Positions 1 to 64,000 of a stretch of 64,000 nucleotides of DNA are shown here, piece by piece (position 1 is the first letter of the stretch; every line of letters begins with the position of its first letter). The notes beneath the pieces were generated by a model. The model saw nothing but the letters and a program-made list of their open reading frames with translations. It was not told where the DNA came from and searched no databases. The stretch is from Zanthoxylum bungeanum (lineage: Eukaryota > Streptophyta > Magnoliopsida > Sapindales > Rutaceae): contig SKCR01006528.1 of the NCBI GenBank assembly GCA_019454045.1, positions 310,001-374,000 on the forward strand. The letters are read 5' to 3'. Position numbers and translations under genes: made by a program.

Positions 1-172
1 AGGTGATTCAAGTTCATGATTAAAGAAGACTCAAAGATCTACAACTTTGAAGTTCATAAGATTTTCTAATACTGAAGTTTTCACGACCGAAATGGATGAA
101 AAATCCGAAATTGTGTTATGTTTAATTACTAAAGTCATTATCAAAAATAAAAATTGTCAAACTTCCACCAAA

Positions 173-306
173 CATGCAAGCATGTTTGGTGGAGTGTTTG
201 GTGCCATGTTTGGTGTCATGTTTGGTGGAGTGTTTGGTGGAGGAATTTGTGGAGTGTTTTGTGGAGTGTTTGGTGGAGTGTTTGGTGGAAAAATTGGTGG
301 AAGCCT
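173..306. repeat. GTTTGGTGGAGT minisatellite in L1
   Basis: This is a degenerate tandem array with units such as GTTTGGTGGAGT and GTTTGGTGTCAT, about 10-12 bp each. The paralogous LTR at 21287-23098 has the same array at 21765-21840, but roughly 48 bp shorter, so copy number has changed since the two LTRs diverged. The array lies just upstream of the LTR TATA box. It opens a glycine/valine/phenylalanine-rich frame, which I regard as fortuitous. Confidence 0.8.
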
Positions 307-316
307 TTTCTTTGCC

Positions 317-324
317 TATAAATA
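317..324 (+). promoter_or_regulatory. TATA box of the L1 LTR promoter
   Basis: TATAAATA followed by CCAAACCATTTCA is conserved at the same place in 21854-21861, and nearly so at 58687-58694. In the minus-strand copies a GCCTATAAATTGAGC-type box occupies the matching position. Conservation across diverged LTRs supports a U3 core promoter. The transcription start should lie about 30 bp downstream; it is not determined here. Confidence 0.6.
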
Positions 325-590
325 CCAAACCATTTCATTTGTAATTCTCATAATTTCCTTGGTTTCTTAATAAGGAATTAAGGATTGTATCTTGTGTGTT
401 TTATTTAGTAGTTTTGTAATGTATTTTATTTTTTATTTTTAGTAATAATAGTTTGTTTGTTTTTTTTTCTTATTGTTTTGTAGTTAAATTTCCGCTGGGG
501 GAAGGGTGAAATCTTTAATATGATAAGGTAGATTAATCTCACTTAATTTATAATATGTAAATTATAATTTAATAATATGGATTAAAGTTG

Positions 591-727
591 ATACCGCCTC
601 AATGGCTGGTTTTATTTATTTGACATAATGTGACACCGCCTATATGGTCGGTCTTTAGGTGACAGATGATTACCGCCTATATGGCTGGTTTATGGACAAA
701 TATACACCACCTTTAGGCTGGTTTGAC
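591..727. repeat. ACCGCC(n)GGCTGGT direct repeats in L1
   Basis: Four spaced copies of a motif close to ACCGCCTATATGGCTGGTT occur here, separated by AT-rich linkers. The same array recurs in every long L LTR (22130-22270 in L2, 59030-59150 in L7; reverse-complemented at 8030-8200, 48535-48625 and 55995-56225). This preservation in otherwise diverged LTRs points to a functional R/U5 or RNA-structure element. The function is unknown. Confidence 0.7.
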
Positions 728-1557
728 TTAATTGGATAATGGTAAATTGCTATTTCTATATTATAATAAAGTGAGATTTCTACATTTGAAATATTAAAAG
801 TGGATCCCCTAACCCCATCACTTTATTTTTATTAGAGGGAAGTGATGAAGCACAATATTCACGAGTTTTATAATTGATTTAATTATTTTATGGGTAATGC
901 TTTGGTTTGTTTATTGAATCTTATGCTTAATGCTTTTTTAACTGGCCATTAATAATATTAATGTGGTAAACTTAAAATGAACTTGGAAAAGAGATTTTAG
1001 GTTTTAGCCTTAGATTCAATAGCTCACGATCTCACCTTGGGGCATGGTGACCCTTAGGTAGATTTTCTTCCATGATAGATATATACATGTCAGGCGAGGG
1101 TAGCCACAATTGGAACTTGAACTTAATGAATTCAGATAACTTGGTTAACATAGAAATATGATTAATTAGGTTATACTGGGTGTTTGTATCTGACCATCGG
1201 AAGAGTCTTTTGCATATCTTCGTGTTCCAGGTTAGCAAACTGATTTATTAAACATATATAAGAGAATCAATTCATCATTAGAATAATATTGTGTGGAATC
1301 ACAACCCTAGATGTTTGTGTCTTTTGTTTATTTTCCTTAGTATTTTATCTTGTTTTTTTATTTATTTATTTACGTAGCAAATCCACTTTCAACCAACCAA
1401 TCAAGCAATCAGTCCATTCTCCCTTTAATTAGATACCTGTAAAAAATAAAATCAATAATTAATAACAATAGTAGAAAATAAGTCCTCCTGGGATCGATAT
1501 TTTTATACTACTTGAGCGATACATGCGCTTGCGTTACGTGTATGATTTCACCGATCA

Positions 1558-2780
1558 GGACGTCAAAACTGCATTCTTGAATGACAATCTTGATTAGAGT
1601 ATCTATATGGTACAACCAGAAGGGTTCATAGCCCAAGGTCAAGAGCAAAAGGTTTACAAGCTGCAAAGGTCCATTTATGGACTTAAGCAGATATCTTGAT
1701 CATGGAATATAAGATTTGATACCACGATCAAGTCTTATGATTTTGAGCAGAATGTCGATGAGCCTTGTGTATACAAGCGCGTCATTGACGGGAAGGTTGT
1801 TTTTCTTGTATTATACGATGATATTTTACTCATTAGGAATGATGTAAAGATATTATCGGACGTGAAAACCTGGCTAGCTAACCAATTACAAATGAAAGAT
1901 TTGGGAGATGCCAATTATGTTCTTGGGATTCAAATACTTTGGGATCGCAAGAAACGACTATTAGTTATGTCTCAGTTATCCTATATCGATAAGATCCTTG
2001 TGCGATTTGAGATGCAGAATTCCAAAAAAGGCAATCTGCCTTATCGGCATTGAATTCATTTGTCGAAAGAACAATGTCCTAAGACACCTGAAGATGTTGA
2101 GGAGATGAGACATATCCCATATGCCTCAGCAGTTGGTAGTCTCATGTATACTATGTTATGTACGAGACCAGACATCTGTTTGGCAGTGGGAGTAGTCAGT
2201 AGGTTTCAATCGAACACATGATTGGATCGCTGGATGGCTGTGAAACACATTCTCAATTATCTTAAGAGAACGAGAGATTACATGTTTGTATATTCTGGTG
2301 AGGATATTATCCTAAGGGGGTATACGGACTCTGATTTTCAGACAAATGTCGATTCTAGGAAATCAACATATGGATCATTGTTTACCCTAGGTGGTGGGGC
2401 TATAGTATGGCGGAGTATAAAGAAATCTTGCATTGTTGACTCCACTATGGAGGCTGAATATGTAACAGTTTGTGAAGAAGCTAAGGAAGCAGTCTGGCTC
2501 TGTAAATTCTTGGGAGATCTAGAAGTTGTTCCAGAAATGGATAGACCACTCACATTTTATTGCGATAATAGTGGTGCAGTGGCAAACTCCAAAGAACCAA
2601 GAAGCAACAAGAGGGGAAAACATATAGAGAGGAAATATCATCTCATCAAGGAGATAGTGTAGAGAGGAGACGTTACCGTCACAAAGATTGCATCCGCAGA
2701 GAACCTAGCTGATCCGTTTACAAAGACCTTGTCAGTTAAAGTGTTTGAAGGCCACCTAGATGGTCTAGGATGCTCTAGTG
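1558..2780 (+). pseudogene. Copia A pol fragment: reverse transcriptase C-terminal two thirds and RNase H
   Basis: A single frame starting at 1559 reads through a Ty1/copia reverse transcriptase from DVKTAFLN onward. It has EGF and YGLKQ boxes, then FLVLYDDILL, where the catalytic YVDD box has lost its valine codon (Y-DD). RNase H follows with GYTDSDF, RKSTYG, STMEAEY and KHIERKYH motifs, then the typical LADPFTK end. Five in-frame stops (1595, 1697, 2051, 2219, 2660) make it dead. The N-terminal RT, integrase, protease and gag are absent because the L1 LTR sits at codon DV; the missing part would be left of the window. The family matches copia B (10265-21286), which lacks exactly this C-terminal part. 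The ORF ends at the polypurine tract of its own 3' LTR. Confidence 0.93.
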
Positions 2781-2792
2781 CAAGTGGGAGAT
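2781..2792 (+). other. Polypurine tract of copia A
   Basis: CAAGTGGGAGAT lies directly before TGTTGGGATG, the LTR start. The same purine run on the other strand abuts the 3' LTRs of C1 and C2, which is the classic plant copia arrangement for plus-strand priming. Confidence 0.85.
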
Positions 2793-4560
2793 TGTTGGGA
2801 TGTATGCCCTAGAGCTACATGTAATGTAAACAGCTTTATGTGTTTTGAAATAAAATGATGCATTATTCATTTATCAAAGTGTTTGTTTACTTTCGCATAT
2901 TATAAATTATCTTGAATACCCTAGATTACTTATGTGCCTTCAAACATAGTGTATGAGTGTCATACACAAGAGGATTTAAGTATGAAGTTAGTAATCTTAA
3001 ATAGTCCATAGAGAGCAAACAAAGCGGGTACTTTGTTTGTGGTTTATCTATAGTTGCGGTCCATTCTATATTTGTATGGCGACCTTGATCCGGGATCGTC
3101 CATGTAGAGACATGAGAATGAAGGCCCCTTGTATGATGTGATCATATAGGACTGGACCCAAATGGAAATGACATTCTTATAACATCCATTATACAAAGAA
3201 AGTCATTTCAATCTACTAGATGATCATATATAGATTGATCTTAATCTTGAGTGTACTACGAACTCCTGCATGGCAGACTGTGTCCTTTTATTTACAAAGG
3301 TGAGGTTGATGTAGCAGTCCCGACCAATAGCTATGTACTTTGGGGGCATGGTCTGTTTTATAGCTAGGAACGATACATAGATATGAAGTTCAGTCCTTCT
3401 TACGAGAAGTAGAAGAGTATCTTTCTTAAGGGTTGATTCGGTACTTGAAAGGTTAGAGCGCTCAAGTCTTTCTATTACGAATAGAAAGATTAAAATTCAT
3501 AATGGTTATGAATAAATCGTTCATTAGAGAATCAATGGTACTTAAGGTAAACATAATTAGAGGGGTATAACAGATATTATGACCGACTCTAAATACGAGA
3601 TACTCGTGAAGGGTTAATCTATATGTAGTGACTATATCGATGGACACCGACTTGATTCGACTTAATATATCATCTGCGGCAACGAGAGTGCAACTTCGGG
3701 TTTTTAGGGGAATAACCCGGAGTTAATAATTCGGAATATTTAATTTAGAGCTTAATTAATATTTCAAGATTATTGGAGCTCGGAACCGTAGGTCCATTTG
3801 GTCTCCGTGCCAGCTTGATATACTATAGCAGATTTAGTATAATTGGATAGTCCAATTATATACTCACATATGTATAAATATTATTAATATGATTAATAAT
3901 ATTATTTTTCACACTTGAAACAATATATTAAAAGTTAATATATGGTTTTAATAATAATTACATGATAATTATTAAATGAATTAAATTAAATTATATTTGA
4001 TATGATGTAATAAGGCTAAAGTTGTAATTTCTAATTATTGGGTTTTGGAAACCCTTGATTTATTTTTGGAAGTTATAAATCTATAATGGCATTAATCTTT
4101 TTGATTTTGTAACATCTTTGGCTTTATGGAATGTTAATACAATTGTTACAAAATTATTAAAAAATATATGATATGGCCGAAAATTGCAAGTTGTAAAAGG
4201 GGGAATGGTTTGTTTTATTTTGTAAAATTAAACCCTAAGTATAAAAAGGAAAATGTGATTTTTGTTTTTGTAGATTTCATTCTTGAACCCTAGTCACCTT
4301 TCATCTTCTTCTTCATTCTCTCAAAAGTTGAGCAAAATATAAACAATAGAAAAGAAGAAAAACAAAACTAAATAAAAGTGTGATTAAATCTCTAAAACGT
4401 TTAGGGATTATTTTGTGAGTCTTGCCCACACAAGTTTCCGTTGGTAACGAGATATAGTTCGGAAGAATTTGTGGTGTCGAACAAATCTTCATCTTCATCC
4501 TTTTCTTGTGGTTCACGGTAGTGAGCATTATTTTTGCTCATTGCCGCCCCTTTACTTGGT
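2793..4560 (+). repeat. 3' LTR of copia A (right end uncertain)
   Basis: The LTR begins TGTTGGGATGTATGCC right after the polypurine tract and contains no credible ORF. A TATA-like TATAAAAA at 4240-4247, followed by a pyrimidine-rich CTTCTTCTTCATTCTCTC stretch, fits a U3/R boundary. No second copy of this LTR is present, so I could not fix its 3' end. It lies somewhere between about 4400 and 5000, and no flanking target duplication was recognised. Confidence 0.7.
4240..4247 (+). promoter_or_regulatory. TATA-like box of the copia A LTR
   Basis: TATAAAAA lies in an otherwise AT-rich LTR, about 30-90 bp upstream of a CT-rich leader. The assignment rests on position and sequence only. Confidence 0.45.
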
Positions 4561-5056
4561 GAAACGGAACTCAGTTTAGTTTCGTTTTATTCCAGGTTTT
4601 TTGGGGAACATTTTATGATGTTTTGGGACTGTGTTGGGGCTATTTTCAAGTGAAAAATCAGAACCAAAATACAGCCGATGTCTACACATTTCCGGTACTG
4701 TTTCTACAGTGCGTTGGGCGCGAATCAAGTCCAAAATAACCCAGTTTTTGTCCGGCTGTTCGAGGACTATTCTAGGGCTGTTTTGTGGCGATTTTGGGGA
4801 TTGAATTTTGTCTAAAACTGAAGCAAAATTTCAGTGGTGGTGGCAGTAACTTCGGCCAGTTCAAGGGAAGGGCATAAAAAATTTTCAATTCTGATCTGTG
4901 TGCCTATACTGTTTTCGCTGCGTAAGGAAAGCGTTTCCTACAATCCGATATCTGTATCATTCGAGCACATCTTCAAATTGTTCATATCATGTATACTCAA
5001 TAATATCTCTATCTTTTTCAAGCTAATATCACAAAGTTCCTTTGTAGATATACTTT
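4561..5056. other. Non-coding stretch between the copia A LTR and the chromovirus gag
   Basis: This holds the end of the copia LTR and/or the 5' leader (possibly LTR remnant) of the Ty3/gypsy element whose gag starts at 5057. I found no primer-binding site, no repeated LTR partner and no convincing coding sequence. The 100-codon frame at 4834-5136 overlaps the gag start in another frame and looks accidental. Confidence 0.5.
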
Positions 5057-7115
5057 ATGCCTCCACGAAGGAGAGGTGCACGTGGGAGAGCCCGACAAGA
5101 GGTTGTTCCGGATCAAGGCTCATCAATACCATGTGAGCCTATGGCTAAGGGAAGAGGGCGCCCTGCTCGTAGGAGGCACATGATAAGAGTACCTTATGCA
5201 GCCCAAGCACCAGCACCTCAAGCTGCTCCTGTGGGAATGTAGCAAATTCATGAGACTTTACAAACTCTAGTGAACCTATGACCAAACAGCAACAACAAGC
5301 TCAAGCTGTACCTCCCCCCACCACATATCCAAATGCAACCCCAAGCTCTGGTTGGTCAAGAGCAAGAGTTAGTTGTCACGTTACAAGAGTTCAGAAAGTT
5401 ACACCCATCCACTTCTCTCGGACCTGAGCCTAACCCTAACCACAATGGCTTCATCGAAGAATGTGATCGAATTTGTCAAGCACTAGGGTGTACCCCTGTT
5501 AGGGTAGTTCAATTGGTGATTTTCAACTTCAAGATATAGCTCATGCCTAGTATCAGTCATATTGTTAGAATAGGCCGGTTACAGCTCCACCTCTTCAATG
5601 GGATGAATTCAGTAAAGCTTTCTTGACTCGATTTTTGCCTGAAAGTGTAAGGCTAGAGAGTTTGAACAGTTGGTGCAGAGTGAATGAATGATGGTAATGG
5701 AAAATGATATAGTATTTACCAGGCTATCACGGTTTGCTCCTCACATGGTTTCCACGGAGGAAATGAAAGTAAAGAGATTTGTCAATGAGCTACATGATTA
5801 CTTGTTTAAGTCCATCTTGGTAACCTAGAGATGACCTACACACAGGCCTTAAAAGCAGCATTACGTTTTGAGGCAATGGCTTAGGAGAGGCGCGTGGAGA
5901 GGAAGGTTTAGAAGAAAGTAAAGTCTAAGGCAACAGGGAAAAATTTTCAACGGGAGATTGGTAAAACGCATGGTCAGCCTACTTCTTCTCAAGGCATGTC
6001 ACAACATGAAACTACGGGCTATAGGAACATTGGAAGAGGTCGTTACGGGTGTTGCTTCACAATCTGTGACACAGGCTTCTGTTGCTAGACCCGGGGCACC
6101 TATTTGTTCTATTTGTGGTCGACCTCACCGAGGGGAGTGCAGGAAAGTTTCAGGAGCATGCTTTCAGTGTGGTCAAATGAGGCATTTTTCTAAATAATGT
6201 CCCATCCTTGTACGTCAGCCTTCACAGAACCTATCAGAGGTGCTTGGAAATGTGAAAGGGCAGATTCCTAGAGGGAGAGGTTATAGAGAGCAGAGACAAC
6301 CTGATAGGGGACAGTCTTCTGGAGGGCGAGGCCATCCATCAACTGGTAGGGGACAGATGAAGGTTTTTTCTTTAACCCCTCAAGATGTTCAAGCTTCAAA
6401 TGTTGTAGTGACAGGTATTTTGACAGTTGAATCATTTCGTGCTAGAACCTTACTTGATCCTCGAGAAACCCATTTTTTTTACATCGTCTCACTTTGCATA
6501 AAGTTTGAGAAGAAAATTAGACATGTTAGAATCTCCACTTATTGTGTCTACATCAGTGGGAATCGCTATTGTAGTATTAAATGTCTTAAAGTCTTGTGAG
6601 GTAGTATTGGGACAACAGGTGTACCCTATTGATTTGATTGTGTTGGGAATGACTGATTTTGACGTAATTCTGAGAATGGATTGGTTATCTAGGTATCACG
6701 TTACTTTAGAATGCAGGGAGAATGTAGTGACCTTACGGGTTCCAGGGGAATTATAAGTAGAATTTTAGGAGGATAGGAGTGAGGTTGCCAACATTTGATT
6801 TCGGCAATTTGTGCACTTAAATTGCTTAGGAAATGGTGTGAATGGTACCTTGCATATGTGATTGATACAGAAGGGAGTCAAGTGGAACTTAATCATGTTT
6901 CGGTGGTTAGAGAGTATCTTGATGTGTTCCCAGAAGAGTTACCAGGACTACCACAACAAAGGGAGATTGAGATTTGTATTGACGTTTTTCCGAGAACTCA
7001 ACCTATTTCTATTCCTCCTTACCGAATGACACTTGCTGAGTTGAAGGAGCTAAAATTTCAACTCCATGACCTTTTAGATAAAGGATTTATTCGGCCGAGT
7101 ACCTCTCCGTGGGGC
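5057..7115 (+). pseudogene. Ty3/gypsy chromovirus (Tekay/Del-like) gag, protease and start of reverse transcriptase
   Basis: The start MPPRRRGARGRAR is characteristic of this gag family. Further on are gag-like segments (FAPHMVSTEEMK, VNELHDYL around 5720-5800) and a zinc knuckle, CFQCGQMRHFSK, near 6160-6195, where the usual GH is changed to RH. The protease tail DFDVILRMDWLSRYHV is at about 6655-6705. Next come the linker EYLDVFPEELPGLP and the RT entry motif KGFIRPSTSPWG at about 7080-7115. Several stops and frame changes break it. It is cut at 7115 by the inserted L3 LTR and resumes at 9360. The lineage rests on these motifs; the chromodomain end is missing. Confidence 0.9.
7111..7115. 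repeat. Target-site duplication GGGGC, left copy
   Basis: GGGGC at 7111-7115 is repeated exactly at 9355-9359, on either side of a complete TG...CA LTR. Removing the LTR and one copy restores the RT codons across the break. Five bp is the normal duplication length for LTR-element integrase. Confidence 0.92.
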
Positions 7116-9354
7116 TGACCGGCGTAAACACACACGTATAACGCAAGCGCACGTATCGTTCAAGTAGTATAAAAATATCGATCCCACGAGGACTTAATTC
7201 CTACTATTGTTATTAATTATTGAATCTATTTATTTACAGATATCTAATTAAATGAAGAAGAGAATGATTGTTTGATTGGTTGAATGTGGTTTTACAAAAT
7301 AAATAAATAAAAAGACAAAAGAAAATACTAAGGAAAATAACAAAAGACACAAAGATCAAGGGTCGTGAATCATTCTAATATCATTTAAAAGATGAAGTGG
7401 TTATTTTATGTTTGTGTAATAAATCAGTTTACTAACCTGGAACACTAAATTATGCAAAAGCCTCTGTCGATGGTCAGACGCAAATACCCAGTTTAACCCA
7501 ATTGAACCATATGTCTATGTCAACCAAATTATCTGGATTCATTAAGTTTAAGTTCCAATTATGGCTACCCCCGCCCGACAGGTATATTCCTATCCTGTAA
7601 GGAATCTATTAAAGGGTTATCTATCCTCAAGGAAGATCGTGGGCTATTAAGTCTAAGGCTGAAACCTAAAATCCCTATGTCTAGTTCATTTTAGATTTAC
7701 CACATCAATCTTATTGGTGATCAGACAACAAGAAGCATTAAGCTTAAGACTTAATAAGTAAACCTTTAAATTACCCAAACTATAAAATAACCTCTTATAA
7801 ACCGGTGATATTAGAATTCATCACAACCCCAGATAACTAACACATAACTAGGGCTAGTAACAACTTAAAAGTAAAAGACATAAAGTAAAAATACTGAAAA
7901 GTAAAAGACATAAAGTAAAACTGAAAAGTAAAATAAAATAAAATGCTAAGGTAAAAGGAATTACTTTTACTACTACTAATTTAGATATCTCCCATAAAAT
8001 AATATATAAACTTGTGATAATAATACCAACCGACCATATAGGCGGTATCCTGATTAAGTCAAATTAAGTCCAACCAGCCATAAAGGCAGAACCAAAATTA
8101 AATTGCCAACCGACCAATCTGGCGGTATCCTTTATTAGTCAGGTTTAAACCAGATTAAAATGAATTACCAACCGACCAATCTGGCGGTATCCTTTTTAAG
8201 TCAATATTTTAAATAATGAATATATTATTTTTAAGGGAGATTAATCTAAATAGTAACAGTAAAAGAATTACCTTTTACCCTAGCTGGGGGAGTTACCTCC
8301 TCATGGTAAATAATAAAAACTGTAAAAAGTAAAAAGTAAAAAGTAAAAATTAAATTACTATATTAACAAAACGTAATTAAAATTATTTACAAAACTAAAA
8401 ACTAAAAATAAAAAAAAAACTAAAAAAACTAAAGAATCTAGAGAGAGAAGCTCTCTCTTTAGAAGGAATTGAAGAGAGAGGAAGGTGCACTGAATTCTGA
8501 AATCTCGAGCTCAATTTATAGGCCTCGGTAGGATCCAGCGTCGCGACGCCAGGTCCTCAGCGTTGCGACACCGGATTTGTCGACGTGGCACGCTCTGGTT
8601 CGCTGGTTTGAAGATTCTGGATAAGATGATAAGGTGACACGTGGCAGAGTGGTTGGGCTTCAATTATTGTGACACGTGGCGGCTTCTGATTGGTCGCTGA
8701 GATTCTTATCCGCCACGTGTCAGATAAGGATAGGATACTCAATTATTGATGCTGACGTGGCGCTGATATGGCGGTGACGTGGCGACACGTGGGAAAGAGA
8801 CTGTCGGCACCATAGAATTGCGACACGTGTCGACACGTGTCACGTTGTGATTGGCTGATGCTGACGTGGCAAGTTGACTTGGTTGACCTTGTGATGTGGA
8901 GGATGACGTGGCGTGACACATGGCGAAGTTGACTTTTTGACCGATGACATGGCTGATGACGAGGCAACACGTGTCAACTCTGAGTGTCGGCAGCATATGA
9001 TGATGACACGTGGCACGGCGCACGTTAGCAGGTCGGCTGTGATGGTGACACATGGCACGGCGCATTTTAGCAAAGTCAAAATTTTCTCAGATTCTGATTT
9101 GTTGACCCAGCGCACGTTAGCACTGTTCGGCGTATTTTAGACGTCACGACGCGGAAGTCTGGGCGTCGCGACGCGCAAAAGACCAAAATAACCCTGTTGA
9201 CGCATTTTTGTCCGTTTTTGCCCCAAATTGCCTCCAATGCTTTCCAAACTTTATTTTATCTACAAAATACATCAAAACGTTCACAAAACTCAAGAAACTA
9301 TACAAAATATTAGGTTAAATGAGTGGGAAATAGTGATATAAATACCACTCATCA
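7116..9354 (-). mobile_element. Solo LTR L3 (family L) inside a chromovirus RT
   Basis: On the minus strand this starts TGATGAGTGG (9354) and ends CGCCGGTCA (7116), 2239 bp, flanked by perfect GGGGC duplications. No internal region is present, so it is a solo LTR left by LTR-LTR recombination. Compared with L1, L2 and L7 it belongs to a second subfamily, shared with L4 and L6. That subfamily carries a GC-richer block (8520-9180) full of CACGTG and GCGTCGCGACGC motifs where the others have minisatellites. The AC-rich AAAAGTAAA simple repeats at 7860-7940 and 8320-8410 also recur in the related copies. Short ORFs inside it are not genes. Confidence 0.93.
8638..9012. promoter_or_regulatory. Cluster of eight G-box (CACGTG) motifs in L3
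   Basis: CACGTG hexamers start at 8638, 8673, 8714, 8786, 8824, 8834, 8968 and 9007. Most are in GACACGTGGC context, the ABRE/G-box core bound by plant bZIP and bHLH factors, and further GACGTGGC half-type sites lie between them. About 0.1 would be expected by chance in 375 bp. The cluster lies upstream (minus strand) of the LTR TATA-like box near 8515, so it fits a U3 enhancer. L4 keeps six and L6 at least three such hexamers; L1, L2 and L7 lack the block. Confidence 0.7.
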
Positions 9355-9661
9355 GGGGCGCACCCTTGTTATTTGTTAAGAAGAATTGTGGTACTCTCCA
9401 GTTGTGTATTGACTATCGGCAGTTGAACAACGTTACTATCAAGAACAAATAACCTCTACCTTGGATAGTTGATTTGTTTGATCAGCTACAAGGAGCGCAA
9501 TGCTTTTCGAAGATTGACCTACGGTCCGGTTATCATCAGCTTCGTATTAGAAAGAAGGATGTTCCAAAAACTGTATTTCGGACTTGATATGGGTATTATG
9601 AGTTTCTTGTTATGTCTTTCGGCCATACAAATGCTCCAGCGGCGTTCATGAATCTAATGAG
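9355..9661 (+). pseudogene. Chromovirus reverse transcriptase, continuation after L3
   Basis: Coding resumes with [20 protein letters not shown], then [20 protein letters not shown] (9470-9525), GYHQLRI, and [20 protein letters not shown] up to about 9661. The first catalytic aspartate ([10 protein letters not shown]) is present. The sequence stops before the YxDD box, where unrelated copia leader begins. At least one frameshift and one stop are visible. RNase H, integrase and chromodomain are missing, so this element was truncated by a later rearrangement or insertion. Confidence 0.9.
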
Positions 9662-10264
9662 TTTCTTGTTTCTAGATATTTTATAAATAGAAACCTTAAA
9701 CTTAAAATAATGAGTGGGAGAGGGATATATGATAGTATATCCCGCGATCCCCGTTGTTAGTCTGAAAATGTGAGATTCAAAAGGCGCATCGAGACGGCTT
9801 TGCTTTTGTCCACATACGGATGGTGTCCATTTTGGGTCAATATCAGGTTTGGATTCCGAGAGGATATGGATTCTAAATGTATCTTGTGAACTGACCTACC
9901 CTACGGCGGCACTTCACTCGTTAAGTTCAAGAATCCCGAAACTGCGGGTCACACTCAGAAAGGAATAATTAACTGTTAATAAAATTCCTTGATCGAATCA
10001 AACAATAGATTTTTAATATAGAAATAAGAGTTATTCCTGCATATATTAATCGACTGAGATTGTCTCGATCTATCATGCAAGTACTTAACCTACCTTACGG
10101 CAGCACTTACTTGTGGGATGATAGATTTTCGTGGCATAGTAATTCTCTTAGGTTTCTAATTCGTTATTCATGGTTCATGCATCATGTTTAATTTTATGCC
10201 AAAATTGTTTGATAATTTTAATATGTAATGAATGTTAAATGCATATTTATTTCATTTTTCACCC
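9662..10264. other. Leader upstream of copia B gag
   Basis: This AT-rich sequence has no credible ORF. It contains a repeated CTACCTTACGGCAGCACTTA-like motif (9895-9915 and 10090-10110) and runs into the gag start. It is probably the 5' untranslated region of copia B. I could not find its 5' LTR or a TGGTATCAGAGC-type primer-binding site, so the 5' end of copia B seems lost at the junction with the chromovirus. Confidence 0.45.
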
Positions 10265-11221
10265 ATGATTTCTCCAATTATTTCAATACTCTCAAATGAT
10301 AAACTAACGGGAGAAAATTATGTTTAGTGGAAAAGTAACATGAACGTTATCCTGGTCTGCGAAGACCTAAAGTTTGTCCTGACGGAGGAGTGTCCTCCCA
10401 AGCCGGCCAGAAATGCTGGCCAAGATGTGGGTGATACCTACCAGAAATGGGTCGCAGCAAATGAGAAAGCTCGCTGCTACTTGCTAGCATGGATGTCTGA
10501 GGTTCTTGTTGTAAAGCATGAACATATGGCTTCAGCATATCAGATGATGGAGTCATTGCAGGGCATGTTCAGGCAGCCTTGGGAGCGTCAATGTCAAGAG
10601 GCCATGGTCTCAGCGATGACTGCTAGGATAAAGGATGGGACATCAGTCCGAGAGCACGTCTTGAGGATGATGACCTATCTCAATACTGCTGAAACCCATG
10701 GAGTTCGTATTGACGAGCATAGCCAGGTGACCATGATTATGGAAACTCTTCCGAAGAGTTTCTTGCAGTTTAAAAGCAACTATGTTATGAACAAGTTGAC
10801 TTTTACTTTGACCTATATGCTTAATGAGCTCACCCACTACGAGTCTATGCTTGTGGATCCTTGTATGTCCAGTGCTGAGGTAAATGTTGCCGAGTCTTCT
10901 AAATCTGTAAAGATGAAAAAGAATAGCATTGGGAAGGCTAAGGCTAAGCCCATGAAGAAGAAGAACAAGAAAGGCTCCAAGGATGCCAAGCCCAAAGGAA
11001 AGTGTTTCCACTGCAACAAGAACATGCATTGGAAAAGGAATTGTCCTAAATACCTTACTGAGCTGAAGGAGAAAAATGATATAAGTAAATATGATTTACT
11101 CGTTATCGAATCTCTATTAGTGGAAGATGATAAATCCGCCTGGATTGTTGACTCTGGAGCCACTAACCATGTTTGTTCTTATTTGTAGCTACATAAATCA
11201 TGGAGGGACCTTGCTGAAGTG
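10265..11221 (+). pseudogene. Copia B gag and start of protease
   Basis: The start at 10265 gives MISPIISILSNDKLTGENY, the usual copia gag opening. An in-frame TAG at 10325, where the family has a residue before WK, makes 10340 the next start. From there 282 codons are open: a UBN2-type gag domain (about residues 20-170), a lysine-rich linker, and a zinc knuckle, CFHCNKNMHWKRNC, with the usual G before H replaced by M. The protease motif WIVDSGATNHVC follows. A TAG at 11187 and then HKSWRDLAEVT lead to the point where C1 is inserted. The polyprotein continues at 19521. This is the longest open stretch in the window that clearly encodes a known protein. Confidence 0.93.
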
Positions 11222-11556
11222 ACTACACCATGAGTATCATATACCCAAATATATGAGAACTATGTCGTTATGCCCTCACAACTCGCACAAGTGTAATACT
11301 AGTATATTCCGCATTATCGATGTCCAATCTCGATAATACTACGAATAGGGATATTTAATGATTAAACCTTCGTGGATTGATACTGTCTCATATCTTATCA
11401 ATCCGGAACTAATCATATGGACCTTCTATCATTTATACATCTTGGTGATCTAATCACAAATGATAAAAAAGCAATTTCCTTTGTCACATAGTTAATTTGT
11501 ACAACAACACCATGATCTGTACAAATAGTGATGCTATGGGTCATAACTGTCAAACA
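11222..11556 (-). repeat. Truncated 3' LTR of minus-strand copia C1
   Basis: This matches 19198-19520, the 5' LTR of the same element. On the minus strand it starts TGTTTGACAGTTATGACC at 11556 and is lost after about 335 bp, where copia B gag begins. The missing ~1.7 kb of LTR explains why no target duplication flanks C1. Confidence 0.85.
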
Positions 11557-14400
11557 ATCTCCCACTTGGCATATAGCCAGTCACTCGAGTTTTCTACACC
11601 CGAACTATGTAAGGTTCGCTCAAAGTTTTGCTGAGAAAATGCTTTCGTCAACAGATTTGCATGATTATCATCTGATGCGATTTATACGATCATCACATCG
11701 CCACGTTGTATGATCCAAACGAATCAGATGAATAGTCGATGTATTTATCTGGATTTTTGATGAGACCATTAATTCTTTAGCCTGCGCTGTAGCCTAGCTC
11801 ATCTGCTAACAGAACTATATCTAATCTAATTAGATTTGTTATCAATCCAGAAGGCTTCTATTGCTGCCTCACTTTTGTTGTTTATTCGGTAACAATATAT
11901 TGCTTGGAAGATTTCCAGCTTACTGTTCCGTTATTCAAACTGTATAGTACCGTTGTTACGACTTATAGTTGTCTTTATCAGTTTGGAAACTTGCAGCAGT
12001 GATCCCGGTCACTTCAAGTTCTCATTCTCCATAGTATAAGACATCATCCTTAGTTCCTCTAAGATACTAACGGATGTTCTTAACATCAATCCAATGACCA
12101 TCACTTGGATTGGCCCGAATGTGACTCCATATGCTCAAAGCGTATGAGACACCAGGTCAGGTACATTTTTCAATGTACGAGTTCTCGGAGAGTGCTAACG
12201 ACTTTAAATCTATCCCATTAGATCTTTATTCCTAGAATAAAGGTTGTTTCTCCCAAGAATTCTACGGAGAATTTTCATGAAAGCCAAGCTTTCACCGATT
12301 TTATTTATGGGAATATCATTTCCAAGAAATGATATGTCATTATTACTTATGACTTTCACTGTCAGTGCGCTCCCACTAACCTCCTTATATACACAAGAAT
12401 CATTTTCGTTTCGAATTAAATCATACACCATTATGATTACATCAAAACGATAATTCCAAGAATTCTATGCTTGCTACAATCCATCCATGGATCGAATAAC
12501 CCGCAAACCTTGTTTTCCAGTTTTGGTACGATAAAACCGTCAGGATGTTGTAAACATCTTCCAAAAGGTTTCCAATTAAGGAAAGCGATTTTGACGTTCA
12601 GCTGATATATTTCATAAATGAAACATGCAACATTAGCAAGCATTATCCAAATGGATTTACCATGGCAACAAATAAAAGGTTTCGTCGTAATCGACACAAT
12701 GTTGATAACGATACCTTTTTCGCTACAAGCCTAGCTTAGTACGTTGGTATGTTGCCTTCCATGTATGTCTTCCTTGAAGACTTATATAGTACCAATAGGC
12801 ACAATGCCTTGTGGTACATCAACTAGTGTCCAAACTTAGTTGGTACACATGAAATCCATTTAGGACATCATGGCACTTTGCCATAATGGGGAGTCGATAC
12901 CTTGTATCACTTCCTCATACGTAGTCAGTTCGTATTCCTCAATAAGATTAAAATCTTTATGAGGTGAGATCAGAAACCCATACCCCAGGTTGTTTTCTGA
13001 CTCTCTCCGACTTACGTGGTTCTTGTGTATTCGAAGATTATTGGTATAGTTTCATCCTTGATGAACTATTTGTGTTCCATTAAGGAATCGGTGCCTGGAA
13101 CAGTATTACTCCGATTTTCATCGAGTTTTACTTTCCTCCCACTTACCACTGCAAATAGGTATTCCTCTAAGGAAAAACGCATGGTGAGCAACAATTACAT
13201 TGTTCTATTGTGAGATGTATAAGTACTATACTTTAATATCCCTAGGATAACCCATAAATTAGGCACTTATCCGATTTGGGTTTTAGTTTGGCATCATCCA
13301 AACATATGCCTAGCATTCCCAAATCATCAGGAATGAGAAAACCCGGTTTCTTTCCTGTTCATATCTAATATGAAGTCTGTCAAACAAATTTTTTTGGACC
13401 TTATTCTAAATAAGTTCTGCACTGTTTATGCGTATCCGTTGAAGGAGATGGTAACTCAGAGCGACTCATGATTAACCTTATCATGTCTAACAAAATTCGG
13501 TTTCTTCGTTCGGACACATCGTAAAACTGACGTGTTCCGGGATGAGTCATTTTTTGAAAGAATACTATACTCTTTCAAGTATATGAGAAACTTATTGCTT
13601 AAGTATTTTCATCATGGTCTGACCGTGATGGTTTAAGACTTTAGCCGATCTGTTTGTCTATTTCGTATCGAAACTCTAAAAGTTTCCGATTTGTGTTTCA
13701 AAAGAAACACATAACCATAACGCGATGCCACATCCGTAAAGGTCACGAAATATTCATATCCACCTCTAGCCTAACTAGATATTGGCCCACTTATGTCACT
13801 ATGAACGAGGGCTAACAGATCGGTGGCACTTGCACTTTTACCAAGTAAAGGTGTTTTAGGCGCTTTGCCCAATAAACTAGATTCGTAGACTTCATTTGAA
13901 TAGAATCAAATTTGTCCTAGTACCCACTCTTCAAAAGTGTGGATATACGAGTCTTGTTTAATTGTGTCCCAGACAACAATGCCACATATAAGTCTCAACT
14001 GATTAATTCAGTTTGAGCTATTTGTTTGTCATGTCATATGTTTGAGATTTATTTATATTCAAAATATAAATACTGTTATTCACATCTAATGTGTTTATCT
14101 CAATATCATCTTTATAAAATAAAACACTTTAGTGTTCTAGAATATAAAGGTATACCCGCAACGGGTTAAACTCTGATATAGAGATAATGTATCTAGTCAA
14201 ACTAGTTACATTTTAACAGTTTCCTAATTCAAGTACACACCTAAAGGGTAGTTCCTAAACTTAGGTTTCTACGGTTAAAACAACGACTGTCGTCCCGTTT
14301 CCGATTCGCAGATTAATCTCTACTGAAGTCAGTATCCTGCTCTCAGCAGATTCTGCACATAAGCACATATTTATGCCCCACACTCAGTATCTAAAATCCA
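11557..14400 (-). pseudogene. Copia C1 pol remnants (RNase H, RT, integrase)
   Basis: The polypurine tract on the minus strand (11557-11572) reads CCAAGTGGGAGATTG. Going 5' to 3' on the minus strand, integrase-end motifs such as NRILLDMIRLIMSRSEL lie around 13400-13520. RT follows at 12697-12210, with YQLNVKIAFLNWK, HPDGFIVPKLENKV, then RNENDSCVYKEVSGSALTV and NDISFLGNDIP. RNase H is decayed toward 11600. Frames change every 50-90 codons, so nothing translatable remains. It is the same family as C2 (38659-41320), which aligns throughout. Confidence 0.85.
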
Positions 14401-14740
14401 ATTTTAATTCTAGCAGTGAACATATTTATGACAAACATATTTGAAGTCAGAGCCTTGCCCGTTCTTCAATTCCTTCATGTTTGCCTTGTCCATACGGCAG
14501 TCACGCTTCTGTGTCCCTGTTTGCCACAATTTAGGCAGACATCTTGGGATATGTCCTTTATCTTCCAATAAGATTATAATGATTTTGCCTTTGCTCATTT
14601 TCCACACCCATAAGCCATTGGCCAAGCCTTGGCCTTCCGGAATGTCGAAGTAAGATGCGCCTTGCGTTTCTCGCCATATTACAAACTTTGGCTTTGTCTC
14701 CTTGAGAATTGCTATTAACTCTCTAAGAGTTTACTATTGC
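14401..14740 (-). pseudogene. Copia C1 gag C-terminus with zinc knuckle and protease start
   Basis: Minus-strand reading gives ELIAILKETKPK, then across a one-base frame change CLNCGKQGH plus KRDC, a C-X2-C-X4-H-X4-C knuckle. Downstream, below 14400, a WILDTECG-type protease motif (normally DTGCG) follows in another frame. The N-terminal gag is not recognisable. C2 keeps the same block at 41321-41760. Confidence 0.75.
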
Positions 14741-15400
14741 AATTTATAGTACTTCTAAGATCTAAGAATAGATCTATGAAGATCCTAGAATAGATCTATG
14801 AAGATCCTTCAATTTCTTTATCATACTATAAGGATCTTCCTTAGTTCTGATTAAGAAATTAAGGAGTCTTTTTGGCAAGCTTATTGGATTAAGCACTAAA
14901 GTTATCATCACATAAATATTCCAAATATCATGTTCTACTATTTGCTTAACTCCGGCTTAGGCCTAATATGTTATTTTATCAAATAAAGTAACTTATTAGT
15001 TTCCAGGACCATCCTGAAACTTTATTCCCAATTTGAAAATTAAAGTCGTTTAAATCATTTTCACCCAGGATTATGTTTTAAACAATAATCTTTCAATTTA
15101 TCTTGATTCTAATAGTCCAACTATTTAATCAACGATTTAGGTACTATTTATTATAATGATTACTATAGTCCAACTATATAATCAACTATAATTTAAATTA
15201 GTTAACTTCAATTATATTGATTACTATATCCAATTATAAAATCAATTATTAATTGAAATTAGTTAATTCAAATATATTGATTACTATAATCCAATTATAT
15301 AATCCACTATAAATGAAATAGTTTGAATACAGTCCAACTGTTCAATTAAAACAACATTAAATATTAGTCCAACTAATATATATTAATCTATTTGACGAAA
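14741..15400. repeat. AT-rich degenerate tandem repeat in C1
   Basis: From about 15060 to 15380 a unit like ATAGTCCAACTATTTAATCA recurs, each copy followed by TTGATTACTATA-like spacers, with a period of about 55-60 bp. C2 has the same array at 42095-42300 with fewer units. The rest of the interval is AT-rich and non-coding. It sits where gag N-terminal coding would be expected. Confidence 0.6.
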
Positions 15401-17492
15401 AATTTGATTGAGCGCGTATGGCAAGTAACTAAACGAATATTGCAAATTTAATACTTGCCTCCCATTATTTTTCGGCGAGCCTCTAACCCTCTGTGGAGTA
15501 CTCGGGAAACCTAGTTTCCTAGTGGGCTAGGATCCCGTTAAATAACACACATCTTGACTTTGGCCAACAAATTGTATGATAATTAACTAGGTAGATCTCT
15601 AAGATCAATTGGATCCAATCCAATTCCTATATCCAGTAGGTGGACATCCAAGTCCGAAACATATATCTTATATATGCCAATATATCCAATATATTGCCTA
15701 ACCTTTTTCCTCTGAATCAACTAAGCCTTGGCTTTGGCACAACAACTTAGTGATCCCAGTTAAGCGGAACCCATTGACCATGGAAAGCTTCGTAATCAAT
15801 GTCGATGGACAAGAAGTGATCTTGACTTTGGCCAACAAATCACAACTTGGACAAGACACCGATATGGAACAAAGCCTTCATGATTCAAAAACATCCTCGA
15901 CGGACAAAGGTCTTGACTTTGGCCAACAAACCAATGCCAATCTTGGATCTTGAGTAAGAATCACTCAATGGAAGGAAAAATGCTTAATATTTTGTGAGGG
16001 TTTTTCGCGTGCAAATTGGCAACCAATTTATTATCTTTGTTAGGTCTCATCATCATACACCCTTAAACATGCATTCTAAACACATAATAAGGCGCATATA
16101 AATAAATATAATAATGATATGCGGATGGATACTTAACACATTGTTCCTAGAACAAATCTCTCCATTTCCTCTCTCCCGCTAGCACAAGTATTACTTCTAC
16201 CCAATTACATAACACTTCTAAAGAAACCTCATTTACATTGAGGGGAATAGGTGAGAAGAGAAATACAAAGAGTAAGGAGGTAATAGGCTGGACACGCAGG
16301 TCCAATTAATAAATTCTAAATTTATTACAACAATTTCCAAAATTGCCCCACCCATCTAATATCCATCCGATATACATTATTCATGCATGGCAACCATGTA
16401 TTCACACAAGCATGTTATCAATCAATCTAATCCAATTAATTAATCTGATAATTAATGACCATCCAATGTTCAAACAACGTTTTGATTTTGCGCGAGTCCA
16501 ACTCATTTTGCGAATAAGTACTCAAAGTACGAATTCTTGAATTAAATTAAACTACAAAATTAAATCCAATTCAATTTGTATTTAATACTAATTCATTTAT
16601 TTAATTCCAAATTAAATATTACACTTTATTAACGAACCTTTACGACTTAAATTCCAAATTTAATCGTTACGGGTCTCAAAGCCCGATTAACATCCAATGT
16701 TAATTTAATTAAAGTCCAATGGCTTTTAATTAATTTCTTAAGGCGTGGACTTTTGGTCAACATGGGTCAAACCCAAAGACTAAAGCCCATTTAAAGGAAT
16801 CACCCTTATATGCCTAGAAACCAATTTAGGCCCATTAGACCCAATTAATATATTAAGGTACATTAAGTCATAATTGGACTTTATGGAAATGGTTTTGGGC
16901 CCAATTGGATCCAACCAATTTAGCCTAAACCCATCTTGGTACTACCAAGCCCAATAAACCCAATTATAACATTACAAGCCCAAATCCAATTTAAGCCCAA
17001 CATAATTAAATTCCAAAATTCCAATTTCACAATTTAATTACTCAAAGTGTAAGCCATAATTAATCAACCAAATCAATATTTCCAAAATACCAATTAGCCT
17101 AATTAATTATGCTCATCAACATTAAAACATGTCCAACACATTTTCATCAAAATTCAAACCCATTTCATGCTCTTAAGGTCTCGACAATTAGGGTTTTTAA
17201 TGTTCAATTCGGTTTCAATCAAATTAAATCCACAATCAACATTTCCCTAATGATTCCAACTCATCCAATGAATCAAAAATCAAAAATACCAAGACATTAG
17301 GGTATGTGGTGTATTCGGCCAAGCCTCAACAATTGGGGAAACATTGATCCAATCCATTTTTCATGAAATTGATCCAATACAACTTCAATTAAACATCATT
17401 CAAGCATACTCAATCAATTAATTTAACCAAATCATGCTCAAAATCAATTTACCCAATTTTAGCCCTAAATTCAAGTTTCATGCTTTTAACTC
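15401..17492 (-). other. Long non-coding leader of C1
   Basis: Between the primer-binding site and gag lies about 2 kb with no credible ORF. The sequence CTTGACTTTGGCCAACAAA occurs three times (near 15552, 15820 and 15911) and is equally placed in C2 (near 42477, 42747 and 42838). A long AT-rich stretch with CCCAATT/TTAATTC repeats fills 16300-17460. A long leader seems to be a feature of this copia family, since copia B and C2 also have one. Confidence 0.6.
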
Positions 17493-17504
17493 GCTCTGAT
17501 ACCA
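17493..17504 (-). other. Primer-binding site of C1 (initiator tRNA-Met type)
   Basis: The minus strand reads TGGTATCAGAGC, the canonical plant copia primer-binding site complementary to the 3' end of initiator tRNA-Met. It lies one base after the CCCAACA end of the 5' LTR. It fixes the orientation and the 5' end of C1. Confidence 0.92.
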
Positions 17505-17505
17505 T

Positions 17506-19520
17506 TGTTGGGTTTCTCTAAGTCCCGGGATCGATTATAAGCAATGAAACATAAGTGTGAATACATCGAAGAAGTTACGGAATACTTACATCGATCGGTT
17601 GAGGCGATGCGTCGAAGAACAAAACTTTTCTTCCCTCCTTGGAAGCTCACGGCAGTGAGCAGTTTTGGCTCCCCAAAAATTCGGCCATGGTCCTCCATTG
17701 TTGCTCCAAGCTCCAAGCTTCTCAAAAGGTGATTGCAAGCTCACAAGTGGGTTTCCCTATCACCTTTGTATGTCTCCATTGTGTGCTAGCACTCTTGATT
17801 TTGCAACAAAATCATCATCTTGCTTCTCCTTCATGTCTCGGCAGTGAGCAAAAACAGAAGAAGAAAATGGCCCAAGGCAGAGAGAGAGAGAGGAGGGAAA
17901 TTGGCTCCAAAACTGTGTAAGGGAGAGAGAGAGTGGGGAGGGAAATTAGGTTTGTGTATCTAATACATAAAAATGAATTTCCAAATTCATTTACCAAATT
18001 TTTGGCTTTCCAAAAGTCAAAGGCTTTAATGTCAACCACCTTCATCAATCAATCAAGTGACAAATTGTCACATCACTCAAAGTGACAAGTGATTTGACGC
18101 TTGATGTGACTAATGATTTGACGCTTGATGTGACTTGTGGGCCGCACTTAAATTCGCAATGCGAATGCGCCCGCAAACACTCCCGGGCTCGGGTTCGCTA
18201 ATTCCAAATTAACGAATTTTCTGTTGCGACGTAATTAAATAATTATGCCTAGTAAAATCACTATTCACGTCGCTAACGAATTAATTATAAATTAACTCGT
18301 TCGCCCGAATTAAAATCCAATTTTAATTCCACGTCGAAATCCAATTTTGTTTAATATATCGAATATATTAATTTATCGATTATTCCAAATTAATCGTTTT
18401 CTCTCTTTAATTAATATTTTATCCCAGATAAAATATCTCCGTAATTAATCCTAGATTAATTTTCTCTCTCATCAAATTAATCTCATATTAATTAAAGTGC
18501 GAGTCATACGTCATCGGTGAATCTTCGGGAAGTGACCCATGAGATCCCCGGATATGTTGGTAGTAAATCCGGTCGTTGGACTATCCGAACACGTAAGTAC
18601 CTAGTACTACGTTTTACCGATTTACAAGACAAGGTTGGCTTCTAGCAAAGCGCCATGCCTCCCAATTCTCCAGAAATATCCTTACAAGAATATGTGATCT
18701 ATATCAGACGTAGTATACGTAGTATTGCGTATTTCGATCCAGTATCGGATGTCACGTGCAAGGCCTGGGGCTGGAAATGTGTCTGCCCCGTACGAACCAC
18801 ATATCGGATCTCTGGTAACTAGTCTCTATAATCGGATAAACATGACCTAGTCATAATATCCCGATAGTTGCAGCATATAAGAGAACGAGTTTTGTATCCT
18901 ACATGATCATCATTTCCACTATTACTGGAGTGATACTTCAATCTTGACATCACACCCAACACACTATGTTTCTCAATATACCTAGAAGAGGCGTACACAG
19001 AACCTGTTAAAGCCTTGGATGACCAAAACCAAAGTATATTGATTGTCGCAAGTATTAGCGGTGCAAGTCTCAGGTTAAGACCAAATACACCTACCCTGAT
19101 TCGGACTTCCATAGACACATAGTAATACTACCAATGGAATTCCGAGAGGTCTATCTAGAGCGAAGCTGTTTTCCGTACCATCGGTAAAACATAACCTCTT
19201 ACTACACTTGCATGAGTATCCTATACCCAAATATATGAGAACTATGCCGTTATGCCCTCACAATGGGCAAAAGTGTAATACTAGTTTATTCCGCATTATC
19301 GATGTCCAATCTCGATAATACTACGACTAGGGATATTTAATGATTAAACCTTTGTGGATTGATAATGTCTCATATCTTATCAATCTGGAACTAATCATAT
19401 GGACCTTCTATCATTTATACATCTTGGTGATCTAATCCCAAATGATAAAAAAGCAATTTCCTTTACAACAACACCAAGATCTGTACAAATAGTGACGCTA
19501 TGGGTCATAACTGTCCAACA
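17506..19520 (-). repeat. 5' LTR of minus-strand copia C1
   Basis: On the minus strand it runs from TGTTGGACAGTTATGACC (19520) to ...GAAACCCAACA (17506), 2015 bp. It has TGTTGG/CCAACA inverted ends, a primer-binding site beyond its inner end, and copia B coding beyond its outer end. It is collinear with the C2 LTRs at 36584-38644 and 44382-46419. A purine-rich AGAGAGAGAG block lies at 17875-17940. Short ORFs in it are not conserved between copies. Confidence 0.92.
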
Positions 19521-21286
19521 GTCGGGACAGAGGATGTCATTTTAGCAAGAGCAGTGAGAGTTTTTAGTTTAAATTTTACAAATAATAGTTATTTAAATTT
19601 GAACAATGTGTTATTCATTCTTGGCTTTCGCAGGAATTTGATTTATGTTTCTAAACTTTTGGATAATGGTTATTCAGTTTCTTTAAATAACAATTTAGTT
19701 ATTATTGGTAGAAATGGATTAACCATATGCACAAGAAACTCAGAAAATAACTTGTATGTGTTAAGACCGTTATCACATAGGTCAATGCTCAATGCTGAAA
19801 TGTTTAAGGTTGAGAAACCTAAAAATAAACAGCAAAAGATTTCTCACAATGACACATATCTGTGGCATATTAGACTTGGTCATATCAACCTTGACCGGAT
19901 AGATAGATTGATAAAGAACGGAGCCTTAAACCAGTTAAAGCTCCGAACTTTACCAATCTGCGAATCCTGTTTATAAGGCAAAATGACCAAGAGACCTTTT
20001 ACTAGAAAATATATAAGAGCTAGTCAACCACTTGAGCTAATACATTCGGACATTTTCGGACCGATGAATGTACGAGCCCGAGGTGGTTATGAATACTTCA
20101 TCACATTCATTGGTGATTATTCTAGATATGGGTATATTTACCTAATGCAGCATAAGTCAGATACTTTTGAAAAGTTCAAAGAGTATCGTGCTGAGATTGA
20201 GAACCAATTAGGTAAAACAATCAAAACTCTATGATCGGATCACGGAGGAGAATACCTTGACAGAGATTTCGAGGAATTCTTAGTTGAGCATGTGATAGAA
20301 TCCCAGCTCACAGCACCTAGAACACCATAGTAAAATGGTGTTGCAGAGAGGAGAAATCAGAACCTACTAGACATGATGAGATATATGTTTAGTTATAGCT
20401 CACTACCTAGTACGTTCTGGGGATATGCACTACAAACTGCATGCATATCCTTAATATAGTTCCATCTAAGTCTGTTCCGAAGACTCCCTTAGAGTTTTGG
20501 AATGTTCGTAAAACTAGTTTACGATATTTCCACATATGGGGGTGTCCAGCACATGTGCTGAAGAATATACTACACAGTTGGAGCCACGTTCTCAGGTGTG
20601 CCTATTTGTAGGCTATCCTAAGGAGACTAGGGGTGGATTCTTCTATAGTTCTGATGATGATAATAAAGTGTTTGTATCGACAAATGCTACGTTTCTAGAG
20701 GAGGACTATATGAGGGAGTTCAAGCCTCGAAGTAAAGTGTTACTCGAGGAGTTACTTGCTAGTTTGACCAGCATACCATCATCAACGATAGTTGACAAAT
20801 ACATAGCATCATTGACATCTGAGCGTCAGATGTAAGTTAGTCAGAATGATCTACCACCTAGACGTAGTGGGAGGGTTGTACGACAACCTGATCACTACCT
20901 TGGGGTTGGAGAGGCACAAGTTATCGCATCCAGCGATGGTATAGATGATCCATTGACCTATCGTAGTGCAATGGATGATTCTGACAAAGAGGAATGGCTT
21001 AAAGCCATGAACCTAGAGATGGAGTCCATGTACTCCAACTCAGTCTGGGAACTTGTAGACCAACTTGATAGGGTGAAATCCATAGGTTGCAAGTGGATAT
21101 ACAAGAGAAAGAGGGGGGTAGATGGGAAGGTACAGACCTTCAAGGCTAGGCTAGTGGCCAAGGGTTTTACTCAGAAAGAATGAGTTGACTATGAGGAAAC
21201 TTTCTCGCCAGTAGCCATGCTCAAATCCATCCGCACTCTTCTATCCATTGCCGCATATTATGACTATGAAATTTGGCAAAATGACG
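19521..21286 (+). pseudogene. Copia B protease end, integrase and start of reverse transcriptase
   Basis: The frame restarts with VGTEDVILARAV, continuing the 11221 break. The region before integrase ends in HIRLGHINLDRI and CESCL, the HHCC zinc-binding part. The catalytic core shows IHSDIFGPMN and SDHGGEYL (both aspartates present). The glutamate region reads TP, two stops (TAG TAA), then NGVAERRN, so the catalytic Glu of the usual PEQNG-type box is lost. Then come FVGYPKETRGGFFY and STNATFLEEDY, and from 20953 the RT opening TYRSAMDDSDKEEWLKAM...WKWIYKRK-like block, KARLVAKGFTQKE and a stop. It ends at EIWQND, where L2 is inserted. At least one frameshift lies between 20235 and 20536. Confidence 0.92.
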
Positions 21287-23098
21287 TGATGAGCGGAAAA
21301 TATATCACTTTTTCCTGGCCCTTTGACCTAATATTTTGTATAGTTTCTCGGGTTTTATGAATGTTTTGATGTGTTTTAGTTTATTTTGCAGATAAAATAA
21401 AATCGGGACTCAATGGAATCATTCAGGATGAAATATGGAACAAATAAGGGTAAAAAATGGACTGGACATTTGGATTTTGGAGGTTAGAAACTTGAAATGC
21501 GTTATAACAAAGTACAATTTCAGAAATTTCAACTTTGCATAAGTTTTGTATTTTTGCCATAACTGTTTACTCCGATGTCGGATTGAGTTGATTTAAGTTC
21601 ATGATTAAAGAAGACTCACAGATCTACAACTTTGAAGTTCATAAGATTTTCGAATACTGAAGTTTTCACGACCGAAATTGATGAAAAATCTGAAATTGTG
21701 TTATGTTTAATTACTAAAGTCATTATCAAAAATAAAAATTGTCAAACTTCCACCAAACATGCTTGCATGTTTGGTGGAGTGTTTGGTGGAGGAATTTGTG
21801 GAGTGTTTGGTGGAGTGTTTGGTGGAGAAATTGGTGGAAGCCTTTTCTTTGCCTATAAATACCAAACCATTTCATTTGTAATTCTCATACTTTCCTTGGT
21901 TTCTTAATAAGGAATTAAGGAGTGTATCTTGTGTGTTTTATTTAGTAGTTTTGTAATGTATTTTTATTTTTATTTTTAGTAATAATAGTTTGTTTATTTT
22001 TTATTTCTTTAATGTTTTGTAGTTAAATTTCCGCTGGAGGAAGGGTGAAATCGTTAATATGATAAAGTAGATTAATCTCACTTAACTTATAATATGTAAA
22101 TTGTAATTTAATAATATGGATTAAAGTTTATACCGCCTCAATGGCTGGTTTTATTTATTTGACATAATGTGACACCGCCTATATGGTCGGTCTTTAGGTG
22201 ACAGATGATTACCGCCTATATGGCTGGTTTATGGACAAATAATAACACCACCTTTATGGCTGGTTTGACTTAATTGTGTAACACTGATAATTTCTATATT
22301 ATAATAAAGTGAGATTTCTACATTTGAAATATTAAAAGTGGATCCCCTAACCCCAGCACTTTATTTTTATTAGAGGGAAGTGATGAAGCACAATATTCAC
22401 GAGTTTTATAATTGATTTAATTATTTTATTGGTAATGCTTTGGTTTGTTTATTGAATCTTATGCTTAATGCTTCTTTTTAACTGGCCATTAATAATATTA
22501 ATGTGGTAAACTTAAAATGAACTTGGAAAATAGATTTTTGGTTTCAGCCTTAGATTCAATAGCTCACGATCTCATCTTAGGGCATGGTGACCCTTAGGTA
22601 GATTTTCTTCCAAGATAGATATATACATGTCAGGCGGGGGTAGCCACAATTGGAACTTGAACTTAATGAATTCAGATAACTTGGTTAACATAGGAATATG
22701 ATTAATTAGGTTATACTGGGTGTTTGTATTAGACCATCGGAAGAGTCTTTTGCATATCTTCGTGTTCCAGGTTAGCAAACTGATTTATTAAACATATATA
22801 AGAGAATCAATTCATCATTAGAATAATATTGTGTGGAATCACAACCCTAGATGTTTGTGTCTTTAGTTTATTTTCCTTAGTATTTTCTCTTGTGTTTTTA
22901 TTTATTTATTTACTTAGCAAATCCACTTTCAACCAACCAATCAAGCAATCAGTTCATTCTCCCTTTAATTAGATACATGTAAATAAATAGAATCAATAAT
23001 TAATAACAACAGTAGAAATTAAGTCCTCGTGGGATCGATATTTTTATACTACTTGAGCGATACGTGCGCTTGCGTTACGTGTGTGATTTCACCAATCA
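21287..23098 (+). mobile_element. Solo LTR L2 (family L) in the copia B RT
   Basis: This starts TGATGAGCGG and ends CCAATCA, 1812 bp. The flanking pentamers are TGACG (21282-21286) and GGATG (23099-23103). With copia A reading GGACG at the equivalent right flank, a decayed GGACG duplication is likely. From 21590 it is collinear with L1. No internal region is present, so it is a solo LTR. It carries the TATA box at 21854 and the ACCGCC...GGCTGGT repeats at 22130-22270. Confidence 0.9.
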
Positions 23099-23126
23099 GG
23101 ATGTCAAGACTGCATTCTTAAATGAC
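23099..23126 (+). pseudogene. Copia B RT stub before a breakpoint
   Basis: Only DVKTAFLNDN-type codons survive after L2. At about 23127 the sequence switches abruptly to the body of a Tat LTR (GAGAGAATCACCG, as at 62752). In copia A the same reading frame continues to RNase H. Confidence 0.85.
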
Positions 23127-24400
23127 AATGAGAGAATCACCGAAAAATGGAAGACCGAAAGAAAAAAAAACAAAATAAAAAAAAAGTACGTGAAATATGT
23201 GGGAAGCAGAAGGCAGAAACTGCGAAGGAGAAGGCATAAACAGTGAAGCAGAAACCAGAAATAGCAACCAGCAACCATAAACAATAACCAGCAACCAGAA
23301 ACAGTGAACCAGCAACCAGAAACAGTGAACCAGCAACCAGAAACAGCGAACCAGCAACCAGAAACTGAACCAAACCTTGAAACCAAGCTTCGATCCTTTC
23401 GGCGACGGCCTAACGCACTTCCGAGAAAATAACTTAAAAGGTAAAACCTGAGGGCACCCTTACCATATTTATTTTCATAGTTCCGGACGCTGTATGCTTG
23501 GCTAGACGTGGAATACGTCCAGCCCGGTATGCGAAGCCCTACATTAAAAAACGGCCGAATCTCTGGCCACATTTCTTCTTTGGCATTTTTTTATTTATCC
23601 TTTTATCTATTTATTCACTTTTATCGCTATTTTATTATTTCGCCTTTATTTTGTTTATGTTTGTTCATGTTGATGATTATCCGTGTATGCATGGTTATAT
23701 TTTTTTATGTCTGTTTACATTGCATTGATGATTAAGTGTGTTATTATCCCTCACAGTATATCGGATGGAAACCCAGACGTAAATTTCGTAGCCGAATCCG
23801 AATGGACGGTAGTGCAGTTTGTACTTTGGATACAACTTCACTTGCCATTCGGGAAATACTCATATATGCGTCGACCTCTTTCTTTATATTTTATGCATTT
23901 TTACTTCTTTTGTTATTCATTTTGCATTATGCGTGTGTGATTAATTATTTATATTGCATTATACTTGTCCTCTTCTTTACATTTTACATCATTCATATTA
24001 ATTTATTTCATTAACCAGTCGCCTTATATTATGCATGAGTGATTTAATTATATCTTTGGTGGAGCCATATTATTTCTATTAATATTTATGGGTGTGCAAA
24101 TTTGTGTTTCTTTGAATTACCTTGCATGAACTGCATAAGACTTGACTATACCATTGTGTGAACCCGTACATTATACTGGCATAAGTAAGGGACCATTCCG
24201 AACCCAACGGTTTGAGGTCTTCCCTTGCGAGGGGTGAGTGCAACCTTAAATCTTTCCTAGTTCACACTAGGTGGCGACTCCTTCATTCTCTGGTTTAGTC
24301 CCCCGTGGGCTAATCCGTACTCTCTACGGGCTGCGAGCCCAACATTGTCGTGGTCGCCGAACATCATAGGTATAGCGGTAAACCCCACTTCGCTCCTACA
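23127..24400 (+). repeat. Truncated LTR of Tat subfamily B
   Basis: This is collinear with 62752-64000, the rightmost LTR of the window, but the first ~760 bp of the LTR are missing because of the breakpoint at 23126. It ends CGCTCCTACA at 24400 and is followed by a primer-binding-like site. It contains a 21-bp tandem repeat (CCAGAAACAGTGAACCAGCAA, about 23285-23370) and hydrophobic-looking shadow ORFs of no significance. Confidence 0.85.
23275..23370. repeat. 21-bp tandem repeat in a Tat-B LTR
   Basis: Four to five copies of a unit close to CCAGAAACAGTGAACCAGCAA occur here. The other copy of this LTR (62880-62965) has a shorter, more degenerate version. The period is a multiple of three, which explains the repetitive open frame on the minus strand (SGCWF-type heptads). 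Confidence 0.8.
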
Positions 24401-24669
24401 GATGGCGACTCCAATAGGGATAGAGAATCGGCCCTGAAACAATGTCTTGTATTGTCGGTGGTTTTGGCTTTGGTTAACCAAGTCTCATATATTTTGCATA
24501 CCCTTCTTACCCCCGATGGCGTCATGTATCGTGAAGTCGCTTTCACTCAAGGCGGCAAATTGTTATGTGATGATAACCATCACTCGTTGACACATACCCT
24601 AGGGTATAAAAAAGGCGTGCTCACTTGGTCGCTTGAACCCTTGAGTGGGGAGACCTAGTCGTGTGCAAC
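24401..24669 (+). other. Primer-binding-like site and truncated leader of a Tat element
   Basis: GATGGCGACTCCAATAGGGA immediately follows the LTR end, and the same block (GTCTGGCGACTCCACTGGGG) follows the next LTR at 26610. The leader up to 24669 resembles 26960-27062 and then runs straight into another LTR. The element led by the subfamily-B LTR has therefore lost its gag-pol. I did not assign the tRNA. Confidence 0.65.
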
Positions 24670-26609
24670 TATAGGCACTGCATTTTTGCATATAAGTCCC
24701 GATTATGAGCCTCGTATGGAGGAACTACCCTTTAAGTTACGAAAGTCGCGGGAAACAGACGTCGAAAGGGAAAAGTCAGAAATCAATACCTTTTTGGACT
24801 TAATTTATTTGCTTAGCTTCGGGTTTGCTCGTTGGATCTCTGTTTTAAAATCTATCTTTGGCCCAAAACCCCGCAAGCCACACACCAAGCCCACCAAAAA
24901 GAACAAACCACACGCCCAAGCCTTCCATCACACGCCCAAGCCCATTCAAACCCATCCAAAATAAAATTAACACATTAAGCACATGTTGAAATCTAAACAA
25001 ATCACCTTCCCGAATTAAAGAAATCAAATCAAATCCCATAAATCACCTTCCTAATTAAATTAAATCACATGCCTAAACTAAATAAAATCAAATCAAATCC
25101 CACAAATTATCTTCCAAAAGTGAATAGATTTTTCCTTATGACACACTAATTAGAGATACCCTCCATAATTGCATGATACTTTCCTTACCCGTACAAGGAC
25201 AACCCCCAACCTTTGCTTATTAAAAGGAGCACAAACCAAACTTAAGACCCCTAGAGCATTCACGCCCAAAGCCAAGAGAATAGACTACCTATTACCCGCG
25301 AAATACTATCCATCACATAGCCTTCCATCACCGAAAACCACCACAAACCAGCCTCATCATCACTGAAAACCACCCCCTCAAACAGCCATCAAAGTACCAA
25401 AAATCGCAGCCCAAATACCCCCATAATTACCACAAAACAGCAGCCCAAATCACCCCTAGACCACCGAAACTGCAGTCACTAAAACAGCCCCCATCACCGA
25501 AAAAAATAAACAGCAGCCCAAATAGACTCAAAATACCGCAAAACAACAGCCCCAAACAACCCTAAAATACCGCAAATACACCCCAAAAATAGCCCCATAA
25601 TCACCAAAAAACTGCACCCTAAAACGGTCCTTAAATCACTAAAAAACTGCACCCTAAAAATAGCAAAAACATGAGCAAAATAGCAAAAACAACAGCAAAA
25701 ATAGAGGAAACAGCAGCCCAAAATAGCGAGGTAATGAAGGAAAACAGCAAACCAGGGAACCGGACGAGTTGCAGAGCATTAACCCTTCCGACGGCCGCGT
25801 AACGCACTTCCAAGAGGCGACTTAAAAGGTAAGACCTGAGGGCACCCTTTTATTTATTCTCGTTCATCTTTCAATTATTTATTAGTATTTCTTCACATGC
25901 ATATTGTTGGTTTATGTATGTTGTGGCCATGGGATGAATGATTTTGTGCTATCTCTCGTGGTATATCGGATGGAACCCAGACGTAAATTCCATAGCCGAA
26001 TCCGAATGGACGGTAGTGCGGTCTGGACTTGGGATACAATTCCACGTACTGCTTGAGAAACGCACATATTTCGTTTCATCTAATCTTGTGTTTATTCGTT
26101 GTTTATTAGAAATAGTATCTTTTTTTATGCATGATTTAGTTATTCTTTCGCACTAGGAGGTTAATTATATCTCTTCAATGTTTATGTTTAGACAATAGAT
26201 TATTTATTTATGTTTCTGTATTTACCAATTTAATGCGTCCATGAGATTGTGTGCTTGCCCTTATTTCAACTTACTTTTATGCATGCAAACTTAGATATAG
26301 GTTGTATGCGAACTTAAATATAGGTTGTATGCGAACTTAGATGTAGGTTATTCTTGCGTATGTATGTTGCGTAGACTCGGTTATATTATTACATAAATCC
26401 GTTCATTACAAGTGGCATAAGTAAGAGACCATTCTGAAACCAACGATTTGAGGTCTTCCCTTGCGAGGGGTGAGTGCAGCCTTAAATCATTTTCCCAGTT
26501 CACACTGGGTGACGACTCCTTTATTCTCCGGTTTAGTCCCCCGCGAGCTACTCCGTACTCCCGACCGGCCGCGAGCCTGGAACAGCGTCCCTAATTTCTG
26601 TGTCCTACA
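24670..26609 (+). repeat. 5' LTR of Tat element 1
   Basis: 1940 bp, from TATAGGCACTGCATT (usual TG start mutated to TA) to GTGTCCTACA. It is collinear with 34070-35967, and the pair defines Tat element 1. A tandem GATATAGGTTGTATGCGAACTTA-type unit occurs three times at 26290-26350. Beyond its inner end lies the primer-binding-like site. C-rich AACAGCAGCCCAAA motifs fill 25360-25740. Confidence 0.92.
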
Positions 26610-27543
26610 GTCTGGCGACTCCACTGGGGATAGAGAATCGGCCCCGAAATAATGCCTTGTAATGTTTGTGATTTTTTTTTTAGTTAACCGTGTCTACAGT
26701 GGGTTGAAGGGGTTTAATCAAAGGCACTATTAGAGCTAGATAATGGTTTGGTGTCTTCCTTCATTCACTACCTTTCTATAAGGAAAAGCTGTGAAGGCAC
26801 CTGGATAATCTTTTACCCGAAGCTTACCGTGATGGACTAATTTGGAGGACTTATTGTTTATTCATGTCACCAAAGCGATAAGAGCCTAAGAGGCTTGGGT
26901 ATTTAAGAGACTCTGCACCCTCCCTTTGGGGAATCTTCAATAAGAAATCCATTTGACAGTCAGTCATGTATCATCACTCGTTGGCACGTACCTTAGCGTA
27001 TAAAAAAGTGGCGCTCACTTGGTCGCTCGGACTCTTGAGTGGGGAGACCTAGTTGTGGGCAATCATCCACCGACGAGAGCCTTTGTCTATACCCTTATAA
27101 ACCCGCATATGAACTATAGTTGTATGACCAATAGAAACTATCCATTTATGCCTATGTTTAGGACTATCGTCATTTGGATTCAGTTTGACCTTTCGTCATG
27201 AATTGTGAACTTGTTGGGCCATTTAAACTGGGACGAGCTCGCCTCTTATGACAATTGGGCCAAAAGCTTCTAAAATACCGATGGACCACTTTATGTTTAG
27301 ACCCCTTATCATTTGAAGTTGTTTAGCCATGTTATCGCAAAAGTGTAAACCTATTGGGCCTTTTTCAACTGGGACAAGTTTGCACCTCGCAATAGTATGA
27401 TTGAATGCTTTAAAATGATAATAGGCCGACTTATATATTCCATTCATCGCACGCATACATGCTAACATGCGGTTTTAAAAGACACCATAGATACCCGTTG
27501 GGTTAGGGAAGAGGGAAGACTCGTCAAAAGGCCGTTAGCGAAC
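26610..27543 (+). other. Primer-binding-like site and leader of Tat element 1
   Basis: TCTGGCGACTCCACTGGGGA follows the LTR directly. The leader is non-coding. It contains a two-copy repeat of about 140 bp built on TGTTGGGCC...AACTGGGACGAG (27208-27300 and 27350-27430), also present in element 2 at 36115-36330. Gag begins at 27544. Confidence 0.7.
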
Positions 27544-28500
27544 ATGAGTGAATCAGTTAACGAATGATCTCGTATAGATCAACTGGAGACTAGTCTCACT
27601 AAGGTTACCGAGAAGTTGCAAGCTTTGACCACCGTTGTGGCCAGTATGGATGTGCCCCACGCTAGGGTAGGCTCTGAGAATGAGAGGCGTGAGGACCCTC
27701 CGAACAGGTTGAGTGATGATATCCCTGTTTTTGATGATGACACGGCTGAGTATGCCGCGGGAAGGATAGCTGGGTCTCAGGCTAAATTGTAGAAACTCTG
27801 AGATCAGGTAGAGTCAGTGACCCGCAAGATGAAGGGTAAACATTAGGATTGGCTAGACTATGATGCGATGACTTTCGAAGAGTAGCTACCTTCACAGTTC
27901 AAGATGCTTGACATAGCCAAGTTCAATGGGAACAGGGATTCGAGGGTCCATCTCCGACAGTATGTTTCTGTGATGAGTTCAGTAGGTCTGTCGAAGCGTC
28001 AGGTTTAGAAATGTTCGGGATGTCGCTTGAGGGGGCACTTGTGGTATAGTATCACGGTCTTGAGAGGAAAGTCAAAGATGATTGGAGGGCACTAACGGTG
28101 GCCTTGAATCATGAATCATATGTCACAGATTTGGAGATCGACTTGTCGCTTCGCAACTTGGAGAATACCAAACAGAAGCGAGGCTTAGAGGATCTATGGA
28201 CTGGAGACAGCGCTGAGAAAGGCCCGCTTGACCCGTGGAGAGCCATCGGAAGATGAACTCGCCCTCGGAAGACCAGATCAAGATGATTATCAAGGGAACC
28301 AAGCCCTCTATTATATGGAAAACTGAAGAGGATGACCTCCATGATTACATATTTCCGAAAGTTTAGGGAGACTGTCATGGACATTGAGCAGGATAAGCTG
28401 AGAACATGAAGTTTTATGGCCTGAACAGGAGGACTGTTGGAGGACCATCAGGAGCCAAGCCTGTTTCTGCTGAGGTAGCCGCCGTCAGAAATTAGTATTT
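27544..28500 (+). pseudogene. Tat element 1 gag
   Basis: The frame from ATG at 27544 reads MSESVNE, a stop, then RIDQLETSLTKVTEKLQAL (a short coiled-coil stretch), SENERREDPPNRL, and FKMLDIAKFNGNRDSRVHLR, a Tat/Ogre gag core. Across a frame change DWRALTVALNHESYVTDLEI follows. The KLKRM...LHDY equivalent is at 28320-28350. At least six stops or shifts are seen. The product would be the structural capsid protein. Element 2 keeps a short piece of the same region at 36500-36583 and 46420-46500. Confidence 0.85.
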
Positions 28501-29100
28501 TTCCAACCTGGGTAGGCCTTTGTCTAAGGTGCTTGAGAAGTTGACGAGACAATGACTCATAAAACCCTTAGAATCAAAACCACTTCCACACCCTCCATCA
28601 CCACACTTTAACCTGAACCTTTATTGTCACTACCACCAGCAAAAAGGCCATGACACCGACAGTTGTGCCCACCACAGACATGAAATCCATGACTTTATAG
28701 ACTCACACAAAATACCTGACCCCGAAAAAGAGCAACCCAACACACACAGGAACCCCCTACCTAACTATCACTCTGTCCCACCACCTACCTATATGATTGG
28801 CTCCGGCCTACCTGAAAACCTCGTCCTCCAAACCTTTGACCGCCAAACCTTTTGCTTGGGGATTTGGGATAATAATAGTAAGGATGAAACAGAGCAGGGG
28901 AAGAATTTCTGGCTGGACTTCTCAAGCAATGATGAAGATGAGGTGAAAGGAATGACACGCAGTAGGCATTTTTACAGTGATATAGCGGAGAAAGGCAAAG
29001 AAGTGTTGGCCGAAGGTAGAGAAGTGGCGGAGAACGAGGATAATGCTGAAGGGGATGTAGTGCTGCGTCAGTTGAAGAATACACGAGCACAGCTGAGCAT
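28501..29100 (+). pseudogene. Tat element 1 gag-protease linker
   Basis: This is a proline/threonine-rich decayed stretch followed by an open acidic segment at 28793-29090. It contains LVLQTFDRQTFCLGIWD, DETEQGKNFW and MTRSRHFYSD, and leads into LRQLKNTRAQLSIW before the protease. Element 2 has the same segment at 46600-47070 in better condition, including RTDNCTCLRHEIQYLID, a Tat gag zinc-knuckle-like remnant. Confidence 0.8.
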
Positions 29101-29710
29101 TTGGAGTTGTTATGTGCATCGCAGGAGCGCAGGTATGCCATGGTTGAGGCCTTGAGCAAGATAATAGTACCGGAGGATGCCAACCCTACGATGTTTGTAG
29201 GATCGATGGAGAAGGAAGCTTTACAGGTGATAACCTTTTCTGAGGAGGAACTCCCGGCGGAGGGAAGGAATCATAATAGGCCATTATTCATAAGAGCTGA
29301 AGTGAGGGGTAAGAAAACGTCTTGTGTAATGTTGGATGATGGCTCATCTATCAATGTGTGTCCTTTGAAGATCTTGTCGAGGTTGGGTATGAAGAAGAAA
29401 GATCTGAGTCCCTTCAATATGACCATCAAGGCATATGATGATAGCAAGCGATGAGTTGATGGTACTTTTACTTGTAGTGGTCAAAGTGGGCCCAATAGAG
29501 GATGAGGTCGAGTTCACAGTACTTGATATCCCAGCCACCTTTGCTTTGCTATTAGGGAGGCCATGTTTTCACAAGCTTGGGGGCGTGCCCTCCACTCTGC
29601 ATCAGGTCATCAAGTTTCCGTATGGGGGAGCGATTATCACTATCAGAGCTGAAGTAGACAATGTTGTGGCCACTTTGGAGATACAACCTTTCACACGACG
29701 TTCCAAGTGT
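29101..29710 (+). pseudogene. Tat element 1 aspartic protease
   Basis: The order of motifs is ALSKIIVPEDANPTMFVG, then NRPLFIRAEV, then the active-site stretch SCVMLDDGSSINVCP (the family has D-(S/D)-G-S; the aspartate, glycine and serine are present), then LGRPCFHKLGGVPSTLHQVI after a frame change near 29440. This is the retroviral-type protease that would cut the polyprotein. One frameshift separates the two halves. Confidence 0.87.
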
Positions 29711-30020
29711 CAGCAACCTTTGAGGAGTGGGTAGATCCTAAGGTGGCTATGATCATGGAGAAGATGAAGTTCGAGCCAGGCACAGGCTTAGGTGTTGGAG
29801 GAGCATTGCCCGACTTCAAGGGGCAGACCACCAGGAGAGGTTTGGGATACAAGTTCGACGAGAATAAGCCGAAGGCTAAGAAGAAAGGATTGAAGCTGAT
29901 GGAATATTTTGTGAAAGCCACGGGGTATCAAGGAGAGCCTGAACCAGTGGAAGTCAACGGGATCATGGTACCAGTATTTGAGATCTTCCAGGATGTGATG
30001 GGTGAGAAACCGCTGATATG
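29707..30020 (+). pseudogene. G-patch-like segment between protease and RT
   Basis: The reading FEEWVDPKVAMIMEKMKFEPG followed by TGLGVGG, PDFKGQ and GLGYKF has the glycine spacing of a G-patch-like module, known downstream of protease in some retroelements. It is open for 104 codons and conserved at 49877-50095 in element 2. The function in the element is unknown; RNA binding is a possible inference. Confidence 0.55.
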
Positions 30021-30060
30021 AGAAGTTGTAAAGGAAGAAGGCAAGTGGGAAGAAGAGCTG

Positions 30061-31040
30061 ATGCAGCTTGAGAGCCTGACCCTCGAGGAAAGTAAGGAAA
30101 CTGGAGAGGACCGGGCTGTGGGGGATGAAGCATCTGTGGAAGACGAAAATATTTATCTCCCTGATTTATTTGAGTGTACTCCTACATTCGCTAATAATAA
30201 AGACATTCATTTTGCTTACTTGTCTGAGTCTCTTCCTTTCAACTTGCACGACTTGAGTATATTTGACATCAACTCAACCAAAACAAATGCATTTAACCTT
30301 GGCACGCCTGAAAGCCCCAAGGAGGTCTTAATTGCATGTGAAGTTACCTCTGAAGAGCATGAGAAATTAGAGGAGATGTTAGTCAAATATGCTAAAGTAT
30401 TCGCTTGGTCCTACGAGGACATGACCGAAGTGGATAGAAATATCGCCCAACACATGATACCAACTTATCCGAACATGAGGCCGGTAAAGCAGAAGCTCTA
30501 AATGATGAGACCTGAGTGGGCTGAGAAGGTTAGAGAAGAAGTCAAAAGCATATAGATGTGGGATTTCTGGAACTAGTGAAGTACCTCGAGTGGTTGGAAA
30601 ATATTGTGGCAGTGCCGAAGAAAAATGGGAAGGTCAGAATGTGTGTGGATTATCGAGACCTTAACAAAGCTTGCCCAAATGATGATTTTCCCTTACCCCA
30701 TATAGATGTACTAGTTGATAGTATGGCTTTATCTGCCATGTACTCATTCGCAGATGGGTTTTCCGGATATAATCAAGTTCTTATGGCTGAAGAAGATAAG
30801 CATAAGACTGCCTTTGTCACGGAGTGGGGTACATATTGCTACAAAGTGATGCCATTTGGACTTAAGAATGCATGAGCTACTTATCAACGGATGGCCACTA
30901 CATTATTCCATGACTTGATGCATAAAGAAATCGAGGTATATATGGACGACATGATGGTAAAATCAGAGACAAGCAAATGGCATCCAGCTGAAGTGTCTGA
31001 GGAAGGAAAAGGCTCAGAAAGTGATGGAATAAATACACGC
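30061..31040 (+). pseudogene. Tat element 1 reverse transcriptase
   Basis: The acidic pre-RT region (30061-30501) ends RPVKQKL and a stop. The RT follows from 30558: NIVAVPKKNGKVRMCVDYRD, DLNKACPNDDFPLPHID, MYSFADGFSGYNQV, YKVMPFGLKNA, a single TGA at 30873, ATYQRM, then VYMDDMMVKSE with the intact catalytic YMDD at 30939-30950. The motifs are typical of the Tat (Ogre/Retand) lineage. The reading then degenerates. RNase H is missing altogether: integrase zinc-finger sequence begins only ~100 bp later. Confidence 0.92.
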
Positions 31041-32079
31041 CGGATTAGGTGGACCGCACATGAACGGATTGAACTTGTCCTGCAAGATAGTGAGATAAAG
31101 TTTCTACTGGTCGACCATGGAAACTGACTGTGCGAAGCTGGTAAAACATTGTCATGATTGTCAAGCGCACGGTAACTTGAACCATTTGCCTCACACAGAG
31201 TTGCACGGGCTGTCGGAGCCGTGGCCTTTCTCAGCATGGGGAATTGATATGATCGGAGAAATTCCACCGCACGCATCGAATGAAAATCGCTTCATAGTAG
31301 TGGCAGTAGACTATTTCAAAATGGGTTGAAGCCGAGTCATTTCGCAACGTCACAGCAACAGATGGCAATGTTCATAGCCCGGAACTTCATATGTCGATAT
31401 GGGATACCGCATCACGTAGTAACAGACAACGGAGTCCAGTTTCAAGGAGAAACAAAGGCAATGCTACAGAGGTATGAGATATGACATCACAAGTCCTCAC
31501 CTTACCGACCACAAGCGAATGGGGCAGTCGAGGCAGCTAATAAAACAATAAAGAATATGTTAGCCAAAATGATGGAGAACTACAAAGATTGGGCCGATAA
31601 GCTGTCGTACACCCTGTGGGGGTACAGAACTTCTGTGAGAACAGTAACGGAAGCCGCCTTACTCTCTGGTCTATGGCATGGAAGCAGTACTGCCAGTGGA
31701 AGTTGAGATACAGTCTATGCGGGTATTAGCAGAAGCAGAGTTACCTGAACAAGAATGGGCCTCGTGGAGATTTGAACAGTTAGCATTACTGGATGAAAAG
31801 AGAATGAAGTCTTTGTGTCATATGCAGTTATACTAGAAGAGGTTGGCTCGAGCATTCAATAAGAAGGTGCGTTCTACTAAGATCAGAAAGGGTGATCTGG
31901 TACTGAAGCAGTCAAAGCCATCGACGATAGACCCGAGAGGAAAGTTCAGACCCAACTGGGAAGGACCCTACATAGTCCAGAAAGTCATTGGAAATGGGGC
32001 ATTGAAACTGTCAGGTTTGGAAGGGAACGAGTTCACCAAGCCGATCAACGTGGATAGACTGAAGCAATATTTTACCTAA
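31041..32079 (+). pseudogene. Tat element 1 integrase
   Basis: The zinc-binding end is kept as KHCHDCQAHG. The catalytic core shows WGIDMIGEIPP (first Asp), VTDNGVQF (second Asp) and PYRPQANGAVEAANKTI (Glu). A one-base loss after VAVDYF at about 31318 and stops near 31480 and 31700 break the frame. The C-terminal part is open again at 31843-32079: ARAFNKKVR, KGDLVLKQ and NWEGPYIV, ending in a stop after the usual RLKQYFT-type tail. All three catalytic residues are present but not in one frame. Confidence 0.92.
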
Positions 32080-33289
32080 GGGAGAGAAGACCGAGCGATC
32101 ACCAGGAGGACTGGCGGAAGACCTAACCCAACGGAATAGGAAATTCATTCATGCATGCATGCATGCATAAACGTAACACACTTGCATTCTTTTTATGTTT
32201 GTTATGTTTTGTATTTATAGGTTTCAAAAAGAAGGAGCAAGCGGCAAATGTAAGCCAACCAGAATCAGCAACACATCAGTATCAGTTTCGGGAATGGATC
32301 CCAGGGTTGAGGCCCATATCAGTATCAGTCGGATATGAATTCCAGGGTTGAGGCCCACATCAGAGTCAGTTTCGGGAATGGATCCCAGGGTTGAGGCCCA
32401 CATTATCAGCAGTTGAAAGGAAGAAATCCAGTCGAGTGAAAAAAAAAACGAAGTCTTTGATGGTCAGGCATATGTCCGGTGATGAAATTGTTTGCTATAG
32501 AGTGAAACCTTAGAAACGATAAGTGCGAGATGTGCTCTCATCCGGTATTTTGAGTGGTTGATCTCGGCTAGACTCGCGGGCACTTAATTACAGGATCTTA
32601 GGGGTGGAAGCCTGAGTAGTCGGCAAAATGACTAGTTGAAGAGATGGTGGATTAGTGAATGACCGTTTGTTTAGATGTCCATCCTGGTTTACTCATGTTA
32701 CGATATGTGATATGGTTGGAAATGAAGAAAAAGTCTCCGAAGAGGAAAAATAAACCACATATAACCAATAAGCGTGAAGCTACCCATGGGCTAGTATTAG
32801 GACCACCATGAGGAGAAATGCTACCTTAAAGGGTAGGTGAGTTGAAAAAAAAAAGACAAAAGAGAAAGAAAACCATATCATATTGAGTACGAGGAAGTAA
32901 TCGCAGAGCATGGTCAAGACATCTCAGTTGGTTAGACCCACTGATCCAATTCTCCGAGACAAAATCATCGAGTTGGCTTACTTAACGATTAAGTTGCGAA
33001 AGAACCTTGGCACACACACACTTGGAGTCTAGTTCAGATCATTTATTCAGACGGTCGGTGGATTTGAGTTGTATCAAGTACTTTGAAGGTTCTCTGGTTT
33101 CGAGTTAGGCATCCGTCGCGGAAGAAAATATGTTTAGCTATCAGGATTATCTCGTGAGAGGCAGTATAGTAGGTGGGTATGTAACATCACATCAGAAGAT
33201 CTACCATGACCTAATGAAAGCAGCAAAGAATAAAAGAATGAACCGAGACTGGGGGCGACCAGTCCACCCTTTCTCATACAGCACGGTTC
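32080..33289. other. 3' untranslated region of Tat element 1, proximal part
   Basis: No coding sequence is recognisable. It contains early, diverged copies of the repeat that becomes a clean array downstream (TTCGGGAATGGATCCCAGGG at 32288-32310, repeated near 32370) and otherwise unique sequence. Confidence 0.6.
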
Positions 33290-33870
33290 GGGAATGAACC
33301 ATCACATCAGTAATGCCTCATGGATGAGGTTCAGTATGCCGGGAATGGCACTCCGGGGATGGAGCATGGGTTGAGGCCCATATCAGTATCATTTTTGGGG
33401 ATGAGTCCCAAGGTCGAGGCCCACATATCATCAGCAGTTTGGGAGGCGTCCTAGGGTCGAGGCCCATACATCATCAGCAAATTGGGATGCGTCCCAGGGT
33501 CGAGGTCCACACATCAGTAGCAGTTTAGGATGCATCCCAAGGTCGAGGCCCACACATCATCAGCAGTTTGGGATGCATCCCAGGGTCAAGGCCCACACAT
33601 CAGTAGTAGTTTGGGATTCATCCCAGGGTCGAGGCCCACACATCAGTAGCAGTTTGGGATGCGTCCCAAGGTCAAGGCCCACACATCATCAGCAGTTTGG
33701 GATGCGTCCCAGGGTAGAGGCCCACACATCATCAGCAGTTTTAGGGATGCGTCTCAGGGTCGAGGCCCACAACTTATCAGCAAAGTTCGGGAACAAAGCC
33801 CACACTCGGTGGTTCAGGAATAAAGCCCAGGGGTCGATGCATCTCACCACCATATCAATTTAGTTCGGTA
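33290..33870. repeat. 43-bp tandem array in the 3' region of Tat element 1
   Basis: From about 33410 to 33790 roughly nine units follow each other. Each is close to GGTCGAGGCCCACACATCAT, then CAGCAGTTTGGGATGCGTCC, then CA. Starts at 33541 and 33584 give the period of 43 bp. Degenerate copies extend on both sides. Tandem repeats between integrase and the 3' LTR are known in Tat-lineage elements and have been linked to satellite birth. Confidence 0.88.
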
Positions 33871-34055
33871 GTGATTCCTAGATATCGCAGTATCTTGCAG
33901 GGATGAACCTCAGGGGTCGCAGCACCTCACCACCAGATCAACTCAGTTCGAAGCAACAGGAAAGTCAAGCAGTAGCTGGCAAGCTAGGTAAGTGAAAATG
34001 CACTGCATAACTTTGATAGGATTGTCATTGTCACACACTGCACACAAGTCCCATC

Positions 34056-34069
34056 AAAGTGGGGGAGAC
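34056..34069 (+). other. Polypurine tract of Tat element 1
   Basis: AAAGTGGGGGAGAC abuts the TGTAGGCACTG start of the 3' LTR. The equivalent AAAGTGGGGGCGAC precedes the LTR at 61989. Confidence 0.85.
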
Positions 34070-35967
34070 TGTAGGCACTGTATTTTTGCATATAAGTCCC
34101 GATGATGAGCATCGTATGGAGGCACTACCCATTAAGTTGCGGAAGTCACAGGAACCGGACGTCAGAAGGGAAAAGGCAGAAATCAATACCTTGTTGGACT
34201 TAATTCGTTTGCTTAGCTTCGGGTTTGGTCGTTGGATCTCTGTTTTAAAATCTATCCTCAGCCCAAAACCCCGCAAGCCACACACCAAGCCCACCAAAAA
34301 GAACAAACCACACGCCCAAGCCTTCCAATCACACGCCCAAGCCCATTCAAACCCATCCAAAATAATAATTAACACATTAAACATATGTTAAAATCTAAAC
34401 AAATCACCTTCCCGAATTAAAGAAATCAAATCAAATCTCATTAATCACCTTCCTAATTAAATTAAATCACATGCCTAAAAAATAAAATCAAATCAAATCC
34501 CAACAAATTACCTTCCTAACGTGAATAGATTTTTCCTTATGACACACTAATTAGAGATACCCTCCATAATTGCATGATACTTTCCTACCGTACAAGGACA
34601 ACCCCAACCTTTGCTTATAAAAGAGCACAAACCAAACCTTAAGACCCCTAGAGCATTCACGCCCAAGCCAAGAGAATAGACTCCCTATTGCCAGGGAAAT
34701 ACAGTCCATCACATAGCCTTCCATCACCGAAAACATCACCACAAACCAGCCTCATCATCACCGAAAACCAACTCCTCAAATAGCCATCAAAGTACCGAAA
34801 ATTGGAGGCCCAAATACCCCCATAATTAATGCAAAACAGCAGCCCAAATCACCCCATAAACCACCGAAACTGCAGTCACTAAAATAGCCCCCATCACCAA
34901 AAAAAAATAGCAGCCCAAACAGCCTCAAAATATCGTAAAATACCAGCCCCAAACAGCCATAAAATATCGCAAATACACCACAAAACAGCCCCCTAAATCA
35001 CCAAAAAACTCCACCCTAAAAACAGCAAAAATAGCAGCAAAAATAGAAGCAAAATAGAGGAAATAGCAGCCCAAATAGCGAGGGGCAACGAAGGAAAATA
35101 GTGAACCATTGAACCGGAGGAGTTGCAGAGCATTAACCCTTCTGACGGCCGCGTAACGCACTTCCAAAAGGCGACTTAAAAGGTAAGACCTGAGGGCACC
35201 CTTTTATTTATTCTCGTTCATCTTTCAATTATTTATTAGTATTTCTTCGCATGCGTATTGTTGGTTTATGTATGTTGTGGCCATGGGATGAATGATTTTG
35301 TGCTATCTCTCGTGGTATATCGGATGGAAACCCAGACATAAATTCCGTAGCCGAATCCGAATGGACAGTAGTGTGGTCTGAACTTGGGATACAATTCCAC
35401 GTACCGCTTGAGAAACGCACATTTTTCGTTTCATCTAATTTTGTGCTTATTCGTTGTTTATTAGAAATAGTATGTTATTTTTATGCATGATTTAGTTATT
35501 TCTTTTGCACTAGGAGCTTAATTATATCTCTTCAATGTTTATGTTTAGACAATATATTATTTATTTATGTTTCCGTATTTACCAATTTAATGCGTCCATG
35601 AGATTGTGTGTTTGCCGTTATTTCGACTTACTTTTATGCATGCAAACTTAGATATAGGTTATATGTAAACTTAGATATAGGTTGTATGCGAACTTAGATG
35701 TAGGTTATTCTTGCGTATGTATGTTGCGTAGACTCGGTTATATTATTACATAAATCCGTTCATTACAAGTGGTATAAGTAAAAGACCATTCCGAACCGAA
35801 CGATTTGAGGTCTTCCCTTGCGAGGGGTGAGTGCGGCCTTAAATCATTTTCCCAGTTCATACTGGGTGGCGACTCCTTTATTCTCCGGTTTAGTCCCCCG
35901 CGAGCTACTTCGTACTCCCGACCGAGCCGCGAGCCTGGAACAGCGTCGCCAATTTCTATGTCCTACA
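34070..35967 (+). repeat. LTR shared between Tat internal regions 1 and 2
   Basis: 1898 bp, from TGTAGGCACTG to ATGTCCTACA, collinear with 24670-26609 with only small indels and substitutions by eye. It is the 3' LTR of element 1. Element-2 internal sequence follows it directly, but without the primer-binding site and first ~450 bp of leader, so it also stands at the 5' position of element 2. Confidence 0.92.
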
Positions 35968-36583
35968 TCAACCCTTCGCCGATGAGAGCCTTATCCATAC
36001 CCTTGTAATACCACATACGAAACCATAGTTATGTGTCCTATAGAAGCTACCCACATGCTTGTGATTGGGCCCCATTACATTGGATCTATTTGGGCTTCTC
36101 GTCATAGGATACGAAACTTGTTGGGCCACTTTTAAACAGGATGAGTTTGTAACTTATGATGATTGGCCAAACGTTTTAAAAGTGACGATGGGCCACATTG
36201 TGTTTGGCACCCATATCATTTGAATTTATTTAGCCAGCTTATCGCAAAAGTGTAAACTTGTTGGGCCTTTCAACTGGATAAGTTTATACCTCGCGATAAT
36301 CTGATGAACGCTTTAAAATGATAACGGGCCAATTGTATGAAAATATTGATGGCTTAGAAGGGTCCAAAAATGATCCGATATGCCAGATACATGAGTTCGA
36401 TATTCGTTACTGCTTTTCATCAGAAGGGACGCCTTGTTATGGCATATTTGTATACTTTTTGGATACCTCAAAGTACAGTCTTGAAGATGCAGACACGGCC
36501 TTCGGGAATGAACAGATTAAAATGATCAATAACGGCACCAAAACCCTCAATTTTAAAACTAACAAAGCTGGAGAAGGATGACA
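35968..36583 (+). pseudogene. Tat element 2 leader and gag fragment
   Basis: The start resembles 27065 onward of element 1 (CGATGAGAGCC, AACTTGTTGGGCC and GCTTTAAAATGATAA repeats). An open frame at 36318-36581 follows. Its end EQIKMINNGTKT matches the gag stretch before KLKRM, but its beginning (FDIRYCFSSEGTPCYG, DTSKYSLEDADTAFGN) has no counterpart in element 1 that I can see. The sequence AAGGATGAC is split from CTCATGATT by the C2 insertion and resumes at 46420. Confidence 0.7.
36579..36583. repeat. Probable target-site duplication of C2 (TGACA / TGACC)
   Basis: TGACA precedes the left LTR and TGACC (46420-46424) follows the right LTR, four of five bases matching. Element 1 (GAGGATGACCTCCATGAT near 28330) shows the uninterrupted sequence, supporting TGACC as the target. 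Confidence 0.75.
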
Positions 36584-38644
36584 TGTTGGTTTCTATTAAG
36601 GTCCCAAGATCAATAATAAGCATGAATCAAGTGCGAATAAAAATCGAAGAAGTTGCGGAATACTCACATCGATCGGTTGAGCGACGGGAGGGGACAACAA
36701 AATTTCAGATTCTGCCCTTGAACTTGTTCGGCAGTGAGCAGAAACAAACTCATTGTTGGCCTCGTTTGGGTCCTTCGTCAAGCTCCAAGCTTCGTCGAAC
36801 GATTCCCGGCTCATGGGTGGACTTCCCTATCACCTTCGCATGTCTCGTAAGTGTGCTAGCACTTGTGATTTTGCCACAAAATCCAAACTCTGCTTCCCAA
36901 ACTCACGCAGTGAGCGTGTTCAGAAGAGAAAACAGCCCCTTGGGCGTGTGTTTGGAGAAAAAAAAGAAGAAAGAAGATGAGAGAGATGTGTTGTCGTAAT
37001 TGTTATTGTGTATCTAATACACAAACAATATTAAAATCAATACCAACAAATAAGGGTAAATAGATTTTAATTAATCAACAACTCACATCAACCATCACAA
37101 TGATTGTCAAACCACTCAAACATCAACCAAATCAAGTCACATCATCAATCAATCAATGGTACATCACTCAAGTGACATGATTTGACGCTTGATGTGACGC
37201 TAGATGCGACTAGTGATTTGACGCTTGATTTGACTTGCGTGCCGCACTCGAATTCGAAATGCGAATGCGCTCGCAAATAATCCCGGGCTCGGGTTCGCTA
37301 ATTCCAAATTAACGAATTTCCGTTGCGTCGTAATTAAATGATTACGCCTAGCGAAATCACTATTCACGTCGCTAACGAATTAATTCTAAATTAATTCGTT
37401 CGCCCGAATTAAAATCTAATTTTAATTCCGCGTCGAAATCCAATTTCGTTTAATATATCAAATATATTAATTTATCGATTAATTCCAAATTAATCGTTAT
37501 CTCTCTTTTAATGATATTTTATCCCAGATAAAATATCTCCGCAATTAATCCCAGATTAATTTTCTCTCTCTTCTAATTAATCCCAGATTAATTTAGAGTG
37601 CGAGTCATACGTCATCGGTGAATCTTTGGGAAGCGACCCATGAGATCCCCGGATATGTTGGCAGTAAATTCGGTCGTCGGACTATCCGAACACGTAAGTA
37701 CCTCGTACTACGTTTATACCGATTTACAAGACAAGGTTGGCCTCTAGCAAAGCGCCATGCCTACCCAATTCTCAGGAAATATCCTTACAGGAATAAAGGA
37801 TCTATATCAGGCGTAGTATACGTAGTATTGCGTATTTTGTCCAGTATCGATGATCACGTGCTAGGCCTGGGGCTGGGGATGGAATTGTGTCTGCCCCGTA
37901 CGAAGCACATGTCGGATGTCTGGTAACTAGTCTCTATAATCGGATAAACATGACCTTGTCATTTTATCCCGATAGCTGCAGCATTTAGAGAACCAGTCCC
38001 GTATCCTACGTGACCATCATCTCCATATGACTGGAGTGACACTTCCGTCTTGACATCACACCCAACACACTACGATTCTCAATATACCCAGCATTGGCGT
38101 ACACAGAACCTGTTAAAGCCCTGGACGACCGCAACCAAAGTATATTGATTGTCGCAAGTATTAGCGGTGCAAGTCTCAGGTTAAGACCAAATACACCTAC
38201 CCTGATTTCGGACTTCCATAGACACATAGTCATACTACCAATGGAATTCGAGGGGGTCTATCCAGAGCGAAGCTGTTTCCCGTACCATCGGTAAAACACA
38301 ACCTCCTATTACACTTGCATGAGTATCATACCCAAATATATGAGAACTATGTCGTTGTGCCCTCACAACGCGCACAAGTGTAATACTAGTCTTTTACGTA
38401 TTTATCGATGTCCAATCTCGATAATACTCTGACTAGGGATATTTAATGATTTATCCTTCGTGGACTGATACTGTCTCATATCATTCTCGTCCAGGAACAA
38501 ATCATAGGGACCTCTATCATTTATACATCTAGGTGATCTAATCACAAATGATAAGAGTGCAATCTCCTTTGTCACATAGTTAATTTGTACAACAACACCA
38601 TGATCTGTACAAATAGTGACGCTATGGGTCATAATTGTCCAACA
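36584..38644 (-). repeat. 3' LTR of minus-strand copia C2
   Basis: 2061 bp with TGTTGG/CCAACA inverted ends, collinear with 44382-46419. On the minus strand its start abuts the polypurine tract (38645-38658, reading CCAAGTGGGAGAT). The purine-rich block at 36955-36990 recurs in the partner. Confidence 0.94.
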
Positions 38645-38658
38645 ATCTCCCACTTGGC
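38645..38658 (-). other. Polypurine tract of C2
   Basis: The plus strand ATCTCCCACTTGGC reads GCCAAGTGGGAGAT on the minus strand, next to the LTR start. It is the same tract as in copia A and C1. Confidence 0.85.
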
Positions 38659-41320
38659 CTATAGCCAGTCACTCGAGTGTCTTGACACCCGAACTATGTA
38701 CGGTTGGCTCAAACTGCTGAGAAAACTTTCGTCAGCGGATTTGCATGATTATCATCTGATGCGATTTATTCGATCATCACATCGCCACGATGTATGATCC
38801 GAACGAATCAGATGAATATCGAAGTATGTATCTGGATCGTTGATGAGACCATTAATTCTTTAGCCTGTGCTGACGCCTAGCTCAGCTGCTAACAGAACTA
38901 TATCTAATCTAATTAGATTTGTTTATCGACCCAGAAGGCTTCTATTGCTGCCTCAGCTGCAGCAATAACCCGCATTTGTTGTTTATTCGGTAACAGTATC
39001 TTGCTTGGAAGATTTCCAGCTCACTGTACCGTTATTCAAACTGTATAGTACCGTTTGCGACTTATAGTCGTCTTTATCGGTTAGGAAACTTGCTACAGTG
39101 ATCCCAGTCACTTCAAGTTCTCCATCTCCATAGATTAAGACAGCATCCTTAGTTCTCTAAGATACTAACGGATGTTCTTAACATCAATCCAGTGACTATC
39201 ACTTGGATTGGCCTGTTTGTGAATCCATATGCTCAAAGCGTATGAGACACCAGGTCGCGTACATTTTTCAATGTACGATTTCTCGGAGAGTTTTCTCGAA
39301 AGCCAAGCTTTCACCGATAGTTATTATGGGAATATCATTTCCAAGAAATGACATATTATCATTATTTTATAGGACAACCACTGTCAGTGCGCTCCCACTA
39401 ACCTCTTATATACACAAGAATCATTTTCGTTTTGAATTAAATCATACTCATTATGATTACATCAAAACGATAATTCCAAGAACCTATGCTTGCTTCAATC
39501 CAAACATGGATCGAATAACCTGCAAACCTTGTTTGCTAGTTTTGGTACGACAAAACCGACAGGATGTTGTAAACATCCTCCAAAAGGTTTCCTTTTCAGG
39601 AAAGCGATTTTCCCGTTAAGCTGTCATATTTCATAAATGAAACATGCAGCATTAGCAAGCATTATCCAAATGGATTTACCGTGGCAACAGGTAAAAGGTT
39701 GAATCGTAATCAACACAATGTTGATAACGATACCTTTCCGCTAAAGCCTAGCTTTATACGTTGGTATGTTGCCATCCATGTATGTCTTCCTTGAAGACTT
39801 ATATAGTACCAATAGGCACAATGCCTTGCGGTACATCAACTAGTATCCAAACTTGTTGATATACATGGAATCCATTTCGGACTCATGACACTTTGTCATA
39901 ATTGGGGAGTCGATACCTTGTATCACTTCCTCATACGTAGTCAGTTGGTATACCTTAAAAGATAGACATCCTTATGAGGTGAGATCAGAAACCCATACCC
40001 CAGGTTGTTTTCTGACTCTCTCCGACTACGTGATTCTTGTGTATTCGAAGATTAATGGTAACAGTTTCATCCTTGATGAACTATTTGTGTTCCATTAGGA
40101 TTCGGTGCCTCGAATAGTATTACCCCGATTTTCATCGAGTTTTACTATCCTCCCACTGACCACTGCATATCGGTATTCCTCTTAGGAAAAACCGCATGGT
40201 GAGCAACAATCTAATTGTTCTCTTGTGAGTTGTATAAGTACTATACTTTGGTATCCCTAGGATAACCTACAATTGGCACTTATCCAATTTGGGTTTTAGT
40301 TTGGTATCATCCAAACATATGCCTAGCATACCCAAATATTCAGGAATGAGAAACCCGGTTTCTTTCCCGTTCATATCTAATATGATATCTGTCAAACAGA
40401 TTTTATGGAACCTTATTCTAAATAAGTTTTGCACTGTTTAATGCTTATCCGTTGAAGGAAATGGTAGCTCAGAGCGACTCATGATTAACCTTATCATGTC
40501 CAACAAAATTCGGTTACTCAGTTCGGACACACCGTCAAATTGACGTGTTCCGGGAGGAGTCCTCATTGAAAGAATACTATACTCTTTCAAGTATATTAGA
40601 AACTTATTGCTTAAGTATTTTCCATTACGGTCTTACCGTGACAGTTTAATACTTTAGCCGATATGTTTGTCTATTTCGTGTCGAAACTGAAAAAGTTTCG
40701 ATTTGTTTTTCAAAAGAAACATATAACCACAACGCGATGCCACATCCGTAAAACTGTCACTAAATATTCATATCCACCTCTAGCCTAGCTAGACATGGGC
40801 CCACTTGCTTCACTATGAACTAGGGCTAACAGATCGGTGGCACTTATACTTTTACCAAGTAAAGGTGTTTTAGGCACTTTGCCCAATAAACTAGATTCGT
40901 AGACTTTATTTGAATGGAATCAAATTAGTCCTAGTACCCACTCTTCAAAAGTGTGGATATACGATTTTTGTTTAATTGTGTCCCAGACAACAATGCCACA
41001 GAAGTTTCTTCTGATCAAATCAGTTTGAGCTATTTGTTTGTCATGTTATATTTTGAGATTTATTTATATTCAAAATATAAATTCTGTTATTCACATCTAA
41101 TGTGTTTATCTCAATATCATCTTTATATAATAAACACTTTAGTGTTCTAGAATATAAAGGTTCACCCGCAGCGGGTTAAACACTGATATAGAGATAATGT
41201 ATCTAGTCAAACTAGTTACATTATAACAGTTTCTAATTTAGGTACACACCCGAGGGTAGTTCCTAAACTTAGGTATCTACGGTTAAAACAGCGACTTTCG
41301 TCCCGTTTCCAATTCGCAGA
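38659..41320 (-). pseudogene. Copia C2 pol remnants
   Basis: This aligns along its whole length with C1 11573-14400. Minus-strand RT traces lie around 39600-39330 (an NGKIAFL-like box, then the EcoDSCVY-equivalent DSCIYKE-type segment near 39420). Integrase-end traces lie at 40420-40560, and protease/gag-border sequence lies toward 41300. No frame longer than about 80 codons corresponds to pol, so it is heavily decayed. Confidence 0.78.
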
Positions 41321-41760
41321 TATTAATCTCAATTGAAGTCAGTATCCTGTTCAAAACAGATTCTGAACATCAATACATATTTTATGTACCACACTAAGTA
41401 TTTAAAATCTAATTTAATACTAGTAGTAGTGAACATAATTATGACAAACATATTTGAAGTCAGAGCCTTGCTCGTCTTCAATTCCTTCATGTCTGCTTTG
41501 TCCAAACGGCAGTCACGCTTCCGCGATCCCGTTTGCCACAATTTAGGCAGACATTTTGGGATATGTCATTTATCTTCCCAGAAGATTATAATGATTTTGC
41601 CTTTGCCCTTTTCAACACTCCAGAAGCCTTTGGCCAAGCCTTGGCCTTCTAGAATATCGAAGTAAGGTGCGCCTTGCGCTACTTGCCTAATTGCAAACTT
41701 TGACTTTGTCTCCTTGAGAATAGTCATTAACTCTCCAAGAGTTATTATTGCAATTTAGTA
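41321..41760 (-). pseudogene. Copia C2 gag C-terminus
   Basis: Minus-strand reading shows the same block as C1 14401-14740: a zinc-knuckle remnant with CLNCGK-like spelling followed by KRDCRLDKADMKEL. A frame change splits the knuckle, as in C1, so the damage may predate the divergence of the two copies. Confidence 0.7.
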
Positions 41761-44367
41761 CTTCTAAAATCTATAGATTTATGAAGATCCTTCAATTTCA
41801 TTATCATACTTTAAGGATCTAATCCTTAGTTCTGATTCAGAAATTAAGGAGTCTACTGCGACAAGCTTAATGGATTAAGCACTAAAGTTATCATTACATA
41901 AATCTTCCAAAGATTATGCTCTACTATTTGCTTAACTCCGGGCTTAGGCCTAATATGTTATTTTATCAAATAAAGTAACTTATTATTTTTCCAGGACCAT
42001 CCTGAAATTTATTCCCAATTTGAAAATTAAACCATTTAAATACATTTTCCCTAGGATTATGTTTTAAATGTCAATCTTTCAATTTTATCTTGATTTTAAT
42101 AGTCCAACTATTTAATCAACGATTTGGTACTATTTATTATAATGATTACAATAGTCCAACTATTTAATCAACTATAATTTAATAGATTAAAATCAATTAT
42201 ATTGATTACTATAATCCAATTATAAAATCAACTATAAATGAATAGTTTGAATATAGTCCAACTATTTATTAAAACAACATTTAAATATTAGTCCAACTAA
42301 CATTTAATTTATTTGACGAATGATATTTGTTTGAGCGCGTATGGCAAGTAATTAAACGAATATTGCAAATTCAATTCTTGCCTCCCACTATTTTTCGGCG
42401 AGCCTCTAACCCTCTGTCGAGTACTCGGGAAACCGTGTTTCCTAGTGGGCTAGGATCCCGTTAAATATCACACAATCTTGACTTTGGCCAACAAATTGTA
42501 TGATAATTAACTAGGTAGATCTCTAAGATCGATTGGATCCAATCCAATTCCTAGATCCGGTAGGGGGACATCCAAGTCCGAAACATATATCTTATATATG
42601 CCAATACATCCAATGTATTACCTAACCTTTTCCTCTGAATCAACTAAGCCTTGGCTTTGGCACAACAAACTTAGTGATCCCAGTTAAGCGCGACCCATTG
42701 ACCATGGAAAGCTTCGTAATCAATGTCGATGGACAAGAAGTGGTCTTGACTTTGGCCAACAAACCACAACTTGGACAAGACACCTGATATGGAACAAAGC
42801 CTTCGTGATTCAAACACATCCTCGACGGACAAAGGCCTTGACTTTGGCCAACAAGCCAATGCCGTCGGATCTTGAGTGAGAATCACTCAATGGAAGGAAA
42901 AACGCTTAATATTTTTGAGGGTTTTTCGAGTGCAAATTGGCAACCAATTTATTATCTTTGTTAAGGTCTCATCATCATACACCCTTAAACATGCATTCTA
43001 AACACATTAAAGCGCGTATAAATAAAATAATAATGATATGCGGATGGATACTTTACACATTGATCCTAGATCAAATCTCTCCCTTCTCTCTCCCGCTAGC
43101 ACAAATATACTTCTACCCGTTACACTACACTTCTAAAGAAACCTCATTTACATTGAGGGGAATAGGTGAGAAGAGAATACAAAGAATAGAGAGGTAATAA
43201 GGCTGGACACGCAGGTCCAATTAATAAATCAAATTTATTACAAAATTTCTAAAATTGTCCCACCCATCTAATATCCATCCGATATACATTATTCATGCAT
43301 CGCAACCATGTATTCACACAAGCATGTTATCAATCAATCTAATCAAATTAATTAATCTGATAATTAGTGATCATCCAATGTTCAAACAACGATTTGATTT
43401 TGCTCGAGTCAAACTCGTTTTGCGAATAAGTACTCAAAGTACGAATTCTCGAATTAAATTAAACTACATAATTAAATCCAATTAATATGTATTAATTCTA
43501 ATTCACTATTTAATTCCAAATTAAATTACACTTTAAAATGAACTTTTACGACTTAAATTCCAAATTTAATCGTTACGGGTCTCAAAGCCCGATTAACGTC
43601 CAACGTCAATTTAATTAAAGTCCAATGGGCTTTTAATTATTATTTCTTAAGGCGTGGACTTTTGGTCAACTCGGGTCAAACCGAATAACCAAATCCAATC
43701 CGGGAGTTACCCCATAAGCCTAGAAATCAATTTGGCCCATTAGGCCCAATTAAACTTTAAAGGTCCATTAAGTCGCATTTGGGCTTTATGGATGCGGTTT
43801 TGGGCCCAATTGGATCCAACCAATTTGCCTAAACCCAACTTTGTACAACAAAGCCCAATAAGCCCAATTACAATTTAAAAGCCCAAATCCAATTTAAGGC
43901 CCAAATAATTAAATTCAAAAATCCAATTTCCCAATTTAATTACCAAAGTGTATAACATGATTAAACCCAAATTAACATTTCTAAAAACAATAATACACAA
44001 TTAATCATGCTCATTTACATCATCACATGTCCAACACATTTTGATTAAAATCAAACCAAATACATGCTTCAAAGTCGGCAATCAAGGGAATTTTATATCA
44101 ATTCAAATCAATCCAATTAAATCCAAATTAACATTAAATCCACATTTCCAATTGATTCAAGTCATCCAATGATCAAAAAAAACAAAAAATCCAAGACCAT
44201 TAGGGCCTTCAACCTTTCGGCCAACACCAAATTTGGGGGGAAAAATTTGATCCAATCAAACTTCAATTCAAAATGTTTTAAGCATACTCATTCATCCAAT
44301 TTCACAAAATCATGCTCAAATACAATTTACCCAAATTTTAAGCCCTAAACATTTCATGCTCAACCTT
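41761..44367 (-). other. AT-rich array and long leader of C2
   Basis: An AT-rich TAGTCCAACTATTTAATCAA repeat lies at 42095-42300. The triple CTTGACTTTGGCCAACAA motif is at 42477, 42747 and 42838. CCCAATT-rich non-coding sequence continues to the primer-binding site. Everything is collinear with C1 14741-17492 and I find no gene. Confidence 0.65.
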
Positions 44368-44380
44368 GCTCTAGATGCCA
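44368..44380 (-). other. Diverged primer-binding site of C2
   Basis: The minus strand reads TGGCATCTAGAGC, one base inside the 5' LTR end. It differs from the canonical TGGTATCAGAGC seen in C1 by a substitution and an insertion, consistent with decay after insertion. Confidence 0.8.
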
Positions 44381-44381
44381 T

Positions 44382-46419
44382 TGTTGGTTTCTATTAAGGT
44401 CCCAAGATCAATAATAAGCATGAATCAAGTGCGAATACAAATCGAAGAAGTTGCGGAATACTCACATCGATCGGTTGAGCGACGCGGAGGCAACAAAATT
44501 TCAAATTCTGCCCTGAACTGGTCAGCAGGCAGCAGAAACAACTCACTGGTTTGGCCTCCGTTTTTGGGTCCTTCGTCAAGCTCCAAGCTTCGTCGAACGA
44601 TTCCCGGCTCATGGGTGGACTTCCCTATCACCTTCGCATGTCTCGTAAGTGTGCTAGCACTCATGAATTTTGCCACAAAATCCAAACTCTTGCTTCCCAA
44701 ACTCACGGCGCGAGTATGTGACAGGGAGAGAAAAAAGCCCTTGGGCGTGTTTGGAGAAGAAGAGAAGAAGAAGAGAGAGGATGTGTGTGTGTAATTGTTA
44801 TGTGTATGATACACAACCAATATTAAAATCAATTACCAAAATCAAATAATGGTAAATAGATTTAATTAATTCAAAATCAATCAAACCATAACATTGCTGT
44901 CAAACACTCAAACATCACTCACATCAAGTCACATCAATCAATCAAAATGGTCACATCACTCAAAGTGACATGATTTGACGCTTGATTGACGCTAGATGCG
45001 ACTAGTGATTTGACGCTTGATTTGACTTGCGTGCCGCACTCGAATTCGAAATGCGAATGCGCTCGCAAATAATCCCGGGCTCGGGTTCGCTAATTCCAAA
45101 TTAACGAATTTTCCGTTGCGACGTAATTAAATGATTACGCCTAGCGAAATCACTATTCACGTCGCTAACGAATTAATTCGTTCGCCCGAATTAAAATCTA
45201 ATTTAATTCCGCGTCGAAATCCAATTTCGTTTAATATATCAAATATTAATTATCGATTAATTCCAAATTAATCGTTATCTCTCTTTTAATGATATTTTAT
45301 CCCAGATAAAATATCTCCGCAATTAATCCCAGATTAATTTCTCTCTCTTCTAATTAATCCCAGATTAATTTAGAGTGCGAGTCATACGTCATCGGTGAAT
45401 CTTTGGGAAGCGACCCATGAGATCCCCGGATATGTTGGCAGTAAATTCGGTCGTCGGACTATCCGAACACGTAAGTACCTCGTACTACGTTTTACCGATT
45501 TACAAGACAAGGTTGGCCTCTAGCAAAGCGCCATGCCTACCCAATTCTCCGGAAATATCCTTACAGGAATAAAGGATCTATATCAGGCGTAGTATACGTA
45601 GTATTGCGTATTTCTGTCCAGTATCAGATGATCACGTGCTAGGCCTGGGGCTGGAATTGTGTCGCCCCGTACGAAGCACATGTCGGATGTCTGGTAACTA
45701 GTCTCTATAATCGGATAAACATGACCTTGTCATTTTATCCCGATAGCTGCAGCATTTAAGAGAACCAGTCTCGTATCCTACGTGACCATCATCTCCATAT
45801 GACTGGAGTGACACTTCCGTCTTGACATCACACCCAACACACTACGATTCTCAATATACCCAGTATTGGCGTACACAGAACCTGTTAAAGCCCTGGACGA
45901 CCTCAACCAAAGTATATTGATTGTCGCAAGTATTAGCGGTGCAAGTCTCAGGTTAAGACCAAATACACCTACCCTGATTTCGGACTTCCATAGACACATA
46001 GTCATACTACCAATGGAATTCCGAGGGGGTCTATCCAGAGCGAAGCTGTTTCCCGTACCATCGGTAAAACACAACCTCTATTACACTTGCATGAGTATCC
46101 TATACCCAAATATATGAGAACTATGTCGTTGTGCCCTCACAACGCGCACAAGTGTAATACTAGTCTTTTACGTATTTATCGATGTCCAATCTCGATAATA
46201 CTCTGACTAGGGATATTTAATGATTTATCCTTCGTGGACTGATACTGTCTCATATCATTCTCCGTCCAGGAACAAATCATAGGGACCTCTATCATTTATA
46301 CATCTAGGTGATCTAATCACAAATGATAAGAGTGCAATCTCCTTTGTCACATAGTTAATTTGTACAACAACACCATGATCTGTACAAATAGTGACGTATG
46401 GGTCATAATTGTCCAAACA
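44382..46419 (-). repeat. 5' LTR of minus-strand copia C2
   Basis: 2038 bp from 46419 (TGTTTGGACAATTATGACC) to 44382 (GAAACCAACA). With 36584-38644 it frames a 9.84-kb element flanked by a near-perfect 5-bp duplication. It is the only copia here with both LTRs complete. Confidence 0.94.
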
Positions 46420-47648
46420 TGACCTCATGATTAGCACTTCGACAGTTTTAAGAGAAACATCATGGATATCGAGGAAGAGGAAGCGAGAACAGAAAGTTTT
46501 ATGGTCAGATAGAAAGATCATTGGGGGGCCTTCAGGACAAGCTCGCTCTACTGAGGTCACCGCCACAGAAAAAGGGATCTCCCAATTTTGGTAGACCTTT
46601 GTCAAAGGGTGTTGGAAAAATTGAAGAGGCAAGGAATCCTAAAACCCTTAGAACCTAAACCACTTCAAAACTTGTGCCACACCCCTCGACCTAAACCTAT
46701 TACATCACTTCCATCAGCAAAAAAGCCACGAACTGACAACTGCACCTGCCTTAGGCATGAGATCCAATACCTCATTGACACCCATAAGATATCCATCCCA
46801 GAAAAAGAACAACCCAACACAAACGGAAACCCTCTACCCAACTACCACTCCATTCCACCACCCACCTACATGATCAACTTTGGCCTGCTCGAAGGCTTTG
46901 TCCTCCAAACTCTCAACCACCAAGCTTTTTGCATGGGGGTATGGGACAGCAGTAGTGAAGATGAAACAGAGCAGGGGAGAGATTTCTGGGAAAACTTCTC
47001 GAGCAGTGACGAAGAGGAGGTAAATGGGATGACTCGCAATGGACATTTTTATAGTGATGTAACAGAGTAAAAGAAAGCCGAGAGGTGATGGAGAATACGG
47101 ATAACACTGATGGGGATACTATGTTCCGTCAATTGAAGAAGACACGGGCACAAGTGATCATATGGGAGTTATTATGCGCCTCTCATGAGCATAGACGTGC
47201 CATAGTAGAAGTTCTAAGTAAGATAATGGTACCTAAAGATGCAAACTCGACAATGTTCGTAGGGTCGGTACAGAAAGAGGGTAGGCTGATGATAACATTC
47301 TCTAAAGAAGAGCTCCCGATGGAGGGGGAGGGGAGGAATCACAAAAAGCCGCTATTCATAAAAGCAGAAGAAGTAGAGAGGCAATAAGACATCTTGTATG
47401 ATTCTGTCAAGGTTGGGTATGCAGACAACAGATTTAAGCCTCTCCAGCATTACTATCAAGCATCGATCCACATTAGCAACTATGATAGCACATCAGAAGA
47501 TAGCAAGAGTTGATCGAGACTAAGCGTCACATCAAGATCACAAGTGTGCCTGATAGAAGACAAGGTGGAGTTCACAGTGCTTGATATCCCAGCTACATTT
47601 GCTCTGTTATTGGGGAGGCCATGGTTTTATAGACTTGGGGCATGCCAT
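46420..47648 (+). pseudogene. Tat element 2 gag end, linker and protease
   Basis: After the C2 break the gag/linker resumes. An open 160-codon frame (46588-47070) contains VLEKLKRQGILKPLEPKPL, a RTDNCTCLRHEIQYLID knuckle-like remnant, NPLPNYHS and SSEDETEQGRDFW. The 47085-47387 frame gives FRQLKKTRAQVIIWELLCA and HKKPLFIKAEE. The protease active-site stretch is deleted. The region ends TVLDIPATFALLLGRPWFYR at 47640, where L4 is inserted. Confidence 0.88.
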
Positions 47649-49743
47649 TGACCAGCGTAAACACACGCGTATAACGCAAGCTCACGTATCGTTCAAGTAG
47701 TATAAAAATATTGATCCCACGAGGACTAAATTCCTACTATTGTTATTAATTATTGAATCTATTTATTTACAGATATCTAATTGAGAGAGAAAAGAATGAT
47801 TACTTGATTGATTTGATTGATTGTAGAATTGCTAAATAAATAAATAAATGAAAAGACAAAAGAAAATACTAAAGAAAATAACAAAAGACACAAAGATCTA
47901 GGGTTGTGAATCATTCTAATATCATATAAAAGATGAAGTGGTTATTTCATGTTTGTGTAATAAATCAGTTTACTAACATGGAACACTAAATTATACAAAA
48001 GCCTCTGTCACGCAAATACCCAGTTTAACCGAATTGAACCATATGTCTATGTCAACCAAATTATCTGGATTCATTAAGTTTAAGTTCCAATTATGGCTAC
48101 CCCCGCCCCACAGGTATATGTCTATCCTGTAAGGAAATCTATTAAAGGGTTATCTATCCACAAGGAAGATCGTGGGCTATTAAGTCTAAGGCTGAAACCT
48201 AAAATCCATATGTCTAGTTCATTTTAGATTTACCACATCAATCTTATTGGTGATCAGACAACAAGAAGCATTAAGCTTAAGACTTAATAAGTAAACCTTT
48301 AAATTACCCAAACTATAAAATAACCCCTTATAAACCGGTGATATTAGAATTCATCACAACCCTAGATAACTAACACATAACTAGGGCTAGTAAAAACTTA
48401 AAAGTAAAAGACATAAAGTAAAAATGCTGAAAAGTAAAATAAAATAAAATGCTAAGGTAAAAGGAATTACTTTTACTATTTAATATTTTAGATATCTCCC
48501 ATAAAATAATATATAAACTTGTGATAATATTACCAACCGACCAATCTGGCGGTATCCTTTATTAGTCAGGTTTAAACCAGATTAAAATGAATTACCAACC
48601 GACCAATCTGGTGGTATCCTTTTGAAGTCAATATTTTAAATAGTGAATATATTATTTTTAAGGGAGATAAATCTAAATAGTAACAGTAAAAGAATTACCT
48701 TTCACCATAGCTGGGGAAGTTACTTCCTCATGGTGAATCGTAAAAACTGTAAAAAGTAAAAAAAAAGTAAATTACTATATTAACAAAACGTAATTAAAAT
48801 TTTTTACAAAACTAAAAACTAAAAAAACTAAAAAAAACAAAAAGAAACTAGAGAGAGAAACTCTCTCTTTATATAGAATAGAAGAGAGAGAGTGGTGCCA
48901 CTAAAACTGAAATTTGAAGCTCTATTTATAGGCCTCGTTAGGCTTCCAGAGTCGCGACGCTGAGCCCTTTGGCGTCGCTACGCCAGCTTCTGTCGAAGTG
49001 GCACGCTCTGGTTCGTCTGTTTGCAGATTCTGGATAAGCTGATAAGGTGACACGTGGCAGAGTGGTTGGGCTTCAATTATTGTGACATGTGGCAGCTTCT
49101 GATTGGTCGATGAGATTCTTATCCGCCACGTGTCAGATAAGGATTAGATACTCAATGATTGATGCTGACATGGCGGTGACATGGCGGTGACGTGGCGGTG
49201 ACATGGCGACACGTGGGAAAGAGACTTTCGGCACCGTAGGATTGCGACACGTGGCACTTCCTGATTCGCTGATGATGACGTGGCGATGAGGTGGCAGTTT
49301 GACTTGGTCAACCTGGTGATGTGGCTGATGGCGTGGCAATGGCGTGGAGTGACATGTTGCACACGTGGTGATGATGACTGTCAGCACCGTAGGATGCTGA
49401 CACGTGGCACGGTGCATTTTAGCAGATCGGTTGTGATGGTGACATATGGCACGACGCACGTTAGCAAAGTCAAACTTTTCTCAGATTCTGATTTGTGGAC
49501 CCGGCGCACGTTAGCACTGTTCGGCGCATGTTAGGCGTCGCGACGCGGAAGGTCTTGGCGTCGCGACGTGAGTAATTACCAAAATGCCTTTTTCGTCCAA
49601 TTTTCACTGTTTTGGCCCAAATCACCTCCAGAATGTCCTGAAACTTTATTTATCTACAAAATAACACAAAACACATCAAAATATTCATAATACTCAAGAA
49701 ACTATACAAAATATAAGGTTAAATGAGTGGGAAATAGTGATAG
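47649..49743 (-). mobile_element. LTR L4 (family L) in the Tat element 2 protease
   Basis: On the minus strand the 3' end is complete (...CGCTGGTCA at 47649). The 5' terminus (normally TGATGAGTGGTAAT...) lacks about 15 bp at 49743, so no target duplication can be read. It belongs to the G-box subfamily, with six CACGTG hexamers between about 49055 and 49405 and GCGTCGCGACGC palindromes near 49535 and 49560. No internal region is attached. Protease coding continues on both sides. Confidence 0.9.
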
Positions 49744-50982
49744 ATTTACACCAAGTTATTAAGTTCCCGCATTGAGAGGAAGTCGTCACCATGAGGGCTG
49801 AAATAGACAATGATGTTGTGGCTGCTTTAGACATACAATCTTTCACAAGGTTCCAAGTGACAGCAAACTTCAAAGAATGGGTGGACCCAAAGTGGCTAGA
49901 ATCATGGAAATAATGAAATATAAGCCGGGCATAGGTTTGAGTGCTAGAGGCCAGGGAGTAAGAGCACTGCCAGATTTCAAGGGACATACCACTAAGAGAG
50001 GATTGGGGTATGAATCCGATGGGAATGAGCCGAAGACCAAGAAAAAAATGATGAAGCTGATGGAATACTTTATGAAAGCCACAAGGTATCAATGAGAGCC
50101 TGAACCAATAGAAGTCAATCAATGAGATCATAGTACCAGGATTTGAAATCTTCAAGGATGTGATGGGCCAAAGAACCACAGGCAGAGGAAGTTGTAAAAG
50201 AGGAAGATAAAGGAAGAAGAACTACTGTAGTTGTTGGAGATCTGACACTCGAAGAAATCAAGGAGACAGAAGAAGACAAGACTGCAAATTACGAAGATGT
50301 TTATTTTCCTGACCATTTGATTGTAATCCTGTATTTATTAATAAAGACATTGATTTTGCTTACTTGTTCGAGTCCTTTCCTGTTAGTCTGCATCATAACA
50401 TGCATGACATGAGCATATTTGACATTGACTCAACAAAGACAAATGTATTTAATCTTGGTACATGTGAAAACCCCAAGGAAATTTCAATTGCAAGTTAGGT
50501 TACCTCTGTTGAGCGGAAAGAATTAGAGAGAATATTAATAAAATATGCAAAAGTATTCGCCTGGTTCTATGAAGACATGCCAGAAGTGGACAAGGGTATT
50601 GCACAGCACATGATACCAACTTATCCGAACATGAGACCAGTGAAATGAATGAAGCCGAAGAATGAGGCTAGAATGGGCCGCAAAGGTTAGGGAATAAGTC
50701 AAAAAGCAGATAGATGTGGGGTTCTTAGAGGTGGTGAAGTACCCCGAGTGTGGTTAGCCAACATTGTGCCAGTGCCGAAGAAGGATGGAATGTCAGAATG
50801 TGTGTGGATTATAGGGACCTCAACAAAGCTTGGCCAAAGGATGATTTTACCCTACCCCATATAGACGTTTTGGTTGATAGCACGGCTTTATCTGCTATGT
50901 ACTCATTCGCAGATGGATTCTCAGGATATAACCAGGTCCTCATGGCCGAAGAAGACAAGCATAAGACTGTCTTCATCACTAT
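49744..50982 (+). pseudogene. Tat element 2 protease end, G-patch-like segment and RT start
   Basis: The sequence reads HQVIKFP, then FKEWVDPKVARIMEIMKYKPG and GLGYESDGNEPKTK (the G-patch-like segment), a decayed linker, and from about 50750 the RT: NIVPVPKK, MCVDYRDLNKAWPKDDFTLP and MYSFADGFSGYNQVLMAEED, up to KTVFIT at 50980. There it breaks into the L5 LTR, before the YMDD box. It is the same family as 29600-30830. Confidence 0.88.
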
Positions 50983-51246
50983 TGGACCCGGCGCACGTTA
51001 GCTTGGACCTGGTGCATGTTAGGCGTCGCGACGCCAAAGGCTTGCGCGTCGCGACGCGCGAAATGACCAAAATGCCATTTTCGTCTGTTTTCACTGTTTT
51101 GGCCCCAAATCACCTCCAGAAAGTCCTGAAACTTTATTTATCTAGAAAATAACACAAAACACATCAAAATATTCACAAAACTCAAGACACTATACAAAAT
51201 ATTAGGTTAAATGAGTGGGAAATAGTGATATAATTACCACTCATCA
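50983..51246 (-). repeat. Truncated 3' LTR L5
   Basis: This starts (minus) TGATGAGTGGTAATTATATC at 51246 and matches L6 (57182 downward) through the GCGTCGCGACGC motifs. It breaks at about 50983 into Tat RT codons. Confidence 0.88.
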
Positions 51247-52574
51247 CACCTCCAAACCTAACATTTTTCTAGTCCTCGAGCAAAACACAGAGTAAAATAA
51301 AATAAACATCTTTAAAATAAAATTTATTTAAGCCACTTTCGTAGGGATCACGGTTGCATTTAGCGTATGCAACAAGCCTTTAAACCCCTAGGTGTCCCTA
51401 GTGGACGAGTTGTAGTCTCGTCAGGGTTTACAGCAATGATACCACAAACATTTTACAAAAGTAAAAAGGTAGTGAAACTAATGCATACAAAAACAAAAAG
51501 ACAAGCGAAAAGAGAATAAAGAAGTTAGTGACTAATCAGGTGAAACTTCTACTCCAAGTTACTAGTTGTTTTCTTTCTTTCTAAATTACTGAATAAGTAA
51601 ATTCTCCAATTATATTTATCATTCTCAATATACACAGCCAACAAAATATTAAACAACTCATTTTTGCCCACAACACTCATAAGTGCAGTTGATAAAAGAG
51701 TAATATTTTTGTCCTAAAGTTTTATCGGAGTTCAAATCTTTTTATAGCAATGGAATAATTTTTCTCATTTTTCTGATTTTTTCTTTGATTTTTGATTTTT
51801 TTTTATTTATATACAATATCTTCCATCTATGTAGCGAGTGTTGGGTCGGTGACTCCCAAACTAGTTGGCTTTAGGGCACAAGGTGTTAAGACACCCCTAC
51901 GGACTTAATTACTCAAACTTCAGATATATATATATTTTTTTGCAACATCCTTGATCCATCTAGCAAGCTTTGGGCCAGTGACTCCCAAACCAGTTGGTTT
52001 TAGGGCACTAGGTGTTAAATCAGCCTTACAGACTTAATAACTCAGATCTCAGACTTTTTTTTTTACTCCATTGCTTTTTGAGATGCTTCCTCCAATTAAA
52101 CTAGAGCACTGAATATTACAAACTTTTCAATTATAGCTCATGTCCGTATGTTCAATGCATGTTGATAATAACTGCCAACTGAGCATATGAAGATCCATTT
52201 TAGTTAGTATTATGGAGAATTCACAAATTAAATAATTCAAAATGAAATAAACAAAAATTAACTTGTTCCGAATTGAGATACGTCTCAGGAGTGGAAACTC
52301 CTTACACAGATATCTCTTACCAATTTCACCTTTTTAGTCAAAATAAAAACACAAAAACGCAAAATATTTTTGTAATTTTTGAAAAATTTTCAATTTTTTT
52401 TGTATTTTTCGAAAAATTTTGGACTAAAAATAAAAACAACACACAAACTAAAAATAAGGTATTGATCAACTAATTCCCTCCCTCAAACCTAAATGAGACA
52501 TTGTCCCCAATGTCTTAAACAGTAGAAGAAGAGTTTAGGAGATAATACCTGGTTAGCTGAAATTCTACAGGAAA
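51247..52574 (-). other. 3' internal region of the L element with two polypurine-like tracts
   Basis: On the minus strand, GGTTTGGAGGTG (51258-51247) is the terminal polypurine tract. An upstream AGGTTTGAGGGAGGGA follows GACAATGTCTCATTT near 52515-52480. A ~129-bp unit with GGGAGTCACTGGCCCAAAG-like sequence is present twice (around 51851 and 51980) and also in the sister element at 57340 and 57465. Poly-A/T runs lie at 51775-51810 and 52370-52410. Nothing is coding. The part 51247-52141 is the inverted partner of 57183-58059. Confidence 0.8.
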
Positions 52575-53227
52575 TTAAAGGTTAAGATCCAGATTAATCC
52601 GACGCCTCTTACCACAATCGTCCTCGGACCAATTTATCTTTGAAAGGATAGGGTCAACTTGTGGTTCATAGGCTAAGATTTGGTCAATTAGATCCGGAGC
52701 AGTTCTCGCAGTGAAGAGGAGTTCTTTTAAAGGTTTTGACACGAACCCATTTCTCCGGGCGTCATCAAGAAACACAAAAAGAAAATCATAAAATCCATCA
52801 ACGTTGTACAGTCCAAGCGGTTTCTGGTGTATGTTCAGGTTCGCAAAGATAGCACTATAAAAATTTCCTCCAATGTACCCAAGCCACCTGGCAAAGCAAT
52901 AAAAGCATCGGCACAGTTAATCATTTCTACCAATCGTTCAGACATACCTTGCACGATCTGTTCCTCTCCGTTTGATTATCCAATAAGATTTGCCTCTGCC
53001 AAGGGTTTTGGGATGATTCCCAAAACGTGACTGCCTCATTCATGTACGGCCTTTGAAACGATCCCCATTAGTCCAAGATTGCCTCCGCCATATACTAAGT
53101 GCATATTCCTTGCAGCTAAGACTCGACCCAATTCATGTGTTGCTTCTACATATTGTGGCTTAGTACCAACACTAGTTCTGCAAAACACACAGATGTTTTC
53201 AACTCGTCTTCTTGAAGTGGCTTCCAT
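52575..53227 (-). pseudogene. Captured LOG-type cytokinin riboside 5'-monophosphate phosphoribohydrolase, intronless
   Basis: Plant LOG enzymes release active cytokinin bases from nucleotide precursors in the cytosol. From ATG at 53227 the reading has the family's opening NICVFCRTSVGTKP (normally CGS rather than CRT), VYGGGNLGLMG at residues 45-55 and GSHVLGIIPKPLAEANLIG. Then come [11 protein letters not shown] and the nucleotide/substrate-site motif PGGLGTLEE (about 52865-52891). After a frameshift near 52858 follow NIHQKPLGLYNVDGFYD, ARRNGFVSKPL and a basic tail ending NLDLNL. The total length, about 217 codons, equals a normal LOG protein. TGA at 53036, TAA at 52976 and the frameshift disable it. 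Exons that plant LOG genes split by introns are contiguous here, indicating passage through RNA. It lies in sense inside an LTR element, between gag and polypurine tract. Any of several LOG paralogues could be the source. Confidence 0.9.
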
Positions 53228-53732
53228 GTTTTACTCTGGATGTCTTCAAAAGGGCAATGACAATTGAATTTATAGTACCTGAAAAAGGGTGAGTAATAAT
53301 AGCAGTAGTATCTTCCATAGGACGTTTTTTAGCTAAACAACAAAAGAAATCGTGAAAGGTCAAAAAGTCTGGATCCTATCTACGAAAATATAGATAATTA
53401 CAACAGAAAAGCAAATCAAAGCAATAATTAAGGCAACAGAATTGTGTACAAAATACGCCATTCGCTTAGTATAAATTCATTAGGATGCGTCTCAAGAATA
53501 CATTCCTTACTCAGCCATCGCTAATGAATTATCTTTTATCTTTGCCAAACACCATCTCTTCTGTCTTATGCTTTGGTTGAGCTTTTCCCTACAAAAATAA
53601 CACATAAAATTAAAAACTCTACAACATGTATACACAAAATATAAAAACAGAAATTACAACAAAGTGCATGGGTTGCCTCATTGCTAGCGCTAAATTTTTC
53701 GTCTTCAGCCAGACGTGACTGAAATTCATCTG
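53228..53732 (-). other. Spacer between gag-like ORF and LOG-like gene
   Basis: This is non-coding and AT-rich. On the minus strand a TTTTTCAGGTACTATAAATTC stretch (with a TATAAATT box near 53260) lies about 35-60 bp upstream of the LOG ATG. It could be host 5' UTR/promoter-proximal sequence taken along, or element sequence; I cannot tell. Toward 53690 the GCTAGCGCTAAA / GAGGCAACCCATG motif is one often seen near the end of gag-pol in Athila/Tat-like elements. Confidence 0.5.
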
Positions 53733-54971
53733 TCAAGGAGATTTCAGCGTGGTTTTGGATGTCCGATTAAAGACAATCCCATGAGCGTTGCTTTTGAAGG
53801 GTCTCTTCCAACAGTAAAGTGGCAAAAAGAATTTTGTCATATTTCGTGCTTGTGCCACCTTTTTAACCTTTATTGCTCCAGTGGTTCCTGAAAAGAAAGA
53901 AATAAAATCATGAGGTCTCGTATGGTGCTTGACCTTGAATGGAAGTTCCATTCTATCAAGCTTCCGTGTGATATCTCTAAATTGTACTCCCAAAACAGTG
54001 ATGTTTCTTCTGAATGCTCTGGATCTTTAATAAGTTCAGACATTTGCTCTTCCATTTGCTCTGCTTCTTGCTCCACCTTTTCTTCACATATGTATTTTAG
54101 GATTTCCTCATCCAGTTCTTCATCTGTCATTAGTGAAATGCATGCTCCATAAGTATCTGCCTGAGGATGTAAAGATGTTTCTGACATTAGGTCCTATGAT
54201 ACGACTGGAATGGATGGTTCAGGTAGATCTTCATCAAACATCATGGCAAAGCATGCTCCAAGATCTTCATTTTGAGGATACAGAATTCCATCCTCATTTG
54301 TTGGTGCAGTTGGTACAAATAGCTCAGCTTCTTCATCCTCGTCAGAGTCAGAATAAAAAAAATCAAACCGAGATTTTGTTGGTTCAAGCTCCTAAACTGA
54401 TACATCTGATTCTTGATACTGCTCAGCCTCATCCACTGTTATGATGTCATGATGAATCTCAGGATATTCGAAGGCTTCTTCAGTATTATTTGAATTTGCT
54501 CCGTGAGATATGTGATTCAGGTTGTCTGTTAATTGTCTAACTTGATCTGTCATCCTCTATATAGACGCCTCTTGACTCTGAATGTGTGCATCAAATTGAG
54601 CTTCCGTTCCTCGAACCAATCTTTGAGCATGTGAATCAACTGATCTTCCTCTGATGGTTCTGGTTCTTGATGAAGATCGTAGATGGATGGTGGATAAGAT
54701 GGAAAGTATGATGGTTCTTGTACCTTGAATGATTCCAATAATTCTGCCACTCTGAAAGGTATATACATTGATCGCTCGGGTGGTTACCATCACATATTAC
54801 ACATCTCCCCATTTCGTTCTGATGAGCAAATGTAGTATTGCTTGATTCTGACATCCAGTGATAGTTGTTGAGCTGGTCAACAGGCCTTAGAAAATCGGAC
54901 TGTTGTTCCCAGATTTGGGGTGTATCTTTTAGTAAAGCTCGTGATCTCTCAATCTCCCAATAATGTTCCAT
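53733..54971 (-). pseudogene. Gag-like acidic ORF of the L element
   Basis: From ATG at 54971 the reading MEHYWEIERSRALLKD is followed by a zinc-knuckle-like motif CVICDGNHPSDQC (C-X2-C-X3-H-X4-C), of the type found in Athila-like gags. After a frame change it continues AELLESFKVQEP and MLKDWFEERK, then MTDQVRQLTDNLNHI (short coiled coil). A long acidic stretch follows with a doubled motif, DLGACFAMMFDEDL and TYGACISLMTDEEL, and a Glu-rich run EEKVEQEAEQMEEQM. A basic tail, FRDITRKLDRMELPFKVK, sits in another frame. Several stops and shifts are present. No enzymatic domain is seen. It is probably an element structural protein; the acidic C-terminal half is unfamiliar. Confidence 0.6.
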
Positions 54972-55063
54972 TTTTCAATCACCTGCAAACAAAAGAAAAA
55001 AAAATTACAGATAAAAATAAAGAAAATTAGATACAAGTAAATTAATAACTCAAGAAAAATAAG

Positions 55064-55081
55064 TCCCCGGCAACGGTGCCA
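55064..55081 (-). other. Primer-binding site, tRNA-Asp type
   Basis: The minus strand reads TGGCACCGTTGCCGGGGA, complementary to the 3' end of plant tRNA-Asp with one mismatch (family form TGGCGCC...). It lies six bases inside the TGGTCA end of LTR L6. Such sites are usual in Athila-like Ty3/gypsy elements. Confidence 0.88.
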
Positions 55082-55087
55082 AAAACT

Positions 55088-57182
55088 TGACCAGCGTAAA
55101 CACACACGTATAACGCAAGCGCACGTATCGTTCAAGTAGTATAAAAATATCGATCCCACGAGGACTTATTTCCTACTGTTGTTATTAATTATTGATACTA
55201 TTTATTTAAAGGTATCTAATTTTAGGGAGAAGAGAATGATTGTTTGATTGGTTGGTTGAATGTGGTTTTCCTTAATTAAAATAAACAAAAGAAAATAATA
55301 AGGAAAATAACAAAAGACTCAAAGATCTAGGGTTGTGAATCTTTCTAATATCTTTTAAAAGAAGAAGTGATTATTTTATGTTTGTGTAATAAATCGGTTT
55401 ACTAACCTGGAATACGAAATTATGCGAAAGCCTTTGTCGATGGTCAGACGCAAATACCCAGTTTAACCCAATTGAACCATATGTCTATGTCAACCAAATT
55501 AAATGGATTCATTAAGTTTAAGTTTCAATTATGGCTACCCCCGCCCGACAGGTATATGTCTATCCTGTAAGGAAATCTATTAAAGGATTATATATCCTCA
55601 ATAAAGATCGTGGGCTATTAAGTCTAAGGCTGAAACCTAAAATTCCTTTGTCAAGTTTATTTTAGATTTACCACATCAATCTTATTGGTGATCAGACAAC
55701 AATAAGCATTAAGCTTAAGACTTAATAAGTAAACCTTTAAATTACCCAAACTATAAAATAACCCTTTATAAACCGGTGATATTAGAATTCATCACAACCC
55801 TAGATAACTAACACATAACTAGGGCTAGTAAAACTTAAAAGTGAAAGATATAAAGTAAAAATGCTGAAAAGTAATTGCGGTAAAGTAAAAGCTTAAAAGT
55901 AAATTACAATAAAATAAAATGCTAAGGTAAAAGGATCAACTTTTACTAATTACTATTTAGATATCTCCCTTAATATAATATATTAACTTGTGATTATTTT
56001 ACCAACCGTCCATATAGGCAGTAACCTGATTAAGTCAAATTAAGTCCAACCAGCCATAAAGGCGAACCAAAATAACCAGCCATAAAGGCGGAACCAAAAT
56101 AACCTGCCATATAGGCGGTAAGAAAATTTAATTACCAACCGACCAATCTGGCGGTATCCTTGATTAGTCAAGTTTAAACCAGATTAAAATGAATTACCAA
56201 CTGACCAATCTGGCGGTATCCATTTTAAGTCAAATTTTAAATAGTGAATATATTATATTTAAGGGAGATTAATCTAAATAGCAATAGTAAAAGAATTACC
56301 TTTCACCATAGCAGAGGGAAGTTACCTCCTCATGGTGAATAGTAAAAACTGTAAAAAGTAAAGAAAGTAAATTACTAATATTACAAAACGTAATTAAAAT
56401 TAATTACAAAGCTAAAAACTAAAAGAAAATAGATAGAAAACTCATTATTTACATCAGAGAAATTAGAGAGGAAGGTACATTTGAAACTGAAATCTCGAGC
56501 TCAATTTATAGACCCCGGTAGGCCTCCAGCGTCGCGACGCCATCACTTTTTGGCGTGGCATGCTGAGGTGATGACACGTGGCGATTCTGGATAAGGAGAT
56601 AAGGCGACACGTGGTGAGGCGGCTAACAACTCAATTATTATGCTGACATGGCGATGGCGACTGTCGGCACCATAGGATTGCGACACATGGCACTTCGTGA
56701 TTGGTTGATGATGACATGGCGATGAGATGGCACTTTGACTCGGTAAACTAGTGATGTGGATGATGATGTGGCAGTGATGTGGAATGACATGTGGCAATGC
56801 AATTTTTGGCACCATATGATGATGACACGTGGCACGTCGCACGTTAGCAGATCGGTTGTGATGGTGACACATGGCACGGCGCACGTTAGCAAAGTCAAAC
56901 TTCTCAGATTCTGATATATTGACCCAGCGCACGTTAGCATGGACCCGGTGCATGTTATGTGTCGCGACGCCAAAGGCTTGCGCGTCGCGACGTGCGAAAT
57001 GACCAAAATGCCATTTTCGTCCGTTTTCACTGTTTTGGCCCCAAATTACCTCCAGAAAGTCCTGAAACTTTATTTATCTACAAAATAACACAAAATACAT
57101 CAAAATATTCACAAAAATCAAGAAACTATACAAAATATTAGGTTAAATGAGTGGGAAATAGTGATATAATTACCACTCATCA
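55088..57182 (-). repeat. 5' LTR L6 of the LOG-carrying element
   Basis: 2095 bp from TGATGAGTGG (57182) to CGCTGGTCA (55088). It contains at least three CACGTG G-boxes (about 56575, 56609, 56826), GCGTCGCGACGC palindromes (56528, 56960-56990), the GGCGGT/AACCGACC repeats (55995-56225) and a CAATTTATAGACC box near 56503 as the TATA region. It is collinear with L3 and L4. Confidence 0.93.
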
Positions 57183-58059
57183 ATGAGCTATAATTGAAAA
57201 GTTTGTAATATTCAGTACTCTAGTTTACTTGGAGGAAGCATCTATGAAAAACATTGGAATAAAAAAAAACGTCAGAGATCTGAGTTATTAAGTCCGTATG
57301 GGTGTTTTAACACCTAGTGCCCTAAAACCAACTGGTTTGGGAGTCACTGGCCCAAAGCTCGCTACATGGATCAAAGATGTTGCAAAAATATATATATCTG
57401 AAGTCTGAGTAATTAAGTCCGTAGGGGTGCCTTAACACCTGGTGCTCTAAAGCCAACTGGTTTGGGAGCCACTGACCCAACACTCGCTACATAGATAGAA
57501 GAAATTGTATATAAAAAAAAATCAAAAAATCAAAGAAAAAAATCAGAAAATTTATTCCATTGCTGCAAAAAGGTGTGAATTCTGATAAAACTTTAGGACA
57601 AAAATATTACTCTCTTATCAACTGCACTTGTGACTGTTGTGGGCAAAAATGAGTTGATTAATATTTTTGTCAGCTGTGCATATGGAGAATGGTAAATATA
57701 ATCGGAGAATTTACTTATTCAGTAATTTAGAAAGAAAGAAAACAACTAGTAACTTGGAGTAGAAGTTTCACCTGATTAGTCACTAACTTCTTTATTCTCA
57801 TTTCTCTTGTCTTTTTGCTTTTGTGTGCATTAGTTTTATTATCTTTTTACTTTTATAAAACGTTTGTGGGTATCGTTGCTGTAAGCCCTCACGAGACTAT
57901 AATTCGTCCACTAGGGACACCTAGGGGTTTAAAGGCTTGTTGCATATGCTAAATGCAACCGTGATCCCTACGAAAGTGGCTTAGTTTACTTTTAATTGTT
58001 TCTTGTATTTTAATTTATTGTTTTGCTCGAGGACTAGCAAAATGTTAGGTTTGGGGGTG
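57183..58059 (+). other. 3' internal region of a second L element (opposite orientation)
   Basis: This is collinear with the reverse complement of 51247-52141, including the two ~129-bp units and the GCTCGAGGACTAGCAAAATG stretch before the polypurine tract TTTGGGGGTG at 58050-58059. It begins abruptly at ATGAGCTATAATTG, exactly where L6 ends; gag and the LOG region of this copy are absent. No ORF is conserved. Confidence 0.85.
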
Positions 58060-60274
58060 TGATGAGCAGAAAATATATCAATATTTACCGCCCCTTTTAC
58101 TTAATATTTTATTTAGTTTCTCGGGTTTGATGAACGTTTTGATGTGTTTTAGTTTATTTTGCAGATAAAATAATATTGGGACACAATGAAATCATTTAGG
58201 ACGAAATGTGGGTCAAATAAGGGCAAAAATTGGACTTGACATATTAATTTTGGAGATTGGAAACTTGAAAGGGCGTTTTAACGAAGTGCAGTTTTGGAAA
58301 TTCCAGTTTTGCGCATCTGTCGTATTTTGGGCATAACGTTTTACTCCGATATCGGATGGAGCTGATTCAAGTTTTATATGAAAGAAGACTCAAAGATATA
58401 CAACTTTGAAAGACAAAATAATTTCAAATTTTGAAGATTTCATGCCCGAAATTGATGAACCAGACAGAAGTGTGTTGTGTGTAATTATTAAAGTCATTTT
58501 CAATCATTTTCAAAGCCAAAAAAATAAATTAATAAATAAATAATAAAAATTATCAAATCACCACCGAACATGATAAGCAATTAGTGGAGCAATTAATAAT
58601 GGATTTGGTGGAGCAATTAGTGGAGCAATTAGTGTAGCAATTAATAATGGATTTGGTGGATGATTTGATGGAGGCAAAATTTTGCTTATAAATACCAAGC
58701 CATTTCACTTGTAAATTCATATTTTCTTCTAAGGAATTCCTCAAGAATACTAAGAAGATTGTATATTGTTTGTTTATTTATAGCTTTCAGTAATTAATTT
58801 CCGCATTCGCACTTTCTTTTATTTACTTTTCAGTTTTTACTTTCCACAATTTACTTTTACGCACATTACTTTTCTTTCATTAATTTTCAGTTTTTACTTT
58901 TCAGTAATGAGGAGGTAACTCCACTTTGCTGGGGTAAAAGGTAAAACTTTTATTACTAATATCTAGATTAATCTCCCTTAATTATAATATATAAACTAGT
59001 TAAAACCTGACTTAACGAGGATACCGCCATATTGGTCGGTTGATAATTATTTAAATTGGTTTTAACCTGACTAAACTGGATACCGCCTGATTGATCAGTT
59101 GGTAATTAATTATTAATTTGACTTAATCTGGATACCGCCTATATGGCTGGTTGGTAATTATCATGCAAAGTTAATATATTATATTAATGGAGATATCTAA
59201 AATAGAAGTAATAAAAGTGGATCATTTTACCTCATCATTTTCTTTTATTGTACTTTTACTTTATTACTTTTCAGTAATTTACTTTTCAGCATTTACTTTT
59301 CAGCAATTTACTTTTCAGCAATTACTTTCAGCATTTACTTTTCAGCAATTTACTTTTCAGCAATTTACTTTTCAGCATTTAATTTTCAGTAATTTACTTT
59401 TCAGCATTTACTTTTCAGCATTTAATTTTCAGTATTTAATTTCCGCATTAACTTTCTGTCATTTACTTTTCAGCAATTTACTTTTCAGCATTTTACTTTA
59501 TGTCTTTTATTTTATTTAAGTTTTTACTAGCCCTAGTTATGTGTCGTAACTAAGTTAGTTATCTGGGGTTGTGATGAATTCTAATATCACCGGTTTATAA
59601 GGGGTTATTTTATAGTTTGGGTAATTTAAAGGTTTACATATTAAGTCTTAAGCTTGATGCGTCTTGTTAATTGGCCACTAATAAGATTGATCTAGTAAAT
59701 CTAAAATAAATTTGACAAATGAATTTTAGGTTTCAGCCTTAGACTTAATAGCCCACGATCTTCCTTGAGGATAGATAACCCTTTAATAGATTTCCTTACA
59801 GGATAAACATATACATGTCGAGCGGGGGTAGCCATAATTGGAACTTAAACTTAATGAATCCAGGTAATTTGGTTGACATAGACATATGGTTCAATTGGGT
59901 TATACTGGGTATTTACGTCTGACCATCGACAGAGGCTTTCGCATAATTTAGTGTTCCAGGTTAGTAAACCGATATATTACACAAAAATGAAATAACCACT
60001 TCATCTTTAAAATGATATTGGAAGATTCACAACCCTAGATAGTTTCCTAATATTGAATTTTATTAAACCTACTTTCGCGCAATTTTATTTACTTGTTTTT
60101 AAATTCAAAATCATCACCATTTCAAATCAATCAATCAACATGTTAGATACTAGCAATCATTTGACCTCATAAAATTAATAGATTAGGTCTTAAGTCCTCG
60201 TGGGATCGATACTTTTTATACTACTTGAACGATACGTGCGCTTACGTTATACGCGTGTGATTACGCACCGGTCA
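58060..60274 (+). repeat. 3' LTR L7 of the second L element
   Basis: 2215 bp from TGATGAGCAG to GCACCGGTCA. Promoter box TATAAATA is at 58687-58694 and ACCGCC/GGTCGGTT repeats are at 59030-59150. Unlike L3/L4/L6 it has a GGAGCAATTAGT minisatellite (58585-58670) instead of the G-box block, so it resembles the L1/L2 subfamily. It ends inside the antisense ORF of the next Tat element. Confidence 0.92.
59240..59500. repeat. ACTTTTCAGCAATTT tandem array in L7
   Basis: About fifteen degenerate copies of a ~15-17 bp unit (TTACTTTTCAGCAATTT / TTACTTTTCAGCATT) occur here, with a smaller group at 58840-58915. The array explains the repetitive FQQFTF frame on the plus strand. The related LTRs have the reverse-complement AAAAGTAAA-type repeats at the same position with fewer units. 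Confidence 0.85.
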
Positions 60275-61059
60275 GGCCATAAGAAATAAAGACAAGGGTT
60301 GGAGGAGGAACAATAAGTCTTAACTTTTCTTGCAACCAGATCTGGAAAAAAAAAAGGTCGCTAAGTTGAAAACCTGAAAAGGCGACCCAGGCAAGATAGA
60401 GCAATCCGCTAAGTTGAAAATCTGAAATGATGGATAGAACGAACCTGCAAAACAAGGGGACTCCTAAGAAACCGACTTATAGGATGGTGTTTTATCCTGT
60501 CTAAACCATGAAGCGTCTCGGCCAAGATAATGGGGGAAGGATCATGACCACATCAGATTCCCTCGATGATGTGCAATAAACGATAGTCGCCTCTCGTACT
60601 ATCACAACCCACTAAGAGGTATTGGGCCAAGATACAGAATAAGACTACATTCCTCCAGGGACGAGACCCTACCTCTATCCTGGAAGATACACGTAAAATG
60701 ACCTGCAACTCAATGGACGAAGCACAAGGGAATATCTTTTCCGCATCTTCAGGATAACAAAGGAAAGCTTCGGAGGCTTCCCGAGGGTATTGAAATTGGA
60801 AACGCGGCATCTCCGGAAGAGTAGTAGGAGAAAAATGCAAGCCGAGAATGGTAGCAAACTCCTCAGGGAGAGGGCATATTTCGAAATCTGGGAATCGAAA
60901 GACATGGTTTTTAGTATCCCAAAAGGATGATGCCGTTTTCAAAAAGACGTGATCCACTTTGACCCGGTGCAGGTAGCGGATAGCAGAAAGCTGAGCCATG
61001 TCTGAGGATGACCAGTCTACCACCCCGCGAATAAAGGACACAACGGGATCTTGAGCCAT
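60275..61059 (-). pseudogene. Antisense extra ORF of a Tat element, plant-mobile-domain/DUF7745-like, two exons
   Basis: ATG at 61059 opens 168 codons: DWSSSDMAQLSAIRYLHRVK, FWDTKNHVFRFPDFEICPLP, EEFATILGL and RNVVLFCILAQYLL, a pattern I associate with plant mobile domain/DUF7745-type proteins (function unknown). After one in-frame TGA at about 60555 the frame continues ILAETLHGLDRIKHHPISRF and LRSPLVLQ. A GT...AG segment of 103 nt (60444-60342, ending in a long T-run plus CCAG) can be removed in phase 0 to join IWLQEKLRLIVPPPTLVF. It is truncated at 60275 by LTR L7. It lies opposite to the Tat LTR at 61989, the arrangement known for antisense extra ORFs of Tat elements. Apart from the stop it is the best-preserved coding region on this side of the window. 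Confidence 0.72.
60342..60444 (-). other. Predicted intron in the antisense ORF
   Basis: On the minus strand the donor is CAG/GTTCGTTC and the acceptor TTTTTTTTTTCCAG/ATCTGG, 103 nt, AT-rich with stops in frame. Removing it keeps the frame (LQ joined to IWLQEKL) with the expected hydrophobic pattern. This is a prediction from sequence only. Confidence 0.6.
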
Positions 61060-61974
61060 GGCACCAAAGAGAACTGAGCAATCACCGAAGGAAAATTGGC
61101 AGAAGGAAACTGTAAGCAGGCCAAGGGGGCGCCCAAAGCTTTTTATAGGAAAATGGCACCAAAGGCCAAAAGGATTCCTAAAGGGGTGAAGAATACCCTC
61201 TAGCGCAACGAATGCCTAATCAAGGATGACATCAAGCCAATAGGACAAAGAAACCCCATCAGAGTAGAGATGCATCTATGCATACATGCACACATATCGC
61301 ATACACATAATTTTTGTTTTGTGTTCGTAGGCTTTGAAGAAAAAGAAAAAGCGACTGGGACGAGCAACTCCAAGAATGGAGAGGAGCCTCGGGAATGAGG
61401 ACGAGCAACTCCAAGAATGGAGAGGAACAACCTCGGGAATGAGGACGAGCAATTCCAAGAATGAAGAAGAACTCCGAGAATGGAGAGGAACAGAGCAACC
61501 TCGGGAATGAGGATGAAGAACTTCGGGAATGAAGAGGAACTCCGAGAATGGAGAACAACCTCGGGAATAAGGACGACCAACTCCAAAATGGAGAGGAACA
61601 ACCTCAGGAATGAGGACGAGCAACTCTAAGAATGAAGAAGAATTCCAAGAATGAATGAGGATGAAGAACTCTGGGAATGGAGAGGAACTCTGAGAATGAA
61701 AAACAACCTCGGGAATGAGGACGAGCAACTCCAAGAATGGAGAGGAACAACCTCGGGAATGAGGATGAACAACTCCAAGAATGGAGAGGAATAGAGCAAC
61801 ATCGGGAATGAGGACGAAGAACTCCATGAATAGAGAGGAACTCCGAGAATGGAGAACAACCTCGGGAATGAGGAATAGCAAAGAGCCTTGAGAATGAGGA
61901 CATATCAAGTAAGTAAAAAATACATGCATGACTTTGATAAGGTTATCACTGTCACACACTGCATAAGCCTCATC
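61060..61974 (+). repeat. 3' region of the right-hand Tat element with ~43-bp tandem repeats
   Basis: Between about 61370 and 61890 a purine-rich unit with CCTCGGGAATGAGGACGAGC and AACTCCAAGAATGGAGAGGA recurs more than ten times. CCTCGGGAATGAGG at 61388 and 61431 gives a 43-bp spacing, but other spacings are irregular because half-units are lost. Downstream sequence (CATGACTTTGATAAGGTTAT, CACACACTGCA) is shared with 33995-34045 of element 1. The 243-codon minus-strand frame here is a by-product of the array. Confidence 0.8.
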
Positions 61975-61988
61975 AAAGTGGGGGCGAC
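61975..61988 (+). other. Polypurine tract of the right-hand Tat element
   Basis: AAAGTGGGGGCGAC stands directly before TGACACTGCATT, matching the tract at 34056-34069 with one change. Confidence 0.82.
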
Positions 61989-64000
61989 TGACACTGCATT
62001 TTTTCATGAACCCGATGATGAGCCTCGTATGGAGGCACTACCTGAAAAGTTATGGAAGTTGCGAAAAATGAATGTCGGAAGGAAGGAAAACCTCTAAAAT
62101 TAGACCCTCATCGGATTCGGACTCACTAGCCCGCCTCGAATTCACTCAGTCAAGCCTCTACTTCAAACCTTAGCCTCAGCCCATGCAGCCCATACAATCC
62201 ATGCAATCGGCACATGCAATCCATGCAACCCAAAACCCCATACATGCAAATCCTCTCACCACTTGCCAAACTTAACATAGATTTGAAATCTCTTTCTTTC
62301 CAAACTTAACAAAGATTTGAAATCCCCTTCTTACCAAATATGTAAGATCCTAGACCCAAACTAGAAAGAATTATCACTTCCTAGTATAAATGATTTGAGT
62401 TTCCCATATAATTCCCTTAAACACCTTATATGGAAATTAAAATCTTGACACAAAAAGGGAGGAAAAATGGGAGAATCACCAAAAAAAATGGAGGAAAAAA
62501 ATGAGGGAATCACCCCAAAAAAGGAAGAACAGCGGGAAAAACAACAACAATGAAAAATAGAGGGAAAAATAGAAACAACAAAAAGGGAGGAAAATGGGAA
62601 AATCACCGAAAAGAGGGAGGAAAAAATAGGGAATCACCGAAAAAAAGAACAGAGGGAAAAAACGACAACAATGAAAAACAAAGGGAAAAACAGTAACAAC
62701 AAAAAGGGAGGAAAAAAGGGAGAATCACCAAAAAGAGGGAGGAAAAAAGGAGAGAATCACCGAAAAAGAGAGGGCCGAAAGAAAAAAAAATACAAAATAA
62801 AAAAAACCAGAACGTGAAAAATGTGGGAAGCAGAAGGCATAAACAACGAAGCAGAAGGTAGAAACAGCAAAGCAAAAACCAGAAACAGTAACCAGCAACC
62901 AGAAATAGCGAAGCAGAAACCATAAACAGCAACCAGCAACCAGAAACAGCGAACCAGCAACCAGAAACTGAACCAAACCTTGAAACCAAGTTTCGATCCT
63001 TCCAGCGACGGCCTAACGTACTTCCGAGAAAATAACTTAAAAGGTAAGACCTGATGGCACCCTTACCATATTTATTTTCATAATTCCGGGCGTTGCATGT
63101 CTGGCTGGACGTGGAATACGTCCAGCCGGGTATGCGAAGCCCTACATCAAAAAATGGCCAAATCTCTGGCCACATTTCTTCTTTGGCATTTTATTATTTA
63201 TCATTTTATCTATTTATTCACTTTTATCGTTATTTTATTATTTCGCCTTTATTTTATTTATATTTGTTCATGTTGATGATTATCCGTATATGCATGGTTA
63301 TATTTTTTATGTCCGTTTACATTGCATTGATGATTATGTGTGTTATTATCCCTCGTGGTATATCGGATGGAAACCCATACATAAATTCTGTAGCCGAATC
63401 CGAATATATGGTAGTGCGGTTTGTACTTGGGATACAACTCCACGTGCCACTCGGGAAATACTCATATATGCGTCGACCTCTTTCTTTATATTTTATTCAT
63501 TTTTACTTCTTTAGTAATTCATTTTGCATTATGCGTGTGTGTTTAATTATTTCTACTGCATTATACTTTTCCTCTTTTTTACATTTTATATCGTTCATAA
63601 TAATTTATTTCATTAACCATTCGCCTTATATAATACATGAGTGATTTAATTATATCTTTGCGTGGAGCCATATTATTTCTATTAATATTTATGGGTGTGC
63701 AAATTTGTGTTTATTTCAATCACCTTGCATGAACTGCATAAGACTTGACTATACCATTGTGTGAACCTGTACATTATATTGGCATAAGTAAGGGACCATT
63801 CCGAACCCAACGGTTTGAGATCTTCCCTTGCGAGGGGTGAGTGCAGTCTTAAATCTTTCCCAATTCACACTGGGTGGCGACTCCTTCATTCTCTGATTTA
63901 GTCCCCCGCAGGCTAATCCATATTCTCTACGGGCTGCGAGCCCAACAGTGTTTTGGTCGTCGAACATCATAGGCATAGCGGTAAACCCTGCGTCGCTCCT
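61989..64000 (+). repeat. LTR of Tat subfamily B, runs to the window end
   Basis: This starts TGACACTGC and is collinear from about 62752 with 23127-24397. By that comparison the LTR should end ...CTACA about three bases past the window. It contains long purine-rich GGGAGGAAAAA / ATCACCGAAAAA repeats (62455-62780) and the CCAGAAACAGCGAACCAGCAA repeat. The 183-codon plus-strand frame at 63093-63644 is hydrophobic and AT-driven and has no counterpart function. Confidence 0.9.

What the first reader, a model, noticed from the sequence alone, without database searches (positions are those of the whole stretch)
52575..53227. LOG cytokinin-activating gene captured inside an LTR retrotransposon
A sense-oriented, intronless, full-length-sized LOG-type coding sequence lies between the gag-like ORF and the polypurine tract of an L element that has a primer-binding site, polypurine tract and both LTRs (one truncated). 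Seen directly: [24 protein letters not shown] and the basic C-terminal tail in the right order, broken by two stops and one frameshift. Known: plant LOG genes have several introns. Inferred: the element transduced a spliced host transcript. If other copies keep the frame open, the element could mobilise or silence a hormone gene.
Basis: partly seen in the sequence, partly recalled or inferred. Interest (0 to 1): 0.88.

Follow-up and report, generated by a model that had tools for sequence, protein, structure and literature searches.

The report
LOG-derived gene inside a plant retrotransposon
A jumping-gene family with about twenty thousand copies in this plant genome carries a copy of a plant hormone-enzyme gene, taken in long ago, kept under selection, and altered in a way that suggests a new job.

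Summary
Window 52575-53227 (minus strand) is an intronless, full-length-sized LOG coding sequence with two stops and one deleted base, inside an LTR element with PBS and PPT. It is not a private capture: LOG segment patterns match 22,351 and 23,902 times in this genome (controls 0). Longer copies carry gag, RT, RNase H and integrase, then an ORF whose relatives match viral nucleic-acid-binding-protein models (Carla_C4, Viral_NABP), then LOG; all 20 loci sampled by that ORF have LOG next, whole or in part. Element-type LOGs from this genome, Populus, Acer, Xanthoceras and Reevesia form one clade (100/100) within host LOG7-type proteins, with a basic + LxLxL-like tail (basic part only in Acer and Xanthoceras) that 14 of 14 host rows lack. 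Nine of 40 fetched copies are open. Variants private to one copy look neutral; shared ones show purifying selection (p=1.8e-5). Catalytic Arg and Glu mostly persist, but two ligand-pocket residues (K100, E125) are replaced here and in most relatives, so plain cytokinin activation is doubtful. LOG-like domains in Citrus and poplar LTR elements are already in print; I found no report of the tail, pocket change or viral-like neighbour. Function is inferred.

The parts
55088..57182 (-). 5' LTR of the window element
   Evidence: LTR repeats; ends TGATGAG...GGTCA read by eye; like ends in L011, L026, L028
55063..55081 (-). Primer-binding site (tRNA-Asp type by recall, not tested)
   Evidence: Sequence directly after the 5' LTR; equivalent place in a pol-bearing copy, L051:3263
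54636..54971 (-). Remnant ORF with a CxxCx3Hx4C knuckle, gag C-terminal-like, no capsid domain
   Evidence: ORF list; gag C-terminal homology significant in 3 of 7 other short copies (L017, L021, L026), not in the window copy; Pfam finds no gag domain in the window ORF
53266..53274 (-). TATAAATTC, candidate TATA box 47 bases before the LOG ATG
   Evidence: Present upstream in 36 of 37 copies examined; median for the window's 9-mers in that stretch is 4 of 37, but GCTATTATT at -76 is also in 36
52575..53227 (-). LOG-derived coding sequence, broken (2 stops, one deleted base)
51794..52051 (.). Two tandem copies of a 129-base unit (77% alike) in the 3' noncoding part of the element
   Evidence: family D6
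51247..51258 (-). Polypurine tract-like stretch before the 3' LTR
   Evidence: sequence by eye
50980..51246 (-). Truncated 3' LTR, 95% identical to the 5' LTR over 267 bases

Best explanation
SHOWN: the window copy is a decayed, non-autonomous member of a very large Ty3/gypsy LTR-retrotransposon family whose longer members carry, between them, gag, protease-like, RT, RNase H and integrase parts, an ORF related to viral-NABP zinc-finger proteins, and then a LOG-derived ORF. The LOG ORF has no introns, belongs to one clade that arises within host LOG7-type proteins, carries a basic + LxLxL-like tail, and shows purifying selection in variants shared among copies, while private variants look neutral. 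INFERRED: a spliced host transcript was captured once, long ago. The product is now an element protein with a changed job, probably expressed from its own TATA-type promoter or as a spliced message, brought to the nucleus by the basic tail, and acting there by binding or cleaving a nucleotide ligand and recruiting co-repressors through the tail (EAR-like, recalled), together with the NABP-like protein, to make host cells more favourable for copying. My estimates: architecture 0.95, single ancient origin 0.85, selected protein function 0.85, nuclear changed role rather than ordinary cytokinin activation 0.35.
For: Copy number: LOG core 22,351, LOG tail 23,902, NABP-like segment 21,760 pattern matches, controls 0. 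Linkage: 20 of 20 loci fetched because of the NABP-like ORF have LOG in the expected place, whole or in part. Domains: Retrotrans_gag, RVT_1, RT_RNaseH, Integrase_H2C2 and rve above cutoff; aspartyl protease only below cutoff. Same order elsewhere: an Acer predicted protein (P0123) joins part of the NABP-like ORF to LOG; Xanthoceras locus tags ACOSQ2_032187 (NABP-like, P0203) and ACOSQ2_032186 (LOG, P0129) are consecutive and have the same longest-contig length. One clade of 40 chosen rows, 100/100. Tail absent in 14 of 14 host rows. Selection: singletons S/N/stop 51/157/16 against an expectation of 51/159/14 from the singleton spectrum; variants shared by 4 or more copies 35/32/2; Fisher p=1.8e-5; LOG on 18 copies p=0.0017, noncoding control p=0.053-0.57. 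Tail codons differ in at most 5 of 38 copies each. NABP-like relatives: Carla_C4 in 20 of 20 and Viral_NABP in 18 of 20 scanned, P0183 above both curated cutoffs.
Against: 31 of 40 fetched loci have a broken or incomplete LOG frame (L031 has no stop but an unaligned start). A shared stop (TGA at codon 64) occurs in 591 exact matches against 4,172 with GGA and in both long and short types, so elements without a full LOG have multiplied or the allele spread by recombination. Catalytic Arg is replaced in 6 of 47 clade members. The own-genome NABP-like copy L019 is below the Pfam cutoffs, Pfam finds no NABP match in P0123, whose model lacks the zinc-finger stretch, and selection in that ORF is weak (p=0.038, 10 copies). 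MmLOG, too, differs in the prenyl site (PMC4979012), so a changed pocket does not exclude LOG activity. The tail motif is short.
Confidence: 0.6

Rival explanations
1. The element LOG is a working cytokinin-activating enzyme that raises active cytokinin locally, so that cells with active elements divide or stay meristematic and pass new copies to the germ line.
For: Catalytic Arg and Glu equivalents kept in most own copies (R99 in 33 of 38, E122 in 38 of 38). The seven Acer/Xanthoceras-group members and P0052 keep every pocket residue examined. MmLOG differs at the prenyl site yet is treated as a LOG (PMC4979012, passage). A carlavirus zinc-finger protein is reported to act as a plant transcription factor tied to cell proliferation (Lukhovitskaya 2013, seen only as a reference title in PMC12172455).
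Against: K100 and E125 equivalents are replaced in 38 and 39 of 47 clade members and in all readable own copies. In CgLOG, alanine at the residues of AMP binding and catalysis, which the paper names with K100 among them, nearly abolished activity except S19A (passage).
Confidence: 0.3
2. LOG is a passenger: captured once, carried along because the element amplified quickly, with no function.
For: Most fetched copies are broken (31 of 40 loci) and a stop allele has multiplied.
Against: Shared variants are enriched for synonymous change; the ORF and tail persist in relatives from several plant genera.
Confidence: 0.1
3. The LOG part works as RNA, feeding small RNAs that silence host LOG genes.
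For: Very high copy number.
Against: Element copies match an AtLOG3 piece at 50-54% protein identity, host exons of this genome at 70-90%, which leaves little room for 21-24-base matches (inference; the genome's own LOG7 was not located); protein-level selection.
Confidence: 0.03
4. A plain host LOG gene, or a later independent LOG retrocopy that landed in this one element.
For: None beyond the gene's identity.
Against: Same gene in the same place in all 20 loci first fetched, some 20,000 pattern matches, and next to the NABP-like ORF in Acer and Xanthoceras.
Confidence: 0.01

Closest known systems
YgdH (LOG-like) domain in LTR-retrotransposon consensuses of Citrus sinensis, C. clementina and Populus trichocarpa (PMC9289625, section 12 read; it cites Steinbauerova 2011, not held)
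   Same: LOG-type domain inside plant Gypsy elements; a Populus trichocarpa protein (P0046) falls in the same clade here
   Different: There it is one entry in a domain survey. Tail, pocket, selection, copy number, NABP-like neighbour and non-autonomous carriers are not in the section I read; no Citrus element LOG was among my rows
[quoted passage not shown]
   Same: Position and sense; present in most copies of a family, unlike one-off transduction
   Different: Identifiable host enzyme family as origin, plus an ORF related to viral NABP
Phalaenopsis Gypsy elements with an ALKBH5-like RNA demethylase (PMC9289625, passages and section 12)
   Same: Host-type enzyme domain captured and kept through rounds of copying
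   Different: Enzyme activity shown there; different enzyme; found in two Phalaenopsis species only
Carlavirus/allexivirus/mandarivirus cysteine-rich proteins (Carla_C4, Viral_NABP)
   Same: The basic and zinc-finger region of relatives of the upstream ORF matches above Pfam cutoffs
   Different: Retrotransposon ORF of about 182 aa; silencing suppression, reported for viral ones (PMC12172455, abstract and passages), is untested here
Plant LOG7-type cytokinin riboside 5'-monophosphate phosphoribohydrolase
   Same: Closest host proteins by search and tree
   Different: No introns in the element form; K100/E125 replaced in most; new C-terminal tail

Membership tests
LTR retrotransposon, Ty3/gypsy | Paired LTRs with TG...CA ends, PBS, PPT, short target-site duplication | tested here: met
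   LTR pairs in 7 of 20 loci; PBS/PPT by eye; 5-bp duplication GGTAC in L028, 1 of 3 loci examined; not shown for the window copy, whose 3' LTR is cut
LTR retrotransposon, Ty3/gypsy | gag and pol with RT-RNase H before integrase | tested here: met
   L012, L019, L051. The window copy itself has neither gag capsid nor pol
Athila lineage of Ty3/gypsy | No extra RNase H (that marks Tat), RT phylogeny within Athila | tested here: inconclusive
   Only one RNase H region found in L019:1275-2303; aRH as mark of Tat from PMC6317226 (passages); no RT tree was made
LOG / PF03641 | Pfam match above curated cutoff, PGGxGTxxE motif, catalytic Arg and Glu | tested here: met
   for natural open copies; the window copy is broken; 6 of 47 clade members lack the Arg
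Cytokinin-activating LOG | Adenine/prenyl pocket M96 H97 K100 E121 E125 W129 (CgLOG numbers, placed by motif) | tested here: not met
   K100 to L in 38 of 38, E125 to I/T/L in 37 of 37 readable, H97 to S or F in 38 of 38 own copies; pocket from PMC4979012 passages
Cytokinin-activating LOG | Phosphoribohydrolase activity on cytokinin nucleotides | not testable with these tools
   needs protein
Retrotransposon-borne LOG clade (this report) | One clade apart from host LOGs; basic + LxLxL-like tail | tested here: met
   100/100; own copies end KRRRINLDLNL; Acer/Xanthoceras-group members have only the basic part
Viral NABP / Carla_C4 | Pfam match above curated cutoff | tested here: inconclusive
   P0183 and P0205 pass both cutoffs, but the own-genome copy L019 falls below them (Carla_C4 18.8 against 20.9 bits; Viral_NABP 15.5 against 23)
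Viral NABP / Carla_C4 | RNA silencing suppression or nuclear regulator activity | not testable with these tools
   no bench data

The most novel reading that the evidence does not exclude
A plant LTR-retrotransposon lineage carries a two-gene nuclear host-manipulation cassette: a viral-type cysteine-rich zinc-finger protein and a LOG enzyme re-tooled with a nuclear, EAR-like tail and a new ligand. Together they counter silencing and push host cells toward a proliferative state: the transposon counterpart of a viral accessory-gene region, old enough to be shared by several plant orders.
Probability: 0.22. Interest if true: 0.92.

Novelty: new variant of a known kind. Interest (0 to 1): 0.72.

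Why it matters
A hormone-pathway enzyme family exists here in some 20,000 mobile copies, and its protein was kept under selection by a selfish element. That makes a question testable that is usually speculation: do plant retrotransposons encode proteins that act on host physiology or silencing? It also warns annotators: a gene named LOGL10 in Populus trichocarpa (P0046) falls in the transposon clade. The NABP-like neighbour links accessory proteins of plant RNA viruses to a retrotransposon lineage, in one direction or the other.

Tried and rejected
Later insertion or plain gene: rejected. Pfam scans of the window's own gag-like pieces gave nothing useful; their link to gag rests on tblastn hits in 3 of 7 short copies. 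A scan of viral contigs with P0001 confirmed no relative. Literature: searches, of one open-licence library, listed no paper that I recognised as describing the tail, the pocket change or a Carla_C4/NABP-type ORF in retrotransposons; most listed papers were not opened, and Steinbauerova 2011 is not held. Do stop-64 copies form one clade? No: 7 changes on a weakly resolved tree. A spliced LOG message (TTTTCAG before the ORF, 29 of 37) is less conserved than the TATA-like site (36 of 37), but other words there (GCTATTATT 36, TTACTCAC 35) are as conserved, so neither reading is settled. Wrong-frame controls: LOG frame 1 gave no signal, and frame 2 the opposite one (p=0.0019), as expected when third positions vary; the NABP-like ORF behaved alike (frame 2 p=0.022). 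Insertion dates are not claimed: K2P of seven LTR pairs is 0.024-0.058, but this plant's rate is unknown. I did not identify the plant. Rows dropped: L009, L022, L047 as near-copies before the selection counts; L009 and L022, where the NABP-like ORF was taken from 10 of 11 long-type loci; one search used 37 of 41 upstream pieces. Samples are not random: L009-L028 were chosen by similarity to the window LOG, L031-L050 by the upstream ORF, and the 150 scored hits favour stop-free frames. Tree and pocket rows were picked by me from the 120-row lists.

Full report
What the window shows. Read on the minus strand, the element runs from a 2.1-kb 5' LTR (57182-55088) through a primer-binding site (55081-55063), an ORF remnant with a zinc knuckle (54971-54636), the LOG sequence (53227-52575), a noncoding part with tandem repeats, a purine tract and a 3' LTR cut short at 50980. 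The LOG frame has two stops and one missing base.

It is a family trait. The LOG stretch matched all 40 places scored, over its whole length, at 94-100% identity. A 32-base pattern from the PGGLGTLEE part matches 22,351 times with up to 2 mismatches, and a 39-base pattern from the tail 23,902 times with up to 3, with no match of the reversed patterns. The assembly may hold some loci twice (L022 and L025 have identical LOGs), so these are counts in the assembly.

Two kinds of carrier. Of 20 loci (L009-L028), 9 match the 5' half of the window's interior too (one rearranged, L014) and 11 match it only from about 200 bases before LOG onward. The window kind carries what looks like the C-terminal, nucleocapsid end of gag, without capsid or pol. 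The other kind includes copies with RT, RNase H and integrase (L012, L019) and derivatives with gag and protease-like parts but a gap in pol (L015, L025, L027). Upstream of L019, read apart as L051, lie a 5' LTR, a PBS and gag, interrupted by another insertion. Gag, RT, RNase H and integrase match Pfam above cutoff, protease only below it. No single fetched copy is whole. LOG thus occupies the place after pol where other plant elements have env-like or additional ORFs (PMC7264820, part 1 of 3 read).

A second accessory ORF. Between integrase and LOG is an ORF whose relatives are about 182 aa long. The own-genome copy L019 hits Carla_C4 at E=0.0016 and Viral_NABP at 0.017, both under the cutoffs. 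The protein search found 211 relatives; in 20 chosen from the 120 listed, Carla_C4 matches 20 and Viral_NABP 18, and P0183 passes both cutoffs. Such viral proteins are described as RNA-silencing suppressors and pathogenicity determinants; a reference title calls one a plant transcription factor linked to proliferation (PMC12172455, abstract, passages and reference titles). The pattern for this ORF matches 21,760 times, and all 20 loci fetched because of it have LOG downstream, two of them in pieces.

The same pair in other plants. Element-type LOG relatives include clusters with many members: 28, 29 and 12 in Reevesia, 39 and 35 in Xanthoceras, 205 in an unnamed set. In Acer yangbiense one predicted protein joins part of the NABP-like ORF (105 of 150 aligned positions identical to another Acer copy, the zinc-finger stretch missing) to LOG. 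In Xanthoceras the two proteins have consecutive locus tags. I did not see the DNA of these plants; their element context rests on these signs and on PMC9289625 for Populus and Citrus.

Origin. In a tree of 56 proteins, 40 element-type LOGs form one clade, 100/100, on a long stem (0.64). It sits inside the host LOG7-type rows, next to a Lithospermum protein (97/89) and two Asteraceae ones (92/82); with such a stem that exact place is unsure, and only two other host LOG types were included. Of the 14 host rows, 7 are named LOG7 or LOG7-like by their source. Two host LOGs of this genome have introns (L029 in at least four blocks, L030), the element form has none, which fits capture of a spliced transcript; that step is inferred.

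Selection. Nine of 40 fetched loci are open to codon 217: 7 of 20 in the first sample (two identical) and 2 of 20 in the second; one more, L031, has no stop but an unaligned start. Among 38 copies, variants seen once are 51 synonymous, 157 replacement and 16 stop, against 51, 159 and 14 expected from the singleton mutation spectrum. Variants shared by 2-3 copies are 35, 47 and 5, and by 4 or more 35, 32 and 2 (Fisher 4+ against single, p=1.8e-5). On 18 copies LOG gives p=0.0017, while the 3' noncoding part gives odds ratios 1.14-1.56, p=0.053-0.57 in three frames; the NABP-like ORF gives p=0.038 with 10 copies. Copies are related, so these p-values are rough. The pattern is what a gene needed by active elements and useless after insertion should show. 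Against full necessity, a stop at codon 64 is shared: exact patterns give 591 stop and 4,172 open; it occurs in both kinds of carrier, on scattered branches of a poorly resolved tree.

Changed protein. CgLOG uses Arg99 and Glu122 for catalysis and Met96, His97, Lys100, Glu121, Glu125 and Trp129 around adenine and prenyl group; alanine at the AMP-binding and catalytic residues nearly abolished activity, Ser19 excepted; MmLOG differs at the prenyl site (PMC4979012, passages). In 47 chosen clade members Glu122 is kept in 47 and Arg99 in 41, but Lys100 in 9 and Glu125 in 8; the 14 host rows and AtLOG3 keep all. In 38 own copies position 100 is Leu in all, and position 125 is Ile, Thr or Leu in all 37 readable. 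The 7 members of the Acer/Xanthoceras group and P0052 keep the old pocket; most of that group ends in a basic stretch only (KKRRLA, KRRRLD), while P0052 already has KRRRLDLTLHL. Pocket change and long tail therefore look like later steps inside the clade. The tail reads as a nuclear signal plus an LxLxL repression motif by recall of those motifs, untested.

Expression. TATAAATTC stands before the ATG, most often at 48 bases, in 36 of 37 copies, against a median of 4 for the window's 9-mers there, though GCTATTATT further up is equally frequent. In two relatives of about 65% identity the protein models extend upstream with residues that such a sequence would encode (P0009, P0010). This suggests a promoter of its own; it is not shown.

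Age. LTR pairs differ by K2P 0.024-0.058 (seven pairs, four of them nearly full length), so the sampled insertions look young beside the capture itself.

Known and new. LOG-like YgdH domains in Citrus and poplar LTR elements are in print as a short note. In the searches named above I found no description of the viral-like neighbour, the tail, the altered pocket, selection, or a family of this size. I file it as a new variant of a known kind: an LTR retrotransposon with additional ORFs.

Noticed in passing
window 57183-58059 (+): A second L-type interior piece, 89% identical, abuts the window element's 5' LTR in opposite orientation, a nested arrangement.
   Followed up: partly
window 47648-49749, 7116-9354, 836-1547, 21287-23088, 58867-60266: Further LTR copies or fragments of the same family, 78-87% identical over their main pieces, in both orientations.
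   Followed up: no
window 49780-50979 (+): Pieces of an opposite-strand polyprotein with an RT-like segment, cut off where the truncated 3' LTR begins; the L element may have landed in another gypsy element.
   Followed up: no
L012, L015, L019, L025 upstream of LOG: The ORF before LOG has relatives matching Carla_C4/Viral_NABP in many plants, Orobanche and Rhamnella among them, and in clusters of up to 566 members.
   Followed up: yes
P0009, P0010, P0012, P0027: In these element LOGs the catalytic Arg is Gln while most of the P-loop is kept, a hint of binding without catalysis.
   Followed up: partly
LTRs, e.g. window 56540-56960: LTRs are rich in repeated CACGTGGCA-like and GCACGTTAGCA-like motifs by eye, possibly regulatory.
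   Followed up: no
L029, L030: Two intron-bearing host LOG genes of the same genome, of types other than LOG7 by eye.
   Followed up: partly
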